Source: Phycisphaeraceae bacterium
Lineage (GTDB): Bacteria; Planctomycetota; Phycisphaerae; Phycisphaerales; Phycisphaeraceae
Reading direction: 5' to 3'
NCBI GenBank assembly: GCA_020851735.1
Contig: JADZCD010000062.1
Span: 1-64,000 of the forward strand
Length of the DNA: 64,000 bases
Shown: in pieces, positions 1-64,000 of the stretch
Layout of the letters: the number at the start of each line of letters is the position of its first letter
Numbering within the stretch: the first letter of the stretch is position 1
Notes under the pieces: model-generated
Seen by the model: only the letters and a program-made list of their open reading frames with translations
Databases searched by the model: none
Told to the model about the DNA's origin: nothing
Translations under genes and position numbers: made by a program

Positions 1-85
1 CCTCCAGCCCGGTTTGCGTTAAACTCATGGTGAATAAAGGCCAACGCGATGTGGCGCCGCCTGGTGCAACACCGCGCAACACCCA

Positions 86-172
86 GCCGGTGTGGCGGAA
101 CTGGCAGACGCGACGGATTCAAAATCCGTTGTCCCCTTAAAGGACGTGTGGGTTCAACTCCCTCCACCGGCA
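86..172 (+). tRNA. tRNA-Leu (anticodon CAA)
   Basis: The acceptor arm GCCGGTG (86-92) pairs with CACCGGC (165-171), followed by discriminator A172. The anticodon stem ACGGA/TCCGT encloses the loop TTCAAAA, giving anticodon CAA, which reads leucine UUG codons. The long variable arm (87 nt in total) and the GGTTCAACTCC T-arm fit a class II leucine tRNA. CCA is not encoded. Confidence 0.95.
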
Positions 173-247
173 TTGGATTTTTTCGCACCCCCCCTCGCAT
201 TATCCCCCTCGTTAGTCGCCCCGCTCCTTTACGTCCCCTCGCCGCGC

Positions 248-1102
248 TCACGCCAGCGTCCAACTCTTCGTCTGCGCCCGATGCGCCACCGCCATCACGT
301 AAGGCAGGTGACCGTGGGCCTGGAAGCTGCACACGTGGGCCGGCTTGTCGGCGAACATCTTTTCAAAAAATTCCCGCCCCTCCCGCGGATTCCCCAGAAT
401 CGCCGCGATCAGCTCCGCGACTTGCGCCGGCTCCAGCCACAGCCTGTCCCGGCTGGGAATTCCCAGCGGTTCCCAGAATGGCGTCTTGATCCCGCCCGGT
501 AAAATCGCGTGCACATAAAAACCCTTCGCGCCCGTGCCGGCTCCCTCTATCTCCTTGTTTGCCAACGCAAACTCACTATGCAGGTGCTGGGTGAACTTAA
601 AGAGTGCCCCCTTGGCTGTGCCGTAGATAATCTCGTCCGCCCCCGCCCAGTGTGCCGCCACCGAAGCCACATTGACAACGTGCCCCCCGCGGACGTTTTC
701 TCTCCCGCTCCCGGTCATCACCCGATAACACTCCCGCGTGCAGTACATCGGCCCATACACGTGGGCCCTGATCATCGCGTCCACTTGCTCATCCGTGCAC
801 TCGAGCAATCGCGTCCGGCTGCCTCCGCCGGCGTTGTTGATCAACATATCCACGCCGCCGAATTGTTCCGCTACCGCGCGCACCATCGCCCGCACCGCCT
901 GCGGATCGCCGATATCGGCCGGACACGCCAGCGCCTGGCCTCCGGCCGCCTCGATCTCCGCCACCACCGCCCGGCACTTCTCCGCCCGCCGCCCCACCAC
1001 CGCCACTTTCACGCCCTGGCTGGCCAACAGCTTCGCCGTCGCCAGCCCCACCCCGCTGCTCCCGCCGGTCACAAGTGCCACCCGTCCCTGTAAATCCACC
1101 AT
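248..1102 (-). CDS. SDR family NAD(P)-dependent oxidoreductase
   Basis: Classical short-chain dehydrogenase/reductase of about 284 residues. Counting from the Met at 1102, the nucleotide-binding TGGSSGVG is at residues 12-19, NNAG at 89-92, a catalytic Ser near 147 and the YxxxK pair at Tyr160/Lys164. Family members reduce or oxidise carbonyl or alcohol substrates with NAD(P)(H); the substrate cannot be told from sequence. The open frame runs on to 1357, but the upstream part is basic, low in conservation and overlaps the divergent znu promoter, so the start is placed at 1102 (1114 is an in-frame alternative). It is divergent from the zinc operon and appears to be a single-gene unit. Confidence 0.85.
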   Translation of the reverse strand: MVDLQGRVALVTGGSSGVGLATAKLLASQGVKVAVVGRRAEKCRAVVAEIEAAGGQALACPADIGDPQAVRAMVRAVAEQFGGVDMLINNAGGGSRTRLLECTDEQVDAMIRAHVYGPMYCTRECYRVMTGSGRENVRGGHVVNVASVAAHWAGADEIIYGTAKGALFKFTQHLHSEFALANKEIEGAGTGAKGFYVHAILPGGIKTPFWEPLGIPSRDRLWLEPAQVAELIAAILGNPREGREFFEKMFADKPAHVCSFQAHGHLPYVMAVAHRAQTKSWTLA

Positions 1103-1211
1103 GGCTGCCTCCATCGCCCGCGCGAAAATGAATGTGACCCAAACATTACCCCCCCTTCCATCCCTGCGGCAACCCGCCGCCTTGGGCAAACGCCTGCCCG
1201 CGGCTGGAGGG

Positions 1212-1242
1212 TTGACCTTAATCAATAATGGATTATCATTAT
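1212..1242 (+). promoter_or_regulatory. Fur/Zur-like operator over the znuACB promoter
   Basis: A -35-like TTGACC (1212-1217) and a -10-like TATCAT (1234-1239) are separated by 16 bp. Across the spacer and -10 lies the perfect inverted repeat ATAATG-N6-CATTAT (1225-1242). Read on the minus strand it gives GATAATGATAATC followed by CATTAT, close to the classical Fur-box hexamer array. Position and sequence suggest repression by a Fur-family regulator, probably Zur, when metal is replete. The regulator gene is not in this window. Confidence 0.7.
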
Positions 1243-1297
1243 CAAATAGGCGTCGCGCTTCTTTTCTTCCCCACCTAAACCCCCAGGAGCCGCTGCC

Positions 1298-2275
1298 ATG
1301 ATCAGCGCATCTCAAACCGCGGTCGGGCCTTCCTTTATCCGCCCCGTCATACGTCACGCCACTTTAATCACCCCCGCGTCCAGCCTTCTTCTCTGCCTCC
1401 TGACGCTGGCCATCCCCGCCTGCGAAAAGGCTCCACCGCCTTCCTCCTCCGCCCAGCTCCGCGTCGTCGTCACCCACAGCATCCTCAGCGACGTCGTCGC
1501 CAATGTCGGGCAAGATCATCTGCACCTGACCACTTTCGTCGGGCCCAACGGCGACGCCCACACCTACGAACCCACGCCTCGGGACTTAATCGCCCTGGCC
1601 GACGCTGCCGTCCTCATCGAGAACGGCCTGCAATTTGAACCCTGGGTCGACAAACTCTACGAATCCTCGGGCTCCAAGGCCGTGCGCGTCGTCGCCAGCC
1701 AAGGCATCCAGCCACGCACCCTCAACGAAGACGGCCACGAGGAAACCGACCCCCACTGCTGGCAGAGCGTGCCCAACGTCATCGCCATGACCCAGACCAT
1801 CGCCGCCGCCCTCGCCGCGGCCGACCCCGCCCACGCCGAGTCCTATCGCGCCAACGCCCAGGCCTATCAGACCCAACTTCAGGAACTGGACCGCTACATC
1901 CAGGAAAAAGTCTCCACCCTCCCTGCCGAGAGCCGCGTGATCGTCACCTCTCACGACTCCTTAGGTTACTTCGCCCAGCGCTATGGCTTTACCGTCCTGG
2001 GCACACCCCTGGCCTCGCTTACCACCGAGGCCGGCGACCCTTCCGCCCAGAAAATCGCCGCCGTGGTCCAGGAAATCCGCCACGCTCAAGTCCCCGCCGT
2101 GTTCATCGAGAATATGCAGAATCCCAAACTCATGGCCCAGATCGCCGCCGAAGCGGGCGTGCGCTTTGACTCCACCCTTTACACCGACTCCCTGGACCAA
2201 CCCGGGTCCCCCGGCGAAACCTACCTGAAAATGATGCATTACAATGCCGACACCATCGTTGAGTCCTTAAAGTGA
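1298..2275 (+). CDS. znuA: Zinc ABC transporter substrate-binding lipoprotein ZnuA
   Basis: Cluster A-I metal-binding protein (ZnuA/TroA family, 325 residues) that captures the metal outside the inner membrane and delivers it to the ZnuB permease. A signal peptide ends in a lipobox with Cys42. Probable metal ligands are His88 (in DAHTYEPTP), His153 (in DPHCW), His219 (in SHDSLGYF) and Asp297. His rather than Glu at the third ligand favours zinc over manganese. The His-rich loop typical of many ZnuA proteins is short here. The start is supported by AGGAG 8 nt upstream. First gene of znuA-znuC-znuB, directly downstream of a Fur/Zur-like box. Confidence 0.9.
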   Translation: MISASQTAVGPSFIRPVIRHATLITPASSLLLCLLTLAIPACEKAPPPSSSAQLRVVVTHSILSDVVANVGQDHLHLTTFVGPNGDAHTYEPTPRDLIALADAAVLIENGLQFEPWVDKLYESSGSKAVRVVASQGIQPRTLNEDGHEETDPHCWQSVPNVIAMTQTIAAALAAADPAHAESYRANAQAYQTQLQELDRYIQEKVSTLPAESRVIVTSHDSLGYFAQRYGFTVLGTPLASLTTEAGDPSAQKIAAVVQEIRHAQVPAVFIENMQNPKLMAQIAAEAGVRFDSTLYTDSLDQPGSPGETYLKMMHYNADTIVESLK

Positions 2276-2343
2276 TCCACCTTCGCCCCTGGCTCTGTTA
2301 CCAGCACCGCCGCCACGACCCGCCCATCCCCGGTTCGCCAGCC

Positions 2344-3054
2344 ATGGAACTGCGCGACTTGTTGCTGGCCTACCCCGGCGCGGCCGCGCCCGCCTTGCGC
2401 CTTGATCACCTGCGCCTTGCCGAAGGCCGGCGCATGGCCCTGGTCGGGCCCAACGGCTCAGGCAAAAGCACGCTCCTAAAAGCCGTCGCCGGCATCCTCA
2501 AGCCCGCGGCCGGGCGGATTCTCGTCCACGGCCTGCCCATCGGCGCCTGCCACCAGCACGTCTCCTATCTCGCCCAGCGCGACGAAGTCAACTGGCGATT
2601 CCCCATCAGCGTCCGCCGACTGGTCTTAACCGGGCGCTACGTCCACCTCGGCTGGCTCCGCCGGCCGCGCCGCGGCGATCATCTGCTCGTCGAGCAGCTG
2701 CTTGATCGCCTGGCTATCCGCGACCTGGCCGACCGGCAGATCGGCGAACTCTCCGGCGGCCAGCAACAGCGCGCCCTCCTGGCCCGCGCCCTCGCCCAAC
2801 AGGCTGACCTTCTGCTTCTGGATGAACCGCTCAACGCCGTGGACGTGGAAACCCGCAAAATCCTCGCCGACGTCTTGGACGAACTCCACCGCGCCGGCCG
2901 CACCATCGTCATCGCCACCCACGACCATGGCCGGCTCGATGAACATTTTGACCAGATCCTCTTCCTCCACGAAGGCCGCCAGGTCGATGCCGACCCTCAC
3001 CTGGATGACCACGCTGACCACCACGCTTCCCACCCTCACCCTGCTGCCGACTAG
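2344..3054 (+). CDS. znuC: Zinc ABC transporter ATP-binding protein ZnuC
   Basis: ABC ATPase that powers metal import with ZnuA and ZnuB. Visible motifs, counting from 2344: Walker A GPNGSGKST (35-43), a Q-loop in SYLAQRD, the signature LSGGQQQR, Walker B LLLLDEPLNAVD and the H-loop ATHDH. The C-terminus is a His/Asp-rich tail (DDHADHHASHPHP), which could bind metal. The frame is open from a GTG at 2272 that overlaps the znuA stop by 4 bp. The extra 24 residues are not family-like, so ATG 2344 is preferred, but translational coupling from 2272 is possible. Confidence 0.9.
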   Translation: MELRDLLLAYPGAAAPALRLDHLRLAEGRRMALVGPNGSGKSTLLKAVAGILKPAAGRILVHGLPIGACHQHVSYLAQRDEVNWRFPISVRRLVLTGRYVHLGWLRRPRRGDHLLVEQLLDRLAIRDLADRQIGELSGGQQQRALLARALAQQADLLLLDEPLNAVDVETRKILADVLDELHRAGRTIVIATHDHGRLDEHFDQILFLHEGRQVDADPHLDDHADHHASHPHPAAD

Positions 3055-3067
3055 CTGGAGCTTTCCC

Positions 3068-3898
3068 GTGCCTACCCTCCTTGAGCCCTTCCAATACACC
3101 TTCATGCAGCACGGCCTGATCGCCGCGGTGATCGTGGGCATCACCTGCGCCGTGCTGGGCACCTACGTCGTCCTGCGTCAGATGGCCTTCATCGGCGACG
3201 CCCTTTCCCACACCGCCCTGCCCGGCCTGGTCATCGCTCACTTAAACGGCTGGAGCCTTTTTTTAGGCGCCCTGATCACCGACCTTCTCACCGCGCTGGG
3301 CATCAGCCTCGTCGCCCGCCGCCGCGACGTCCGCGAAGACACCGCCATCGGCATCCTCTTCACCGGCATGTTCGCCTTGGGCATCCTGATCATCAGCACC
3401 ACCCGCTCCTTCCGCGACCTGACCCACATGCTCTTCGGCAACATCCTGGGCGTCACCCGCCTGGACGTGGTGCTCATGGCCTTGGTCGCCGCGCTCGTGC
3501 TGGCCACCCTCGCCGCCCTGCACAAGGAACTGGAGCTGACCTCCTTCGACCCCGGCTACGCCCAGGTCATCGGCCTGCGCCCCAGCCTGATGCGCCTGGC
3601 CCTGCTCTTCCTGCTGGCCTTAACCGTCGTCTCCGGCATCCAGGTCGTCGGCGTCGTGCTCACCAGCGCCCTTCTAATCACCCCCGCCGCCACCGCTTCC
3701 CTGGTCACCAAGCGCCTGCTTTCCATGATGGCCGTCGCCACCGTCATCGCCGTCGGCTGCGGCATCGCCGGGCTCTACGCCTCCTATTTCCTGAACGTCT
3801 CCTCCGGGGCCGCCATCGTCCTAAGCTGCACCGCCGTCTTCATCCTCGTCTACTTAGGCAAGTTCCTCCTGACCCGCCGCCCCGTGCAACTCCAATAG
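3068..3898 (+). CDS. znuB: Zinc ABC transporter permease ZnuB
   Basis: ABC-3 family metal permease of 276 residues with about eight hydrophobic segments. Family hallmarks are visible: VLRQMAFIGDALSHTALPG near the N-terminus and VGVVLTSALLITPAATA before the last helices. It forms the membrane channel of the ZnuABC importer. GTG 3068 is chosen because GGAG lies 7 nt upstream and the protein then starts where family members do. An open frame continues upstream inside znuC but is a shadow. Last gene of the zinc operon, 13 bp after znuC. Confidence 0.9.
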   Translation: MPTLLEPFQYTFMQHGLIAAVIVGITCAVLGTYVVLRQMAFIGDALSHTALPGLVIAHLNGWSLFLGALITDLLTALGISLVARRRDVREDTAIGILFTGMFALGILIISTTRSFRDLTHMLFGNILGVTRLDVVLMALVAALVLATLAALHKELELTSFDPGYAQVIGLRPSLMRLALLFLLALTVVSGIQVVGVVLTSALLITPAATASLVTKRLLSMMAVATVIAVGCGIAGLYASYFLNVSSGAAIVLSCTAVFILVYLGKFLLTRRPVQLQ

Positions 3899-4212
3899 AC
3901 CCGCAAGCCGCCTGCCCTCCGCGCCAACCTCCGCCATCAAGCGAACAATCCGTCTGAAACCCCGCCTGGCCCTGCGCCTTTTGCTTATAGCCGCGCCGCC
4001 GGACAGGCCTATAATGCCCGCTGACGACACCCATCGCCTGCCGATACCGGCGATCAGTGGTGCCGCTATATGGACTCGCTTTGCCGTTCTCCCAACGTTT
4101 TTTTCATGGGATCCGGTCCTGCCGCCGACGTCGGCGCAGCCTGTGCCTGAACAGTCTTCCCCGACCGCTACCGTTCGCCTGCCTGCATGAGAATCACCCA
4201 AGGAGCGTCACG
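3899..4212. other. Intergenic region upstream of terC
   Basis: No gene is seen. A TATAAT hexamer sits at about 4010, without a convincing -35, and AAGGAG precedes terC by 7 nt. Because TerC-family genes are often controlled by the yybP-ykoY manganese riboswitch, the leader was checked for its conserved loops. They are absent. Confidence 0.4.
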
Positions 4213-5286
4213 ATGATCTGGATCTGGCTGGGCTTCATCGCCTTCGTCCTGCTGATGCTGGCCCTGGACTTAGGCGTCTTCCACCGTCACGCTCACGTGG
4301 TCAAACTCAAGGAAGCCCTCGCCTGGTCCGCCGTCTGGGCCAGCCTGGGCCTGGCATTCGCCGTCTTTATCTACTTTGGCTACGACAACCACTGGCTGGG
4401 CTTAGGCTCCCACGTCGACGCCGTCGACGGGCTGGTCAACACGGGCCACACTGCCGTCCTCAAATACCTCACCGGCTACGTCGTCGAAAAATCCCTGAGC
4501 GTCGACAACGTCTTTGTCATCGCCATGCTCTTTGGCTTCTTCGCCGTCCCAGCCATCTACCAGCACCGCGTCCTTTTCTGGGGCATCATCGGCGCCCTGG
4601 TTCTGCGCGGTGTCATGATCGCCTTGGGCACCAAGCTCATCGCCGAGTTTCACTGGATTCTCTACCTCTTCGGCCTGCTCCTGATCGCCACCGCCGTCAA
4701 AATGCTCGTGGTCAAATCCGACCACACCAACCCCAATCACAACATCGTCGTGCGCCTCACCCGCCGCTTCTTCCCCATCACCGAACACTTCCACGGTGAA
4801 CACTTCGTCGTCCGCGCTGGCGCCCCCGGCTCCCTGGAACCGGAAATCCCCGGCGGCAAGACTCTGCCCGACCGCATCGTCCAATCCGCCAAGCCCGGCT
4901 CCCTCCTGCTCACCCCCCTGGCCCTGGCCCTGGTGATGGTCGAAACCACCGATCTGATCTTCGCCGTCGATTCCATCCCCGCCATCTTCGCCATCACCGC
5001 TGACCCGTTCCTGGTCTTCACCAGCAACGTCTTTGCCATCCTCGGCCTGCGCAGTCTCTACTTCGCCTTGGCCGGTGCGATCGAAAAATTCCGCTTCCTT
5101 AAAATTTCCCTGGCCGCCGTCCTGGCCTTGGTGGGCGTCAAGATGCTCGTCGCTGACTGGCTGAAAGACACCATCGGCCCGAACTTCAACCTCTATCTCC
5201 TGCTGGTCGTACTCCTGATCCTCGCCGCCGGCGTCGTCGCCTCCCTCGCCCTGGCCCCCAAACACCAAGAATCCCCGCATGCTTGA
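4213..5286 (+). CDS. terC: TerC/Alx-family integral membrane protein
   Basis: Inner-membrane protein of 357 residues with about seven to nine transmembrane helices. The family signature EKSLSVDN followed by VFVIAMLF is present, as is the later VETTDLIFAVDSIPAIFAIT segment with membrane-embedded acidic residues. TerC/Alx proteins are linked to metal-ion export (manganese in Alx) and metallation of secreted proteins; the exact ion here is unknown. ATG 4213 has AAGGAG at ideal spacing; longer open frame upstream is non-coding. It follows the zinc importer operon, consistent with a metal-homeostasis neighbourhood, but has its own leader. Confidence 0.85.
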   Translation: MIWIWLGFIAFVLLMLALDLGVFHRHAHVVKLKEALAWSAVWASLGLAFAVFIYFGYDNHWLGLGSHVDAVDGLVNTGHTAVLKYLTGYVVEKSLSVDNVFVIAMLFGFFAVPAIYQHRVLFWGIIGALVLRGVMIALGTKLIAEFHWILYLFGLLLIATAVKMLVVKSDHTNPNHNIVVRLTRRFFPITEHFHGEHFVVRAGAPGSLEPEIPGGKTLPDRIVQSAKPGSLLLTPLALALVMVETTDLIFAVDSIPAIFAITADPFLVFTSNVFAILGLRSLYFALAGAIEKFRFLKISLAAVLALVGVKMLVADWLKDTIGPNFNLYLLLVVLLILAAGVVASLALAPKHQESPHA

Positions 5287-5339
5287 GGCAAGGGTATGGG
5301 GTATGGAATGTGGAATGTGGATCGCAGGGTGTGGCGCAT

Positions 5340-5384
5340 GGGTGCCACACAGCATCTTCCGGGCCTCCGGAAGTGCTGCGTGCC
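5340..5384. repeat. Family B palindromic repeat with an internal family D hairpin
   Basis: Arms GGTGCCACACAGCA and TGCTGCGTGCC enclose an extra small palindrome CTTCCGGG-CC-TCCGGAAG. The simple B copies elsewhere have only a few bases there, so this copy looks composite. Intergenic between terC and hemB. Confidence 0.75.
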
Positions 5385-5505
5385 TTGGCTGCCGCCCTTA
5401 AAAAACCCATAGGAAAAATGGCAGTCAACCGCCGCGATCGCCGCAGACAACGGTCCTCCGTATGACGATCAAACGTTGCACCCGGAACGTTGCCTGCCGC
5501 AATCT

Positions 5506-5539
5506 TCATTCGCCATTCGAAACTCGACACTCGCCATTA
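5506..5539. repeat. Family M repeat (CATTCG-type short tandem)
   Basis: CATTCGCCATTCGAAACTCG and related heptamer-like units. The same word recurs at 41263-41307, 46756-46918 and 61379-61410. Located just downstream of the hemB stop codon. Confidence 0.5.
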
Positions 5540-5553
5540 GTGACTTCCGGGCT

Positions 5554-6600
5554 CTACAGCCACTCCACCAACTGCGGCGCAAAATACGTCAAAATCAAAT
5601 CCGCCCCCGCTCGCTTGATCGCGTATGTCGTCTCCAGCGCTGCCGCCTTTAAATCCACCCACCCGCGCTCCGCGGCCGCGTGCAGCATCGCAAACTCCCC
5701 GCTCACGTGATACGCAGCCACCGGCACCGCTGTCGCCTGCCGCACCTGGTAAATCACATCCAGATACGTCGCCGCCGGCTTGACCATCACCATGTCCGCC
5801 CCCTCCGCCAGATCCAGCGCCAATTCCGTTCGCCATTCCCGCGCCCGCCGGTAATCCATCTGATACCCCCGCCGATCGCCGAACGTCATCCCCCCCTGCC
5901 CCGCTTCGCGGAACGGGCCATAGAATCCCGACGCGAACTTCACGCTGTACGCCATGATCGCCGTCCGCTTAAATCCCGCGCCGTCCAACCCCGCCCGGAT
6001 CGCCCTCACCTGCCCGTCCATCATCCCCGACGGCGCCACCACCTCCGCCCCCGCCTTGGCCTGCGCCGCCGCCACCTTGGCCAATAGCTCCAGCGTTCGA
6101 TCGTTATCCACCACCCCCTGTTTGTCCCCCGGGCATAGCGCCCCGCAATGCCCGTGGTCCGTGTACTCGCACAAGCACAAATCCGCGTACATCACCACGT
6201 CCAGCCCCGCGTCCCGCACCGCCGCCAACGTCCGATTCACCGGCGCGTCCGCGCTGGCCGCGTAGCTGCCCGTGGCGTCCTTCTTCTTCGCCGGCGTGAC
6301 CCCGAAAAAAATAAACTGCTTTAGCCCCTTCTCCCGCCACTGCCGGATCATCGTCACCGCGTCCCCCACCGGCCACTGCTTGACCCCCGGCATCGACGCC
6401 ACCGCCGTCGGCTTATCCATCGCGCCCACAAACATCGGATAAATCAGATTTTCCGGCCGCACGCTTACGTCCGCCACCACGTCGCGCAGCGTCTGCCCCC
6501 GCCGCAACCGCCGCGGCCGGGCCGCGGGAAACCCTCGATCCCCCCCCTGGCCCCCTGCCTTTGCCTGCCCCGCCGCCTTGGACGATTTTTTAGCAGCCAT
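5554..6600 (-). CDS. hemB: Delta-aminolevulinic acid dehydratase (porphobilinogen synthase)
   Basis: Condenses two 5-aminolevulinate molecules into porphobilinogen, the second common step of tetrapyrrole synthesis. The zinc-type metal site DLCLCEYTDHGHCG has all three cysteines. The two active-site lysines lie in SVKFASGFYGPFREA and MVMVKPAATYLD. Length (348 residues) is normal apart from a basic, Ala/Lys/Gly-rich N-terminal extension of roughly 30 residues. It is divergent from cobA-hemD, the next tetrapyrrole gene pair, and shares an intergenic region of about 100 bp with it. Confidence 0.95.
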   Translation of the reverse strand: MAAKKSSKAAGQAKAGGQGGDRGFPAARPRRLRRGQTLRDVVADVSVRPENLIYPMFVGAMDKPTAVASMPGVKQWPVGDAVTMIRQWREKGLKQFIFFGVTPAKKKDATGSYAASADAPVNRTLAAVRDAGLDVVMYADLCLCEYTDHGHCGALCPGDKQGVVDNDRTLELLAKVAAAQAKAGAEVVAPSGMMDGQVRAIRAGLDGAGFKRTAIMAYSVKFASGFYGPFREAGQGGMTFGDRRGYQMDYRRAREWRTELALDLAEGADMVMVKPAATYLDVIYQVRQATAVPVAAYHVSGEFAMLHAAAERGWVDLKAAALETTYAIKRAGADLILTYFAPQLVEWL

Positions 6601-6631
6601 GAAAATTCGCTCCCGTATCCGGACTTAAGGC

Positions 6632-6659
6632 TTGACCTGCATCCTGACTCCTGTAGCCT
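6632..6659 (+). promoter_or_regulatory. Possible promoter of cobA-hemD
   Basis: TTGACC (6632-6637) and TAGCCT (6654-6659) are separated by 16 bp in the hemB/cobA-hemD divergent gap, 38 bp before the start codon. It is a plausible sigma-70-type promoter by spacing only. Confidence 0.3.
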
Positions 6660-6697
6660 ACCATCGCCGACTCATTCCGCGAAGAGAGCAAACCCGC

Positions 6698-8257
6698 ATG
6701 ACTGCTAATTCATCCGCTCCTGGCTGCGTGTATCTCGTCGGCGCCGGCCCCGGCGATCCCAAGCTCCTCACCGTCCGCGGCCTGGAATTGCTCCGCCAGG
6801 CCGACGTCGTGGTCTTCGACGCCCTGGCCAACCCCGTCCTGCTCCAGGAAGCCCCCACCCAGGCGGAACGCATCGACGTCGGCAAACGCGCTAAAGCCCA
6901 CAAAATGACCCAGGACGAAATCAACGCCCTCCTGGTTGAAAAAGCCCGCCAAGGCCATCGCGTCGTCCGCTTAAAAGGCGGCGATCCCTACCTCTTCGGC
7001 CGCGGCGCCGAGGAAGCCATCTACCTCGCCCAGGCCGGCATCCCCTGCCAGGTCGTCCCCGGCGTCACCTCCGGCATCGCCGCTCCCGCCATGGCCGGCA
7101 TCCCCGTCAGCCACCGCGGCTTTGCCAGCACCGTCACCTTCGTCACCGGGCACGAAAATCCCGACAAGCCCGAAACCGCCATCGACTACGCCTCCCTGGC
7201 CGGGCTCATCCGCTCCGGCGGCACCGCCTGCTTCTACATGGGCGTCGGCCGCCTGGAATCAATCGCCTCCGCGCTCCAGCAGCACGGCCTCTCCCCAGAT
7301 ACCCCCGCCGCCCTCGTGCAGTGGGGCACGCTGCCTAAACAAAAAAGCGTGCGCACCACCCTCGCTTCCGCCACCGCCGACGTGGCCGCCGCCGGCATCG
7401 GGTCCCCCGCCATCATCGTCGTCGGCCCCGTCGCCGCCATTGCCGAGCCGGGCCTGGATTGGTTCACCCGCCGGCCCCTCTTCAGCCGGACCATCCTCAT
7501 TACCCGCACCCGCGCCCAGGCTTCGGAACTGCGCGAAAAGCTCGAGGAACTTGGCGCCCAGGTGCTCGAGGCCCCCACCATCCGCACCGAGCCCGCCGAG
7601 CCGGATGTCATGGACCGCGTCGATGAAGAAATCCAGGAAATCAAGGAATATCAGTGGCTCGTGCTCACCAGCCCCAACGGCGTGGAAAAATTAGCCGAGC
7701 GTCTGGAAGCCCTTAAACTCGACGCCCGCCACTTGGCCGGCCTCAAAATCGCCGTCGTCGGCGAGGGCACCGATCAAGCCCTCCGCCAAAAGCTTGGCCT
7801 GCACGCCGACTTGGTCCCCACGCGCTTCGTCGCCGAGTCCCTGGCCGGCGAACTGATCGCCCAGCAGGACATCCGCGCACAAAAAATCCTTCTCCTCCGC
7901 GCCGACATCGCCCGCCCCTCCTTGCCCAAAAAACTGCAGGAAGCCGGCGCCGAAGTCACCGAACTGGCCATCTACCGCACCCTGCGGGCCGACGATCTGC
8001 CCGCCGAAATCCTCCAAGCCCTGCGGAATAAACAAGTCCACTGGATCACCTTCACCAGCACCTCGACCGCCGACAACCTGATGGCCCTGCTTGGCGACGA
8101 AAAACACTTGCTGCAACACGTGCGCCTGGCCTCCATCGGTCCGATCACCACCGCCGCCCTGCGCAAGCTCGACCTTCAACCCACCGTCGAAGCCGCCGCC
8201 GCCAACCTCGACAGCCTCGCCCAAGCCATCCTCGCCGCCGAATCCCCCGCTCATTAA
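6698..8257 (+). CDS. cobA-hemD: Uroporphyrinogen-III C-methyltransferase / uroporphyrinogen-III synthase fusion
   Basis: Two-domain tetrapyrrole enzyme of 519 residues. The N-terminal half is a SAM-dependent CobA methyltransferase: VYLVGAGPGDPKLLTVRG at the start, VVRLKGGDPYLFGRGAEE and VVPGVTSGIAAPA. It would make precorrin-2 for siroheme or cobalamin. The C-terminal half from about residue 265 is HemD (RTILITRTRAQASELREKLEELGA, LTSPNGVEKL, FTSTSTADNL), which closes the uroporphyrinogen ring. Such fusions are known in several phyla. ATG 6698 follows GAAGAG and matches the family N-terminus; the frame is open to 6632 without conserved residues. Paired with divergent hemB. Confidence 0.93.
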   Translation: MTANSSAPGCVYLVGAGPGDPKLLTVRGLELLRQADVVVFDALANPVLLQEAPTQAERIDVGKRAKAHKMTQDEINALLVEKARQGHRVVRLKGGDPYLFGRGAEEAIYLAQAGIPCQVVPGVTSGIAAPAMAGIPVSHRGFASTVTFVTGHENPDKPETAIDYASLAGLIRSGGTACFYMGVGRLESIASALQQHGLSPDTPAALVQWGTLPKQKSVRTTLASATADVAAAGIGSPAIIVVGPVAAIAEPGLDWFTRRPLFSRTILITRTRAQASELREKLEELGAQVLEAPTIRTEPAEPDVMDRVDEEIQEIKEYQWLVLTSPNGVEKLAERLEALKLDARHLAGLKIAVVGEGTDQALRQKLGLHADLVPTRFVAESLAGELIAQQDIRAQKILLLRADIARPSLPKKLQEAGAEVTELAIYRTLRADDLPAEILQALRNKQVHWITFTSTSTADNLMALLGDEKHLLQHVRLASIGPITTAALRKLDLQPTVEAAAANLDSLAQAILAAESPAH

Positions 8258-8270
8258 GACAGCCCCGAAT

Positions 8271-8519
8271 TCACCGCAGAGTTCGCCGAGGACGCAGAGT
8301 CAAGTCATGCTGTCTGCATGGAACCCCTGACAAAACGAACCGCCAAGTCGCCAAGATCGCCAAGAATACCGTCAGGAAAAACAGGGGACACAACAAAACC
8401 CTTGCTCTATGACTTCCCAGAACTTGGCGCCCTTGGCGTCATGGCGGTTCATTGTTTTTTTGTTGGCTGCTCTTGTTTATTTTTCTTTTCTCTGCGTTCT
8501 CCGCGTCCTCGGCGGTGAG
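8271..8519. repeat. Two-level inverted repeat (family N, MITE-like)
   Basis: Outer arms: TCACCGCAGAGTTCGCCGAG at 8271 onward against CTCGGCGGTGAG ending at 8519. Inner arms: GAACCGCCAAGTCGCCAAG (8337 onward) against CTTGGCGTCATGGCGGTTC ending at 8450. The whole gap between cobA-hemD and the GNAT gene could fold back on itself. Related inverted words are at 34392-34477 and 48687-48794. No transposase is present. Confidence 0.65.
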
Positions 8520-8542
8520 TCTTCTTGGCATCCTCTCCCGGC

Positions 8543-8992
8543 CTAATTCAGCCGCAACGTCATCGGATTCCGCTTGTGCCCGATAAATCCCATCCGCTCA
8601 TACAGCGCCCGCGCCTTGGGATTGTTCTCCTCCACTTCCAGACGCATCGCCCCAACGCCCGCTTGCTCTGCCACCTTCCGCGCCTGCCCCAGCGCCGCCG
8701 TGCCCAAACCCCGGTCGCGGAACTCCGGCCGGACATATAACTCATCCACCACCGCGAAGCGCCCGCCGAACTCCAGCGAAAATCCAAACGCCACCACCAG
8801 ATATCCCGCCGTCCGCCCATCGGCCAGAATCATCTCCACCCTGCCCGCCGACGCATCGCCCCACAGCTCCCCCAGCGCACGCCGCGTGGCCGGCAAATCA
8901 AACGGACAATTCATACTGCGGTACAAGTCCGCCATCATGGCCAGCAACGGTTCAAAGTCCTCAGCCGCAGCAGTTCGAAAGGTAAAAGTCAT
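8543..8992 (-). CDS. GNAT family N-acetyltransferase
   Basis: Single GCN5-related acetyltransferase domain of about 149 residues. The central strand AVVDELYVRPEFRDRGLG leads into the acetyl-CoA pyrophosphate loop (R-D-R-G-L-G-T), followed by MRLEVEENNPKARALYERMGF, the usual C-terminal half. The acceptor (small molecule or protein) cannot be deduced. ATG 8992 is preferred over GTG 8998 two codons upstream. It stands alone between two intergenic regions. Confidence 0.85.
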   Translation of the reverse strand: MTFTFRTAAAEDFEPLLAMMADLYRSMNCPFDLPATRRALGELWGDASAGRVEMILADGRTAGYLVVAFGFSLEFGGRFAVVDELYVRPEFRDRGLGTAALGQARKVAEQAGVGAMRLEVEENNPKARALYERMGFIGHKRNPMTLRLN

Positions 8993-9496
8993 CTGCACTG
9001 TTCTACCCCATGGGCTACCAGGTCAGCCAACAACGATGGTCTGCTTCAGCTACATGCTGTTCCCAGACAAACAACCTTTCTATACCAAGCATGTCTTGCC
9101 CATCATAGTCTCTGATAATCTGGGCAATTTTTCTAAATAACCTAAATAACAGGGCCTTACGGTCTGGATAAGCCTGGGAACACCACCTTCCAGACCGCCA
9201 TTTTGGCCGCTCTGAACGCCGATCGCTCCAAGTGCTTATTGGACCTTTTCTAATAACTTTTGCTCCCAGATTTCACGCAAGCCGATGTAGTAATTCTGAC
9301 CCCCAAAAGTCCCTCCAAACCGCTTCAAAAAGATTGTTCGCGGAAATCCCGATGGTACGTTTGCCCCGGATCCCGCGCCTAGAATCCGATGTGACCAATC
9401 ATGGGGTGAGGTCACTAGCTTCGTAAGCTCCGCAGGTATCTGCGGAAAAACAGCTGTGCCTAGATAGCATTCCAGCTTTTTTTTGTGAGGTGAAAT
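8993..9496. other. Intergenic region of about 500 bp
   Basis: No credible gene. It is less GC-rich than its surroundings. A 9-bp stem CGGTCTGGA (9160-9168) / TCCAGACCG (9189-9197) with a 20-nt loop and a small palindrome TCCGCAG...CTGCGGA (9428-9445) are visible. The latter lies shortly before the PEP-CTERM gene and could affect its leader. Confidence 0.4.
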
Positions 9497-10123
9497 GTGA
9501 AACAACGATTTTGGGTGGGAATGAGTGTCGTGGTGGCGTTGTGCCTGTCCAGCTCGAGTTGGGCAAGTCCTGTCGTGGATGGTTCAATCGCACCGGGCGA
9601 ATATGCGACCGTCATCACCGATGTTCCTGGCGAGGTCGGATACGATCCAGCCATGAACATTGCCTCTATTTATCTGGATTCCGACGCCTCCTGGAATTAC
9701 CTGGGCCTTGACGTCGTTGCCGGCGCCATCGCCAACAACGGCGGGCCAAGCTCCTTCCTGGGCCACACCCTCCTGTTGGCTGTCAGCTCCGACAACGCCA
9801 CGCCCACGCCAAATCCTCTCTATCGCTTAATTGTGGACATCCAGGGCGCCAACAACATCGTGGCCCTGCAGACCTACATTGCGGGCAACTGGGTAACGAC
9901 CGCCCTCAATCCCGCCGACTACGCCGTCAGCGTCGGCAGCGAACTGGAAGTCAAGATCGCCACTTCGGTGATGAGCCTGCCCGGCACGTGGAACTTAGCC
10001 GCCCAGCTCGACGACACCGGTAGCAATCCTGACGATCAACTCACCGGCTTAGTCCCCGAACCCTCGACGCTGGCGTTACTGGCCCTGGGCACCATGGCCC
10101 TCCTGCGTCGCCGTGCAGCTTAA
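9497..10123 (+). CDS. PEP-CTERM sorting-domain exported protein
   Basis: Secreted protein of 208 residues. A Sec signal peptide (basic start, hydrophobic VVVALCLSSSSWA) precedes a β-rich, low-charge mature region. The C-terminus is a PEP-CTERM tripartite tail: VPEPSTL, a hydrophobic stretch LALLALGTMALL, then RRR. Such tails are recognised and cut by an exosortase, normally in exopolysaccharide-producing Gram-negative bacteria. The exosortase is not in the window. The GTG start is preceded by GAGGTGA. A strong terminator follows, so this is probably a single transcription unit. The mature domain was not recognised. Confidence 0.8.
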   Translation: MKQRFWVGMSVVVALCLSSSSWASPVVDGSIAPGEYATVITDVPGEVGYDPAMNIASIYLDSDASWNYLGLDVVAGAIANNGGPSSFLGHTLLLAVSSDNATPTPNPLYRLIVDIQGANNIVALQTYIAGNWVTTALNPADYAVSVGSELEVKIATSVMSLPGTWNLAAQLDDTGSNPDDQLTGLVPEPSTLALLALGTMALLRRRAA

Positions 10124-10160
10124 TACCAAAACAATTTCTCTCTCCTCCGTATCTTCAAAA

Positions 10161-10197
10161 CAAGCCCCACGTGGTCCACACGTGGGGCTTGTTTTTT
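10161..10197 (+). terminator. Rho-independent terminator of the PEP-CTERM gene
   Basis: Perfect 13-bp stem CAAGCCCCACGTG (10161-10173) / CACGTGGGGCTTG (10179-10191), loop GTCCA, then six T. The stem core AGCCCCACGTG resembles family J repeats (16469). Confidence 0.93.
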
Positions 10198-10273
10198 GTC
10201 ACGTTTTTTCGTGCTTCGCTCGTCCGCCTCGGCACTGGCCGATGGCCTATGGACGATGGAATTAACGTCCCGG

Positions 10274-10320
10274 TGACTTCCGGGGGACTTCCGGGGGCCA
10301 GTTCCGGGGGCGGGGGGGGG
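10274..10320. repeat. Family D cluster (CTTCCGGGGG words)
   Basis: Three near-tandem copies of (A)CTTCCGGGGG followed by a G-run, immediately downstream of the GH52-like gene's stop codon. Family D is the commonest repeat word in the window. Confidence 0.7.
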
Positions 10321-12567
10321 TTAGCTGCTCACGCCGGCCGGCTCAACGCCTTCGCCGCGCACGATCACCGGGTCGGTTTCGCACTCGATGGTCACTCGTC
10401 CCTCGGCGTCCACCACGCAAACCGGAATCTTCCGCGCCTGCCAATCCGCCAATGGCAGCAGCGGCCAGCGCTGCGGATGGTGCCGATGCGGCGCCACTGT
10501 CACCCGTGGCCCGTCAGCCGACAACCGGTCGATCGTCAGCCGCGGCAGCGACAACAGATATCCCAGCGCCGTCACTCCGCGCGGGTAGAAGCACAGGTTG
10601 TTGTTGATGTACGTGTCGATGAATCCCTTGCTCTGTTCCCCCGTGTTGCTCATGATCTGCATGTCCCAGTAATGCCCCGAGAGCATCGGCATCCACGTCT
10701 GGCCTAAATATCCCGCCAGGTGATCCCGCCACAGGTTCTGGCTCACCCACACGTTGTCCGTTTCATAAGACGTGTGCCCGCAGCCGTACTGCGAGAGCGT
10801 CTCCCGCACCGCGTTCCCCACGTCCGACTGCAAACGCTTAAGATTCAAGAGCAACGGCTGGCCGATCATCAGCGGCAGCAGCAGGCCGTTGCCCGAGTAA
10901 ATCGAATAGCTGTCCCACCCATCCATCTGCTCCGCCATCAGCAGCTTGTCCGTCCACACGTCGCGCACGCCCACCGCGGATTTGTCCACGCACACCGCGT
11001 AGTGATCGCCCAGCCACGCCGCCTTTTCCACCTTCAACAAATCCGGCTTGACCAGCGCCCGGCACTTCTCAGCCATTTCCCCGCGCCCGCAGCGCCCCAG
11101 CAGATCCGCCGCCGCCGCCAACGCCGCCAGCCGCTTGATCGCCAGGTACGTCTGCTTGCGGGCGAACTGCGTGGCCGGCATCGCATCGTCGATCGTGTTC
11201 GCCACGCCTTCGCTGGGGAATCCGCTGCCGTCCCGATCCGTCCACAGCAGATAGCGCGTCAATTTCTCAATAAACTCCGTCAAGTCCGCCAGCAGCCCCG
11301 TCTCCCCCGTCCAGTGGCAATACGCCTGCAAAAGCAACAGGTAATTGGCGTTCTCCTCCACCGGCATGTCATGGGCGTAATCCTGCTTGCCCGCCCACGC
11401 CCCGCGCCCCATGTCGTGCGACAGCACCGCTCCCCCCGAAGCCGAGTGTTCCTTGCCGTACCGGCTCCAGCGCTTAAGCTGCACCTCTAAAAGCCGCGGC
11501 CAGAGCGTTAAGTAAAACAGCGACGTGTTGTATTCCACGTCCACCGTCGAATGGAAGTAACACGACCCCTCCCAGACGCTGAACCACTCCTGCCCGTCTT
11601 CCAGGTCGCACCAGAACGTGTTGCTCAGGAAAGCCTGAAATCCCTGGTTTAGGAGGTGCCTCTGCGCCGGGCCCAGCGACGCCTGATCCAGCAACTTCTC
11701 CAAACGCCGCGATAACGCCAGCCGCTCGTCGCGATGCTCCACCGCGTCCGCGATCACCGCGTCAATCGACCCCGCCCGCCGCAGGTACCGCAGCTTGCCC
11801 GCCAGCGGTTTTTCCTGCTCAGCCACCTTCAGCACCGGTTCCGCGCAGCACGCCCCCCACACCAGACGCCACTTGATCCCGCTACCCACGTCCGTCACCG
11901 GCAATTCGCACATCAGCCCCCGCCCGCCGGGGTCCACCGTCGTCTCCGCATTCAAACTCACAATCCGTTCCGACGCCGAGACCTCCCACACCTTCTCGTC
12001 CAAGCCCTTGCTCGCGTCCATCCCCTGCACCGACGGCCGCAACACCGCCTTGTACCCCAGATCAATCTTCGCTCCCCCCCCGGAATTGCCCCCGCCCCCG
12101 GAAGCGCCCCCCGCCGTCGCGCTGATCTGCGTGCCCGGGCGATCCACCCGGATAAACAACTTCACTTTGTCCGGACGCGGGCCCTTGGCCTGCTCCCAGC
12201 GGATCCGATCCGCCGGGTTCAGCCGCATCTCCAGATAAAACGCCGGCATCGTGCACAGCGCTTCATCCTCCGGATAAAACACGCTGTGGATGTTGAACTC
12301 CAGCCGCAGCCGATATTTTTCGCTAAAGCCCCGATAGGTGATCGAATTCAGCCGCTCGAACTGCTCACAGTTGAACAGCAGCTGCCCCTTACTGGTGAAC
12401 GGCAAGACCCGTTCCGTGCCGTCCGGCTCGATCAACCCCACCTGCAGATCCAGAGGCACGTCCCAGAATCTACCCACCGCCGAATGCATCACCCGCCGGC
12501 GATACGGCTCAAACAACAAGTTGAACCGACTCCCCAGCCGCGCCAGCGTCCAGGTCATCAGTTGCAT
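10321..12567 (-). CDS. Glycoside hydrolase, GH52-like (possible beta-xylosidase)
   Basis: Large protein of about 748 residues with no signal peptide. The C-terminal half looks like an (α/α)6-barrel glycosidase. Segments reminiscent of GH52 β-xylosidases are TIDDAMPATQFARKQTYLAI and SYETDNVWVSQNLWRDHLAG; MPVEENANYLLLLQAY also recalls DUF4965-type proteins. Family assignment is by eye and uncertain. A Gly/Ser-rich spacer (GGASGGGGNSGGG, encoded around 12062-12115) is made of family D repeat DNA between the N-terminal β-region and the rest. ATG 12567 follows AAAGGTAAG; an in-frame GTG lies at 12573. Single gene. Confidence 0.55.
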   Translation of the reverse strand: MQLMTWTLARLGSRFNLLFEPYRRRVMHSAVGRFWDVPLDLQVGLIEPDGTERVLPFTSKGQLLFNCEQFERLNSITYRGFSEKYRLRLEFNIHSVFYPEDEALCTMPAFYLEMRLNPADRIRWEQAKGPRPDKVKLFIRVDRPGTQISATAGGASGGGGNSGGGAKIDLGYKAVLRPSVQGMDASKGLDEKVWEVSASERIVSLNAETTVDPGGRGLMCELPVTDVGSGIKWRLVWGACCAEPVLKVAEQEKPLAGKLRYLRRAGSIDAVIADAVEHRDERLALSRRLEKLLDQASLGPAQRHLLNQGFQAFLSNTFWCDLEDGQEWFSVWEGSCYFHSTVDVEYNTSLFYLTLWPRLLEVQLKRWSRYGKEHSASGGAVLSHDMGRGAWAGKQDYAHDMPVEENANYLLLLQAYCHWTGETGLLADLTEFIEKLTRYLLWTDRDGSGFPSEGVANTIDDAMPATQFARKQTYLAIKRLAALAAAADLLGRCGRGEMAEKCRALVKPDLLKVEKAAWLGDHYAVCVDKSAVGVRDVWTDKLLMAEQMDGWDSYSIYSGNGLLLPLMIGQPLLLNLKRLQSDVGNAVRETLSQYGCGHTSYETDNVWVSQNLWRDHLAGYLGQTWMPMLSGHYWDMQIMSNTGEQSKGFIDTYINNNLCFYPRGVTALGYLLSLPRLTIDRLSADGPRVTVAPHRHHPQRWPLLPLADWQARKIPVCVVDAEGRVTIECETDPVIVRGEGVEPAGVSS

Positions 12568-12636
12568 AAGCACTTACCTTTCGCAAAAAAAACACTCGCC
12601 AATCTCCCCCATTGTGGAGTCTAACCGCGCTCAAGT

Positions 12637-12664
12637 AAAGCCCCCAGCCTCCGCCGGGGGGGGA
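12637..12664. repeat. Family A repeat (AAGCCCCCAGCCTCCGCCGGGGG)
   Basis: Variant of the consensus CAGCCCCCGGCTCTGCCGG followed by a G-run. GC-only hairpin arms with a TCTG/TCCG centre. Confidence 0.75.
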
Positions 12665-12673
12665 CGCGGGCTT

Positions 12674-12708
12674 GGGTGCCACACAGCAGGCCAAAGGCTG
12701 CTGTGTGC
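12674..12708. repeat. Family B repeat
   Basis: GGGTGCCACACAGCA, a short centre, then TGCTGTGTGC. Nine copies are seen in the window. Confidence 0.8.
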
Positions 12709-12717
12709 GACTCCCCC

Positions 12718-12743
12718 AAAGCCCAGGGAAGAAATCCCTGGGC
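12718..12743. repeat. Family C repeat
   Basis: AAAGCCCAGGGA, a short loop, TCCCTGGGC. Six copies in the window, one of which ends ftsH as a terminator-like hairpin. Confidence 0.8.
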
Positions 12744-12869
12744 AAAACTCCTCCTCGTTGACCGGGCGGACCACAGGTTCGCTGCTCCTGGCCCTCTAAT
12801 CATTTCGCCAAATCACCACTTCGCCAAATTCCTGCCCCTCTCACCTTTCTCCTCTCTACTCTCTACTTC

Positions 12870-14276
12870 CTACCCCACCGGCAGCGTCTTGCGCAGCAAT
12901 TCCACCACCTGCCTAACCTTCCCGATCGCCTCCTCCACGTCCTCTTTTTCAGTCATTCTGCTTAGGGAAAATCGCACCGACCCGTGCGCCACCTCCTCGG
13001 CAATCCCCATCGCCAGCAGCACCGGCGAAGGCTCCAGCGACCCGCTCGAGCACGCCGCCCCCGCCGACGCATACACCCCCCGCTCGCTTAACCCAATCAA
13101 AATCGCCTCTGCCTCCAACCGCGGGAAACCCAGATTCGTCGTGTTCCACAACCGCTGCGTCCCATCCTCGCCCACCCCATTCACCACCGTTCCCGGCAGC
13201 GCCTCAATTATCCCCTTCTCCAACCGATCACGCAGCTTCCGCAACCCTTCCACCCGCGCTCCATCAGCCACAAAATCCCTGGCCAACTCCGCCGCTACGC
13301 CCAAACCGATGATCCCCGCCACGTTTTCCGTCCCCCCACGCAGCTCCCGCTCCTGCGGGCCGCCCGTCTGCTGCGCCCGCAATTTCACCCCGCTTTTTAC
13401 ATACAACGCCCCCACCCCCTTGGGCCCGTGAAACTTGTGCCCCGCCAGCGTCATCAAGTCCATCCCCACCGCCTTGACGTCCACCGCAATCTTCCCCACC
13501 GCCTGCGTGCCGTCCACGTGAAATAACACCCCCCTGCCCGCCTCCCGGCACACCCGCGCCAACTCCGTCACCGGCTGCAACGTCCCCGTTTCATTGTTCG
13601 CCCATTGAATGCTCACCAGCACCCGCGCCACCCGCCCGACCAGTTCCGCCAACACCGCCCGCAAATCCCCCGGATCAATCCTTCCGCCCGCCCGCACCGG
13701 CAGATACCGCACCTCCACCCCCTGCCGCGCCAATTCCTCCACCGGACCGCGTATGGCTGCATGTTCAATCCGACTCGTCACCACCACCCCCGAAATCACC
13801 CCCGCCCCCGGAAGTGTCTTCTCTCTCTCCTCTCTGCTCTCTACTTTCTCCTCTCTCACTTTCCCCGCCCCCGGAAGTGTCTTCATATAGCCCGCCGCAT
13901 GCGGCGGGTGTTTGTCCGTCTCCCCAGGAGTTCCATCGTTCGGGTGCCACACAGCATCGCGAAGCGTGCTGTGTGTATTCCCAGTTTCAGCCCCCGGCTC
14001 CGCCGGGGGGTACTTCCCGCCTCCCCCCCACACCCCGCGCAACGCCAGGTTATTCGCCTCCGTACCCCCGGAGGTGAACACCACCTCCCGCGCTCGGCAA
14101 CCAATCAATTCCGCCACGCTCGCCCGCGCCAATTCCACCTGCTGCCGCACCGCCTGCCCCAGCCGATGCACGCTCGACGGGTTCGCCCAGTATTCCTCCT
14201 GCGCCACAGCCAGCGCCGCCTTAACCTTCTCCTCCGGGCGCGTCGTGGCGTTGTTGTCCAGGTAAATCCACTCCAT
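12870..14276 (-). CDS. Cysteine desulfurase (NifS/IscS type) carrying an in-frame repeat cassette
   Basis: PLP enzyme that takes sulfur from cysteine for Fe-S clusters or tRNA thiolation; 468 residues, about 80 longer than usual. Family features: YLDNNATT (5-12), FTSGGTEANNLAL, the PLP lysine in LAGHKFHGPKG and the catalytic Cys in AACSSGS. The extra length is one block at residues ~83-162 between NNLALRGV and VVVTSRIEHAAI. It is encoded by repeats of families A, B, I and D plus a CT-rich stretch, all in one open frame. The fold elements on both sides are intact, so the enzyme may still work with a long surface loop. ATG 14276 starts the family-like sequence. A second desulfurase, SufS, is in the SUF operon. 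Confidence 0.85.
   Translation of the reverse strand: MEWIYLDNNATTRPEEKVKAALAVAQEEYWANPSSVHRLGQAVRQQVELARASVAELIGCRAREVVFTSGGTEANNLALRGVWGGGGKYPPAEPGAETGNTHSTLRDAVWHPNDGTPGETDKHPPHAAGYMKTLPGAGKVREEKVESREEREKTLPGAGVISGVVVTSRIEHAAIRGPVEELARQGVEVRYLPVRAGGRIDPGDLRAVLAELVGRVARVLVSIQWANNETGTLQPVTELARVCREAGRGVLFHVDGTQAVGKIAVDVKAVGMDLMTLAGHKFHGPKGVGALYVKSGVKLRAQQTGGPQERELRGGTENVAGIIGLGVAAELARDFVADGARVEGLRKLRDRLEKGIIEALPGTVVNGVGEDGTQRLWNTTNLGFPRLEAEAILIGLSERGVYASAGAACSSGSLEPSPVLLAMGIAEEVAHGSVRFSLSRMTEKEDVEEAIGKVRQVVELLRKTLPVG
13791..14030 (-). repeat. Composite in-frame repeat cassette inside cysteine desulfurase
   Basis: About 240 bp. It contains family D (13799-13812 and 13868-13880), family I (13885-13911), family B (13942-13975) and family A (13986-14013), plus a CT-rich microsatellite-like stretch (13815-13860). 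The translated motifs are TLPGAG (D), HPPHAAGYM (I), HSTLRDAVWHP (B) and YPPAEPGAE (A). Confidence 0.85.
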
Positions 14277-14284
14277 CCCCCCAT

Positions 14285-14413
14285 TGTACCCCCGGAAGGT
14301 GAGCCCCCCGGAAGGTGTCCCCCCCCGGAGGTCGATTGTTCGGGTGCCACACAGCATCGCGCAGCGTGCTGTGTGCATTCCCCGGTTCAGCCCCCGGCTC
14401 TGCCGGGGGGTAC
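14285..14413. repeat. Repeat cluster upstream of the desulfurase (D, B, A)
   Basis: Family D words (14285-14335), a B copy (14342-14376) and an A copy (14386-14413) stand in the same order and orientation as in the cassette inside the adjacent gene. This suggests local duplication of a composite unit. Confidence 0.75.
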
Positions 14414-14486
14414 ACTGCATGACTACCCCACGTCACCCCCACTCTTCCTGTGTGCCTCTCCCCTCTGCCCCGCTACACTTCCCAGT

Positions 14487-14987
14487 ATGACCAGCCCATC
14501 CCTCCACACCGACATCGTCGACGTCTACGTCTTCCGCCAGACGTCCACCGCCGAGTTCCTCCAACTCCATCGCTGTCGCGGGCAGGTCGCCAACACCTGG
14601 CAACCGGTCATGGGTCATATCGAGCCCGGCGAATCCGCCCTCGCCGCCGCCCTCCGCGAACTGGCCGAGGAAACCAGCTTTTCCCCCACCCACAACCTCT
14701 TAGCCCTCTGGCAGCTTGAGATCGTCAATTCCTATTTCCTCGCCCGCCAGGATTGCATCATGCTCAGCCCCGGCTTCGCCGCCCAGGTCGCCCCCGACCT
14801 CGATCCGCGCCTCGACGACCAGCACGACGCCTTCCGCTGGGTCCCCCTTGCCCAAGTCGACTCCCACTTCCTCTGGCCCGGCCAGCGCCAAGCCATCGCC
14901 CACATCGCCCGCGACATCCTCGACCCTTCCTCGCCCGTCCGCCCCCTCCTGCAAATCCCCTTCCCGCCTCCCCAAAGCCGGACCTGA
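14487..14987 (+). CDS. Nudix hydrolase
   Basis: Nudix-fold pyrophosphohydrolase of 166 residues. The Nudix box GX5EX7REUXEEXGU is seen as GHIEPGESALAAALRELAEE with Thr-Ser-Phe after it; the usual Gly is Ser, and the catalytic R-E-x-x-E-E is complete. Length and the FRWVPLAQ motif recall NudB-type dihydroneopterin triphosphatases of folate synthesis, but the substrate is not established. ATG 14487 is the first start in a family-like position; the upstream open frame is antisense to the desulfurase. The last codons and the stop lie inside a family H repeat, so the C-terminus ends in repeat-derived residues. Confidence 0.85.
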   Translation: MTSPSLHTDIVDVYVFRQTSTAEFLQLHRCRGQVANTWQPVMGHIEPGESALAAALRELAEETSFSPTHNLLALWQLEIVNSYFLARQDCIMLSPGFAAQVAPDLDPRLDDQHDAFRWVPLAQVDSHFLWPGQRQAIAHIARDILDPSSPVRPLLQIPFPPPQSRT

Positions 14988-15013
14988 GCGGTCAGCCGCA
15001 TAGGTCCGGTTCC
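14974..15013. repeat. Family H repeat overlapping the Nudix stop codon
   Basis: AAAGCCGGACCTGA ... TAGGTCCGGTTCC: inverted arms CCGGACCT/AGGTCCGG. Other copies at 20924-20966 and 30898-30941 lie inside genes. Here the TGA of the left arm terminates the Nudix gene. Confidence 0.8.
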
Positions 15014-15047
15014 TAACCCTCCGCCCCCCACCCTCCCCCAACCGCTA

Positions 15048-15053
15048 TATAAT
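15048..15053 (+). promoter_or_regulatory. Probable -10 box of lysA
   Basis: Consensus TATAAT, 62 bp before the lysA start codon, with no clear -35 hexamer. Confidence 0.4.
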
Positions 15054-15115
15054 CTCCCCTCCTCTAACTCCCTATCCCTTACGCCGCGCCCAACCCCTCA
15101 CCGAGCACCCCCCCC

Positions 15116-16438
15116 ATGGACGACTTCCACTACCAGCAAGGCCAGCTTTACTGCGAAAAGGTCAATCTCGAGCAATTGGCCGCCGCCGTCGGCACGCCCG
15201 TTTACGTCTATTCCCGCCACACCCTCGAAACCCACTACGACCGCATCGCTGAAGCCTTCGCGGCGCTGAACCCTCTGATCTGCTATTCCATCAAGAGCTG
15301 CGGCAACATCCACCTCTGCAAGCTCCTGGCCCAGCGCGGCGCCGGCATGGATGTGGTCAGCGGCGGCGAACTCCACCGCGCCCGCCTGGCCGGGGTCGAC
15401 ATGGCCAAGGTCGTCTACGCCGGCGTCGGCAAAACCGATCCGGAAATCCGCCAGGCCCTGGAGGCCGGCATCGGCTACTTCAACATCGAATCCGAAGCTG
15501 AGTTCCAGAACATCGCCTCCATCGCCCGCGCCATGAACGTCTCCGCCCGCGCCGCCCTGCGCGTCAATCCCGACGTGGACCCCAAGACCCACGCCAAGAC
15601 CACCACCGGCAAAAAAGAAACCAAGTTCGGCGTCGACATCGAACGCGCCCATCGCTTTTTTGAACGCTACGGGCGCGAGTCGCACCTGCGCCTCTGCGGC
15701 ATCCACCTGCACATCGGATCGCCGATTTTCACCGTCGAGCCCTATGTCCAGGCCATCGAAAAAGTCCTGGCCCTGATCGCACAACTGCGCCAGGAAGGCA
15801 TCGCCGTCGGGGTGCTCGACTTAGGTGGCGGTTTCGGAGCCGATTATCAATCCGAACAGTCCCCCTCCGCCGCCGACTACGCCGCCCAAATCGTCCCCCT
15901 GCTCCAACCCTTCCACGCCGCCGGCGGACAGATCATCTTAGAACCCGGGCGCACCATCGCCGCCAACGCCGGCATGCTCCTTTCCCGCGTCCTTTACCTT
16001 AAGACCGGCGGGCAGAAGAAATTCATCATCGTCGACACCGGCATGCACCACTTAGTCCGCCCGACCATGTACGACGCCTTCCACTTCATCTGGCCGACCA
16101 ACGTCGCCCCCGCCCATGAACCCAAACAGCGCAAAGCCACCATGGACATGCCCGGGCTGGAAACCTGCGACGTCGTCGGACCCATCTGCGAGACCGGCGA
16201 CTTCCTGGCCCGCGATCGCGCCCTGCCCCCCGTCGCCCGCGGCGACCTTCTGGCCATTTTCACCGCCGGGGCCTACGGCATGGTCATGGCCAGTAACTAC
16301 AACGCCATGCCCCGCCCCCCCGAGGTCCTCGTCGACGGCAAGCAGATCACCCTGCTGCGCCGCCGCGAAACCTACGACGACTTGGTCGCCCCCGAAATCC
16401 AAGCCGTCACCGGCGGCGCCGTCCGCAACCAGGGATAG
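15116..16438 (+). CDS. lysA: Diaminopimelate decarboxylase
   Basis: PLP enzyme of 440 residues (alanine-racemase-like barrel) that decarboxylates meso-diaminopimelate to L-lysine, the last step of the pathway. Visible features: the PLP lysine in CYSIKSCGN, the substrate-binding HLHIGSPI, the glycine-rich GGGFGADY, the phosphate-binding EPGRTI, the ETGDF segment (usual Cys replaced by the CE-T-G-D context) and AYGMVMASNYN near the C-terminus. Length is normal. ATG 15116 fits the family start; no strong ribosome-binding site is visible. It appears monocistronic. Confidence 0.93.
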   Translation: MDDFHYQQGQLYCEKVNLEQLAAAVGTPVYVYSRHTLETHYDRIAEAFAALNPLICYSIKSCGNIHLCKLLAQRGAGMDVVSGGELHRARLAGVDMAKVVYAGVGKTDPEIRQALEAGIGYFNIESEAEFQNIASIARAMNVSARAALRVNPDVDPKTHAKTTTGKKETKFGVDIERAHRFFERYGRESHLRLCGIHLHIGSPIFTVEPYVQAIEKVLALIAQLRQEGIAVGVLDLGGGFGADYQSEQSPSAADYAAQIVPLLQPFHAAGGQIILEPGRTIAANAGMLLSRVLYLKTGGQKKFIIVDTGMHHLVRPTMYDAFHFIWPTNVAPAHEPKQRKATMDMPGLETCDVVGPICETGDFLARDRALPPVARGDLLAIFTAGAYGMVMASNYNAMPRPPEVLVDGKQITLLRRRETYDDLVAPEIQAVTGGAVRNQG

Positions 16439-16468
16439 TTAGGGCTCTGGAAAAGCAGGGGCAGAGCA

Positions 16469-16492
16469 ATAGCCCCACGTGGAAACGTGGGA
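16469..16492. repeat. Family J hairpin
   Basis: AATAGCCCCACGTGGAAACG then TGGGA. The same plan (AATAGCCCCGCATGG) recurs inside yraN at 34023-34050 and in the 61.4 kb gap. Confidence 0.6.
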
Positions 16493-16513
16493 CCGGTCTT
16501 GGGAGTCCTTCCT

Positions 16514-16563
16514 GGGATTAGGGATTAGGGCTTGGGGATTAGGGCTTGGGGCTTGGGGATTGG
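16514..16563 (+). repeat. G-tract array (quadruplex-like)
   Basis: Eight successive G3-G4 tracts separated by ATTA, CTT or similar, beginning GGGATTAGGGATTAGGG. It meets the G3+N1-7 quadruplex rule. A second array lies just after ruvB (17845-17870). Confidence 0.7.
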
Positions 16564-16590
16564 AGCAAGACACTCTAATTCCACGTGAAA

Positions 16591-16620
16591 CAGCCGCGGG
16601 CGGAAGCCCGCCGGTTAGTC
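16591..16620. repeat. Family K repeat, copy 1
   Basis: CAGCCGCGGGCGGAAGCCCG then CCGGTTAGTC. It is identical over 30 bp to the copy at 17947-17976 on the other side of ruvB and in the same orientation. Confidence 0.85.
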
Positions 16621-16767
16621 TCCAATACCTTCCCCTAAATCACCGCTTCCCAAAATATCCAGTGCCACCCATCACTTCCGCGGGCCGGGATTAACTTCCG
16701 GGGGCCGGGGGCAACTTCCGGGGGGGGTTTACTTTCCGCGCCTCCCACTCGACAATCGGCCACTACC

Positions 16768-17838
16768 ATGGCGAAGGAACGCCTGATCTCCGCCCAAGCT
16801 GACAGTCCCACCGAGGAATTGTTCAATCTATCCCTTCGCCCCACGCGCCTGGCCGAATACGTCGGGCAGCCCAAACTCGTCGAAAAGCTCACCATCACCC
16901 TCCAGGCCGTCAAGCAGCGCCAGGAACCGATGGAGCACATCCTCCTGCATGGCCCGCCGGGCCTGGGCAAAACCACCCTCGCCCACATCGTCGCCCACGA
17001 AATGAACGCCCGCCTGGTCGTCACCTCCGGGCCCGCCCTGACCCGACCCACCGATCTGGTCGGCACCTTAACCAACCTCCAGCCCGGTGACGTCCTTTTC
17101 ATCGACGAAATTCACCGCCTCTCCCCCGTGGTCGAGGAATACCTCTACCCCGCCATGGAGGATTTCAAAATCGACCTCACCGTCGACTCCGGCATGCACG
17201 CTAAGACCATCACCCTGCCCTTAAAACCCTTCTGCATGATCGGCGCCACTACCCGCGCGGGCCTGATCTCCGGGCCCCTGCGCTCGCGCTTCGGCATCAC
17301 CCACAGCTTGGAGTTCTATCAGCGCCACGAGCTCTTACAGATCCTCCGCCGCAGCGCCAGCCTGATGAAGCTCGAATCCACTTCCGCCCCCTCCGCCGAG
17401 GACCTCAGCGCCGCCCTGACCATGATCTCCTCGCGCTCGCGCGGCACGCCGCGCATCGCCAATCGCCTGCTCCGCCGCGTCCGCGACTTCGCCCAGGTCC
17501 GCGGCAACGGCCGGCTGACTGCCGAATTGTGCGACGCCGCCCTGCTCTTAGAAGGCGTCGATGGCCTGGGCTTAGATGAACTGGACCGCCGCTACCTGCA
17601 GATCATCGGCTCGGTCTACCAGGGCGGGCCCGTCGGCGTTGAAGCCGTCGCCGCCACCTTAGGCGAAGACGCCGGCACCCTCGAAGACGTCGTCGAGCCC
17701 TACCTCCTCCAAGTCGGCTTCCTCGCCCGCACCCGCCGCGGCCGCCAACTGACCCCCCAGGCCGCCGAACACCTGGGCCTGCGCTTAAACCTTTCCGCCG
17801 ACCCCAACTCCCTCTTCAATGACGAAGAAGACGCCTAA
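16768..17838 (+). CDS. ruvB: Holliday junction branch migration helicase RuvB
   Basis: AAA+ motor of the RuvAB branch-migration complex, 356 residues. Features: Walker A GPPGLGKTT, Walker B LFIDEIHRL, sensor 1 GATTRAGLISGPLRSRFG, and the C-terminal winged-helix domain with GLDELDRRYL and GPVGVEA. Length is typical. ATG 16768 fits the family. ruvA and ruvC are not adjacent. The gene is bracketed by matching repeat blocks: a G-tract array plus family K on each side. Confidence 0.96.
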   Translation: MAKERLISAQADSPTEELFNLSLRPTRLAEYVGQPKLVEKLTITLQAVKQRQEPMEHILLHGPPGLGKTTLAHIVAHEMNARLVVTSGPALTRPTDLVGTLTNLQPGDVLFIDEIHRLSPVVEEYLYPAMEDFKIDLTVDSGMHAKTITLPLKPFCMIGATTRAGLISGPLRSRFGITHSLEFYQRHELLQILRRSASLMKLESTSAPSAEDLSAALTMISSRSRGTPRIANRLLRRVRDFAQVRGNGRLTAELCDAALLLEGVDGLGLDELDRRYLQIIGSVYQGGPVGVEAVAATLGEDAGTLEDVVEPYLLQVGFLARTRRGRQLTPQAAEHLGLRLNLSADPNSLFNDEEDA

Positions 17839-17844
17839 ATAGAA

Positions 17845-17870
17845 GGGGTAAGGGGTTAGGGGTAAGGGGG
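17845..17870 (+). repeat. G-tract array (quadruplex-like), downstream of ruvB
   Basis: Four G4-G5 tracts separated by TAA, TTA and TAA, six bases after the ruvB stop codon. Confidence 0.7.
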
Positions 17871-17880
17871 AATCGCCCTC

Positions 17881-17905
17881 TTTAGCGGCGGTTCAAAGAA
17901 CCGCG
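17881..17905. repeat. Family E repeat (variant)
   Basis: TTTAGCGGCGGTTCAAAGAA then CCGCG. The general plan is TTTAGCGG, inverted arms, CGCG; see 19080, 22088, 25253 and 33744. Confidence 0.65.
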
Positions 17906-17946
17906 TGTTCATGAATCGAGGAAGAATCATCCCCTTCCAAGCGCCA

Positions 17947-17976
17947 CAGCCGCGGGCGGAAGCCCGCCGGTTAGTC
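17947..17976. repeat. Family K repeat, copy 2
   Basis: Direct repeat of 16591-16620, flanking ruvB. Confidence 0.85.
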
Positions 17977-18014
17977 CTACCGAAAACCGCGCACCTCACC
18001 CACCCACTCCCTTC

Positions 18015-18884
18015 TCACCCCCGCAGATCAATCCTCTTCCCGCCCCAGATCATCGCCAGCTCCCGCGGCCCGCAGATCAATTCCGCCCGCTCCTTAAGCC
18101 AGTCCGCCAGCTCCGTCCGCCCCTGCCGCCGCGCCGCCACCGCCAAGAGCGCATGCACCACCCCGCCCTGGAACACCGGCATCAAACTGGCCAGCTCCAG
18201 CCGCTGCTGCACCCGCTCCAGCACCGCCGCGTCCAACCCCAGCCCCACCAGGTAGCGCGTCTCCATCGCCACCTTCTGCAGCAATTGCACCAAATTCAAG
18301 CGCCTGTGCGACAGCTCCACCAGCGCGCTGTACGTCCCCATCGGATCGCCGCTGTCCAACCGGGCCTCGGCGAAAATCAGCAGCAGCTCCGGCCGCAGAT
18401 GCTCCGCCGGCCCCATCGGCTCAGCCAGCATCACCTGGCATAGCGCCGCCGCCTCAAAATGCCTGCCCTGCCGCAACCTCACCACCGCCAGCCGATGCCC
18501 CAACAGCAGCCGCACCGTCCGCGGCAGCGGCCAGCGCCGCATCCCCACCGTGATCCGCGCCTCAGCCCCCGGTAAGTTATTCTCCAAGGCCGCGTTGATC
18601 ATCGGCAGCTCCGCCGCCACCCGCGTCCCGTGCAGATTCATCAGCATCCACACCCCGAACAACCCCACGAACAAAAAGCTCGTCCAAGACTCCAGCCAGC
18701 CCGGCCAGACCTCCGCCAGCATTACCAGCCCCAGCACCGCCGCCGCTCCCCACAGCAGCCCCTTGCCCAGCACCTGATCCCGCCGCAGCAGCCGCGCCAG
18801 ATCCGGCGCGCTGATGCCCCCCCGCCGGTCCGGACGCATCCACGCCTCAACCCGCCCACGAATTTGGTTTAGCCAATCCTTCAT
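18015..18884 (-). CDS. Membrane protein with TPR-like repeats
   Basis: 289 residues of unknown function. Two transmembrane segments near the N-terminus (GLLWGAAAVLGLVMLAEVW and SFLFVGLFGVWMLMNLHG) are followed by a helical, Ala/Leu/Arg-rich region with TPR-like spacing (RLRQGRHFEAAALCQVMLAE and similar). Its start overlaps the stop of the upstream gene by 4 bp (ATGA), so the two are translationally coupled. They share the same plan and are probably ancient paralogues or partners. Last gene of the permease-SCO operon. Confidence 0.7.
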   Translation of the reverse strand: MKDWLNQIRGRVEAWMRPDRRGGISAPDLARLLRRDQVLGKGLLWGAAAVLGLVMLAEVWPGWLESWTSFLFVGLFGVWMLMNLHGTRVAAELPMINAALENNLPGAEARITVGMRRWPLPRTVRLLLGHRLAVVRLRQGRHFEAAALCQVMLAEPMGPAEHLRPELLLIFAEARLDSGDPMGTYSALVELSHRRLNLVQLLQKVAMETRYLVGLGLDAAVLERVQQRLELASLMPVFQGGVVHALLAVAARRQGRTELADWLKERAELICGPRELAMIWGGKRIDLRG

Positions 18885-19972
18885 GCCGCGCCCAACTCCC
18901 TTTGCTTGTCATCACCAGGCGCTCGCCGCGCAAAGGCCCTCATCGCCCACGCCAATTCCCCCAACTCCCCGAATCGCCCCACCAATTGCTCGGCACCCAC
19001 CAGCAACGTCGCCCTCCCCCACCACTCCCCCGCCCCCCCCGGAAGTTCCCCCGGAATTCCCCCCGGATATGTCCTCTTGTTTAGCGGGCGATCGCAGATC
19101 GCCGAGTCTTGTTCCCCCACCCCCGGAAGTGTGCCCGTCTCTTCTTCTCCTCCTCCTCTCGGAGGGGGAGGTTGGGAGGGGGTGTGGCTCTCCTCGCCAC
19201 CTGGTGTTGCCTCCACGCCCCCCACCCTCACCCCCTGCCGGTAATACGCCAGCGCCATCAACGCATACCCATACCCCGCCTCCAGCCCCAACGGCCGCAG
19301 ATCCTCCACCAGCACCGCCGCCCTGCCCACCGCGTCCGCAAAGTGATTGGTCCGCACCATCTGATACAGCTCCGCCAACCGATACAACGCCCCAAGCAGA
19401 TTCCCCTGCCCGCTCTCCACCACGCCGCGAAACCGCCGCAGCGCCTCGTCCGCGTCGCTGAGCCGATCCGTCGCCAACAGCGCCATGATCCGCGCCAACC
19501 CCAAATGCACGCTGGCCGGATGCTCGCGCGGCAGACGCGCCAACAGCGCGTCATACACCACCATCGCCGGCTCGTAGCAGCTTAATTCCTCCAGCACGTG
19601 CCCCATCACCGTCAGCAGCCGCGCGTGCAGATCCATCCTCCGCCGCACCTTGGGCACCAGCAGCCACGCCTGCCGCAGCGCCTGCTCATCACGCCGCAGC
19701 ATGGACAATTCCTGCACGCCGCTCACCAGCCTCTCCAGCTCACGCTGCCGCCGCGCCCGCCAGAAGTGATAGCCCATCCACGCCCCCAGCAGCACCCACG
19801 CGCCAAACGCCCCCTCCGCCGAATCCGTCCAGATCAGCCCGATCGCCCCGCCCATCGCCAACAGCGGCAGCCACAACGCAAAACGCGACGGCGCCTGCAA
19901 CCCATAGCGCCGCAAGTGCCGCCCCACCTGCGCCGCCGTCGGCGGATGAAATTCCACTTCTACACTCGCCAA
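18881..19972 (-). CDS. Membrane protein with TPR-like repeats and an in-frame repeat cassette
   Basis: 363 residues. Two transmembrane segments at about 31-70 precede a helical TPR-like region (residues ~75-250) similar in style to the next gene. Residues ~252-315 are not helical and are encoded by repeat DNA: family F (SHTPSQPPPPRGGG), family D (TLPG) and family E (DSAICDRPLNKR). After it the helical pattern resumes (RATLLVGAEQLVGRFGELGE). Function is not recognised; a role in the neighbouring oxidase or copper assembly genes is possible from context only. It starts 34 bp after the SCO gene in the same operon. Confidence 0.7.
   Translation of the reverse strand: MASVEVEFHPPTAAQVGRHLRRYGLQAPSRFALWLPLLAMGGAIGLIWTDSAEGAFGAWVLLGAWMGYHFWRARRQRELERLVSGVQELSMLRRDEQALRQAWLLVPKVRRRMDLHARLLTVMGHVLEELSCYEPAMVVYDALLARLPREHPASVHLGLARIMALLATDRLSDADEALRRFRGVVESGQGNLLGALYRLAELYQMVRTNHFADAVGRAAVLVEDLRPLGLEAGYGYALMALAYYRQGVRVGGVEATPGGEESHTPSQPPPPRGGGEEETGTLPGVGEQDSAICDRPLNKRTYPGGIPGELPGGAGEWWGRATLLVGAEQLVGRFGELGELAWAMRAFARRAPGDDKQRELGAA
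19028..19219 (-). repeat. In-frame repeat cassette in the TPR-like gene
   Basis: About 190 bp: family D words near 19034-19060 and 19120-19135, family E at 19080-19107, family F at 19151-19190. Confidence 0.75.
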
Positions 19973-20006
19973 ACCTCAACTCCCTTCGTCATCCCCGCCA
20001 ACCTCT

Positions 20007-21407
20007 TCACCCCACTACGCCGTTCCAATGGTACAGCAACAGGTAAATCAACACCCCCGTCACCGACACATACATCCACAGCGGAAACCCCACCCGCGCG
20101 ATCCGCCGGTGCCAGGCATCCTTCCGCTTTAGACCCAGCACGATCAGCGTCACCGCCAACACCGGCACCGCCATCGCCAGCAGAATGTGGCTGATCAGCA
20201 TCGCGTAGTAACCCGCCTTCAGCCAATCCGGGCCCACAAATTTCGTGTGCATCCCGCCTTTCACTTCCAAACGCCACACGTAATGCGCCACGTAACAAAT
20301 CAAAAATAAACTCGACGCCCCAAACGCCGCCAGCATCGCCGCCCGATGCGCCGCGATCTTCTTCCGCTTAATCAGCACCCACCCCACCGCCAACAGCACC
20401 GCCGCCGTCCCATTCAGCGCCGCATTCACCCCCGGCAAAAACGACAAATCCCATCCCCCCTCGGAATCCTTTCCCCGTTTAGCGGGCGGACCGTAGGTCC
20501 CCTCTTCTCCCCTCTCCCTCTCTGAGGGAGAGGCCAGGGTGAGGGTGGAGACTTCCCCGCTTAAAGTGCCAGCGCCCCTGGAGGTCGCCGCGAATTTTCT
20601 GCCTTCCTCCCCCAACACCCCGATCTCCTTCACCAACCGCTCCAGCTCCGCCATCTTCAAACCATCGTAATACCCTCGAATCTTCCCCTCCTGATCCACC
20701 AGCACAAACTTCGTACTGTGAAACACCGGCATGTCCACATTGCCCGGATCTTCGCCCACCCCCAGCATGAAACTCGCCTTGCATAATTCCCAGATTTCCT
20801 CGCGCGTGCCCGTCAAAAATCGCCACCGCCCAGGGTCCGCTCCGTTCGCCTGCGCATATTCCCGCAGCACCTCCGGCCGGTCATACCCCGGATCCACACT
20901 GAAACTGATCAACTTAACCCCCCAAGCCGGACCTGAGGCCGGCTCCGCGGCCGAAGGTCCGGTTCCTCTCTCTCCCGCTCCTTCTTCCCCCCTCCCCCTC
21001 TCGGAGGGGGAGGCCGGGAGAGGGTGTAACCCTTCAACATCACCTTGCTCGCTAAAGCCCACGGACTCCTGTCCGTGGGTTGTCTTCCTGGAAAATGCCT
21101 CCGCCAACTTCCCCTGCAATCGCCCCATCTGCATCGTCATCGCCGGGCACGTCCCCTGGCAACGTGTGAACACAAAATCCGCCACCCACACCTGCCCCTT
21201 CAGTTGGCTTAGCCCAAACGCCGCCCCATCCTGATCCGTCAACACAAAATTCCCCACCTCTCCCAGCACCGGCAATTCCCCCTCCGCCAGCGCTTCCGCC
21301 GGGTCGTCCCAAACTTTCGCCGGCCCATCCTGCTGTGCGCCGACCGCCCCCCCCCAAATCACCATCGCCGCCGCCCACACTCGTATCCACGCCCCGCGCC
21401 TTTTCAT
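20007..21407 (-). CDS. SCO1/SenC copper chaperone fused to a DUF420 membrane domain
   Basis: 466 residues. An N-terminal signal or anchor precedes a thioredoxin-fold SCO domain with the copper ligands Cys83 and Cys87 (TRCQGTCP) and His230 (PVFHSTKF). SCO proteins help build the CuA centre of cytochrome c oxidase. The C-terminal domain (about 320-466) has four transmembrane helices with DUF420 features (AHYVWRLEVKGGMHTKF). Two non-homologous blocks are present: residues ~106-162, inside the thioredoxin fold, and ~274-318, between the domains. Both are encoded by repeat DNA. ATG 21407 overlaps the permease stop by 4 bp. Confidence 0.85.
   Translation of the reverse strand: MKRRGAWIRVWAAAMVIWGGAVGAQQDGPAKVWDDPAEALAEGELPVLGEVGNFVLTDQDGAAFGLSQLKGQVWVADFVFTRCQGTCPAMTMQMGRLQGKLAEAFSRKTTHGQESVGFSEQGDVEGLHPLPASPSERGRGEEGAGERGTGPSAAEPASGPAWGVKLISFSVDPGYDRPEVLREYAQANGADPGRWRFLTGTREEIWELCKASFMLGVGEDPGNVDMPVFHSTKFVLVDQEGKIRGYYDGLKMAELERLVKEIGVLGEEGRKFAATSRGAGTLSGEVSTLTLASPSERERGEEGTYGPPAKRGKDSEGGWDLSFLPGVNAALNGTAAVLLAVGWVLIKRKKIAAHRAAMLAAFGASSLFLICYVAHYVWRLEVKGGMHTKFVGPDWLKAGYYAMLISHILLAMAVPVLAVTLIVLGLKRKDAWHRRIARVGFPLWMYVSVTGVLIYLLLYHWNGVVG
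20454..20588 (-). repeat. In-frame repeat cassette between the SCO and DUF420 domains
   Basis: Family E variant (20477-20502, TTTAGCGGGCGGACCGTAGG) plus family F (20510-20550), translated as LTLASPSERERGEEG and GPPAKRGK. Confidence 0.75.
20922..21092 (-). repeat. In-frame repeat cassette inside the SCO domain
   Basis: About 170 bp: family H (20924-20966), family F (20990-21028) and family G (21054-21085, AAAGCCCACGGACTCCTGTC). Translated as GTGPSAAEPASGPA, LHPLPASPSERGRGEE and THGQESVGF. Confidence 0.8.
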
Positions 21408-22438
21408 GCCTGACCTCCGATCCTGCTCCGCCCCACCAGCTTCGCCGCCAGCAGCACCAGCCCCACCGTGCAGACAACAATCACCACCGCCGACACCCCC
21501 ACGCCCGCCGGACCATGCGTTATATCCCCGCGCCCAAACAACATCCCGCTGAACGCCGTCTGCCCATACGTCAACGGATTGATCGCCATCAGCCCCTTCT
21601 GCCACCACGGCGCCTGCGCGTACGGAAACACCGCCCCCGACAAAAACCACATCGGAAACAGCGTGATATTCAAAATCGCGTGCATCCCCGCCGACGACTC
21701 CAGCGGCCAGGCCAGGCAAAACCCGATGCTCGTCAGCGCCACCGCCACCACAAACAACACCCCCACCGCCCCCGCCATCGCCTCCCACCCCGGCCATCCG
21801 CCCACCACCGGCCAGAACGCCAGAAACAACACCCCCTGAATCGTCGCCACCGTCGCCCCCCCCAGTACCTTGCCCAACACAATCGCCAGCCGCGGCGCCG
21901 GCGACGCCAACACCCCCTGCAAAAATCCCCCCCGCCGATCCTCAATCACCGAATACGCCGTGAAGATCGTCGTGAATAACACAATCATCACCACCGTCCC
22001 CGGAAAAAAATACGCCAAATACCCCACCCCACCCCGGAACTTCCCCCCGCCCCCGGAAGCTGCCCCACCCCCGAAAACGACCTCTTGTTTAGCGGGCGAT
22101 CGCAGATCGCCGAGTTTTGAGCCCCCATTGCCGGAAATCCCCCCGAAAGTCCCCCCCTCTTCTCCTCCCCCTCTCGGAGGGGGAGGCAGGGAGAGGGTGT
22201 GGCTTCCGCCATTTCCCTGTTCTTCGAAGCCCACGGACTGCTGTCCGTGGGTCCCCTTACCCTCTGACAAATCAAACACCCTCTCCAACCCCGACCCCAA
22301 CAGCAGCCAGAAAACCACCGGCGTCGCCAGCGCCCCCATCCACCGGCTGCGCTGCCGGAAAAACCCCACAATCTCCCGCCGCCACAGCGACCAGCTGGCC
22401 AATCCCAACAACACCCCCCAACTCGTTGTCAGGTTCAT
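21404..22438 (-). CDS. ABC-2 type transporter permease with an in-frame repeat cassette
   Basis: About 344 residues with six hydrophobic segments. The C-terminal half shows the ABC-2 pattern: YLAYFFPGTVVMIVLFTTIFTA, a cytoplasmic RRGGFLQGVLASP loop and NPLTYGQTAF. It would form the membrane part of an ABC exporter, but no ATPase gene is adjacent. Residues ~58-137 between the first two helices are repeat-encoded and Gly/Pro-rich. Placement next to SCO1-DUF420 suggests a role in oxidase or copper-centre maturation, as in similar clusters. The start is uncertain: ATG 22438 or 22471. First gene of the operon, divergent from the sulfatase-like gene. Confidence 0.75.
   Translation of the reverse strand: MNLTTSWGVLLGLASWSLWRREIVGFFRQRSRWMGALATPVVFWLLLGSGLERVFDLSEGKGTHGQQSVGFEEQGNGGSHTLSLPPPPRGGGEEGGTFGGISGNGGSKLGDLRSPAKQEVVFGGGAASGGGGKFRGGVGYLAYFFPGTVVMIVLFTTIFTAYSVIEDRRGGFLQGVLASPAPRLAIVLGKVLGGATVATIQGVLFLAFWPVVGGWPGWEAMAGAVGVLFVVAVALTSIGFCLAWPLESSAGMHAILNITLFPMWFLSGAVFPYAQAPWWQKGLMAINPLTYGQTAFSGMLFGRGDITHGPAGVGVSAVVIVVCTVGLVLLAAKLVGRSRIGGQA
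22028..22267 (-). repeat. In-frame repeat cassette in the ABC permease
   Basis: About 240 bp: family D (22033-22063), family E (22088-22113, TTTAGCGGGCGATCGCAGAT), D-like words near 22140, family F (22160-22204) and family G (22226-22253). Placed in the loop after transmembrane helix 1. Confidence 0.8.
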
Positions 22439-22656
22439 CCCAACCGCTTCTCCAGACGCCTGTTCAGCCATGTCCAGTTTCCCCAAGGTGGTCCCTCCTC
22501 CTATCAGCCGGACGAGCCCATCACCTCGCGGGCCCTGAGCGTCGAAACCGCAAGCCTTCTCCGCCCCCCCAGTCCCAGCGGGGTCTGACAACAACATGTG
22601 TTGTCCTGCGGATCCTACCGCTCTATCCTATCGAGTTGACGTGAACCGGGCCGATC

Positions 22657-24336
22657 ATGAACCACTTGGGCATGACCAGCAACCCCCAACCCACACCGCC
22701 CGAATCAACCCTTGCCGTCACGGCTGCGGCGATGATCGGCCTGCAGGCGATCCTTCACCTGCTGGCGGCGGCAACAATGCGCGATCCCCGGATGGCGGTG
22801 CCCCACGCCGTGGCCTGGTTGCAGGACGTTCTGCTGCTTACCCTGGCGGCCGCAACTGCCCTTGGCCTGCGCGCTGCCGCGCCCAAGTCTGTGCGTCGCT
22901 GGGCCCAGCTCGCCGGCCGCGTCGGACTGGTCGCCCTGGGAATGCTCCTGGCGCTCTACCCGCGAACGCTCCAAGTCTTCCTGGCCGCGCCTGCCAACTT
23001 CCTGCAGACCGATGCGGCGGCGGCCGGGGTATTCCTGCGCGAATACTTGGGCCTGGGCGCTCTCTGGCCTGCGGGCTTGGCAGCGGCCCTGGGAATCTGG
23101 GCGCCCGGGATCGCGGCCCTTCGCCTGAGCCGCCGCGGATGTCTGCTGGCCGGTCCCCTGCTGCTGCTGGCCGCCGTCACCCTCGCCGGGGAAGCTCCGA
23201 ATCCGATCGTGTTTGGCCTTCAAGACAGCCTGCGGCAACGGTTCGCGCCCCGGACCATCCCTCGCCTCCAGCCGACCGCCGCGCAAGCCGCCCTTCCCCT
23301 CCCCGACACGGTCGATTGGATCGCGGCGGTCAGGCACGCCCGCTACGACCACCTGATCATCGTGGTCCTCGAAAGCGTCACCGCCGCCGAATTCGAGCCC
23401 CAGCTCCTCCGCCCCGACGGCTTCTTCCATCGCCATCGCGATCACCTTCGCTGCTTCGATCACTACTACGCAACCAACCTCGACAGCTACACCGCTCTGC
23501 TGGCAATGACCTGCTCGATCCAGGTTCCCTTCCGTGCCTACGCCGCCCCGCAGCGCTACGTCGCCGTCAACAACGCCCCGAATCTCGTGCGCGGGCTGGG
23601 CCACGCGGGATTCGCTGGCCTGTTCGTCAGCACCTACGAACACCAGCCCTTCGTACCCCACCGCCAGGATTGGTCACGGGTGCTCGACCGGCCCGACCTG
23701 GGCGACTTGTCCGCCTGGGTCAGCCTCGGGTCCAACCGCATGGAAGCAGCCACCGAGGATCGGGCCGCCCTGCCAGCCATGATCGCTTTCCTTCGCTCGA
23801 ATCAGCGTACCCTGGTCATGGCCGAGCTGGTCTACGGCCACAGTCCCCAGTGGCGGGCCACGATGGGGCTGACCAGCGCCCAATACGCCGAGGTTTACCT
23901 GGCGGATTTGTGGGATCGCCTGACGGCCGTGGGACTAGCGCAGCGCACCCTTGTGGCGGTCGTCTCCGATCACGGCGACCGATCTCGTCCCGCCGACCCG
24001 GACAACTACCGCGTGCCGCTGGTGATCCTGGGCCTGGCCGTCGAACCCGGACCGGACCACTCTTTCCGCTGCCACCTGGACCTGCAAAGCATCCTCGCCC
24101 ACGAAATGCTCGACGTCCCCTTGCCGCCGACACGATCGGGCCTGGATGTCGTGGGCTCGACGGAGCGGTGGATCTATGGGCGAATCGAAGCGGATGGCCG
24201 ACATGTGTTCGTGGACGATTCCACCGGCCGCGTTCTGGCTGGCGGGCTCGAACCGGCCGACCTGCACCGCCGTTTCCAGAACCACGTCGCCACGTTCAAC
24301 GCGCGGTTCATCCCCCGCCCCGGGATTGCGGACTAA
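22657..24336 (+). CDS. Sulfatase / LTA-synthase-like membrane protein
   Basis: 559 residues. About four to five N-terminal transmembrane helices precede a periplasmic alkaline-phosphatase-superfamily domain starting near residue 225 ([15 protein letters not shown]). The nucleophile is probably the Thr in [11 protein letters not shown], and the metal ligands include Asp/His in VVSDHGDRS. Relatives transfer phosphoglycerol or phosphoethanolamine groups or cut sulfate esters; this member is unassigned. It carries no repeat insertions. ATG 22657 is used; 22672 is an alternative. It stands alone before clpP. Confidence 0.75.
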
Positions 24337-24470
24337 ACTCTCTGCCGACCCTGGCCCCAGGCCCCGAGGTGAACCGAGCTTCCCGCGGTGATAGAATCTC
24401 CCCACACCGTCCGCTCACGAACCCGCCGCCGCTGCGCTTGGCCCCGGCGACGAATAGAAAAGGAACTCTT

Positions 24471-25091
24471 ATGCCCCTGATCCCCATGGTCATCGAGCAG
24501 TCCGGCCGCGCGGAACGCGCCTATGACATCTACTCCCGCCTGCTTAAAGACCGCATCATCTTCCTCGGCGACCAGATCACCGACGAAACCGCCAACCTCG
24601 TCGTCGCCCAGCTCCTGTTCCTCTCCAACGAGGACTCCAAGGCCGACATCCACTTCTACATCAACTCCCCCGGCGGGTCGATCTCCGCCGGGCTGGGCAT
24701 TTACGACACCATGCAATACGTTCGACCCAAGGTCAGCACCTACTGCATCGGCATGGCCGCCTCCATGGGCGCCGTCCTCCTGATGGCCGGGGCCGAGGGC
24801 CAACGCTACATCCTGCCCAACTCCCGCGTCCTGCTGCACCAGCCCCTCATCGGCGGCGTCGAAGGCCCCGCCACCGACCTGGAAATCCAAGCCCGCGAGA
24901 TGATCCGCATCCGCGAACGCATGTTCCAGATCATGGCCCGCCACACCGGCAAGGATTTCGACACCATCGCCCGCGACTGCGAACGCAACTATTGGCTCGA
25001 CGCCGAGGAAGCCGTCGAATACGGCTGCGCCGACCGCGTCCTAAAACACCTGCCCGATTCCATCACGCTCCCCGAGGATAACCAGGCTTGA
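24471..25091 (+). CDS. clpP: ATP-dependent Clp protease proteolytic subunit
   Basis: Serine peptidase of 206 residues that forms the double-ring chamber fed by ClpX or ClpA. The catalytic triad is visible: Ser98 ([10 protein letters not shown]), His123 (LLHQPLIGG) and Asp169 (IARDCERN). INSPGGS at 65-70 is also conserved. AAGGA lies 7 nt before ATG 24471. A TAGAAT at 24392 may be its -10. Its stop overlaps the next start by 4 bp (TTGA). clpX is not adjacent. Confidence 0.96.
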
Positions 25092-25903
25092 ACCCCCAGC
25101 TAGCTACCCTTGCCCTCACGCCACCCGTCAAGGGGTGCCCCACAGCATTTCCGGGGGCCCAAAGGGTGCTGTGTGCGATGAACCGCTTCCCCTCAGCCCC
25201 CGGCTCTGCCGGGGGGTACGTTCGGGGGTACGTCCGCGTGTACTCTTCCCCGTTTAGCGGGCGATCAAAGATCGCCGCGTCCCTCTTCGCTCTCCTCCTT
25301 TCCGCCCTTCTCCTGCCCGCCTGCCACTCCTCGAGCCCAGAGTCCTACCTCAACGACAACGATCGCCTGCGCAGCGAAAACCTCCACCTCCAGCAGCAAA
25401 TCGACCAGCTCAACGAAGACATTGAAATCCGCCTCCACGAAATCCAGACCCTCGTCCAAAAAGCCTCCGCCACCCAACCCGCCGTCGATCCCAGCGCCAT
25501 TCCCGCCGCCGCCCTGGTCCGCTTTGATCGCCTAAGCGCCTTTCACGACACCGACAACGACAAGCAGCCCGATCGCCTGCGTCTTTACGTGAAAATCTTC
25601 GATCAGAAAAAGCGATTCCTCCCCGCCGTCGGCTCCGCCGTGGTCCAGGTCGTCGCCATCCAACCCGAAAAGCCCCCCGTCACTCTGGCGGAAAAAACCT
25701 TCTCCCCCTCGCAATTCGACGCCGCCTACCGCTCCTCCCTGGCCGGCACCCACTACACCCTCGAACTCGACCTGCCCGCCAACCTCCCCCACGATCTGCA
25801 ACAAGCCACCGTCAAACTCACCTTCACCGACTCGGCCACCGGCGTCCAACTCGAACACGAACGGCCCCTGCCCCTCTTCCCACCCGCGAAGCCCACCAAA
25901 TAA
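25088..25903 (+). CDS. Lipoprotein with a coiled coil and a repeat-derived leader
   Basis: A lipoprotein signal ([15 protein letters not shown]) precedes a short coiled coil ([20 protein letters not shown]) and a β-rich C-terminal domain. Function is unknown. The start is unclear: TTG 25088 overlaps the clpP stop, and ATG 25178 is in frame. The ~65 residues ahead of the hydrophobic core are encoded by three repeats: family B with an internal D (25132-25177), A (25193-25219) and E (25253-25281). The E repeat supplies the basic n-region [10 protein letters not shown] of the signal peptide. The ancestral start codon may have been displaced or lost by these insertions. Confidence 0.65.
25132..25281 (+). 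repeat. Repeat array (B with internal D, A, E) in the lipoprotein leader
   Basis: B arms GGGTGCCCCACAGCA / TGCTGTGTGC enclose TTCCGGGGGCCC. Then come A (25193-25219) and E (25253-25281, TTTAGCGGGCGATCAAAGAT). All remain open in the lipoprotein frame. Confidence 0.8.
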
Positions 25904-25944
25904 ACCCACGCCCCCGGGTTCGCCCCGTAAAGCGCCTCAAAATA

Positions 25945-26012
25945 AAACCCAGGGAAAAAATCCCTGGGCTCTGTATCTTCTCCGCCAAAGCCCAGGGCCT
26001 CCGTGCCCTGGG
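25945..26012. repeat. Two family C repeats in tandem
   Basis: Copies at 25945-25969 (arms CCCAGGGA/TCCCTGGG) and 25987-26012 (arms AAAGCCCAGGGC/GCCCTGGG) lie between the convergent lipoprotein and pyrE genes and could serve as bidirectional termination hairpins. Confidence 0.7.
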
Positions 26013-26045
26013 ACCCGTCTCTGTCCCCCTTACCCCCCTATCGCC

Positions 26046-26570
26046 CTACTCCGTAATCCCCAAATCCGTCTTCGTCAGCAGGCTGGCAAACGCATACCCG
26101 CCCTTCTCAATGTTCTCCCGCCCGCCTTCTTCCCGGTCCACCACCGCCACCACTTTCACCACCTTCGCGCCCTGGCTTTCAATCACCTTCGCCGCCTCCA
26201 GCACCTGACCGCCCGTCGTCACCACGTCCTCGACCAGCAGCACCCCCTGCCCCGCCGCCAGCTTGCCCTCTAATTGCTTGGCCGTGCCGTATTCCTTCTT
26301 CTGATTGCGGATCAGCACCGTCGGCCGGCCCGTCGCCAGCGCCGCGGCCGTCACCAGCGGTATCCCCCCCAGCTCCGCGCCGGCCAGCACATCCACTTCC
26401 TTCGTCACGTGCCTGGCGAATCGCTCCCCCAGCGCCGCCAGAATATCCGGCTGCGTCTCGAACAGGTACTTGTCCAGGTAATATTTGCTCTTGCGCCCGC
26501 TCCGCAGCGTGAATTCCCCGCGCAACAGCGCCGCCTGACAAATCCGCTTGATCAGAGTTTGCTCGTCCAT
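26046..26570 (-). CDS. pyrE: Orotate phosphoribosyltransferase
   Basis: Transfers orotate to PRPP to give OMP in pyrimidine synthesis; 174 residues. The PRPP-binding loop VLLVEDVVTTGG and the catalytic-loop KKEYGTAKQLEG are visible. LRSGRKSKYYLDKYLFET near the start matches family members. Met at 26570 gives the expected N-terminus; the frame opens 12 codons further upstream. No strong ribosome-binding site is seen. Divergent from the following SDR gene with only about 70 bp between the starts. Confidence 0.93.
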   Translation of the reverse strand: MDEQTLIKRICQAALLRGEFTLRSGRKSKYYLDKYLFETQPDILAALGERFARHVTKEVDVLAGAELGGIPLVTAAALATGRPTVLIRNQKKEYGTAKQLEGKLAAGQGVLLVEDVVTTGGQVLEAAKVIESQGAKVVKVVAVVDREEGGRENIEKGGYAFASLLTKTDLGITE

Positions 26571-26639
26571 GGGCAGGAGTATAAGGTTGACCCGCCTTTC
26601 ACGCACGGGTCGAACACGATCCGAGCCGGACCTCTAATC

Positions 26640-27479
26640 ATGCCCAACGACTTGCGCGGCAAAGTCATCGTCATCACCGGCGCCAGCTCCGGCATCGGCG
26701 CCGCCACCGCCGAGGCCTGCGCCGCCGCCGGCATGACCGTCGTCTTGGCCGCCCGCCGCGCCGATCGCCTCGAAGAAGTCGCCCGCCGCTGCCGCCAGGC
26801 CGGCGCCGCCTCCGGCGGGCAAGCCCTGGTCATCCCCACCGACGTACGCAGCGACGCACAGGTCGAACACTTAATCGACCTCACCCTGGAAAAAACCAAC
26901 CGCCTCGACGCCGTCTTCGCCAACGCCGGGTACGGCCTGTGCGCCTCGGTGGTCAGAACCAGCCCCCAACAATTGCATGAAATCTTCGACACCAACTTCT
27001 TCGGCACCGTGCGCCTGCTGCGGGCCGCCGTTCCGCATCTGATCGCCCGTGGCGGCGGACACCTGCTGATCTGCGCCAGCGTGGTCAGCAAGGTCGGCCT
27101 GCCCATGTACGGCGCTTACTCAGCCACCAAAGCCGCCCAGGATTCCCTGGGCTCCGCCCTGCGCGCCGAATTGGACGCCTACCCCATCACCGTCAGCACC
27201 ATTTACCCCATCGGCACCGTCACGGAATTCACCAAGGTCGTCGGCGAAATCTCCCACCTCCCGCACGCTCGCCCCAACACCCCCTCGCGCCTGGCTCATT
27301 CGCCGGAAAAAGTCGCCCGGGCCATCGTCCGCTGCCTCCGCCGCCCCCGCCCGGAAGTCTGGCCCAATCGCCCCGTCCGCTTCGCTCTGGCCATAGCCAT
27401 CGCCTTCCCCAGGTTAACCGCCTGGGCCATGCGCTTAATCATGCGCCATCGCTATCAAAAAACCTCGACTGTTGTATGA
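26640..27479 (+). CDS. SDR family NAD(P)-dependent oxidoreductase
   Basis: 279 residues. TGASSGIG lies near residue 14, ANAGYG in the middle, and the YSATK catalytic pair follows an active-site Ser region (LICASVVSKVG). The C-terminal SLGSALRAEL and the basic tail resemble classical SDRs of the DltE/YqjQ type. Substrate unknown. The start ATG 26640 matches the family; the upstream open frame is antisense to pyrE. Confidence 0.85.
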   Translation: MPNDLRGKVIVITGASSGIGAATAEACAAAGMTVVLAARRADRLEEVARRCRQAGAASGGQALVIPTDVRSDAQVEHLIDLTLEKTNRLDAVFANAGYGLCASVVRTSPQQLHEIFDTNFFGTVRLLRAAVPHLIARGGGHLLICASVVSKVGLPMYGAYSATKAAQDSLGSALRAELDAYPITVSTIYPIGTVTEFTKVVGEISHLPHARPNTPSRLAHSPEKVARAIVRCLRRPRPEVWPNRPVRFALAIAIAFPRLTAWAMRLIMRHRYQKTSTVV

Positions 27480-27574
27480 ACGATCCTGACAAATCAGGGG
27501 GGATCAATCGCAAGCGCACCGACGGAGGCAGGGAATCAGCCAGACAAAGGTCTGCCAACCGCATCCAATGTGTC

Positions 27575-27940
27575 TCACCCGTACATGGGCATGCAGATAT
27601 GCACCGTCGGCCGTTTGGCCTTGCGGCAAACGCGCTCGGTCATGTCCAGCAGCAATTCCACCTGGCGATCCAGGTGCCGGCACATGCTCCCGTCCACCAC
27701 GCTGTCTCCGCACTCTCCGCAGAACTGTTGCTCGTCCAGCACCCGACGGATCTTCTGCTCCACGTCGTCGCCCGGCTGCTCCAAATGCTGGTCCACAATG
27801 TCCACCAGGTGCTCGAAAATACTCGCCATGTGGACCCAGTTAGCCAGCGCCTTGCTCTCGCAACCCGAATCCTCCTCCAAGCGTTGCCATTCCTGCTTAA
27901 GCAGCTCCAGAAATTCTCTCTCCATCACCGGCTGTGTCAT
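27575..27940 (-). CDS. Small cysteine-containing protein of unknown function
   Basis: 121 residues, mostly helical. A CGECGDSVVDGSMC motif with a later Cys (ERVC) and a Cys/Met/His-containing C-terminus (VHICMPMYG) could bind metal. No family was recognised. AGGAGG lies 6 nt before the ATG at 27940 (a tandem ATG at 27943 is too close), one of the strongest ribosome-binding sites in the window, which supports a real and well-translated gene. It stands alone with an AT-richer upstream region. Confidence 0.6.
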   Translation of the reverse strand: MTQPVMEREFLELLKQEWQRLEEDSGCESKALANWVHMASIFEHLVDIVDQHLEQPGDDVEQKIRRVLDEQQFCGECGDSVVDGSMCRHLDRQVELLLDMTERVCRKAKRPTVHICMPMYG

Positions 27941-28253
27941 CATGCACCTCCTGGCGGCCCCGGTTTTCCATTGTTCCAACCCGAAACAGACACAACTCCA
28001 GATCATCTCGTCGGCTATCGCTCCTCAATGGCACAAAACCGACAGCACATCGCTGACGTTATCGCCCTTTGCTTTCTTCCCACAACTTGGACTACACCCT
28101 GACCACCAAACGAAGGAACCCAAATTGAACATCGAAAACCGAGAGAGGGGCTGGAAAGACCCCTAACAAAAGTTACCCAAATTAACATCCAAAGTCAATG
28201 AAAAAACAGCCAAATTTGTCAAAAACCCTAATTCTTATTGGACCTTTAGCCGT
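27941..28253. other. AT-richer intergenic region
   Basis: About 310 bp between two minus-strand genes. A-rich stretches and a weak AGGGG/CCCCT hairpin near 28147-28167 are present. It probably holds the end of the sigma-factor operon and the promoter of the small Cys protein. No gene is seen. Confidence 0.4.
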
Positions 28254-29297
28254 CTAAGGGATCAGGTGGGCGTCGTCCGAGCGGGTCGGCGATTCCGTGC
28301 CCTGGTAATGGTCCAGGCCATGCAATAGCCAGATATTGTCCCGCTCCGACCCCGGCAGCCAGGGCTGGCTGGACCAAAGCACCGTCCCGTCGCCGCGAAG
28401 AATATTCTGCCCGCCGCGATGGAACCGGCTGGCGGTGGTGGCCGGCAAATCCTTGCGGAAGGTCAGTTCCGCCCCCTGCTGGCCGGGCTTGATCCGGATC
28501 AAAAACAGCGGGTTCTTGTCCGCCAAAATCGCCAGATGCGGCACCCCTTCCAAAACGATCGGCCGCGCGGTGAATTGGTTTTGATAGCTGTACGAAACCG
28601 CGTCAGGATTAGGCCAATCGAACTGCCCCTGCGGCAGGGACATGGCCGCCTGCTCGTTTTCCGGACAAGCCAGCGCCGCCGGATTGATGTAACCCTGGCG
28701 GATAATCAAATAAAGATGGGCGGAATTCGACTGCACCTGCCCTTGGGCCGTCTGGCCTGTCTGGCTGTTCTGGCCGACCCGATACCACGGCACCCCCGCG
28801 AAATTGCCGCTGCGCGGCATCTGCCCCTGGTGGTCACTGGCATAAGAGTTCATCGCCGCCCCCGCCGCGCCCAGATTGTTGGCACAGGCGATGCGGCGGG
28901 CTTCCGATCGGGTATATCCCAGCGAAGGCCACAGCAGCGATACCCCCACCAGCAGAATAGCCGCCACCGCGCCCATGTCGCTCCAATTCCAGCGCCGGCT
29001 CGGCGTCGTCAGATATTCAATTTGCCTGCGGAAACGCTCGGTTTGCTCCGCGTCCTTAACCTTCGCCAACGTGCCCGCCAGCAGATCACGCCCCGGCTTC
29101 TCCACTGGACATGAACCGATCAGGCTCATCCACTCCGCCACCCGCCCCGCTCGCGGCGACTCCTGGCCGCCCGGCCAAGCTTCCGCCGCCTGGTCCTGGC
29201 CCGGACCGGAAAGCCAGTCCAGCATCGCATCCACCAGCTCAGCATCCTGGGCTGAGAGCTGCGGCAATCCGTGTTTTGGCTTGTGCTGGCGTTCCAT
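28254..29297 (-). CDS. Membrane protein paired with the ECF sigma factor (anti-sigma-like, DUF1559-like C-terminus)
   Basis: 347 residues. The soluble N-terminus (about 1-100) would face the cytoplasm, one transmembrane helix lies in MGAVAAILLVGVSLLWPSLG, and the exported part has SEARRIACANNLGAAGAAMN. Next come DHQGQMP and a late HRGGQNILRGDG, the CxxNL/H-X-DG style of planctomycete pseudopilin-like DUF1559 proteins. It follows an ECF sigma gene by 26 bp, so an anti-sigma or sensor role is likely from context. No classical HxxxCxxC zinc motif is seen. ATG 29297 has AGGAA upstream. Confidence 0.65.
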   Translation of the reverse strand: MERQHKPKHGLPQLSAQDAELVDAMLDWLSGPGQDQAAEAWPGGQESPRAGRVAEWMSLIGSCPVEKPGRDLLAGTLAKVKDAEQTERFRRQIEYLTTPSRRWNWSDMGAVAAILLVGVSLLWPSLGYTRSEARRIACANNLGAAGAAMNSYASDHQGQMPRSGNFAGVPWYRVGQNSQTGQTAQGQVQSNSAHLYLIIRQGYINPAALACPENEQAAMSLPQGQFDWPNPDAVSYSYQNQFTARPIVLEGVPHLAILADKNPLFLIRIKPGQQGAELTFRKDLPATTASRFHRGGQNILRGDGTVLWSSQPWLPGSERDNIWLLHGLDHYQGTESPTRSDDAHLIP

Positions 29298-29323
29298 GGT
29301 TCCTGCTTCTGATTCGATCCCAG

Positions 29324-29950
29324 TTAAAGCTGATCCGCCCACTCCCCTTGCGCTGCCCGCCACTGCTCAGCGAATGCCGCCACCGCCGCGTGCAGCCTGC
29401 TCTTGACCGTTCCCAAAGGCACCCCCAGCATCTGCGCGATGTCCTTGTAGGCCAGACGCTGAAAGTAAGCCAGTAACAAAACCTCCTTCAAATGGTCCGG
29501 CAATGCCTGCACCGTGTCCTGAACCAACCGCCGCGTCTCTTCCCGCTCCGCGGTCAGGTCCGGCAGCGGCACAGGACTTTCCAATAAATCAATCACCTGC
29601 CGCCCGTCGTCGTTCCCCGCTTCCAGGGGGGCCGACAGCACGTGGGCGTTGATCTGGTTGTTTCTACGTAACCAGTCCCTTGCTTTGTTCGCCGCAATTG
29701 TAAAAAGCCACGGACGAAATCTGCGGCTCGTATCGAATGTATCGATCGAAAGGTGAACTTGGAGAAACGCTTCCTGAAACAAATCCTCCGCCACCGCCCG
29801 TCGACCCACAAATCGCATCAAAAAGTGAAATAGCGTCTCTTGATAGCGAACCACCAGCTCCTCAAATACCCCGTCCTGGCCGGAACGGTATCGCTCCACC
29901 AGCTCTTCATCCGTCAGTCGGCCCAGCCCCTGATCGCTATTCAAGTCCAT
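29324..29950 (-). CDS. ECF RNA polymerase sigma factor
   Basis: 208 residues. Sigma region 2 (YQETLFHFLMRFVGRRAVAEDLFQEAFLQVH, RPWLFTIAANKARDWLRR) and region 4 (LPDHLKEVLLLAYFQRLAYKDIAQMLGVPLGTVKSRLHAA) are complete; there is no region 3. It would direct RNA polymerase to a small regulon in response to the membrane partner encoded just downstream. ATG 29950 is used. The target promoter motif is not known. Confidence 0.92.
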   Translation of the reverse strand: MDLNSDQGLGRLTDEELVERYRSGQDGVFEELVVRYQETLFHFLMRFVGRRAVAEDLFQEAFLQVHLSIDTFDTSRRFRPWLFTIAANKARDWLRRNNQINAHVLSAPLEAGNDDGRQVIDLLESPVPLPDLTAEREETRRLVQDTVQALPDHLKEVLLLAYFQRLAYKDIAQMLGVPLGTVKSRLHAAVAAFAEQWRAAQGEWADQL

Positions 29951-30074
29951 GTAAGACCCGATTTTAACATCGCCAGCCCCCAGATGTACCCCCCCCGCAA
30001 GCCAACCCCGGAAACCAACCCCGCAAGCACACTCCGCGACCGCCTTTGGATATTCCTATTGTGCCTTTCGCTTG

Positions 30075-30102
30075 TTCAGCCCCCGGCTCTGCCGGGGGGT
30101 AC
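30075..30102. repeat. Family A repeat
   Basis: TTCAGCCCCCGGCTCTGCCG then GGGGGTAC, in the gap between the DUF1015 gene's 3' side and the sigma-factor gene's 5' side. Confidence 0.8.
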
Positions 30103-30188
30103 AAGTTCACCCTCCGCGATGCCTCTAAATCCCGACAAAAGCAGCCGCCACAACCGCCATGGCCTGTGCCCAAGTCTGGCCCGGCGTC

Positions 30189-31682
30189 TTACCCCAACGG
30201 ATTTATCACCAGTCCCGTAGCCAACTTAGGATAAAAAAACGTGCTCTTCTGCGGCATCAGTTCCCCCGCCATGCTCACCGCCTTCACCGAACCCAGCGGC
30301 GTCGGCTGCACGATCACCCCGATCTGCCAACCCGGCTGATCCGCTATCTTCCCCAACTCCTCAAGCGTGTGCGGGAACTTCCACGCCACTTCCACCCCCG
30401 CCCCACCGAAGCTCGGCCCGCAAATGTCCTCCACCACCAAATGCTGCAATATCGCCACGTCCAATTGCCGCCAAGCCTCGCTGGCCTTGGGAAACCGCCC
30501 CCGCAACGGATCGCCATCCACCGTCGTGGCCACCCACAGCCGATCCGCCCCCTTCGGCTCGCCCGGCAGATAAATCCCCATCGCGTGCGCCCCCGCCGTC
30601 GGCAACGCCCGCTCTAATTCACCCAATCCCTTTTCATCCGCCGGCGCCGGCTTACCGTCCCGGCCACGGAACGGCTTTAAACTCAATTTCCCCGCCGCCG
30701 CCTTACCCAACTCCGCCGCCGTCACCGCCTGCATCCCACCCAACACCCGATGCGTCGGCAGCACAATCATCCCCGGATCCTCCATCGCCACCAACACAAA
30801 CATGCACGCCCCCCCCGGAAGTCCCCCCGGAAGTAAAGGCATCGACGAGCCGCGCGCGTCAGCAAGCGGTTCCTTATTAAACGCCCCCGGAAGTTTCAAA
30901 GCCGGACCTGAGTCCCTTCCTGGAGACGAAGGTCCGGTTCCTGCCCCCGCCTGCCCCTGCATTTCCTTTAAATAATTCAGGGCCGTGTTGTAGCGGTGAT
31001 GCCCGTCGGCAATGAACACATCCCGCCCGCGCAGCGCCTCCTGCAATAACCCCACGCTCTTTTCATCGTCGACCGCCCACACCTCATGCTCCACCCCGTC
31101 CCCCGCCGTGCGCCCGCCAAAGTCCGCCGCTCGGCCTGCCGTCAATTGCGCCAGCAATTTCCCCACCTGGTCCTGCCCGTCGGAATAAAGCCCGAAGATC
31201 GGCGATAGCTGCGCCCGCGTGGCCCGCATCAATCGCAAGCGATCTTCCTTAGGCCCGCTGAAAGTCTGCTCGTGCGGAAAAATCCCCCCGCTGCCGTCCG
31301 CCGCCGGCCCAAACGGCTGCACGGGCAAATTGGCGATCAATCCCCGCCGCGTGTGCCGCCGCCCCCCGGCCGTAAACGTCTGGTGATAGACGAAAAACGC
31401 CGGCTTCCCCCGCGACGCCAGCACCTTGCGGGCCAGCAAATCCCGATACCTAGCCCCCGCCTGCTCATACACCTCCGCCGGCCCCACCGTCTTGGCCGGC
31501 AAGTGCGGCAGATCAATCCCCACGATGTTCTGCGCACTCTGGGCCAGAAGCTTGGCTTTGTCCTTCTCATCCAGCACGTCATACGGCGGAGCGATGAGCG
31601 ACGAGATATCCGCCGGGCTCGCCCCCGCAGCCCCCAAAGCCTGGGCAAAGCAGATGGCCGGTATCGGTTCAATCTTGGGCAT
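30189..31682 (-). CDS. DUF1015 family protein with an in-frame repeat cassette
   Basis: 497 residues. The DUF1015 hallmark FIADGHHRYNTAL (residues ~223-235) and the N-terminal SSLIAPPYDVLD are present. The family is conserved in many bacteria and archaea; some relatives are kinases acting on serine, but function is not assigned here. Residues ~243-291 are repeat-encoded (GTGPSSPGRDSGPA from family H, EPLADARGSS from family L, PGGLPGG from D). The conserved sequence then resumes at CMFVLVAMEDPGMIVLPTHR. ATG 31682. Confidence 0.85.
   Translation of the reverse strand: MPKIEPIPAICFAQALGAAGASPADISSLIAPPYDVLDEKDKAKLLAQSAQNIVGIDLPHLPAKTVGPAEVYEQAGARYRDLLARKVLASRGKPAFFVYHQTFTAGGRRHTRRGLIANLPVQPFGPAADGSGGIFPHEQTFSGPKEDRLRLMRATRAQLSPIFGLYSDGQDQVGKLLAQLTAGRAADFGGRTAGDGVEHEVWAVDDEKSVGLLQEALRGRDVFIADGHHRYNTALNYLKEMQGQAGAGTGPSSPGRDSGPALKLPGAFNKEPLADARGSSMPLLPGGLPGGACMFVLVAMEDPGMIVLPTHRVLGGMQAVTAAELGKAAAGKLSLKPFRGRDGKPAPADEKGLGELERALPTAGAHAMGIYLPGEPKGADRLWVATTVDGDPLRGRFPKASEAWRQLDVAILQHLVVEDICGPSFGGAGVEVAWKFPHTLEELGKIADQPGWQIGVIVQPTPLGSVKAVSMAGELMPQKSTFFYPKLATGLVINPLG
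30810..30956 (-). repeat. In-frame repeat cassette in DUF1015
   Basis: Family D words near 30815-30835 and 30885-30895, family L (30844-30873, CCGCGCGCGTCAGCAAGCGG) and family H (30898-30941). Confidence 0.8.
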
Positions 31683-31865
31683 GGCAGTTGGTTTTCCTGA
31701 TCGTGGTCAGTCAATTTCGATCCAGCGTCCAGCCCCGCGCCGCCAAGCTGGATATCCGCGACCGCGGGCGCGTAAGTCCCACAGAGTAGCCGCTGCGGCA
31801 GAGCCCGGCCAGCCCCCCCGTTTGACGGGCACGCCCGTCCTTCCGTCCCGTTGCCAAGTCTAGAT

Positions 31866-31891
31866 AAAGCCCCCGGCTCTGCCGGGGGGTC
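31866..31891. repeat. Family A repeat
   Basis: AAAGCCCCCGGCTCTGCCGG then GGGGT. Confidence 0.8.
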
Positions 31892-31946
31892 TCCGGGGGT
31901 GTCCGGGGGGCGTCTCTTCCCGCGGTTGCCCTGAAGTCGCCTCGGT

Positions 31947-31972
31947 AAAGCCCAGGGAAGAAATCCCTGGGC
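31947..31972. repeat. Family C repeat
   Basis: AAAGCCCAGGGAAGAAATCC then CTGGGC, nearly identical to 12718-12743. Confidence 0.8.
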
Positions 31973-32095
31973 CGATCACTCATTCCATTCCGTTGCCTCC
32001 ACCCAGCCGCGCCAAGGCAACACCGCAAAGCTGGGAATCGCCCTGCCTGTAAGCCCCTTGGTTACAAAGGACTTTGCCGCTACGCTAACAACGAT

Positions 32096-33730
32096 ATGAC
32101 TCTCCTGGCTGTCCCCATCATGGTCAAGTCCGTCGATCAGGCCCTGGCCGCCGCCGCCCAGGCCGCGGAACACGGCGCCGACCTGGTGGAATTCCGCCTT
32201 GATCGCCTGCCCCCCGAAGTGCCGCTGGATTCCCTAGGCTCCCTCGTCGAACGCTCCCCCTTGCCGAGCATCGTCACCTGCCGTCTGCAATCCGAGGGCG
32301 GGCATTTCGCCGGCTCGGAAGATTGCCGCCTCGCCCGCTTGCACGCCGCGTTGCACGCCTCCCGTCCGCCCGTTTACATCGACGTGGAATTGGCCGCCTA
32401 TGAGCAATCCGCTTCCTTCCACCAGGCGCTTGACAGCCTGCTCGGGCCGCCCGCAAATGAACTGGCCAACACCACCGGATTGATACTTTCGTATCACGAT
32501 TTTAAGTCGCGCCCGCCTGACCTCTACCAGCGCCTGGAAGCGATGGCTGCCGCTCCGCATTGCCGCGTGGCCAAGGTCGCCTGGCACGCCCGCTCCCTGC
32601 GCGACAATCTGGAAGCCTTTGAAATCCTCCTCCGCCGCCAGAAACCCACCATCGCCCTCTGCATGGGCCCGTTCGGCCTGCCCAGCCGCGTGCTGGCCAA
32701 AAAATTCGGCGCCCTGCTGACCTTCGCCTCCCTGGATAACGATCAAGCCACCGCGCCCGGCCAGCCCTCCGTGACGGAACTGAAAAAACTCTTCCGCTGG
32801 GACGCCGTCGGACCAGACACCCGCGTCTACGGAGTCATCGGCTACCCCGTCGGACATTCGCTAAGCCCCCTGGTCCACAACGCCGGCTTTACCCACACCG
32901 GTTTCGACGGCGTCTATCTGCCCCTGCCGATTCCCCCGGAATACGAACACTTTAAAGCCACCGTCAGCTCCTGGCTGGACCTGCCCCAACTCCACTTCCA
33001 GGGCGCGTCCGTGACGATTCCCCACAAGGAAAACCTGCTCCGCTTCGTGCGCGAACGCGGCGGCGAAATCGAACCCCTGGCCGAACGCATCGGCGCCGCC
33101 AACACGCTTTGCGTGCGCCCCGACGGCTCGCTCTACGCTTCCAACACCGACTACGCCGCCGCGCTCAGCGCCGTGTGCGATCGGCTCGGCATCGCCCCCG
33201 ACGCCCTGGCCGGCCAGCAGGTGGCGGTCATCGGCGCCGGCGGCGCCGCCCGGGCCATCGTCGCCGGCTTCGCCCAGCATGGCGCTAACGTGACGATCTA
33301 CAATCGCACCCTGCAACGGGCCGAGGACCTGGCCGCGGAGTTCTCCAACCCTTGCCCCCAAAATCCTCGCGCAGGTAAAGTCACCGCCGCATCCCTGGAA
33401 AAAGTCCACGACTCCTGCTGCCAGGTCTACATCAACTGCACGCCCATCGGCATGCACCCCAACGTCCACGATTCCCCCATTACCGAAACCTCCTCCATGC
33501 GCTGCTGGGGCCCGGGCACCGTGGTGTTCGACACCATCTACAACCCCGTGCACACCCGCCTCCTGCGCCAAGCTCGCGCCGCCGGCTGCCTGACTATCCC
33601 CGGCACCGAAATGTTCCTCCGCCAGGCCGCCGCCCAATTCACCCTCTGGACCAGCCAAGATGCCCCCGTCGCTGTCTTCCAACGCCTCTTGATGGACCAC
33701 TTAGCCGAAAGCTTCACCCCCGGAAGCTAA
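32096..33730 (+). CDS. aroDE: Bifunctional 3-dehydroquinate dehydratase (type I) / shikimate dehydrogenase
   Basis: 544-residue fusion covering steps 3 and 4 of the shikimate pathway. The N-terminal ~235 residues are a type I AroD barrel: VEFRLDRLP near the start, the catalytic His in LSYHDF and the Schiff-base Lys in VAKVAWHAR. The C-terminal part is AroE: GVIGYPVGHSLSPLVHNAGF, VTIPHKE, GAANTL, NTDYAAAL and the NADP loop GAGGAARAI. Similar fusions exist in plants, chlamydiae and planctomycetes. ATG 32096. Its stop is 13 bp before a family E repeat. Confidence 0.94.
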   Translation: MTLLAVPIMVKSVDQALAAAAQAAEHGADLVEFRLDRLPPEVPLDSLGSLVERSPLPSIVTCRLQSEGGHFAGSEDCRLARLHAALHASRPPVYIDVELAAYEQSASFHQALDSLLGPPANELANTTGLILSYHDFKSRPPDLYQRLEAMAAAPHCRVAKVAWHARSLRDNLEAFEILLRRQKPTIALCMGPFGLPSRVLAKKFGALLTFASLDNDQATAPGQPSVTELKKLFRWDAVGPDTRVYGVIGYPVGHSLSPLVHNAGFTHTGFDGVYLPLPIPPEYEHFKATVSSWLDLPQLHFQGASVTIPHKENLLRFVRERGGEIEPLAERIGAANTLCVRPDGSLYASNTDYAAALSAVCDRLGIAPDALAGQQVAVIGAGGAARAIVAGFAQHGANVTIYNRTLQRAEDLAAEFSNPCPQNPRAGKVTAASLEKVHDSCCQVYINCTPIGMHPNVHDSPITETSSMRCWGPGTVVFDTIYNPVHTRLLRQARAAGCLTIPGTEMFLRQAAAQFTLWTSQDAPVAVFQRLLMDHLAESFTPGS

Positions 33731-33743
33731 CCGCAATATCCCG

Positions 33744-33771
33744 TTTAGCGGGCGATCGCAGATCGCCGCGC
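33744..33771. repeat. Family E repeat
   Basis: TTTAGCGGGCGATCGCAGAT then CGCCGCG, between the convergent aroDE and yraN genes. It is the cleanest copy: arms GGCGATC/GATCGCC. Confidence 0.8.
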
Positions 33772-33787
33772 ATTCCCAGATATCTCC

Positions 33788-34336
33788 CTATATTTTCGCC
33801 TCAAACGCCGCCACGTGATGACGAACGATCGGCCTGCCCCTCGCCGGGCAATCCACACCGATAACGTCAAATCGCACCGGCCGGCCTTGCAGTTGTTTCC
33901 GCTTGATAAGCAAGCTGGCCAAAACGCTAAGTTGGCGCTGTTTGGCCGGTCCGACGCGCACTTCCGGTAGTAATTCCGGGAGCACTTCCGGGGGAGATTC
34001 CAGGGGCACTTCCGGGCGCGCGAATAGCCCCGCATGGAAATGCGGGGCCGGCTTTTTTGCTTCCGGCTTGTTTGCTTCCGGGGGCGCTTCCGGGGGCCCG
34101 CCCGTCAGCGCCCGGGCCTTAACCTCCACCACCACAATCGTCCGCCCGTCAGGAGCCAGCGCCAGCAGATCGATCTCGCCGATAGGCAACCTCAGGTTCT
34201 GAGCCAGAATGCGATACCGCCGGCGCTTAAGAAACCTCTTAGCCACCGCCTCCCCGCGCCGCGCCAATTTCAAATGCCCCGGCGCCGGCATAAACCAGCG
34301 CCTAAGCCATCGCCCAATCGCATTGAAAAACGCCAT
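33788..34336 (-). CDS. yraN: UPF0102 (YraN) nuclease-fold protein with an in-frame repeat cassette
   Basis: 182 residues versus about 120 usual. The restriction-endonuclease-like core is visible: GEIDLLALAPDGRTIVVVEVKAR with the D-x(n)-E-x-K acidic/lysine pattern, then VGPAKQRQLSVLASLLIKR. Between these conserved halves, residues ~78-127 are repeat-encoded (PHFHAGLFAR from family J and Pro/Glu-rich family D translation). The fold is split at a loop, so function may persist. ATG 34336 is chosen; 34291 is also possible. Family function is uncertain. Confidence 0.8.
   Translation of the reverse strand: MAFFNAIGRWLRRWFMPAPGHLKLARRGEAVAKRFLKRRRYRILAQNLRLPIGEIDLLALAPDGRTIVVVEVKARALTGGPPEAPPEANKPEAKKPAPHFHAGLFARPEVPLESPPEVLPELLPEVRVGPAKQRQLSVLASLLIKRKQLQGRPVRFDVIGVDCPARGRPIVRHHVAAFEAKI
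33956..34105 (-). repeat. In-frame repeat cassette in yraN
   Basis: About 150 bp: family D words (33959-34020 and 34078-34095) on either side of a family J hairpin (34023-34050, arms GCCCCGCAT/ATGCGGGGC). Confidence 0.8.
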
Positions 34337-34391
34337 GACAATCACCCGGATAACCCAATAAGCCGCAGAGAAATTATGCCAGGAATCTATT

Positions 34392-34477
34392 GACCACGGA
34401 GATCGCGGAGAACACGGAGACAAGCCAAAATAGGTCTTAATGAATTCCTCTCCGTGCCCTCTGTGTTCTCCGTGGTG
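34392..34477. repeat. Inverted repeat of CACGGAG words (family N)
   Basis: ACCACGGAGATCGCGGAGAA... at 34393 against ...TTCTCCGTGGTG ending at 34477. This word is common in intergenic DNA of many environmental bacteria. It can form a long hairpin upstream of yraN. Confidence 0.65.
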
Positions 34478-34517
34478 AAATTGTTCTTGTCCGCGCCCAG
34501 ATTCTCCCCTCCCGCCC

Positions 34518-35687
34518 TCACTTCACCCCCAGGTACCGGCTCGTCGCCACCTCCAGCGCCGCTTCCGTCATGTCCGCCAGCGACGTGAAACTCCCCGACG
34601 CCAGCAGCCGGTCGCGGAACTGCATCGTCAGCACCCGCAACTGCTCCGCCCGCAGGTGACGCTGAATCTGCTCCTGGACCTGCGGCAGCGACTTCGCCTC
34701 CGCCTGCTGGATCGACTCGACCATCACCCACACCAAACGATCACGCATCCGCATCCGCGGCGTGTGTTCGCCGGCCGCCAGCGCCAGCACCGCCGCGTTG
34801 ACCTCCGCGTCGTCGAGAATCTTTTCCCCCGTCAAATTCTCGCCCAACAGCCCCTGCTGGTTGGCCCGGTATTGATTAACGCTCGCGTCGCCGGCAATCT
34901 CCAGAAAAGACTTGCCCTCCGCCAGCATCTGGTCCACCTGCGCCGCCACCGGCTCCTGGTCCACCACGATCATCCGCACCTTCCGCCCTTCCCGCGGCTG
35001 ATATTTGTCGATGTTCGCCTGGTAATACTTCTCCACGTCCTGCCGCGTCACGTTCACCTTGGGCAACAGGTGCCGGCTCGTGTAATTCTGGATCAGAATC
35101 TTCTCCCGCTCTTCGCGCAGTTTCTCGTCCAGGCTCTGCCCCGTGGTTTCCCGCAGCACGCGGTCCGCCAAGGCCTCCGACCCCGTGCCGTGCTTGCGCA
35201 CCAGCTCCGCCCGCACGTCCTTCATGATGGTGCGCAGACGCTCACGCTCGCCCTCGTTAAGCTCCCGCTCCGCCTCACCGACGATCAGCGCGTCCAACGT
35301 GATCTGATTCAAACGCGCCGCGATCAGTTCCCGGGCCCGCCCGGCAAACGCCGTCGGGCGCAGACTCTGGGCCAGCACCTTAAGCTGCCCGTCGATCGGG
35401 TCCAGCACCTTGGCCGCGTAAATCGCCCGCCCATTAACCTGCCCCACCACCGCTTCCGTCGAAACGGCCGGCCCGGTCAAACTCACGCTCGGCTGCGTCG
35501 TGGCCGAAGCGTGTCCTGCCCCCGCCGCCGCGCGCGGCTCCGGCTCGGCAGGCAACGCGATGGCGCTTCCCCCTTTGGTCCAGACGGCAGGATCAACTTT
35601 CTTTGCCGACGAAGAGCATCCCGCCACAATCGCCGCCAATCCCAACAGGCTCCAACCACACTCGCGAAGATGTTTTGCCCGCATCAT
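34518..35687 (-). CDS. SurA/PpiC-like lipoprotein (periplasmic chaperone or isomerase)
   Basis: 389 residues. A lipoprotein signal ends at LAAIVAGC. A Ser/Thr/Pro-rich linker is followed by a SurA-N-like helical region (VVGQVNGRAIYAAKV, RLNQITLDALIVGEAERE). Then comes a degenerate parvulin-like stretch (RKVRMIVVDQEP ... AEGKSFLEIAGDAS ... LGENLTGEKILDDAEVNAAVLALAAGEHT). It probably escorts outer-membrane proteins. The catalytic activity of the parvulin part is doubtful by eye. ATG 35687 or the adjacent 35684 is the start. Confidence 0.75.
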   Translation of the reverse strand: MMRAKHLRECGWSLLGLAAIVAGCSSSAKKVDPAVWTKGGSAIALPAEPEPRAAAGAGHASATTQPSVSLTGPAVSTEAVVGQVNGRAIYAAKVLDPIDGQLKVLAQSLRPTAFAGRARELIAARLNQITLDALIVGEAERELNEGERERLRTIMKDVRAELVRKHGTGSEALADRVLRETTGQSLDEKLREEREKILIQNYTSRHLLPKVNVTRQDVEKYYQANIDKYQPREGRKVRMIVVDQEPVAAQVDQMLAEGKSFLEIAGDASVNQYRANQQGLLGENLTGEKILDDAEVNAAVLALAAGEHTPRMRMRDRLVWVMVESIQQAEAKSLPQVQEQIQRHLRAEQLRVLTMQFRDRLLASGSFTSLADMTEAALEVATSRYLGVK

Positions 35688-35948
35688 GCCGACCAGTTTA
35701 GACCCCACCCCCTCTCCCCGCCACCCCCCCCGGAACTGATTGAATTGCCGATGTTCGATTTCCGATTGCCGATGTAAAGGACCATTCGATCATCGCCTTG
35801 GTTCGGCTCTAAACCCCAGACCCCATACCCTGCCTCCTCTTCGCCCCCTGCTCTCCTGCTCTCCCGCTCACACCCCCCACTCCGCCGTTATGCTAAAATC
35901 CCCCGTTTTCGCGGGTTTTAACCCTCACGCCTTGGGAGTAGTCCAGCT

Positions 35949-37106
35949 ATGGCGGACCGTCGTCACATCGCCACCTCGGCAGCCGGTGGTTTGCGCCAAT
36001 TCGCCAGCCAGCTTCAAAAAGCTCCCGTGCTCGTCGGGTTCGACGGCTTCGTGGACGCCATCATCCGCGTCGTCGACAAACGCCACGACGCCGAACGCTT
36101 CGACTCCCTGCCCGCCATCGCCGACTTCGGCCATAAGGTCCTCGCCGCCGCGGGCATGAGCTCCAACTTCGAACTGGTCGTCAAGCAGCGCAAGCTCGGC
36201 GGCAACGGCCCGATCATGGCGGCCGCCCTCGCCCAGGTCGGCCTGCCCACCCGCTACATCGGCGCCTTAGGCTATCCCGAGATCCACCCCGTCTTCGCCC
36301 CCCTCGCCCAACGCGCCGACTGCCGCTCCATCGCCGAGCCCGCCTGCACCGACGCCCTGGAATTCAACGACGGCAAACTCATGCTCGGCAAGCTCGAAAC
36401 CCTCAAAGACGTCAACTTCCCGCGCATGGAGGAATTGCTCTCCTACCAGGGCCTCTGCAAGCTGCTGGCTGATTGCCGCCTCTTGGCCATGGTCAATTGG
36501 ACCATGCTCCCCCACATGAATCAGATCTGGCAGAGCCTGATCGAACGCGTCCTGCCCAGCCTGCCCAACCTCCCCAGCCAACATCGCTACGTCTTCATCG
36601 ACCTGGCCGACCCGGAAAAACGCACCGCCGATGATCTGCGCCAGGCGTTAAATCTCTGCGCCGCATTCGAGCAACATGCCCAGGTGATTCTGGGCCTGAA
36701 TTTCAAGGAAGCGACCCAGGTGGCCGCCGCGCTGCATCTGCCTCCGCCCACCAGCGCCCAGCAACCGTCCGCCCTGACGCGCCTGGCTGGGGCGATCCAG
36801 GAAAAACTGCGCATCCACGCCGTCGTGATCCATCCCCGCCACGGCGCCGCCGCCGCCCTCGGTGAAAACGGCAGCGCCGCCGCCGCATGGTTCGCCGGAC
36901 CGTTCGTCGCGCAGCCTAAGCTCTCCACCGGTGCGGGTGACAATTTCAACGCCGGATTCTGCGTCGGACTCCTCGCCGATCTGCCCCTCCCCCAAGCCCT
37001 CTGCGTCGGCACCGCCCTCAGCGGCTACTACGTCCGCCACGCCGCCAGCCCCACGCTAGCGCAATTGGCCGACTTCTGCGCCGATCTGCCCCCCGGCCTG
37101 GAATAA
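35949..37106 (+). CDS. PfkB-family carbohydrate kinase
   Basis: 385 residues, ribokinase fold. GGNGPIMAAALAQVGLP (residues ~84-100) is the N-terminal substrate/lid motif. STGAGDNFNAGF (~326-337) contains the GAGD anion hole with catalytic Asp331. The sugar or nucleoside substrate cannot be inferred. A GCTAAAAT element at about 35891 may be its -10. Length is at the upper end for the family because of a long middle region. Confidence 0.88.
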   Translation: MADRRHIATSAAGGLRQFASQLQKAPVLVGFDGFVDAIIRVVDKRHDAERFDSLPAIADFGHKVLAAAGMSSNFELVVKQRKLGGNGPIMAAALAQVGLPTRYIGALGYPEIHPVFAPLAQRADCRSIAEPACTDALEFNDGKLMLGKLETLKDVNFPRMEELLSYQGLCKLLADCRLLAMVNWTMLPHMNQIWQSLIERVLPSLPNLPSQHRYVFIDLADPEKRTADDLRQALNLCAAFEQHAQVILGLNFKEATQVAAALHLPPPTSAQQPSALTRLAGAIQEKLRIHAVVIHPRHGAAAALGENGSAAAAWFAGPFVAQPKLSTGAGDNFNAGFCVGLLADLPLPQALCVGTALSGYYVRHAASPTLAQLADFCADLPPGLE

Positions 37107-37316
37107 ATGAACCACCGGAATAATCCCCGCCCCCCGCAAGTGCTGGTATTGACCAGCCGCGCGCGTCAGCCAGCGGTGCCTAATACGCATGATGGAAATA
37201 CCGCAGGCCTGAAGAGAAAAAGCCCGGCCGCTCCGCCGGCCGGGTCACACCTGCGGGAGCAGGTGGTCTTTAGCCTGCGGAATTGCCGCCATCGGCCTTA
37301 GCCTGCCCCCCCCTCC
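37107..37316. other. Gap with family L and GC hairpins
   Basis: Family L copy (37151-37180, GACCAGCCGCGCGCGTCAGC), then a GCCCGGCCG/CGGCCGGGT hairpin and a CACCTGC/GCAGGTG hairpin between the convergent kinase and sufT genes. These could act as terminators; no T-run is seen. Confidence 0.5.
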
Positions 37317-37760
37317 TCACATCATCCCCAGCGTCACCTTCGCCACTTCCGTCATCATCTGCGGGTTCCAGGGCGGATCCCAGACAATCTCCACGTCCAC
37401 CTCGCGGGCTTCAGGAATGCGCGAAACCGCGGACCGCACCGAAACCGGCAATTCCTGGGCCGACGGACACGCCGGCGACGTCAACGTCATCTTCACCTTC
37501 ACGTCCCCGCTCATCTCCACCTGCACGTCGTAAATCAATCCCAACTCAAAAATATTGACCGGAATCTCCGGGTCGTAAATATTCTGCACCGCTTCCAGAA
37601 TGCGATCTTTAAGCTTCTCACGCTGTTCCTGACTTAATTCCGTCGCTGCCGCTCCCGCCTCCGACGCGACCGGATCGCAACCACCCCCAGGCGCCGACGA
37701 AAGCGCCCCGGGCGTAGTGGCCGGGGCTACAGTCAAGTTGTCCGGGGGCTTGTCGGTCAT
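37317..37760 (-). CDS. sufT: SUF system protein SufT (DUF59/MIP18 family)
   Basis: 147 residues. A low-complexity N-terminus (~1-45) precedes a DUF59 domain: RILEAVQNIYDPEIPVNIFELGLIYDV, LTSPACPSAQELP with the conserved Cys, and VDVEIVWDPPW. SufT-type proteins help Fe-S cluster maturation or transfer. Last gene of the rrf2-sufBCDSUT operon, 54 bp after sufU. Confidence 0.9.
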   Translation of the reverse strand: MTDKPPDNLTVAPATTPGALSSAPGGGCDPVASEAGAAATELSQEQREKLKDRILEAVQNIYDPEIPVNIFELGLIYDVQVEMSGDVKVKMTLTSPACPSAQELPVSVRSAVSRIPEAREVDVEIVWDPPWNPQMMTEVAKVTLGMM

Positions 37761-37814
37761 CAGGCGAACTCCAGGTCCGTAGGGAATGCTTCAGCCGGTT
37801 CTGCCCGGGGCATT

Positions 37815-38273
37815 CTATTCCGTGCTCACCGCCCCAGTCTTCTTATCCAGCGCCGCCTTGAGCGTGTGCCACGGCAAGGTCGCGCACTTGACGCGCATCG
37901 GAAACCGCCGCACCCCCGCCAAGCTCGCCAGTCGGCCCAGCGTGTCCAAATCCTCCACCGGCTCCGCGGGGCTGGTCAATAAATCGTGGAACCGGGTGAA
38001 CAGCTTTTCGACTTCCGCCAGGGTTTGGCCCTTGACTTCCTCGGTCATCATCGACGCCGAGGCCGTGCAGATCGCGCAACCCTTGCCGGCAAAGCTGGCT
38101 CCCTCCACCCGTCCACTGGCCAGCTTCAGAAAAACCGTCACCCGGTCCCCGCACAACGCGTTAAAGCCCTCCGCCTGGTGGCTGGCATCCGCCAGCGCAC
38201 CCAAGTTGCGCGGATGCTTGCTGTGATCCAGGATCAACTCCTGGTAAAGCTCGCTTAAGTCGTAATCATTCAT
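37815..38273 (-). CDS. sufU: Fe-S assembly scaffold / sulfur acceptor SufU
   Basis: 152 residues. The SufU/IscU fold is shown by YQELILDHSKHPRNLG, Cys41-Gly-Asp43, Cys66 (KGCAICTAS) and Cys130 (RVKCATLPW). These are the zinc or cluster ligands. The long insertion between the second and third ligand seen in SufU is present. It accepts sulfur from SufS, whose stop codon overlaps this start by 4 bp. Confidence 0.93.
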   Translation of the reverse strand: MNDYDLSELYQELILDHSKHPRNLGALADASHQAEGFNALCGDRVTVFLKLASGRVEGASFAGKGCAICTASASMMTEEVKGQTLAEVEKLFTRFHDLLTSPAEPVEDLDTLGRLASLAGVRRFPMRVKCATLPWHTLKAALDKKTGAVSTE

Positions 38274-39538
38274 GCGAACACCTTCACCACTTCGCGCAGC
38301 CCCTCGGCCAGCGCGTCCAATTCCTCCCGCCGGTTATACATCGCCAGCGACGCCCGCGCCGTGGCCGGCAAGTTGAAAAAGTCCATCACCGGCTGGGCAC
38401 AATGATGACCCGTCCGCACCGCGATGCCCAGACTGTCCAGAATCGTCCCCACGTCGTGAGCGTGCGCGCCTTCCACGACAAATCCCAGCACCCCCGCCTT
38501 GTGCGCCGCCGTGCCGATCAGCCGCACCCCTTCCATGTCGCTTAGCAATTGCGTGCCGTACGCCAGCAAGTCCGCCTCGTGGGCCGCCACCTGCTCAATC
38601 CCCACCGCCTGCAGGTAATCAATCGCCGCCCCCAAGCCCACCGCTCCCGCCACGTCCGGCGTCCCGGCTTCAAACTTGTACGGCAAATCGTTGTAGATCG
38701 TCTGGGCGAACGTCACCGACTTGATCATGTCCCCCCCGCCCTGCCACGGCGGCATCGCTTCCAGCAATTCCGCCCGCCCGTACAGCGCCCCGATGCCCGT
38801 CGGCCCATACAATTTATGCCCCGAAAAAGCGTAAAAATCGCAGTCCAGCGCCCGCACGTCCACCGGCGCGTGCGCCACCGCCTGGGCCCCGTCCAGCACC
38901 GCGATCGCCCCCACCCGATGCGCCAGCTCCACGATCTGCCGCACCGGATTCACCGTCCCCAGCGCGTTGGACACGTGCACCACCGACACCACCTTGGTCT
39001 TGGCGCTCAGCAGCTTGACGAATTCCTCCATGATCAATTCGCCGCGCTCGTTGATGGGCGCCACCTTCAACTCCGCCCCCGTCTGCTGGCAAACCATCTG
39101 CCACGGCACGATGTTCGAGTGGTGTTCCATCCCGCTGATCAGAATCTGATCCCCCGCCTTTAAACGCGGGCGGGCATAACTCTGCGCCACCAGGTTCAAA
39201 CCCTCGGTCGTGCCGCGCACCAGGATCACTTCCTCCGCCTTGCGCGTATTTAGAAACCGCCCGATCTTCTGCCGCGCGCTTTCAAATAAATCCGTCGCTT
39301 CCTGGCTGAGCGCGTGCACCCCCCGATGCACGTTGGAATTCGAGCCTTCGTAAAACCGGCTGAGGGCGTCGATCACCGCCCGCGGCTTCTGCGTCGTGGC
39401 CGCGTTGTCCAGGTACACCAGCGGCTGGCCGTGCACCTGCCGCTGCAGAATCGGAAAATCCTGCCGCACGCGCTCCACATCCAGCCGCGCCAACTCGCCC
39501 TGGCTGGTGACTTGCTCTTTCGCTGTGCCCACCGTCAT
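38270..39538 (-). CDS. sufS: SufS-type cysteine desulfurase
   Basis: 422 residues, class II PLP desulfurase. YLDNAATTQKP at the start, HHSNIVPWQ, the PLP lysine in FSGHKLYGPTG and the catalytic Cys in RTGHHCAQPVM are all visible. It supplies persulfide sulfur to SufU and the SufBCD scaffold. Unlike the NifS-type gene at 12870, it contains no repeat insertion. ATG 39538 is chosen over an upstream in-frame start at 39562. Confidence 0.95.
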   Translation of the reverse strand: MTVGTAKEQVTSQGELARLDVERVRQDFPILQRQVHGQPLVYLDNAATTQKPRAVIDALSRFYEGSNSNVHRGVHALSQEATDLFESARQKIGRFLNTRKAEEVILVRGTTEGLNLVAQSYARPRLKAGDQILISGMEHHSNIVPWQMVCQQTGAELKVAPINERGELIMEEFVKLLSAKTKVVSVVHVSNALGTVNPVRQIVELAHRVGAIAVLDGAQAVAHAPVDVRALDCDFYAFSGHKLYGPTGIGALYGRAELLEAMPPWQGGGDMIKSVTFAQTIYNDLPYKFEAGTPDVAGAVGLGAAIDYLQAVGIEQVAAHEADLLAYGTQLLSDMEGVRLIGTAAHKAGVLGFVVEGAHAHDVGTILDSLGIAVRTGHHCAQPVMDFFNLPATARASLAMYNRREELDALAEGLREVVKVFA

Positions 39539-39639
39539 GATCCAAACACTCCTTAACCCCACCCAATCGATCCTCTACCCCATCAACCTGTCCCCTCCCT
39601 CGGGCAGCCTCACAAAACCTTGCAGGGGGTCGGGGGCTT

Positions 39640-39743
39640 GGGTGCCACACAGCATCGCGCAGCGTGCTGTGTGTCTCAGCTCCCGTTCCCCGGATATCCA
39701 CCGTCGCCGGGTGCCACACAGCAGGCCGAAGGCTGCTGTGTGC
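39640..39743. repeat. Two family B repeats between sufD and sufS
   Basis: Copies at 39640-39673 and 39709-39743 in the same orientation lie inside the SUF operon, in the 290-bp sufD-sufS gap. If the operon is one transcript, the mRNA carries two hairpins here, which could set relative expression or RNA stability. Confidence 0.8.
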
Positions 39744-39828
39744 TTCCGCTTCCACCCTGAAAAAGCCTGCCCTCAATGTCAACGTCTTACTTCCTCATTC
39801 TTGACGTCTTTTCATCCTTGCGTCCGCC

Positions 39829-41172
39829 TCACAAAACCTGCCCGACCAAGTCTCCCAACGGCAGCTTGGTCAGCAGTTGTCGTTCCGTCAATTCCCGCAC
39901 CGCCGCCACCTTCATCCGCTCTAAACTTTCCCCCGCGAACGCGTGAATCAGCAGCCCCCGCGCCGACGCCTCGCTGATCCCCCGCGACCGCAGATAGAAA
40001 ATCGCCTCTTCGTCGATCTGCCCCACCGTCGCCCCGTGCGTACACTTCACGTCGTCGGCATAAATCTCCAGCTGCGGCTTGGTGTTCGTCTGCGCGTCCG
40101 GCGACAGCAGCAAGCTCGAACTGTTCTGCTTCGCGTCCGTTTTCTGCGCCCCCCGGTGCACGATGATTCGCCCCGAGAAAATCGCCGACGCCTGGTCCGC
40201 CAGCACCCCCCGATAAAACTGCCGGCTGTCGCAATGCGCCGCCGCGTGCTCCACCCGCATGTGGTTGTCCACGTGCTGCGTCCCGGCAATCACGTACAAC
40301 CCGTTCAAAAGCGACCAGCTCCCCTCCCCCGCCAGCACCGGGTGCACGTTGTTGCGCACCAGCGCCCCGCCCAGCAGCACCGAGTGCGAGGAAAAACTCG
40401 ACTGTCGGCCCTGCTGCACCCGCAACGTGGATACATTCAGCGACCGCGCGCTTTCCCGCTCCAACAAGTAATGCTCCACCTCCGCTTCATCGCCCACCAC
40501 CAGTTCCGTCACCGCGTTGGTGAAGTTGGCGTCCTCGCCTAACGAAACATAATCCTCAATCACCGTCGCCTTGGCCCCCTCTTCCACCACGATCAAGTTA
40601 TGCGGATGGCTCACAGCCGGGCTCGCGCCCGCCGTGGAAACAAACAACAAATGAATCGGCTCCTCCACCGCGGTCCTCTTGCTGACGTGCACCACCGCCC
40701 CGTCTTCCAGAAACGCCAGGTTCAACGCTCCAAAAGCGTCAGCCGTAATATCAATGTATTGGCCCAGATGCTGGCCAATAAAGTCCCCCTCGCCGCCAAT
40801 CGCCTCCGCCAGACTGCTCACCCGCACCCCCCGCCCCGCCTCCAGCCGGCACAGCGCCGGCGCCAGGCACCCATCGACAAACACCAGCCGCGGGCCGGCT
40901 GTGTCCAGCGTAAATCCCTTTAAATCCCGCTCCGCGCGCAGAATCGACTTCGGCTTCGTCCCCACCAGCTCGAATTTCCCCTTGGCAATCGCGTCGATCC
41001 GCGTGTACCGCCATTCCTCGTCGTGTGGCTTAGGCAACCCCAGCTCGCGATACTGCGCCAGCCCGCGCTCCCGCAACTCCGCCAGCCAACCGGGCGCAGC
41101 CGACCGCCGCTTGAGCTCCTCAAGGTGGCCAAGAAACGTGTCCGCATTCGTCGAAGTCATCAGTGTGGTCAT
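39829..41172 (-). CDS. sufD: Fe-S cluster assembly protein SufD
   Basis: 447 residues, right-handed β-helix partner of SufB in the SufBC2D scaffold. The family features EEWRYTRIDAIAKGKF, HVDNHMRVEHAAAHCDSRQFYRGVL (with the conserved cluster-related His) and KCTHGATVGQIDEEAIFYLRSRGI are visible. ATG 41172; 41160 is an in-frame alternative. Third structural gene of the SUF operon. Confidence 0.93.
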   Translation of the reverse strand: MTTLMTSTNADTFLGHLEELKRRSAAPGWLAELRERGLAQYRELGLPKPHDEEWRYTRIDAIAKGKFELVGTKPKSILRAERDLKGFTLDTAGPRLVFVDGCLAPALCRLEAGRGVRVSSLAEAIGGEGDFIGQHLGQYIDITADAFGALNLAFLEDGAVVHVSKRTAVEEPIHLLFVSTAGASPAVSHPHNLIVVEEGAKATVIEDYVSLGEDANFTNAVTELVVGDEAEVEHYLLERESARSLNVSTLRVQQGRQSSFSSHSVLLGGALVRNNVHPVLAGEGSWSLLNGLYVIAGTQHVDNHMRVEHAAAHCDSRQFYRGVLADQASAIFSGRIIVHRGAQKTDAKQNSSSLLLSPDAQTNTKPQLEIYADDVKCTHGATVGQIDEEAIFYLRSRGISEASARGLLIHAFAGESLERMKVAAVRELTERQLLTKLPLGDLVGQVL

Positions 41173-41262
41173 GGTGTTCTGCGCGGTATGAAGACTTTAG
41201 ATCGTGGAACTAACGTTTGCTGCTTGCGAATACCGTCTTCAATCTGCGTTCCTGGCATGCAT

Positions 41263-41307
41263 CGGGCATTCGCAATTCGTCATTCGGCATTCGGCATTCG
41301 GCATTCT
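41263..41307. repeat. Family M repeat (CATTCGGCATTCGG tandem)
   Basis: GCATTCGCAATTCGTCATTC then GGCATTCGGCATTCGGCATTC, in the sufC-sufD gap inside the operon. Confidence 0.6.
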
Positions 41308-41320
41308 TAATTTCCCCCGC

Positions 41321-42088
41321 TCACGCCGTGGCGATCGGCTCGCCCACTTCCTGCTCCAGCCAGCCGTAGCCCCTCTTCTCCAGGTCCAACGCCAGTTCCT
41401 TGCCGCCCGAGCGGACGATCCGCCCGTTAAGCAGCACGTGCACGTAGTCCGGCACGATGTAATTCAAGAGCCGCTGATAGTGCGTGATCACCAAAAACGA
41501 CCGCTGCTTGTCACGCAGCGCGTTCACGCCCGCCGCCACGATCCGCAGCGCGTCGATGTCCAGCCCCGAATCCGTCTCATCCAGAATCGCCAGCTTCGGC
41601 TCCAATAGCGCCATCTGGAACACCTCAAACCGCTTCTTTTCCCCGCCGGAAAACCCTTCGTTCACCGAGCGCTTCAGCAAATCATCCTTCATCTCCAGCA
41701 GTTTGATCTTCTCGCGCACCAGCTTCAGAAACTCCACCGCGTCCAGTTCCTTCTGGCTGCGCGCCTTGCGGATGGCATTGAGCGAAGTCTTTAAAAACTG
41801 CGTCGTGCTGACCCCCGGAATCTCCACCGGGTACTGAAAAGCCAGGAACAGCCCCGCCGCCGCCCGCTCGTCGGGCGCCATGTCCAGCAGGTCCTTGCTG
41901 TCGATCAGCACCTGGCCCTGCGTGACGCCGTACGTTTCCCGCCCCGCCAGCACCTGCGCCAGCGTGCTCTTGCCCGAACCGTTGGGCCCCATGATCGAGT
42001 GCACCTCGCCGGGGCGGATCATCAAGTCCAGACCCTTAAGTATTTCCTTGCCCTCCACCTGGGCATGTAGATTCTTGATCTCCAGCAT
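41321..42088 (-). CDS. sufC: Fe-S cluster assembly ATPase SufC
   Basis: 255 residues, ABC-type ATPase. Walker A GPNGSGKST, signature FSGGEKKR, Walker B LAILDETDSGLD and an H-loop ITHYQRLL. It drives conformational change in SufBC2D. ATG 42088 has AGGAAG upstream; an in-frame TTG at 42106 is less likely. Confidence 0.96.
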   Translation of the reverse strand: MLEIKNLHAQVEGKEILKGLDLMIRPGEVHSIMGPNGSGKSTLAQVLAGRETYGVTQGQVLIDSKDLLDMAPDERAAAGLFLAFQYPVEIPGVSTTQFLKTSLNAIRKARSQKELDAVEFLKLVREKIKLLEMKDDLLKRSVNEGFSGGEKKRFEVFQMALLEPKLAILDETDSGLDIDALRIVAAGVNALRDKQRSFLVITHYQRLLNYIVPDYVHVLLNGRIVRSGGKELALDLEKRGYGWLEQEVGEPIATA

Positions 42089-42146
42089 CGTCTTCTTCCT
42101 TGTCAATAGGTTGTGATTAAATAGTGGGGAGTAATGGGGTTCTGTG

Positions 42147-43595
42147 TTATCCGACGCTGCCTTCGAGGCTGATGCTTAAAAGCTTGTCCGCCTCCACGGC
42201 AAATTCCATCGGCAGCTGCTTGAGCACTTCCTTGCAGAAGCCGTTGACGATCAGCGACACCGCGTTTTCCGTGTCGATGCCGCGCTGATTACAGTAAAAA
42301 ATCTGGTCCTCGCCGATCTTCGACGTCGACGCCTCGTGCTCCGCCCGCGACGTGGTGTTCTTCACCTCGATGTACGGAAACGTGTGCGCCCCGCACTGAT
42401 CGCCGATCAGCATCGAGTCGCACTGTGTGAAATTCCGGGCATTCGCCGCCGCCTTAAGAATCTTCACCAGCCCCCGGTACGTGTTGTTGCCCTGCCCGGC
42501 CGAAATCCCCTTGGAGACGATCGTCGAGCGCGTGTTCTTGCCGATGTGGATCATCTTCGTCCCCGTGTCCGCCTGCTGCCGCTTGTTGGTCATGGCCACG
42601 GAGTAGAACTCGCCCACCGACTCATCTCCCTGCAGGATGCAGCTGGGATATTTCCAGGTGATCGCCGAACCCGTCTCCACCTGCGTCCAGCTGATGTGCG
42701 ACTTGGGCCCCGCGCACTTGCCGCGCTTGGTCACGAAGTTATAAATCCCGCCCCGTCCCTCGGCGTCGCCGGGATACCAGTTCTGGATCGTCGAATATTT
42801 GATCGTCGCCTCGTCCAGCGCCACCAGTTCCACCACCGCGGCGTGCAGCTGATTCTCATCGCGCATCGGGGCCGTGCAGCCCTCCAGATAGCTGACATAC
42901 GCCCCCTTGTCCGCCACGATCAGCGTCCGTTCAAACTGCCCCGTCGCCGCCGCGTTGATGCGGAAATAAGTGCTCAACTCCATCGGGCAGCGCACCCCCG
43001 GGGGGATGTAGCAGAACGACCCGTCGGAAAACACCGCCGAATTCAGGGCCGCGAAATAATTGTCGTTAAACGGCACCACCGAGCCTAAGTATTGCCGCAC
43101 CAGCTCCGGGTGCTCCTTCACCGCGTCGGAAAACGACCCGAAGATGATCCCCATCTCCTTGAGCTTTTCCTTAAACGTCGTGGCCACCGACACGCTGTCG
43201 AACACCGCGTCCACCGCGATGCCCTGCAATCGATTCTGCTCCGACAGCGGAATCCCCAGCCGCTCATACGTGCGCAGAATTTCCGGGTCCACTTCCGTCA
43301 GGCTCTTGGGCCCCGTCTTCTGCCGCGGGGCCGAGTAATACGACACCGCCTGATAGTTGATCGGCGGATAGTGCACGAACGACCAGTGCGGCTCAGTCAT
43401 CGTCAGCCAGTGCCGATACGCCTTGAGCCTCCACTCCGTCAGCCACGCCGGCTCACCCTTCTTCGCGGAGATGGCCCGCACGACATCCTCATTAAGCCCC
43501 GGCGGAAACTGGTCCGCTTCCACCAGCGTGACAAAGCCGTGCTCGTACTGACGGTTGGCCAGTTCCTCAATGGTATGGGCAGTTGTGGTCGGCAT
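42147..43595 (-). CDS. sufB: Fe-S cluster assembly scaffold SufB
   Basis: 482 residues. Typical sequence throughout: [75 protein letters not shown], and [24 protein letters not shown] near the C-terminus. It is the cluster-assembly subunit with SufC and SufD. First structural gene after the regulator. Confidence 0.97.
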
Positions 43596-43670
43596 GGGAG
43601 ATTCCGTTCGCTTAGTCGTTCGTTAACGGGAGTGTGGAGTTAAGGGAGCGTGCGTTCAGGCAGGTCGTCC

Positions 43671-44174
43671 TCAGGGTGTGGCACGAGTCCGGGATTGAGA
43701 CACAACTAAATCCGTTTCCGCGACAAACCCCGCCCCGTCCGGCAAGCCCGCCAACAGGTCCGCCAGCGTGTAGCGGTTGACCAAATCGCGAATCTGCAGG
43801 TTCAGCCGCCGGATCGACCCGGTAATCGGACACACCGGCGTCACCCGACAGGTCCGCTGCTCAGCCTCCGCCCCCGACGAACTCTGACAGCACACCGCCA
43901 CCTGCAAGGGCCCCTCGATCGCCTCAATCACCGCCGCCAGGCGCAGGTGCTCGGGCTCTTCGTTTAAAAAATATCCGCCATGCACCCCGCGCGTGGACCC
44001 GATCAGCCCCGCCCGGTGCAATCGCTTAAGCACATTCATCATCAGCGGCAGCGGCAGGTTGTACGCCTCGGCGATCTCCCGGGCGCTCAGCGACGGCTGC
44101 CCAGCCTTGGCGCCCTCGGCCAGCTTGGCCAGCGCCACCAGGGCGTAGTCGGATTTCCGCGTGAAGTTAAGCAT
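43671..44174 (-). CDS. Rrf2-family Fe-S-sensing regulator of the SUF operon
   Basis: 167 residues. An N-terminal winged helix (SDYALVALAKLAEGA, LSAREIAEAYNLPLPLMMNVLKRLHRAGLIGSTRGVHGGYFL) is followed by Cys95, Cys96, Cys109 and Cys115, the region that binds a cluster in IscR/SufR-like proteins. It is expected to sense cluster status and repress its own operon. It lies 75 bp upstream of sufB on the same strand. Confidence 0.88.
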   Translation of the reverse strand: MLNFTRKSDYALVALAKLAEGAKAGQPSLSAREIAEAYNLPLPLMMNVLKRLHRAGLIGSTRGVHGGYFLNEEPEHLRLAAVIEAIEGPLQVAVCCQSSSGAEAEQRTCRVTPVCPITGSIRRLNLQIRDLVNRYTLADLLAGLPDGAGFVAETDLVVSQSRTRATP

Positions 44175-44251
44175 GCCCCAACCGCCTTTTTCGCTGTACC
44201 AGACATACCCCTTGGGCCAAGCCCAAAGGCACCTTCATCTGGACGTCCATA

Positions 44252-44276
44252 AAATAGTACCTATATCGAACTATTT
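44252..44276 (-). promoter_or_regulatory. Inverted-repeat operator over the SUF promoter
   Basis: AAATAGT (44252-44258) and ACTATTT (44270-44276) form a perfect 7-bp inverted repeat with an 11-bp spacer. On the minus strand a TTGAAA hexamer and a TATTTT hexamer 17 bp apart overlap it, about 75 bp before the rrf2 start. This fits autoregulation by the Rrf2 protein. Confidence 0.6.
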
Positions 44277-44515
44277 CAAGGCGGTTTTTAGAATATTACT
44301 AATTCTCAACAGAAATACACAGCCAGAACAACCGCGAAAAAAGCGCCAAGCCAAACCACTAATTAATATAAAGTGTTTTAGTAAAACAAGTAATAAATGT
44401 ATAACCACGCGCAATCTACATCACAAATACAAATTTCATTCTAAAGCTACATTTGTCGAATTTACTGGATAACCCCACCCCCGTACCGCCACCGCCTCCC
44501 CCACCGCCCCCAGAC
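44277..44515. other. AT-rich region upstream of the SUF promoter
   Basis: The stretch 44277-44470 is clearly richer in A and T than the rest of the window and contains no gene. It could be an UP-element or a nucleoid-protein binding region for the SUF promoter, or the 3' end of the lolD operon. Confidence 0.45.
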
Positions 44516-45295
44516 TCACGAGGTCAAATCATCCCCAATAATCGCCCCGTCCTCCATCGTGATGATCCGCTTCGCCCGCCGGGCAAACGCCTGGTCGTGC
44601 GTCACCATCACAATCGCCTGCCCCTGCTCCGCCAAGCTCGCGAAAATATCCGCCACCAGTTCGCTGTTGTGCTTGTCCAGATTCCCCGTCGGTTCATCGG
44701 CCAGCAGCACCGCCGGCTCATTGGCCAGCGCCCGGGCGATCGCCACCCGCTGCTGCTCCCCGCCGCTTAACCGATTGGCCTTCCGCCGCAGTTTCGACCC
44801 TAAGCCCAGCCGATCCAGCAGCTCCCCCGCCCGCGCCATCGCCTGCCCATGCGTCAACCGCCCGAGCTTGAACATCGGCAGAGCCACGTTCTCCTGGGCC
44901 GAGAACTCCTTCAGCAGATAGTGGAACTGGAACACAAAACCCACCTTCTGATTCCGCAGCCGCGCCAACTCCACGTCCGACAGCTCGCTCGTATCCTGCC
45001 CATCAATGAACACCCGGCTCGCCGGCACAAACCCATTCCCTTCCATATCCTCCCGCGTCGGGCGATCCAATCCCCCCAACAGATACAGCAGCGTGCTCTT
45101 GCCCGATCCGCTGGCCCCAACAATCGCCACGTACGACCGCGCCTCCACCTCCAGATTCACCCCCACCAGCACGTGATTGGCCGTTTCCCCCTGCCCCAGA
45201 ATCCGGTGCAGATTCCGCGCCCGCAAAATCGCTCCGGACGCAGCGCTTCGTTCCGCCTGCGCGTCCGCCCCACCCGATGGAACCTTGTGCATCAT
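44516..45295 (-). CDS. ABC transporter ATP-binding protein, LolD/MacB type
   Basis: 259 residues. Walker A GASGSGKST, a Q-loop in GFVFQFHYLL, signature LSGGEQQR, Walker B AVLLADEPTGNLD and H-loop VTHDQ. It belongs to the LolD/FtsE/MacB class. Together with the upstream permease and HlyD-like protein it forms an export or lipoprotein-release system. ATG 45295 follows AGGAAG. Confidence 0.9.
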   Translation of the reverse strand: MMHKVPSGGADAQAERSAASGAILRARNLHRILGQGETANHVLVGVNLEVEARSYVAIVGASGSGKSTLLYLLGGLDRPTREDMEGNGFVPASRVFIDGQDTSELSDVELARLRNQKVGFVFQFHYLLKEFSAQENVALPMFKLGRLTHGQAMARAGELLDRLGLGSKLRRKANRLSGGEQQRVAIARALANEPAVLLADEPTGNLDKHNSELVADIFASLAEQGQAIVMVTHDQAFARRAKRIITMEDGAIIGDDLTS

Positions 45296-45325
45296 CACGA
45301 TAACTTCCTGTCCTGATCCCTTATA

Positions 45326-45398
45326 GCCGCAGATTAACGCGGTCTTGATTCGATTCAAAGACTCGATCTATGGTGTTTATCTGCGTTTATCTGCGGCC
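45326..45398. repeat. Inverted repeat of CCGCAGAT words (family N)
   Basis: GCCGCAGATTAACGC near 45326 faces GCGTTTATCTGCGGC near 45384-45398, in the gap between the permease and ATPase genes of one operon. Confidence 0.6.
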
Positions 45399-45482
45399 AA
45401 TTTCCTGGCCAGTCGTCAATGGACATAACCTTCCACAAACTGCATCCCCAGCTCCTGCCCATGATTCCGCATCCGTTCACCT

Positions 45483-46730
45483 TCAATGCGCCCCGCGAAT
45501 CACCTCCACCGGGTCGTAACTGGCCGCCCGCCGGGCTGGATAAACCGACGCGATCAACGTCACCGCCAACGCCGCCACAAACGCCATCACGTATTGCCCC
45601 CGATATTCGCTCATCAGCAATCCCTCCGCCTTCACCAGCCCCTCCATGTGCACCGGCAGCCGACGGAGGATCTCAATAAACAACTTGCCCACCGCCAGCC
45701 CCAAACCCGCCCCCGTCACCCCGATCAGCAACCCCTGATTGACGAATATCCACGTGATGTCCCGCCGCGAAAACCCGAAACTCTTCAGAATCGCGATGTC
45801 GTTCACCCGCTCCATCACCGCCATGATCAGAATATTCAGCACCCCGAACGCCGCCACCACCATCAGCGCCCCGGTGATGATGAACGTAATCACGTCCTGG
45901 ATGGCGAAAATCTTCAGGAAATTCGCGTTCGACTCCTGCCAGCTCTCCGTCTTGTACCCCACCATCGACTCGATCTGGGCCGCATACGCCGGCGCCTGCG
46001 CGTAGTCGTCCGTGCGCAGCGTCAGCCGATTGATGATGTTCTTCTTGTCCAGCAGCGTCTGGGCGTTATTCAAAAGCATGTACGCCCGCGAATAATCCAC
46101 CGGCGTCACCCCCGTCTGAAAGATCCCCACCACCCGCGCGATCGTCCGCCCCCCCGTCGAACTGGACAGATTGATCGAATCCCCCAGCTTCGCCCCCAGC
46201 ACCAGCGCCACCCCGTGCCCGATCACCACCCCGTCCGCCGTCGCCCGCAGCCGCGCGAAATTGCCCTCCAAAAGCTTCTCGCCGATCGTCGTCACCTTCT
46301 GCTGCTCCTCCGGCTCAACGCCCAGAATCGACAGCGTCATCGTCTTCGTGCCGTACGTGGCGATCGCGTCGCCCGTCACCTCCGGGCCAACCGCCACCAC
46401 GTGCGGCAGCTGGCGGAGCTTGGCGATCAGCCCCTGTGGATTCTTGATCTTCTTCACCTGGTCGCGCGGCTTGATGCGGTCCAGCAGCAACAGCGCGTTA
46501 GGCTCCGGATACGCCAACTGCAGAATCGGCGTCTGACTCTCCCGCGGCTCGTCATTAATCACAATGTGCCCGGACGATTCCACCGTCTCCACGATGAACT
46601 TGTCCCGAAACCCCTTCATCATCGAATACATCGCCAGAAACATCATCACGCTGATGGTCACCCCCGCCACGCAGACCAACGTCTGCCGCTTGTGCGAGGA
46701 AAGGTACCGTAGGGAGATTTGCCAGAGCAT
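45483..46730 (-). CDS. FtsX/LolC-type ABC transporter permease
   Basis: 415 residues. The first transmembrane helix (LVCVAGVTISVMMFLAMYS) is followed by a large periplasmic MacB-PCD domain and three C-terminal helices (VITFIITGALMVVAAFGVLNIL, NQGLLIGVTGAGLGLAVG, VMAFVAALAVTLIASVYPARRAA). The tail PARRAASYDPVEVIRG is typical of the family. It works with the LolD-like ATPase downstream. Middle gene of the three-gene unit. Confidence 0.9.
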   Translation of the reverse strand: MLWQISLRYLSSHKRQTLVCVAGVTISVMMFLAMYSMMKGFRDKFIVETVESSGHIVINDEPRESQTPILQLAYPEPNALLLLDRIKPRDQVKKIKNPQGLIAKLRQLPHVVAVGPEVTGDAIATYGTKTMTLSILGVEPEEQQKVTTIGEKLLEGNFARLRATADGVVIGHGVALVLGAKLGDSINLSSSTGGRTIARVVGIFQTGVTPVDYSRAYMLLNNAQTLLDKKNIINRLTLRTDDYAQAPAYAAQIESMVGYKTESWQESNANFLKIFAIQDVITFIITGALMVVAAFGVLNILIMAVMERVNDIAILKSFGFSRRDITWIFVNQGLLIGVTGAGLGLAVGKLFIEILRRLPVHMEGLVKAEGLLMSEYRGQYVMAFVAALAVTLIASVYPARRAASYDPVEVIRGAH

Positions 46731-46755
46731 GGGAGGAGCAGTTGGGGGTTAGGGT

Positions 46756-46853
46756 TCGAATGTCGAATGTCGAATGTCGAATGTCGAATGTCGAATGTCG
46801 AATGTCGAATGTCGAATGTCGAATGTCGAATGTCGAATGTCGAATGTCGAATG
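46756..46853 (+). repeat. 14-copy perfect tandem repeat of TCGAATG (family M)
   Basis: Exactly 14 uninterrupted copies of the 7-bp unit (98 bp). After about 35 bp an inverted partial array of ATTCGGC words follows (46888-46918), so the transcript could fold. It lies in the gap between the HlyD-like and LolC-like genes. Three units make 21 bp, so it is open in some frames as repeats of MSNVECR. Confidence 0.9.
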
Positions 46854-46943
46854 CGATTCTATCTCCGTCAACTCGGAATCCTGGATTTCATTCGCCATTC
46901 GGCATTCGGCATTCGCAACTCAAACCGGAGATTTCAGGAAAGA

Positions 46944-48209
46944 TCAGTTAAACCCTCTAAACGCCCCGCCCTCCGCCTCCGCCGGGCGATTCATATTCGC
47001 CGCTTCCTGCGGATCGACGAAAACCGTGCGCACCGCTTGCCCATCGGTCAGCTTGGAGGCCGGGCCGACCACCACCTGATCGCCTTCCGTTAAGCCCTGG
47101 AGAATTTCAATTCGCTCCACGCTCCGCAGCCCCAGCTCCGGCGTAAGCCGCGCCACCCGCCCACCGCGCACCAACCACACCTCGCCCCCCTGCACCGCCT
47201 GGGCCGGCACCACCAGCGCCTGCTCCTTCGCCTCCACGACAAACGCCAGCTCCCCCGTCATCCCCGGCGAAAAACTCCGGTCCACCGGCTCGATCGCCAC
47301 ATCCACCTCAAACGTCCGCCGCTCCGGGTCCGCCTGCGGATAAATCTGCTTGACTCTGCCCTTAAAAACCAGCCCCGGATACGCATACAGCGTCGTGTTG
47401 ACCACCTGCTCCACCGTCAGCCGCGTCTTGTCCTCTTCATCCACCGCCGCCCGCATCACCAGCCGCTCCGGCCGCACATCCGCCAGCCGCAGCAACGGAT
47501 CATTCCCCTTCACCCGCGTCCCCACCGACACCGGCCGATCCAGCACCACCCCCTCGATCGGGCTGCGGATGTTCTGCTGATCCAGGTTCCAAAGCGCGAT
47601 GTCCAGCCCCGCCCTGGCCACCGCCAAGTCACGCTGCAAGCCCAACAAATCCTTCGCCCGCCGCGCCTTAAGCGACTCCACCTCGCTGCGATAGTTCTGC
47701 ACCCGCTCGGTCGTGCGATCGAAATCCGACTGCGAAGCCGACCCCGTCTGCCGCAACTGCGTTAAGCGCTCCAGCTCGCGCTGCACGATGTCCAGTTGCT
47801 CCTTGGCCGCCCGCAACCGGGCGTCATATTCCTCCAGCACCGGCGAGGTCGTCTCGTCCGCCAGGCTCTGCCGCAGGTCCAGGTCCGCCTGGGCCTGCCG
47901 ATAGCGCATCTGATATTCCTCAACGCGCACAAACGCCACCTTTTGACCTTGCTCCACCGCCTCGCCCTTGTCCACCAACACCTCGGTCACGATCCCCTCC
48001 ACGTTGCTGGCCACCGGATATTCGCGCACCGGCTGCAGCGTGCCCGTAGCGTAAAACGCCTCGACCACCGGCCCGTGCACCACCGTCGTAATCGTGACCT
48101 TAGTCCCCGCCAGCCGTGGATATAAAAACACCCCCGCCAGTCCAACCACGCCGACCAGCCCAGCCACGACCACCCAGCGGATAAAAGCCCTTCGTAGTGA
48201 TAGACGCAT
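46944..48209 (-). CDS. HlyD/MacA-family periplasmic adaptor
   Basis: 421 residues. One N-terminal membrane helix (WVVVAGLVGVVGLAGVFLY) is followed by a lipoyl/barrel-sandwich domain (VEGIVTEVLVDKGEAVEQGQKV), an α-hairpin (residues ~115-210), the returning lipoyl half (NIRSPIEGVVLDRPVSVGTRV) and a β-barrel (FSPGMTGELAFVVEAKEQALVVPAQAV). It would bridge the LolC/LolD-like transporter to the cell envelope. ATG 48209 chosen; open frame upstream is not family-like. Confidence 0.9.
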   Translation of the reverse strand: MRLSLRRAFIRWVVVAGLVGVVGLAGVFLYPRLAGTKVTITTVVHGPVVEAFYATGTLQPVREYPVASNVEGIVTEVLVDKGEAVEQGQKVAFVRVEEYQMRYRQAQADLDLRQSLADETTSPVLEEYDARLRAAKEQLDIVQRELERLTQLRQTGSASQSDFDRTTERVQNYRSEVESLKARRAKDLLGLQRDLAVARAGLDIALWNLDQQNIRSPIEGVVLDRPVSVGTRVKGNDPLLRLADVRPERLVMRAAVDEEDKTRLTVEQVVNTTLYAYPGLVFKGRVKQIYPQADPERRTFEVDVAIEPVDRSFSPGMTGELAFVVEAKEQALVVPAQAVQGGEVWLVRGGRVARLTPELGLRSVERIEILQGLTEGDQVVVGPASKLTDGQAVRTVFVDPQEAANMNRPAEAEGGAFRGFN

Positions 48210-48500
48210 GTGTCTAATGATAGACCACCCGCCCGCCCTCGGATACAGGCCGCTTCGGCGCCGATGTCGCGCCCCAATGTGCAATCCATATAGCCCGCCG
48301 CATGCGGCGGGGGTCTCGTCCCCACTTCCATCAGGGCAAGAAAGCCCAGGGAAAAAATCCCTGAGCCCTTTTCCCCGCTTAGCGGGCGGGCCGCAGGCCC
48401 CCTTCCGTCACCTTCCCACCCTGACACCGGATACCACATCCGGGGACACTTCCGGGGTTCACTTCCGGGGCCCCCTTCCGGGGGCGCTATGGACAGACAA
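48210..48500. other. Intergenic repeat array (I, C, E, D)
   Basis: No gene. In order: family I (48288-48313, ATAGCCCGCCGCATGCGGCG), family C (48341-48368), a family E variant (48377-48403) and family D words (48441-48486), ending at the tRNA-Lys gene. Confidence 0.6.
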
Positions 48501-48573
48501 TGCCCCCCGAAGGACTCGAACCTTCAACCTAGTGATTAAGAGTCACTTGCTCTACCAATTGAGCTAGGAGGGC
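48501..48573 (-). tRNA. tRNA-Lys (anticodon CTT)
   Basis: Read on the minus strand, GCCCTCC pairs with GGGGGGC (one G-U) and is followed by discriminator A. The anticodon arm AGTGA-CTCTTAA-TCACT gives CUU for lysine AAG codons. D-arm AGCTCAATTGGTAGAGC and T-arm GGTTCGAGTCC are standard. 73 nt, CCA not encoded. Confidence 0.96.
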
Positions 48574-48888
48574 AGGATGTGCCGGGCAGGCGTTTTTTAA
48601 CCTTTCCCAAGGCAGTGCATCCTAAGCGTCGCCCGTGCCCTGTCAAGCAACCGACACCCTGAAGCCACCTACAAATACCACGCTTGACCGCCATGACGCC
48701 AAGTCACGGAAAATCATGAATCAACGGTATTAGCGCCTTAGAATATTCACCTCGGCTGTTTTCTTGGCGCCCTTGGCGACTTGGCGGTTCATTGAGCTGG
48801 AGGTTCTTAATAACTTCTTCCCCCGTGCCGATTTTGCCCCCCGCCAGCGGCGGGCTATCATCTGAGCTTGTCCAAGGGAGGCCCGGAC
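48574..48888. other. Intergenic region upstream of the BamD-like gene
   Basis: No gene in about 315 bp. Contains the family N inverted repeat (48687-48794) with arms ACCGCCATGACGCCAAGTCA and GACTTGGCGGTTC. A GGGAGG ribosome-binding site precedes GTG 48889. Confidence 0.5.
48687..48794. repeat. Inverted repeat (family N)
   Basis: Same words as the inner arms of the 8271-8519 element (CGCCAAGT and TTGGCGCCCTTGGCG), about 108 bp. Confidence 0.65.
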
Positions 48889-50067
48889 GTGGAACGAAAA
48901 CGATCCGCCTCGAAAAGCGTTGCTCCCCTGCCCGCCATCACTCTGCCGTTGGCCGGCGTGCTGCTCCTTCTAAGCCTCTGGTGCGCGGGCGCTTGGGGCC
49001 AGGAAAAATATTCGCTGCGCGAAGGCCAGTGGAAGCAGGAAACGTCCCTCGATCCCGCCACGCCCGAAGGCCAGCTCCAACTGGGCCGCAAAGCCCTCGC
49101 CCAGGGCCAGGCCAAAAAGGCCCAGAAAATCGCCGAACGCTGGATCAAGGCTAACCCCGATCATCCCCTGATGGTCGAAGCTCGCCTGCTTAAAGGCGAC
49201 GCCCGCGCCGCCCGCAAAAATTACTACAAAGCCCTCTTCGATTACGAATACGTCATCCGCGAATTCCCCGCCTCCGAACAGTTCAACCTGGCCATCGAAC
49301 GCGAATTCCAGATCGCCGAGCTGTTCGCCGCGGGCGTTAAACGCAAACTCTGGGGCATGCCCATCCTGCCCGCCGGCGGCGAAGCCGAGGAAATCTTCAT
49401 CCTCATCCAGGAACGCGCCCCCGGCAGCCCGATCGGCGAGCGCGCCAGCCTGACCCTCGCTGACTACTACTTCAAAAAAGGCGAAATGGTCAGCGCCTCG
49501 GATTCCTACAACCTCTTCCTGACCAACTACCCCCGCAGCGAACACCGCGAACGCGCCATGCTCCGCCTCATCCAGGCCAACCTCGCCCGCTTCCACGGGC
49601 CGCAGTTCGACCCCACCGGCCTGATCGAAGCCGCCCAGCACGTCCGCCGCTACGCCCAGGAATATCCCGTCGCCGCCGAGAAGCTCGGCACCACCGCCAT
49701 CCTCCAGCGCATCGACGAATCCCTGGCCGCCAAGGGCATGCACACCGCCCAGTGGTATGAAAAACGCAAGGAAAACGTCAGCGCCTCCTACCTCTACCGG
49801 CGGATCCTTAAGGAACACCCCACTTCCCCCGCTGCCGCCAAGTCCCTGGCCCGCTTGGAACAAATCAACCAGTGGCCGGCGCCCACGACCCAGAGCAGCC
49901 CGACCACCCAACCTTCCGACGAATCCGCCGACGCCCAAACGCCGCTGGAAACTCCCGCCCCCGCCGCCGTGCCCAGCGCCGAAGAATCCGCCAACCCGCC
50001 CGCCACGCAGCCCGCCGAAGAACCAACCTCCCCCACGCAGGAACCGGCGCCGCCGGAAAGCAAGTGA
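48889..50067 (+). CDS. BamD-like outer-membrane assembly TPR protein
   Basis: 392 residues. A Sec signal peptide (LPLAGVLLLLSLWCAGAWG) precedes tandem TPR-like helices (residues ~45-320; YYKALFDYEYVIREFPASEQ, ERASLTLADYYFKKGEMVSAS) of the BamD/YfiO style. The C-terminus is a long Pro/Thr/Glu-rich tail. In Gram-negative bacteria BamD works with BamA to insert outer-membrane β-barrels. GTG 48889 has GGGAGG 8 nt upstream and is preferred to TTG 48868. It directly precedes the LptE-like gene. Confidence 0.8.
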   Translation: MERKRSASKSVAPLPAITLPLAGVLLLLSLWCAGAWGQEKYSLREGQWKQETSLDPATPEGQLQLGRKALAQGQAKKAQKIAERWIKANPDHPLMVEARLLKGDARAARKNYYKALFDYEYVIREFPASEQFNLAIEREFQIAELFAAGVKRKLWGMPILPAGGEAEEIFILIQERAPGSPIGERASLTLADYYFKKGEMVSASDSYNLFLTNYPRSEHRERAMLRLIQANLARFHGPQFDPTGLIEAAQHVRRYAQEYPVAAEKLGTTAILQRIDESLAAKGMHTAQWYEKRKENVSASYLYRRILKEHPTSPAAAKSLARLEQINQWPAPTTQSSPTTQPSDESADAQTPLETPAPAAVPSAEESANPPATQPAEEPTSPTQEPAPPESK

Positions 50068-50095
50068 GCAGACAAGAGGGCTGGGAGTAACCGAC

Positions 50096-50650
50096 TTGCA
50101 GACGAGAATCAGACAAATCGCCCCAAGCAAAGCAGCCTGGCCCCGCCGCGCCGCCGCGCTGCTGCTGCCCTTGGCCTGCGTGCTGGTCGCGGTCACCACC
50201 GGGTGCGGTTACAAAGCCCAAACGACGTTCCCGACCAATATTAAAACCATCGCCATCCCGATTTTTGAGAACCGCAGCTTCTACCGCGGCGTAGAATTTG
50301 ACCTGACCGAAGCTCTGATTAAGGAAATCGAGCTCCGCACGCCCTATAAGGTCGTCTCGCCGCAAATGGCCGAGACCGTCTTGGAAGGGTCCATCATGCA
50401 GGTGGGCCAATCCGCCACCAGCCGGGCCGACCAGACCGGCCTGCCCGAAGAGCTGGAAGTGCGGCTGACCATTGACTTTCGCTGGACCAATGTCCGCACG
50501 GGTGAAACCATCCGTTCCCGGCAGGGCCTGACGACCGTCGGCCGATATATCCCCTCCCGCGTGGTGGGCCAACCGTTTACCGTCGCCCAACACCAGGCGG
50601 CAGCCGAGATGGCCGACCGCATCATCGCCACCATGCGGGAAGACTGGTAG
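50096..50650 (+). CDS. LptE-like outer-membrane lipoprotein (LPS assembly)
   Basis: 184 residues. A lipoprotein signal ends in VTTGCGYK, a pattern shared by LptE proteins, and is followed by NIKTIAIPIFENRSFYRGVEFDLTEALIKEIE. LptE plugs the LptD barrel during lipopolysaccharide export, so an LPS-type outer membrane is implied. The start TTG 50096 (GGGAG upstream) is the best available; the stop is followed by repeats. Probably co-transcribed with the BamD-like gene 28 bp upstream. Confidence 0.8.
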   Translation: MQTRIRQIAPSKAAWPRRAAALLLPLACVLVAVTTGCGYKAQTTFPTNIKTIAIPIFENRSFYRGVEFDLTEALIKEIELRTPYKVVSPQMAETVLEGSIMQVGQSATSRADQTGLPEELEVRLTIDFRWTNVRTGETIRSRQGLTTVGRYIPSRVVGQPFTVAQHQAAAEMADRIIATMREDW

Positions 50651-50975
50651 CCCCCCTGCGGACATATTGCCCTCCGCATGCGGCGGATATCTTCACCCCC
50701 CGGAAATAAACCGAATGGGTGCCACACAGCATGCCGAAGGCTGCTGTGTGCTCCAACCTCCCCCGCCCCCGCAACTGTCCTGCCTCGCTCCTAAACCCCA
50801 ATCCCCAACCTCCTCCCCAGCACGCTCCTCGATTCCCCCTTAAAATACCCCTGCCCGCCCTCGTTGGCGGGCCTGCGGGCCGAATTGAGCCGATACACCA
50901 TTAAGTAAAAACCTCCGATGTTCGCCGGGCCACCCGCGCTACAATGCAGCGCCCCGGACCTCTGCGAGAAAAGAA
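50651..50975. other. Intergenic region upstream of ftsH with repeats I and B
   Basis: A family I variant (50665-50692) and family B (50717-50751) follow lptE; CT-rich sequence and a CTACAAT -10-like box near 50938 precede ftsH. No gene. Confidence 0.55.
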
Positions 50976-53024
50976 ATGGCTTTTGACCAAGACCCCCAAG
51001 ACCCCAACGACCCGCGCGAAACCCCCCCGCGCCGCGGGAAAGGTCCAAATAACCGCAACCCCCAGCCCCAGTTGTCCCGCAACATGCTCGGCTGGCTGCT
51101 GGTCGCCCTCCTGGTCATCGCCCTGTTCACCCTGGTCAACGCTCCCCCCAGCGCCCAGCGGGTGAGCTGGCAGGAGTTTTTCAATCTCGCCAAGCAAGGC
51201 GCCTTCGAAGGCGCCGTGACCATCGAAAATCTGCAGATCGAAGGCACCCTTAAAAAGGGAACCAACGGCCGCGACGCCCAGGGCCGCGGGGCCGACCGCG
51301 TCTACGTCCCCATCCAAACCGAAAGCTTAGAGTTCTACCTGGAAAAACTCGACGGCGTCGGGCAGGACTGGATGGCCAAACCCGGCGGCGGCATCCTCCT
51401 GCCCCTCTTAGTCACCTGGGGCCCGTTCCTCTTAATCGCCTTCCTCGCCTGGTTCTTCCTCTTCCGCTCCCTGCGCAACGCCGGCGGCGGCGCCGGCATG
51501 CTCGGCAACTTCGGGCGCTCCCGCCACCGCGTGACCACCAAGGAACACTCCAACATCACCTTCGCCGACGTCGCCGGCGTCGACGAAGCCAAGGATGAAA
51601 TCTCCGAAATCGTCGAGTTCCTCAAGAACCCCAAGAAGTTCCAGCGCCTAGGCGGCCGCGTGCCTCGCGGCGTCCTCCTGGTCGGCGATCCGGGCGTGGG
51701 CAAAACCCTCCTGGCCAAGGCCGTCGCCGGCGAAGCCGACGTCCCCTTTTTCTCCATCAGCGGTTCCGACTTCGTGGAAATGTTCGTCGGCGTAGGCGCC
51801 TCGCGCGTCCGCGACCTTTTCAAACAGGCCAAGGACAACAGCCCCTGCATCATCTTCCTCGATGAAATCGACGCCGTCGGCCGCCGCCGCGGGTCCGGGT
51901 TCAGTTCCGGCGGGCACGACGAACGCGAGCAGACCCTCAACGCCATCCTCGTGGAAATGGACGGGTTTGAAAGCTCCGACCAGGTCATCGTCATGGCCGC
52001 CACCAACCGTTCCGACGTGCTCGATCCCGCCCTGACGCGCCCGGGCCGCTTTGACCGCCAGATTCACGTCCCCCTGCCGGACCTTAAGGGCCGCATGGAA
52101 ATCCTCCGCGTCCACAGCAAAAAAGTGAAGATGTCTCCCGACGTGGACTTGGAACGCCTCGCCCGCGGCACGCCCATGTTCTCCGGCGCCGATCTGGCCG
52201 CCATCATCAACGAAGCCGCCATCGCCGCCACCCTGGCCAACAAGGAACACGTCGAGCAGACCGACCTGGAAGAAGCCCGCGACAAAGTCCGCTGGGGCCG
52301 CGCTCGCACCAGCCACCGCATCGAGGAAGATGAAAAACGCGTCATCGCCTATCACGAAGCCGGGCACGCCTTGGTCATGTATCACGATCCGAACGCCGAG
52401 CCTCTGCACAAAGTCACCATCATCCCCCGCGGCCAGGCCCTGGGCGTCACCTACATGCTCCCGGAAAAGGATCGCCACATCTCCAGCTACAAGCAGATGA
52501 TGTCCCAGATCCGCGTGAGCTTCGGCGGGCGCATCGCCGAGGAAATGTTCTGCGGCGACAAATACAACGGCACCGCCAGCGACATCCGCCAGGTCACCCA
52601 CATCGCCCGCGCCATGGTCACCGAGTACGGCATGAGCGATAAGCTGGGCTTCCAGCTCTACGGGCTGGACAACGCCCGCAACCCCTGGGAACAGCCCGAA
52701 CGCATGTATTCCGACGACACCGCCCAGATCATCGACCAGGAAGTCAAAAAAATCATCGACCACGCCGAACGCGAAACCCGCGACCTGATGACCAAACACA
52801 AAGACCAGGTCGTCGCCCTCGCCGAAGCGCTCCTGAAGTACGAAACCCTCAGCTTCGACGAAGTCGACCGCATCATGAAAGGCCAGTCCCTCGGCAAGCC
52901 CACCGTCAGCGACCTCTTAAAAGCCGAGCAGGACAAATCGCAGAAGCCCGGCAAAACCCCCGCCAACAAACCTTCCCCCGCCGGGCCCGACGCCTCCCCC
53001 GGCATCCTGCCCAACCCCGCTTAA
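50976..53024 (+). CDS. ftsH: ATP-dependent zinc metalloprotease FtsH
   Basis: 682 residues. Two transmembrane helices ([19 protein letters not shown] and [21 protein letters not shown]) flank a periplasmic domain. The AAA+ module has Walker A GDPGVGKT, Walker [12 protein letters not shown] and the SRH ([20 protein letters not shown]). The protease module has the zinc site HEAGH. It degrades membrane and short-lived cytosolic proteins. A Lys/Pro-rich tail follows the protease. No repeat insertions. A family C hairpin with a T-run forms its terminator. Confidence 0.97.
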
Positions 53025-53075
53025 GTGCCGCCGCGTGGGGATTTCAAATTTTCGCCCACCGCGCCGTTGAAACCT

Positions 53076-53106
53076 AAAGCCCAGGGATTCCTTCCCTGGG
53101 CTTTTT
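53076..53106 (+). terminator. ftsH terminator formed by a family C repeat
   Basis: Stem AAAGCCCAGGGA (53076-53087) / TCCCTGGGCTTT (53093-53104), 5-nt loop, T-run to 53106. It is the same sequence as the dispersed family C repeat. Confidence 0.8.
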
Positions 53107-53211
53107 CATCTCCATTTTTCCACCCCATCGCGTGGGGATATCATGGCTCCGGTCGTTTCGTTTTCTTCGCGGATATTCCTCACCATCCAACCGCCACGAA
53201 AGCCCGCGCCC

Positions 53212-54135
53212 ATGCCGCTTAATATCCTCAATCCCTACGCCGACGCCATCTTCCCCGCCCCTCCGTCGCCGCCAAGCGCCCGCGCCAGCTTCCAGGGCGG
53301 TTGGCTTAAGGGCAATCTCCACACCCACACCACCATTTCCGACGGCTCGCGCCCCCGCCAGGAAGTCATCGACGACTACGCCCAGCGTGGCTACGACTTT
53401 CTGATGCTCTCCGATCACGACGTCGTCACCGCCGAGTCGGACTACGCCGCGCTGGCCAGCCGCGGGCTGATTCTGATCCCCGGCAACGAAATCACCGCCC
53501 ACGGCCCGCACCTTCTGCACGTCCACGCCCGCGCCCGCATCGAGCCTGATCCCCTGCGTCAAGCCGTCCTGAGCGCCGTCGCCGCCGACCGCGGTTTTGC
53601 CATCGTCAACCACCCCAACTGGCAGGAAAAGTTCGACCACTGCCCCCTGGCCAAAATGTCCGAATGGGTCGGGTACGTCGGCCTGGAAATCTATAACGGC
53701 GTCATCAGCCGCCTGGACGGCAGCGCCTACGCCCTGGACAAATGGGACATGCTCCTCTCCGCCGGCCGCCGCGTCTGGGGATTCGCCAACGACGACAGCC
53801 ACGCCCCCGGCGACGTCGCGCTCGGCTGGAACGTCGCCTACGTCACCGACCGCTCCACCCAAGGCATTCTGGACGCCTTAATCGCCGGCCGCTTTTACGC
53901 CTCCACCGGTGTAGTCATTTCCGACCTCCGCGTTGAGCGCGACACCATCACCCTGCGCGCCGACAACGCCCAGCGCATCATCGCCCTCCAGCAAGTCGGC
54001 AAACGCTTCGCTGCCGCCGACGGCCCGGAACTGCGCATCACCGTCCCGCCCGACGCCAAATACGTCCGCTTCGAATGCTGGGGCCAAGGCGAACAATTCA
54101 CCTGGACCCAGCCGTTTTTCATCGAAAAAACCTGA
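53212..54135 (+). CDS. PHP-domain metal-dependent phosphoesterase
   Basis: 307 residues. The PHP motif GNLHTHTTISDG (His37, His39) and the later SDHD, PGNEITAHG, IVNHP and DDSHA segments supply the metal ligands of the PHP phosphoesterase fold. Substrate unknown (relatives hydrolyse nucleotide or histidinol phosphates). A β-sandwich-like C-terminus follows (RVERDTITLRADNAQRIIALQ). The start is set at ATG 53212; the frame opens 23 codons earlier at 53143. Confidence 0.88.
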   Translation: MPLNILNPYADAIFPAPPSPPSARASFQGGWLKGNLHTHTTISDGSRPRQEVIDDYAQRGYDFLMLSDHDVVTAESDYAALASRGLILIPGNEITAHGPHLLHVHARARIEPDPLRQAVLSAVAADRGFAIVNHPNWQEKFDHCPLAKMSEWVGYVGLEIYNGVISRLDGSAYALDKWDMLLSAGRRVWGFANDDSHAPGDVALGWNVAYVTDRSTQGILDALIAGRFYASTGVVISDLRVERDTITLRADNAQRIIALQQVGKRFAAADGPELRITVPPDAKYVRFECWGQGEQFTWTQPFFIEKT

Positions 54136-54452
54136 CCCCCCGCGCGCCATCCGGTGTAGTTGTGAGTTCAGCCCCCGGCTCCGCCGGGGGGTAGTTCGGT
54201 CCCCGCTCGGGTGCCACACAGCAGATTCCGGGGGCCGAAGGCTGCTGTGTGCTTGTCTTGCTTGCTTCACCAAACCCAGGCATTGCACTTCCGAGGTGCC
54301 TGGGTTGCATCCAGTTCAGCGGGCGATCACCCCCGAAACATCACCGCGTGCCCCAGCGTTTGCCATTGTTTAGCGGGCGATCAAAGATCGCCGCGTCCCG
54401 CGTCTTCCCACTCTCCCCCCTTCCCCTTCCCATTCCATTATTATGCTCCCTC
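54136..54452. other. Repeat-filled gap upstream of comEC (A, B with internal D, O, E, E)
   Basis: Family A (54167-54193), B with an internal ATTCCGGGGGCC (54209-54252), O (54272-54308, arms AACCCAGGCA/TGCCTGGGTT), a disrupted E (54315-54349) and an intact E (54369-54397), nearly head to tail. An open frame runs through all of them into comEC but is not considered coding. Confidence 0.7.
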
Positions 54453-57134
54453 ATGTCCTCCCCCGACCCCTCCACTTCCACTCCACACGACGCACCGCGC
54501 CACGCCATTTTTTCTCCCCTCGTCCTGGCCGCCTGCGCCTGGATCGCGGGCGTAGCCCTTAGCGAACTTAACTTGCCCTCCAGCGTGTGGCTGTCTTTAG
54601 GCGCCCTGGCCGTCCTGGCTGGTGTGATCTCTCCTCGCCTCCTCAATCAGCCGCGACTCACCTTCGCTTGCGCCCTCGTCGCCGTCGCCCTCACCGCCGC
54701 CGCCTGGACCGCCGTGCGTCAGGAAGCGGAAAACACCACCAGCATCCGCGCCTACCTGCAACCCCAACCGCGCCTGGTCGTCCTCACCGGCGTCATCGCC
54801 AGCCCGCCCCTGACGCGCAGCCGAGACGCGCCCGGCCCCTTAGGTCACTTCATCTATCAACCGCGCACCACGAATTTCGCCTTGGATGTTGAAAGCGTCA
54901 GCCAAGGCCCCGGCCTCCGCCCCGCCCGCGGGGGCCTGATTGTCAAAATCAGCGAGGAAACACCGGGTTTAAAGCTAGGCCAGCGCCTTACCGTCAAAGG
55001 CTGGCTCGCCCCGTTTGGCGCCCCCGGCAACCCCGGGCAACGCGATTACCGCGCCATCCTCCAATCCCGTGGCCTGGAGGGCGAACTGGCTCTGCCCAGT
55101 GGGGAACAACTGCAGATTCTCCCGCCGAACACCTGGGGGCGAACTGTGGATGCCTGGCGCATCGCCGCCGCCGCCGCCGCCCTCTCAGCCCTTAATCTAG
55201 GCCTGCCGGAACAAACCCCCACCACCGCCTTTCTGGACGCCGTGCTTCTGGGTTGGCCGCAGACAGGCATCCGAAACCTTTACGAAGATTTTCAACGCGC
55301 CGGCGTGGCCCACATCCTCTCGATCAGCGGCGCCCATCTGGTGATCCTCATGGGCCTGGTGTGGGCCGCCGCGAAACTGGCGACAGGTCAGCCGCGCATC
55401 GCCGCCCTGCTGGCACTGCTCACCCTGGGCCTCTATCTGTTGGTCCTGCCCGCCCAGGTGCCGATCCTGCGTGCCGGGCTGATGGCCGGGCTGTACTGCT
55501 TCAGCTACGCCACGGGCCGGCAATGGCGAGCGCTTAATCTGCTGGCCGCCGCCACGCTGGGCGTCCTGATCCTCTGGCCGCGGGAATTATTCAGCCCCGG
55601 CTTCCAGCTGAGCTTCGGCATCGTGGCGGGCCTTTTGATCTTCACCCAGCCGCTGGCCCTCCGCTTGGAACGCTGGCGACAACCGCTCGGCGAGCTGAGC
55701 CTGCCCTTGCGTCCCTGGGCACGCTGGCGGCGAAACATACTGGTTTTTCTGTCCGCCAACGTCGTCGCCAGCCTGATCGCCCTGCCCCTGGTGGCCTATC
55801 ACTTCGGCATGATCTGTCTGGGCGGCTTTCTGCTTTCGCCGTTGGTCGGGCCGGTGATCAGCCTCATCCTGGCTCTGGGATACTGCAAAATTCTGCTGGG
55901 CCTGCTCGCCCCCGTGGCCGGCGCGTGGCTGGCTCATGGCCTGGATGGCTTAGGCGCCGTCGCCATCGCCGCCGTCGGCAACGTCGCCCATTGGCCCTAT
56001 TCCGTCATCGAACTGGGACGCCCTCCCGGAGCCCTCTGGCTGTGGGCAACCCAAGCCCTGGTGATCTATGTATTAGCCACCAGCGGACGTCAGAAATCCC
56101 TCAAACTAACCGCCGGCGTGCCGGCACTTCCGGGGGCGGGGGTACTTCCGGGGGTGCTTCCGGGGGCGGGGGTGGGGGCGGGTCTGGTGGCGTGGCTGGT
56201 GATCGCCGCCGGTTTGTTGCCCACCGGCTGGCAGATGCGAACGCAGGCCCACGCGCCGGTCCTGGCCGTGAACATGCTGGACGTCGGGGACGGGCAATGC
56301 GTGCTGATCCGCGCCCGCGACGGCTGGCAAAGCTCAGCCGTGCTCTTTGACTGCGGTTCCGCCCAGCAAGCCGAGGTGGGCAAGCGCACGATTCTGCCCG
56401 CCCTGCGCTATCTGGGCGTGCGAAAACTCGACGCCGTCTTCATCTCCCAGGCCAACATCGATCACTTCAACGGCTGCCTGGACGTGGTGGACGCCCTGGC
56501 CGTAAGAACCGTGTATGTCCCCCCCGGCGCCATCTGGAAATCAGAAGCCGACAAACAAAGCGCCCTTGGCGTTCTCATGGACCACCTGCGCGCACGTGGC
56601 CTTGCCGTGCGCGCCGTGGAAAGAGGTTGGACGCAAAATTGGCCGGGCCTGAAAATCCAAGCCCTCTGGCCGACGCCCGAGGGAAGCGAAGACCTCGATG
56701 GGAGAAACAACGATCCGCAGGAAGACGCGCTGGTGCTGCGCATGGAATCGCCCGCCACGGGCACGCGCGTTCTGTTGCACAGCGACCTCAAACCCCCCGC
56801 CTTAGCCGCCCTGCAGACCGCCTATCCGGGCTTGCACGCGGAAATCGTCAACCTGCCCGCTCACGGGGCTTATAACCCGCCAATCGAAAATTACCTGCGC
56901 CAGTTAAAACCCGCGGTAATGCTGCAATCCGCCGGCGCACGACGCATGCGCCGCGACCGCTGGCAGGAATCCACCGCCCGCGATCTGGCCCCGCGCCTGG
57001 CCACGCACCACACCGGCATGGCCGAAGTCCTCGTGGGACCAGAAGGGAAAATCTCCTGGACCACGTTCAAGAAACAGAACGCCGAAGAAACCGCGCTCCG
57101 TGACGAAGAAATAAAAAATCAGCCGAACGACTGA
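54453..57134 (+). CDS. comEC: ComEC/Rec2-family competence protein
   Basis: 893 residues. The N-terminal DUF4131-like region is followed by the ComEC membrane core (HILSISGAHLVILMGLVWAAAKL and about ten hydrophobic segments). The C-terminal metallo-β-lactamase-like domain starts near LAVNMLDVGDGQCVLIRARDG. ComEC carries DNA across the inner membrane in natural transformation. The MBL motif reads SQANIDHFNG rather than the usual SHxDxDHxGG, so part of the metal site is altered. A Pro/Gly/Val linker (PALPGAGVLPGVLPGAGVGAG, ~56117-56185) between membrane helices is family D repeat DNA. ATG 54453 chosen; the open frame upstream crosses repeats. Confidence 0.88.
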   Translation: MSSPDPSTSTPHDAPRHAIFSPLVLAACAWIAGVALSELNLPSSVWLSLGALAVLAGVISPRLLNQPRLTFACALVAVALTAAAWTAVRQEAENTTSIRAYLQPQPRLVVLTGVIASPPLTRSRDAPGPLGHFIYQPRTTNFALDVESVSQGPGLRPARGGLIVKISEETPGLKLGQRLTVKGWLAPFGAPGNPGQRDYRAILQSRGLEGELALPSGEQLQILPPNTWGRTVDAWRIAAAAAALSALNLGLPEQTPTTAFLDAVLLGWPQTGIRNLYEDFQRAGVAHILSISGAHLVILMGLVWAAAKLATGQPRIAALLALLTLGLYLLVLPAQVPILRAGLMAGLYCFSYATGRQWRALNLLAAATLGVLILWPRELFSPGFQLSFGIVAGLLIFTQPLALRLERWRQPLGELSLPLRPWARWRRNILVFLSANVVASLIALPLVAYHFGMICLGGFLLSPLVGPVISLILALGYCKILLGLLAPVAGAWLAHGLDGLGAVAIAAVGNVAHWPYSVIELGRPPGALWLWATQALVIYVLATSGRQKSLKLTAGVPALPGAGVLPGVLPGAGVGAGLVAWLVIAAGLLPTGWQMRTQAHAPVLAVNMLDVGDGQCVLIRARDGWQSSAVLFDCGSAQQAEVGKRTILPALRYLGVRKLDAVFISQANIDHFNGCLDVVDALAVRTVYVPPGAIWKSEADKQSALGVLMDHLRARGLAVRAVERGWTQNWPGLKIQALWPTPEGSEDLDGRNNDPQEDALVLRMESPATGTRVLLHSDLKPPALAALQTAYPGLHAEIVNLPAHGAYNPPIENYLRQLKPAVMLQSAGARRMRRDRWQESTARDLAPRLATHHTGMAEVLVGPEGKISWTTFKKQNAEETALRDEEIKNQPND
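56117..56185 (+). repeat. In-frame family D repeats in comEC
   Basis: CACTTCCGGGGGCGGGGGTA followed by two more CTTCCGGGGG words, translated as LPGAG/LPGV units between two hydrophobic segments. Confidence 0.8.
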
Positions 57135-57247
57135 TTTTCCCAGCCGCCCTTGCTTCGCGCAGCCGCAAGCCTTAAGGTGAAATCAGCAGCTTTGGGGGCG
57201 CAAGCGCAAGGCTGCCCTGCGATGGCTTTTTGAGGCGGGGAACCAGC

Positions 57248-57508
57248 ATGTCGATCAAGAGTTTGGCGCGGGCGGGGTCGTGGGCCACCATCACGGTCAT
57301 GGCCCTGCTGACCACGTGGGGCATTGGGCTGGTGGTCATCTTCAAAGCCGGCTGGCTGACGGGCCAGCGCTGGGAAGTTGTCCTCGCGGTGGCCCTTGGT
57401 TCTATTTTTGCAGCAGTTCTGCCCTGGTGGGCGCTCGCCGCCGTCTTAGCCCAGCGCTGGGCGAGCAAACTCAACCCGCCGCCCGCTTGCCCCGCGGCTG
57501 AATCCTAA
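57248..57508 (+). CDS. Small two-helix membrane protein of unknown function
   Basis: 86 residues with two transmembrane helices (ATITVMALLTTWGIGLVVIF and VVLAVALGSIFAAVLPWWALAAVLA). Third codon positions are strongly G/C as in real genes of this genome, and it sits in the gap after comEC. The start is ATG 57248 (57230 also in frame). No family recognised. It converges on the anti-sigma gene, 21 bp apart. Confidence 0.55.
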   Translation: MSIKSLARAGSWATITVMALLTTWGIGLVVIFKAGWLTGQRWEVVLAVALGSIFAAVLPWWALAAVLAQRWASKLNPPPACPAAES

Positions 57509-57529
57509 GCCCACCCCCACCCTCTAAAT

Positions 57530-59053
57530 TCAGCGGCCCAGAGGCTTAGCCGGGCGAATGGTGATCCGCGCCCGCAGCGTCGCCGAATCCGCCTTCTCCG
57601 CGCCCGGCGACGATGCCTGCGTAGCCGCCGGCTCCCAGCCAAATCGCAACTCCGAAAGCACCAGCAGCCCACCGGCCGGCAAAACAGCACTGTTTAGCGG
57701 CCGTTCGTAGAACCGCGCGTCCTCACTTCCAGATTCTCCCCCGGAAGTTCCAGAGGCCTGACCACTTCCGATAGCACTTCCAGGAGCAGGCGTGCTTCCA
57801 GGAGCGGGCACGCTTCCAGGGGGATCACTTCCGGGGGCGGGGACGCTTCCGGGGACGCTTCCGGGGACGCTTCCGGGGGCGCTTCCGGGGGGGGCGGGTT
57901 GGGTGGTCGCGGCAGGTGGTACCGACAAAGCAGTCAGCGGCAATTGCGTGGTCGAGGCATACATTTCCATCAAGAACTGGTGGAACGCCCGCCAGTCAGT
58001 TTCATTTAACGCCAGCGACAGCGAAACCTCCGCCGACTCGGACTCCTCAGCCTCCTCCGCTCCCGCCGGCTGCGTAGCCGCAACGGCCGGCTCAACGCTT
58101 ACCCCCGCCTGTTGCGCCCACCGGCGAATCGTCTCCCCAGCCGCCTGAACGTTATCGACCGCCATATCCACGTGCACGGTTCGCCCCGCAAAGTCGATCC
58201 CCGCCGCCGGCGCCGTGGCTGGCGATACCTCCGCCAACTGCACCGCCTGATTAGTCCGCAGCCCAGGCTCAACCTGCTTGTCCGTCGTCGGCCGCGTCGC
58301 CGCCAACGACGCTGCCGCCATCGCCCCGCCGGCCGCCTCGATCGCCGCCGGCTGATTCGCCGACCCCTGCGCCAAAGCCTTGGCCTGCCCAACCGCCTCC
58401 GCCGCGTCGGATGCCGTAACCGCCGCAACCCCCTCCCGCGCGCGTCCGTCCGCCCGCAGCCCCTGCGGACCAAGCGCAACCGCCAGCCCATCGGGCGAGA
58501 CAGCCTCCGGCGTTTTATCCTTGTCCTCATCCGCCGGCGGCGCTATAGCCACCTGCGGCAACTCCACTGCCTCCACACTCCCCGCCGCCTCCCCCGCCGG
58601 TTCCTCCCCCGGCTCCTCCCCCGGCTCTTGGGCGAGTTTCGTTCGCTCCCCCGGCGTGTGCGTCTGCGTCGCCACGTTATTGAGCAATTCGCTGTCCACC
58701 AGCGTCCACAGCAACATCCCCGCGCTGAACAACACCATCGCCGCCAACCCCCCAAACGCCACCCCCCGCCCGAAGTTCCAACCCTGGCGCGGCGAACGCA
58801 CCGCCGCATCCACGTCCACCGCCCCCAGCAGCATCTGCCGCTCTAAAAACTGGTTCGCCCGATCCAACACATCCAGCGGCGCCGGCTGCGCCGGCAAACC
58901 GCGCAACGCCCGCCGGTCGTCGAGCATCTGCTCCAGCAGCCGCTTAAGCCGCGGATCGTCCGCCAGCTGCCGCTCAAACTCCAGCCGCTGAGTAACAGCC
59001 ATCTCCCCCTCGATGTAGGCCAGAATCTTTTCGCTGTCGTAACGATCGCTCAC
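57530..59053 (-). CDS. Anti-sigma-factor-like membrane protein with a repeat-derived region
   Basis: 507 residues. The N-terminal cytoplasmic domain (YDSEKILAYIEGEMAVTQRLEFERQLADDPRLKRLLEQ) has the anti-sigma/zinc-finger-like helical form without the zinc ligands. One transmembrane helix follows (VAFGGLAAMVLFSAGMLLWTLV), then a long Ala/Glu/Pro-rich periplasmic region. Residues from about 395 are Pro-Gly-Ser repeats encoded by tandem family D DNA, then a family E piece (ARFYERPLNSAV). A final β-rich tail follows. GTG 59053 with AGGAG upstream is the likely start. It follows the ECF sigma gene by 49 bp. Confidence 0.7.
   Translation of the reverse strand: MSDRYDSEKILAYIEGEMAVTQRLEFERQLADDPRLKRLLEQMLDDRRALRGLPAQPAPLDVLDRANQFLERQMLLGAVDVDAAVRSPRQGWNFGRGVAFGGLAAMVLFSAGMLLWTLVDSELLNNVATQTHTPGERTKLAQEPGEEPGEEPAGEAAGSVEAVELPQVAIAPPADEDKDKTPEAVSPDGLAVALGPQGLRADGRAREGVAAVTASDAAEAVGQAKALAQGSANQPAAIEAAGGAMAAASLAATRPTTDKQVEPGLRTNQAVQLAEVSPATAPAAGIDFAGRTVHVDMAVDNVQAAGETIRRWAQQAGVSVEPAVAATQPAGAEEAEESESAEVSLSLALNETDWRAFHQFLMEMYASTTQLPLTALSVPPAATTQPAPPGSAPGSVPGSVPGSVPAPGSDPPGSVPAPGSTPAPGSAIGSGQASGTSGGESGSEDARFYERPLNSAVLPAGGLLVLSELRFGWEPAATQASSPGAEKADSATLRARITIRPAKPLGR
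57693..57900 (-). repeat. In-frame family E and D repeats in the anti-sigma-like gene
   Basis: Family E variant at 57693-57722 (TGTTTAGCGGCCGTTCGTAG) and roughly ten CTTCC(G/A)GGGG words at 57725-57895, translated as PGS-type units. Confidence 0.8.
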
Positions 59054-59102
59054 GGGAACAGCTCCTGCCGACTTGCACGCCGGCATCATCTACACCGTCG
59101 GG

Positions 59103-59780
59103 TTAAAAAGGCGCAGGCGCACGCGGTGACGAAGGAGGCGAAGGTGGCGAGGGGGGCGATGACGGCGGCGGCGACAAAGGCGGCGGGCTGTCCTCGGTAA
59201 AGTCCGCCAACCACTGCCGCAGCGCCAACCGCGCGCGAAACAGCCGACTCTTGACCGTGCCCACCGGCACGCCCAGCACCTCGGCGATCTGCTGGTAATC
59301 CAAATCCTGCACATCACGCAGCACCACCACCGCCCGCAGGTCGTCCTCCAGGTTCTCCAAAGCGCCCTGGAGCAGGCGGGCCGTCTCCTCCTGTTGGACG
59401 CGGTAGCCCGGCGGCGGTTCCCGCGAATCCTCCAAACGGTTGCGTAAAAGGGCCGACGACGCCGCCTCAAACCGCCCGTCCGCCTGGTCTAAGCTCACCA
59501 CCGGGTGATTCCGCCGCTTGCGCAAAAACGATATCGCCAGGTTCATCGCGATCCGCGTCATCCACGTCGCCAGACACGACCGCCCCCGGAAATCGTCGAT
59601 GTGCTGGACGATCTTGAGCATCGCCTCCTGCGTCACCTCTTCCGCGTCGTCCCGCCGATTGAGCATCCGCAGCACCGTGTTGAACAGCCGCGTCTGCTCC
59701 GCCACCAGCACCTGGGCCAGCGCAGCCCGATCCCCTTCCATCACCTGCCGGGTCAAATCTTTGTCAATCAAGTGGGGCAT
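59103..59780 (-). CDS. ECF RNA polymerase sigma factor
   Basis: 225 residues. Region 2 (QTRLFNTVLRMLNRRDDAEEVTQEAMLKIVQ, CLATWMTRIAMNLAISFLRKRR) and region 4 (LEDDLRAVVVLRDVQDLDYQQIAEVLGVPVGTVKSRLFRARLALRQWL) are complete. The C-terminus is a Pro/Ser repeat tail (PPPLSPPPSSPPSPPSPPSS). It pairs with the anti-sigma-like membrane protein downstream. ATG 59780 is used although the frame is open to 59882, overlapping the divergent purB. Confidence 0.9.
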   Translation of the reverse strand: MPHLIDKDLTRQVMEGDRAALAQVLVAEQTRLFNTVLRMLNRRDDAEEVTQEAMLKIVQHIDDFRGRSCLATWMTRIAMNLAISFLRKRRNHPVVSLDQADGRFEAASSALLRNRLEDSREPPPGYRVQQEETARLLQGALENLEDDLRAVVVLRDVQDLDYQQIAEVLGVPVGTVKSRLFRARLALRQWLADFTEDSPPPLSPPPSSPPSPPSPPSSPRAPAPF

Positions 59781-59880
59781 GGGGGTTTGGGCGTCTGGGA
59801 TTAACCTTCCGGGGGCTGAGGCACACTCGATCCGGGGGTGATAAACTGACCTAGAGAAAAGTGTAACAGGGCAATCGGCC

Positions 59881-61329
59881 ATGAACGACCCGCAACGTTA
59901 TCAAAGTGCCTTAGGCAGCCGCAACGCCTCCGCCGCCATGCAGGCCATCTGGTCCCCTCAGCGCAAATTCGCCACCTGGCGCCGCCTCTGGCTCGCCCTG
60001 GCGGAAGCTGAAAAAGAGCTGGGCCTGCCCATTTCCGACACCCAGATCGCCCAGCTTAAAGCCCACCTGGACGACGTCGATTTCGACCGGGCTGCCTATC
60101 ACGAAAAACGCCTCCGCCATGACGTCATGGCCCACATCCACACCCTCGGCGAACAGGCCCCCGACGCCCGCCCGATCATCCACTTAGGCGCCACCAGCCA
60201 GTACGTCAACTGCAACACCGAACTATTGCAGATCCGCGATAGCCTCAAGCTCATCGCCATCAAGCTGGCCAACGCCATCGACCTCCTGGCCAAGTTCGCC
60301 GCCCAGTGGCGCAGCCTGCCCACGCTTGGGTTCACCCACTTTCAACCCGCGCAACCCACCACCGTCGGCAAGCGGGCCACCCTCTGGGCCTACGATCTAT
60401 CCCTGGCCTTGGAGGAAATCGAATATCGCGCTTCGTCCCTGCGCTTCCGCGGCGCCAAGGGAACCACCGGCACGCAAGCCTCGTTCCTGTCCCTCTTCGG
60501 CGGGGACACGCCCCAAGCGCACCAAAAGTGCGAAGAGCTTGACCAGCTCGTCGCCCAAAAAATGGGTTGGCCTGCCGAGCGCGTGTTCGTCGTCACGGGC
60601 CAGACCTATCCCCGCAGCCTCGACGGCCTGGTGGCCGGCAGCTTGTCCGCCGCCGCCGCCGCCGCCGCCAAGTTCGCCACTGACCTGCGCCTCCTGGCTC
60701 ATCGCAAGGAGATCGAGGAACCCTTTGAGGAAGAACAGGTCGGGTCGTCAGCCATGCCCTACAAGCGCAATCCCATGCGCTGCGAGCGCATCTGCGGGCT
60801 GGCCCGCTTTGTCGTGGGCCTGACAGCTGTGCCGTTCGTCACCGCCAGCGAGCAGTGGCTTGAACGCACGCTCGACGATTCCAGCACCCGCCGCCTGACG
60901 CTGCCCGAGCCTTGCCTGGCTCTGGACGGCCTGTTGGACATCGTCATCAACGTGGCCGGCGGGTTGGTCGTCTACCCCAAGCGCATCGCCGCCAATCTGG
61001 CCGCCGAATTGCCCTTCATGGCCAGCGAGGAACTCCTCATGGCCGCCGTGCAGCGCGGGGCCGATCGGCAGGAAGTGCACGAGATCATCCGCCGCCACGC
61101 CCAAGCCGCCGCCGACCAGGTGAAAACCGAGGGCGGCGAAAACGACCTGCTCGCTCGCCTGCGGAAAGAGCCTGTTTTCAAGGGCGTGGACTTCACCCTC
61201 GCCCTGGACCCCGCCCGCTTCGTCGGCCGCGCTGCGCAACAGGTTGATCGCTTCATCAGCGAGGTCGTGGAACCTATCCGCCAACGCTATCGCAATGACT
61301 TGGGTCGGCAGGTGGAGTTGAAGGTGTAG
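59881..61329 (+). CDS. purB: Adenylosuccinate lyase
   Basis: 482 residues. Lyase of the fumarase/aspartase superfamily that cleaves SAICAR and adenylosuccinate in purine synthesis. The signature [17 protein letters not shown] holds the catalytic Ser loop; [15 protein letters not shown] holds the active-site His, and [10 protein letters not shown] is conserved. Length is normal and there are no repeat insertions. ATG 59881 fits the family. Confidence 0.95.
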
Positions 61330-61464
61330 GGAGCGAAGTCCGACTGCCTGGTCGATGTCGGCGTTTCGGGGAATATCAAATGCCGAATGTCGAATTGCGA
61401 ATGACGAATGCGGGCGCCGCATGCGTGGCGGCGATGGGGTGTCCGCCCGCGGAAGAGTTCGAAG

Positions 61465-61489
61465 AGGCCCCGCATTTCCATGCGGGGCT
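61465..61489. repeat. Family J hairpin
   Basis: GAGGCCCCGCATTTCCATGC then GGGGC; the same arms as in the yraN cassette. Confidence 0.7.
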
Positions 61490-61510
61490 GGGGGAACTAA
61501 GACATGCAAG

Positions 61511-61550
61511 GCAACCCAGGCACCCAGGCATGGCAATGCCTGGGCTTGGA
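61511..61550. repeat. Family O repeat
   Basis: GGCAACCCAGGCACCCAGGC then ATGGCAATGCCTGGGCTT, related to 54272-54308. Confidence 0.6.
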
Positions 61551-61705
61551 CAAGACAGCGCGCGCGGAAGAAGCCCGATTATCGGGAGTTTCCTCTCAAT
61601 AACGGGCTCGTCCGCGAGCGCTTGAACTGTCTTTGGTGCTTGTGCCGGAATTGGGGCGCAGTTTCAGCAGGCCGCTGGATGGGAGCGGTCATCTGTTCCC
61701 GCCTA

Positions 61706-61740
61706 GTACGTGCGCGAAACAAGAAGGAGGAAGCACGTAC
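61706..61740 (+). other. Perfect hairpin with a purine-rich loop
   Basis: GTACGTGC (61706-61713) / GCACGTAC (61733-61740), with a 19-nt loop containing AAGGAGGAA. It is surrounded by further short inverted words and could be part of a structured RNA. Confidence 0.4.
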
Positions 61741-62498
61741 GGTGCGCCACGGCGTCCTCGGCCCGACCGTCGGCAGTCCGCTCCCGCGAGTACAGCTGAC
61801 GGGGCAAGGGCCACTCACAAGCGACCTGTTGGGCTTGGCCCAGGTGACAGTGGCAGGTTCTCTCTGCCGTTCGCTTGGAGTAGACACACGAGCACCAATG
61901 TCGCCCCCGGACCCCGGAAGTTGCCTTCCGGGGGCCTGGGGCAGGGACGAAAAAAACACGTCCCTCTATATAGGGGCGTCGTAGCGCTTCTGTGCGCACA
62001 GCGCGCACCCTGGTGAGACGTAAGATGATTGTGGGGCTTGGATTACGTTGCCAATTTTTTGCCAAGCGACTGCGAGCAAAGTGTTCGGTTTTGTGCGCGC
62101 GGCCCGGACGAGGGAAAGAGGTAAGCCCACGTTTCCATGCACAGTGGCTATATGGCCCAGATAGAACCAAGGCTGGGCTGATTGAACATTAGGTCAGGAC
62201 GTCGAATAGAATGCTGTATTTTGCACATGGCTATAATTAGAGCGTCGACTTGGGGTGGAACCGTATAACCAAGTCACCAAACCCAGCAGCAGCGATCATA
62301 GGCAAGGTGAACACAACACGAGCACTGTGTGGTTACAGGTAGCTTTACGTACCCATCATAAATACAGCCCGCACAACCACCACCAATAGTTATCTGGACC
62401 AAGGCTTCAATTTTCGACGTCAGGCAACCCGATCTCTTATCTAGTGTGAACAACACGCAGAGGTTAGAATGCGGTCCGCACGTGTGGAGTGACCTTAG

Positions 62499-63575
62499 AT
62501 GAGTGGCCAAGCGGAGGAGTCAAAACTAACCCTTACGTTCCTGGGGGACGGATTCAAGAACGGCGAGGTGCCTGTCACCGTGGTCGCCGCGAAGTTGTTG
62601 TCTTTGCAGAACGTTGTATTTCATGCAGCGGCAGCGGTTGACCACTTCAGAGGGTCACGACGAGGCCCGTGGACAAACCGCTACCGAAAGTCTGCTGAAT
62701 TAGCCTTCCGTGACGCTCACCATAGCGATCTGACCATTGATGCTTCACTTGCCAGAACGGACGGCGGTCTGTTTGATTTGGGGACAAAAGCCGTCGATCT
62801 TGTCTTTAAGGTTGCCGGAGCTGTGGCTGCCAATAACCCATCCGAGCTTGAATCGCTCAACATTGGGCGGGATGATCGTGGATTTCTCGTTCGAGGTATT
62901 GAATCTATCTGTCCGAACACGACGGATGATTACACCATGGTGCTGTCAAATGGCATGGCGGGACATGCACCTGTTCGGTTTAACGCGGAAACGCGACGCC
63001 TTGCCCGGTCTTTGGCTGTTCCCGCAGTACTGGCACCAGAATTCGCCGAAGAAGCGACAATTATGGGTTACTTGACAAAGATTCATGTGGACGTTGCACC
63101 AGCCAAGATTGCTGTACAGGTATCGAACCGTGAAATCGAATGCTTTTACAATGAATCGATGCGTGACCAGATCGCCAATTTGCTTGCTGGGTCAATGGTT
63201 GAAGTAACTGGCTTGGCATCATTAGATGTTGAAGGTCGAGTGACGCAATTGGACAGTATCACCGACGTGGAGACGGTAGGCATGGACCCGCTACGCATCA
63301 CCCGATTTGAGCATGACGGACGGCGTTACAAGCTCCGTGAACCGCTGCTTGTCGCGGTCGAGTATGCGGACGGAATGTGGGTTTATCATGATCCAGACGT
63401 GAACCTTTGGGGGTACGGCGAGCGGCGAGAAGACGCAGTGCACGATTTGCACGCCAACTTCGATTACATCTACCGAGAGTTCGCTGAGGAACAGGACGCC
63501 CGCTTGGACGAGAAGGCGTTGGACATTAAGCATCGCCTGAACCAGATCGTAGAACTCGAAAGCATGGGGGCATGA
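62499..63575 (+). CDS. Protein with a HicB-like C-terminal domain (possible antitoxin or immunity component)
   Basis: 358 residues, not recognised as a whole. Three parts are visible. Residues ~1-185 are an α/β region of unknown type. Residues ~186-262 have alternating strands (TKIHVDVAPAKIAVQVSNREIECFYN, VEVTGLASLDVEGRVTQLDSI), suggestive of a small β-barrel. The C-terminal ~268-350 (PLLVAVEYADGMWVYHDPDV, then YGERREDAVHDLHANFDYIY) recalls the HicB fold. ATG 62499 has GGAG 8 nt upstream. Codon use is less GC-biased than in all genes before it, a sign of transfer. The next gene starts 1 nt after its stop. Confidence 0.65.
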   Translation: MSGQAEESKLTLTFLGDGFKNGEVPVTVVAAKLLSLQNVVFHAAAAVDHFRGSRRGPWTNRYRKSAELAFRDAHHSDLTIDASLARTDGGLFDLGTKAVDLVFKVAGAVAANNPSELESLNIGRDDRGFLVRGIESICPNTTDDYTMVLSNGMAGHAPVRFNAETRRLARSLAVPAVLAPEFAEEATIMGYLTKIHVDVAPAKIAVQVSNREIECFYNESMRDQIANLLAGSMVEVTGLASLDVEGRVTQLDSITDVETVGMDPLRITRFEHDGRRYKLREPLLVAVEYADGMWVYHDPDVNLWGYGERREDAVHDLHANFDYIYREFAEEQDARLDEKALDIKHRLNQIVELESMGA

Positions 63576-63576
63576 G

Positions 63577-63861
63577 ATGCCGCGTGACGCTCGCACCATG
63601 ATGTCCGCCTTCGAGAACAAGGGGTTTACGCGCCGCGACGGCAAAGACGTATATTTCCACCTTTACGTCGGTGGGAAGAAGACCCGGATCTACACCAAGA
63701 TCAGCCACGGAGAAAAGGAGGTTCACGATGGCCTTCTCGGAACGATGGCAAGGCAGCTTGGCCTTACCAAAAAGCAGATGGGGGAACTGGTCGATTGCCC
63801 GCTGAGCCAAGAGGCTTACGTCAAGATTTTGCAGGACGGCGGGCACATCGCCAAAAATTGA
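63577..63861 (+). CDS. Small HicA-like protein (possible toxin) following the HicB-like gene
   Basis: 94 residues, basic. FENKGFTRRDGKDVYFHLYVGGKKTRIYTKISHGEKEVHDGLLGTMARQLGLTKK follows the β-β-α layout of HicA/YcfA small dsRBD-like proteins. The usual GSH catalytic motif is not present; a FH pair and SHGEKE occupy nearby positions. The tail LVDCPLSQEAYVKIL extends beyond a minimal HicA. It is 1 nt downstream of the HicB-like gene, so the two form one operon. The toxin assignment is inferred from size, fold impression and pairing, and is uncertain. Confidence 0.6.
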   Translation: MPRDARTMMSAFENKGFTRRDGKDVYFHLYVGGKKTRIYTKISHGEKEVHDGLLGTMARQLGLTKKQMGELVDCPLSQEAYVKILQDGGHIAKN

Positions 63862-64000
63862 TTCTGGCCTATCGTTCGTTGTTAGCCAAAATGATAATTA
63901 GGTTGCCTATTGGAAAACACAGCACTGTTGGCGGGAACAGGTCGAGCTTCGGCGATCCAAGGGCACGCGAGAAGGCACGCTATAACTGCGGCGATCTGCG
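63862..64000. other. Window end, no feature seen
   Basis: 139 bp of mixed composition after the HicA-like gene; no gene, repeat or terminator recognised. Confidence 0.4.

Follow-up and report, generated by a model that had tools for sequence, protein, structure and literature searches.

A planctomycete cysteine desulfurase carries an in-frame insert of stacked palindromic repeats, probably of REP type, in a genome where many proteins bear such repeats

The NifS/IscS-type cysteine desulfurase of an uncultured planctomycete (host assembly G000; 3.56 Mb in 69 contigs) is interrupted in frame by palindromic repeats, as an earlier note on this DNA had claimed, and the insert is likely to represent accreted REP-type palindromes that were spread by RAYTs and collected where a surface loop of the enzyme is permissive. 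The same note was right that spreading palindromes which are intergenic elsewhere have been accepted in frame inside an enzyme; its view of the desulfurase as a peculiar gene had to be given up, since the desulfurase is only one of dozens of proteins in this genome whose genes bear in-frame repeats. This bacterium appears to turn selfish palindromes into protein on a large scale, including in core enzymes, and combines several repeat families and their transposases in one genome, which shows how repeats that normally lie between genes can become protein. The question first posed by Rickettsia, how selfish DNA becomes protein without the death of the gene, is testable here by comparison of tolerant loops, surviving frames, and the link to the replication strand.

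The desulfurase gene occupies 12870..14285 (-) of the window (the whole stretch of DNA analysed, 64,000 nucleotides) and encodes 471 amino acids, with its start at about MEWIYLDNNATT. The product matches Pfam Aminotran_5 (7e-67) and NCBIfam NifS (1.6e-125, in two stretches), the latter below the family cut-off (418.8 vs 530.75 bits), with the match divided by the insert. The PLP lysine K284, the catalytic cysteine C412, and the conserved core place it in the NifS/IscS family; H175, D258, and Q261 are also present, all five residues are invariant across an alignment of 50 sequences, and outside the insert the desulfurase is intact. A functional copy elsewhere, which the earlier note had set as a challenge to its own reading, did not emerge: no second NifS/IscS-type copy was detected in the assembly at E <= 1e-30. 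A SufS-type cysteine desulfurase paralogue is located in the same window (38765-39430 (-)), with B copies just upstream of it (39640-39742). Because of this SufS-like paralogue the NifS/IscS-type gene could be dispensable, and the label of an essential-type enzyme is tentative, given the SufS-type homologue at ~38.8-39.4 kb.

The extra segment covers 81 codons (243 nt) at 13788..14030 (-), and the open reading frame runs across it without a stop or frameshift, from NNLALRGV on one side (V codon at 14031-14033) to VVVTSRIEH on the other; Pfam, NCBIfam, and PDB matches are all split in two around it. From the 5' side of the gene, the insert contains, in order, repeats D, B, and I and then two copies of motif A on either side of a CT tract. 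Repeat D (13988..14013 (+); TTCAG-CCCCCGGC-TCC-GCCGGGGG-GTAC, core given), repeat B (13942..13975 (+); GGGTGC-CACACAGCA...TGCTGTGTG), and repeat I (13889..13910 (+); ATAG-CCCGCCGC-ATG-CGGCGGG) are palindromes, as first proposed. The assignment of A as a fourth palindromic family did not stand, as A is a 10-mer without strand bias. Its two copies here (CCCCGCCCCCGGAAGTGTCTTC at 13863..13884 (+), and 13800..13821 (+)) form an exact 22-nt direct repeat with a spacing of 63 nt, separated by a tract that is CT-rich in sequence (13822..13862 (+)). A further B-D composite (14322..14413 (+)), 90% identical to 13922-14013 over 92 nt, lies 400 bp upstream of the one in the insert and ahead of the desulfurase start codon.

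Relatives were taken from the GTDB collection and belonged mostly to Phycisphaeraceae and Phycisphaerales (Planctomycetota). In agreement with the idea of an insertion, comparison with 66 orthologues, from Phycisphaerales and others, gave a loop (N of NNLALRGV to E of EH) of 19-45 residues (median 24) vs 97 residues here, and the insert was found in none of the orthologues compared. Because the relatives already own a short native loop, the net gain is ~73 amino acids rather than 81, which agrees with the 214 nt measured from the outer A copy through D; the ~80 extra residues reported before are therefore correct as extra codons but too many as a net gain. Of the relatives compared, G028 is the closest by ValS identity (N-terminal part, 87%). 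Its desulfurase loop is short and lacks the insert (L015), exact B copies are missing, and its ValS contains no RAYT, so the comparison points to a gain in the host lineage, unless G028 lost the insert, the exact B copies, and the ValS RAYT; the absence of B from this genome is weakened by its being only 66% complete.

The IscS/NifS-type fold was retained in an AlphaFold model built from 50 sequences, in line with the modelling that the earlier note had suggested: the core had pLDDT values mostly >90, and the target-normalised TM against solved IscS/NifS-type chains was mostly 0.85-0.94. Residues 89-146, which sit between helix 74-84 and strand 167-171, were mostly <50. The insert is thereby predicted to be a disordered loop on a preserved desulfurase fold. 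Since the predicted fold matches IscS/NifS-type chains and the invariant residues are present, the enzyme is probably still active with this floppy loop, which is probably nearly neutral.

The repeats were counted in a sample of 40 stretches (~787 kb, about 0.79 Mb), of which the first 20 were mostly picked around hits and the second 20 were unselected contig starts. Repeats B, D, and I occurred 70, 58, and 8 times, respectively, and zero times in order-1 shuffles; B, D, E, F, G, H, I, and J together reached 264 copies, with none in the shuffles, and are multi-copy palindromes as REPs are. Genome-wide, repeat B has 96 exact copies vs 0 for the reversed pattern, and no more than 7 exact copies were present in any of 100 relatives. 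The genome contains six Y1_Tnp (RAYT-like) genes, one of which (G000:C1:5266, L042) is bracketed by B copies; B is most readily understood as the REP-type palindrome belonging to a RAYT (Y1 transposase). Around the five others lie palindromes E, F, G/H, J, and one more kind, the sixth (all RAYT-flanking palindromes except B and E were read by eye). Neither D nor I borders any of the six Y1_Tnp loci of the assembly as that locus's own repeat; at one of them (L044), D, I, and B are nearby but within the adjoining scpA gene. Because no RAYT flanked by either was found, D and I are described only as REP-like, linked to RAYTs by likeness. The 5' feet are TTCAG (D), ATAG (I), GTTTAG (J), and GGGTGC (B), most of which end in AG, and none of these four corresponds to the canonical guide (GTAG/GTGG) on the 5' side of the hairpin; noncanonical REPs near RAYTs have been reported (PMC6006769).

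Coding calls for the repeat islands were based on a dicodon model trained on the sample. Nearly one fifth of the islands (32/166, ~0.79 Mb sample) lay in frame inside genes, as Rickettsia palindromic elements (RPEs) do, and 15/77 did so where the stretches had been taken without regard to hits. Eighteen further islands lay between same-strand coding stretches but came with a stop or a change of frame; many of these islands may be intergenic. Ten hosts were verified by NCBIfam/Pfam: ScpA (L094), DnaA (L096), TrmD (L118), TsaD (L095), PriA (L091), NadA (L109), DusB (L108), a copper ATPase (L087, two sites), ValS, and DUF1015. The DUF1015 gene (30192-31706 (-)) is located in the window and carries a repeat E copy in frame at 30845..30869 (+), and a membrane-protein ORF (21407-22627 (-), permease-like by eye) carries a repeat J copy in frame at 22088..22114 (+).

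RPEs, whose occurrence in Rickettsia has been reviewed, are reported to encode a conserved peptide (PMC10969869). Such a peptide was considered for the present repeats and rejected, because they are read on both strands and in several frames: D, B, E, I, and J are each used in three or four frame/strand combinations, and 4 to 6 of the 6 frames are open in each repeat consensus tested. The choice of frames is nevertheless uneven, as the YPPAEPGAE frame is used in 9/15 D copies, Arg-rich frames are used in 0/15, and the repeats tend toward Pro/Gly/Ala/acidic frames. It is suggestive only, but Arg-rich frames seem to be avoided, which would imply a filter on what a loop tolerates.

REP families were oriented by the 5' foot, and their orientation followed the sign of the local GC skew, with 233 copies of all families in agreement and 29 in disagreement (clustered REPs are non-independent counts, for which p-values would overstate the evidence). 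All 8 repeat I copies in the sample have a single orientation relative to GC skew. Transcription was rejected as the cause, because the in-frame REP copies track the skew (44:5) and not the gene strand (16:33), and replication is therefore the likelier cause of REP orientation. Insertion linked to single-stranded DNA during replication would give such a pattern, which also fits the requirement of Y1 enzymes for single-stranded DNA, with the lagging-strand template as their target (PMC6006769). The link is to local GC skew and not to a mapped leading/lagging strand, for the assignment of which a 16S gene was sought and none was present in the assembly. As their orientation tracks the local skew sign, REPs could also act as a strand marker for contig ordering.

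The favoured explanation draws directly on the gain relative to relatives, the multi-copy families, the position of B beside a RAYT, the skew-following orientation, the many in-frame hosts, and the intact core fold of the model. RAYT (Y1/HUH) transposases would have spread the palindromes via single-stranded DNA at replication, and some of these would have landed in the permissive surface loop of the desulfurase, where they may have persisted as translated, disordered protein because most frames are open and frame-breaking insertions are purged; later insertions and a short duplication (the two A copies, 63 nt apart) would then have stacked at the tolerated site. What counts against a RAYT origin is that D and I have no RAYT here and that the tetranucleotide guides differ from the canonical GTAG. 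The former is compatible with the possible, though rather unlikely, alternative that hairpin template switching or slippage during replication made the insert without a transposase. Such a process would also fit the replication-linked orientation, and the exact 22-nt A duplication and the B-D composite 400 bp away do resemble local copying; however, B is concentrated beside a RAYT, each RAYT gene sits among its own palindromes, and the repeat families are dispersed genome-wide.

Selection of the insert as a functional domain or regulatory loop of the desulfurase is improbable. The segment has stayed open over 81 codons and has been kept, and the frame choice is non-random (YPPAEPGAE), but purging of harmful frames explains this bias equally well; moreover, the insert is absent from every relative compared, is predicted to be disordered, and consists of repeats that occur in unrelated proteins in other frames and on other strands. 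Even less credence is given to a decaying pseudogene that tolerates repeats: the SufS-type paralogue in the same window would allow such decay, whereas the open frame, the intact active-site residues, and the lack of another NifS/IscS-type copy in the assembly (E <= 1e-30) speak against it, as do the comparable inserts in DnaA, TrmD, TsaD, and the sole ValS. Misjoining of repeats inside genes during metagenome assembly, for which a repeat-rich assembly in 69 contigs offers some ground, appears the most far-fetched explanation, as misjoins would not preserve the frame in tens of genes and an analogous RAYT-in-ValS exists in a single-contig genome (G077).

The desulfurase loop has also been enlarged in other organisms. 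In G058 and G070, which belong to another family, it contains 109 and 77 residues, respectively, and the inserts at this same place are other multi-copy palindromes of the TPALPHRAGGG and LDSRLRGND type (L011 for G058, L010 for G070), with unequal copy numbers of the TPALPHRAGGG type between the two. Their congener G054 has a 24-residue loop, yet the same repeats elsewhere in its genome. As these inserts are unrelated palindromes and the G054 loop is short, the loop was invaded on at least two independent occasions.

A second site of this kind is found in ValS. The only ValS of the genome (L089:139-3864 (+), G000:C15) holds a whole RAYT in frame, with the HUH motif NHVHVV and E palindromes on both sides. 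A related RAYT is present in frame at the same ValS site in nine relatives from several families, including G077 (loci listed for RAYT-in-ValS in relatives: L127-L130, L157-L163, L166, and L169); by coordinates, the ValS of G062 probably carries one at the same place too, and that of G054 (L147) has a different RAYT at this site. The ValS-borne RAYTs cluster on the tree with moderate support (72/85), which may reflect either a single ancient entry followed by losses or homing of a lineage to the site. It is tentatively proposed, as a possibility and not a favoured view, that the REP/RAYT systems of Phycisphaerales use coding sequence as a regular habitat and repeatedly enter the same permissive loops (desulfurase, ValS) in frame, and that one RAYT lineage may have become a lasting in-frame passenger of ValS, sharing its expression and protected from loss.

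The comparison with RPEs drawn in the earlier note is valid insofar as both are multi-copy palindromes in frame in many functionally unrelated proteins. RPEs are not the closest relatives, since at least B is of REP/RAYT type and intragenic REPs are already known (PMC3733652); the present repeats also differ in using several frames and both strands and in the presence of RAYTs, a distinction drawn from reported features. The likeness to REP/RAYT (TnpAREP) REPtrons (PMC6006769, PMC2817692, PMC3116915) lies in a Y1 gene flanked by its own palindromes and in many dispersed copies, whereas here the guides are not GTAG/GTGG and a sizeable share of copies is within coding sequence. Intragenic in-frame REPs are known from Opitutus terrae, Thauera, and Xanthomonas, where the REPs are GTAG/CGTC-tagged, some clusters encode 43-82 amino acids, and two Xanthomonas species have recB hit at nearly the same position (PMC3733652). 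These resemble the present case in that REP-type palindromes lie in frame in genes whose function is known, replication and repair genes among them; in contrast, the insert described here stacks several families that are unrelated to one another, the guides are other than GTAG, the copies are oriented with GC skew, and an essential gene also contains an entire RAYT in frame. As far as the literature search shows, the following are new: several families stacked within a single insert, an orientation of intragenic copies that is linked to skew, one loop used repeatedly by unrelated repeats in different families, and RAYT genes embedded in frame within ValS.

Motif A (CCCCCGGAAG / CTTCCGGGGG) is in marked excess, as this 10-mer occurs 333 times in ~787 kb vs ~5 expected from base composition (~65-fold). 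It was rejected as a fifth REP, being short, not a palindromic REP, and without strand bias (183:148). Motif A is often located within REP loops, such as those at L043 2641-2820 and L042 1321-1370.
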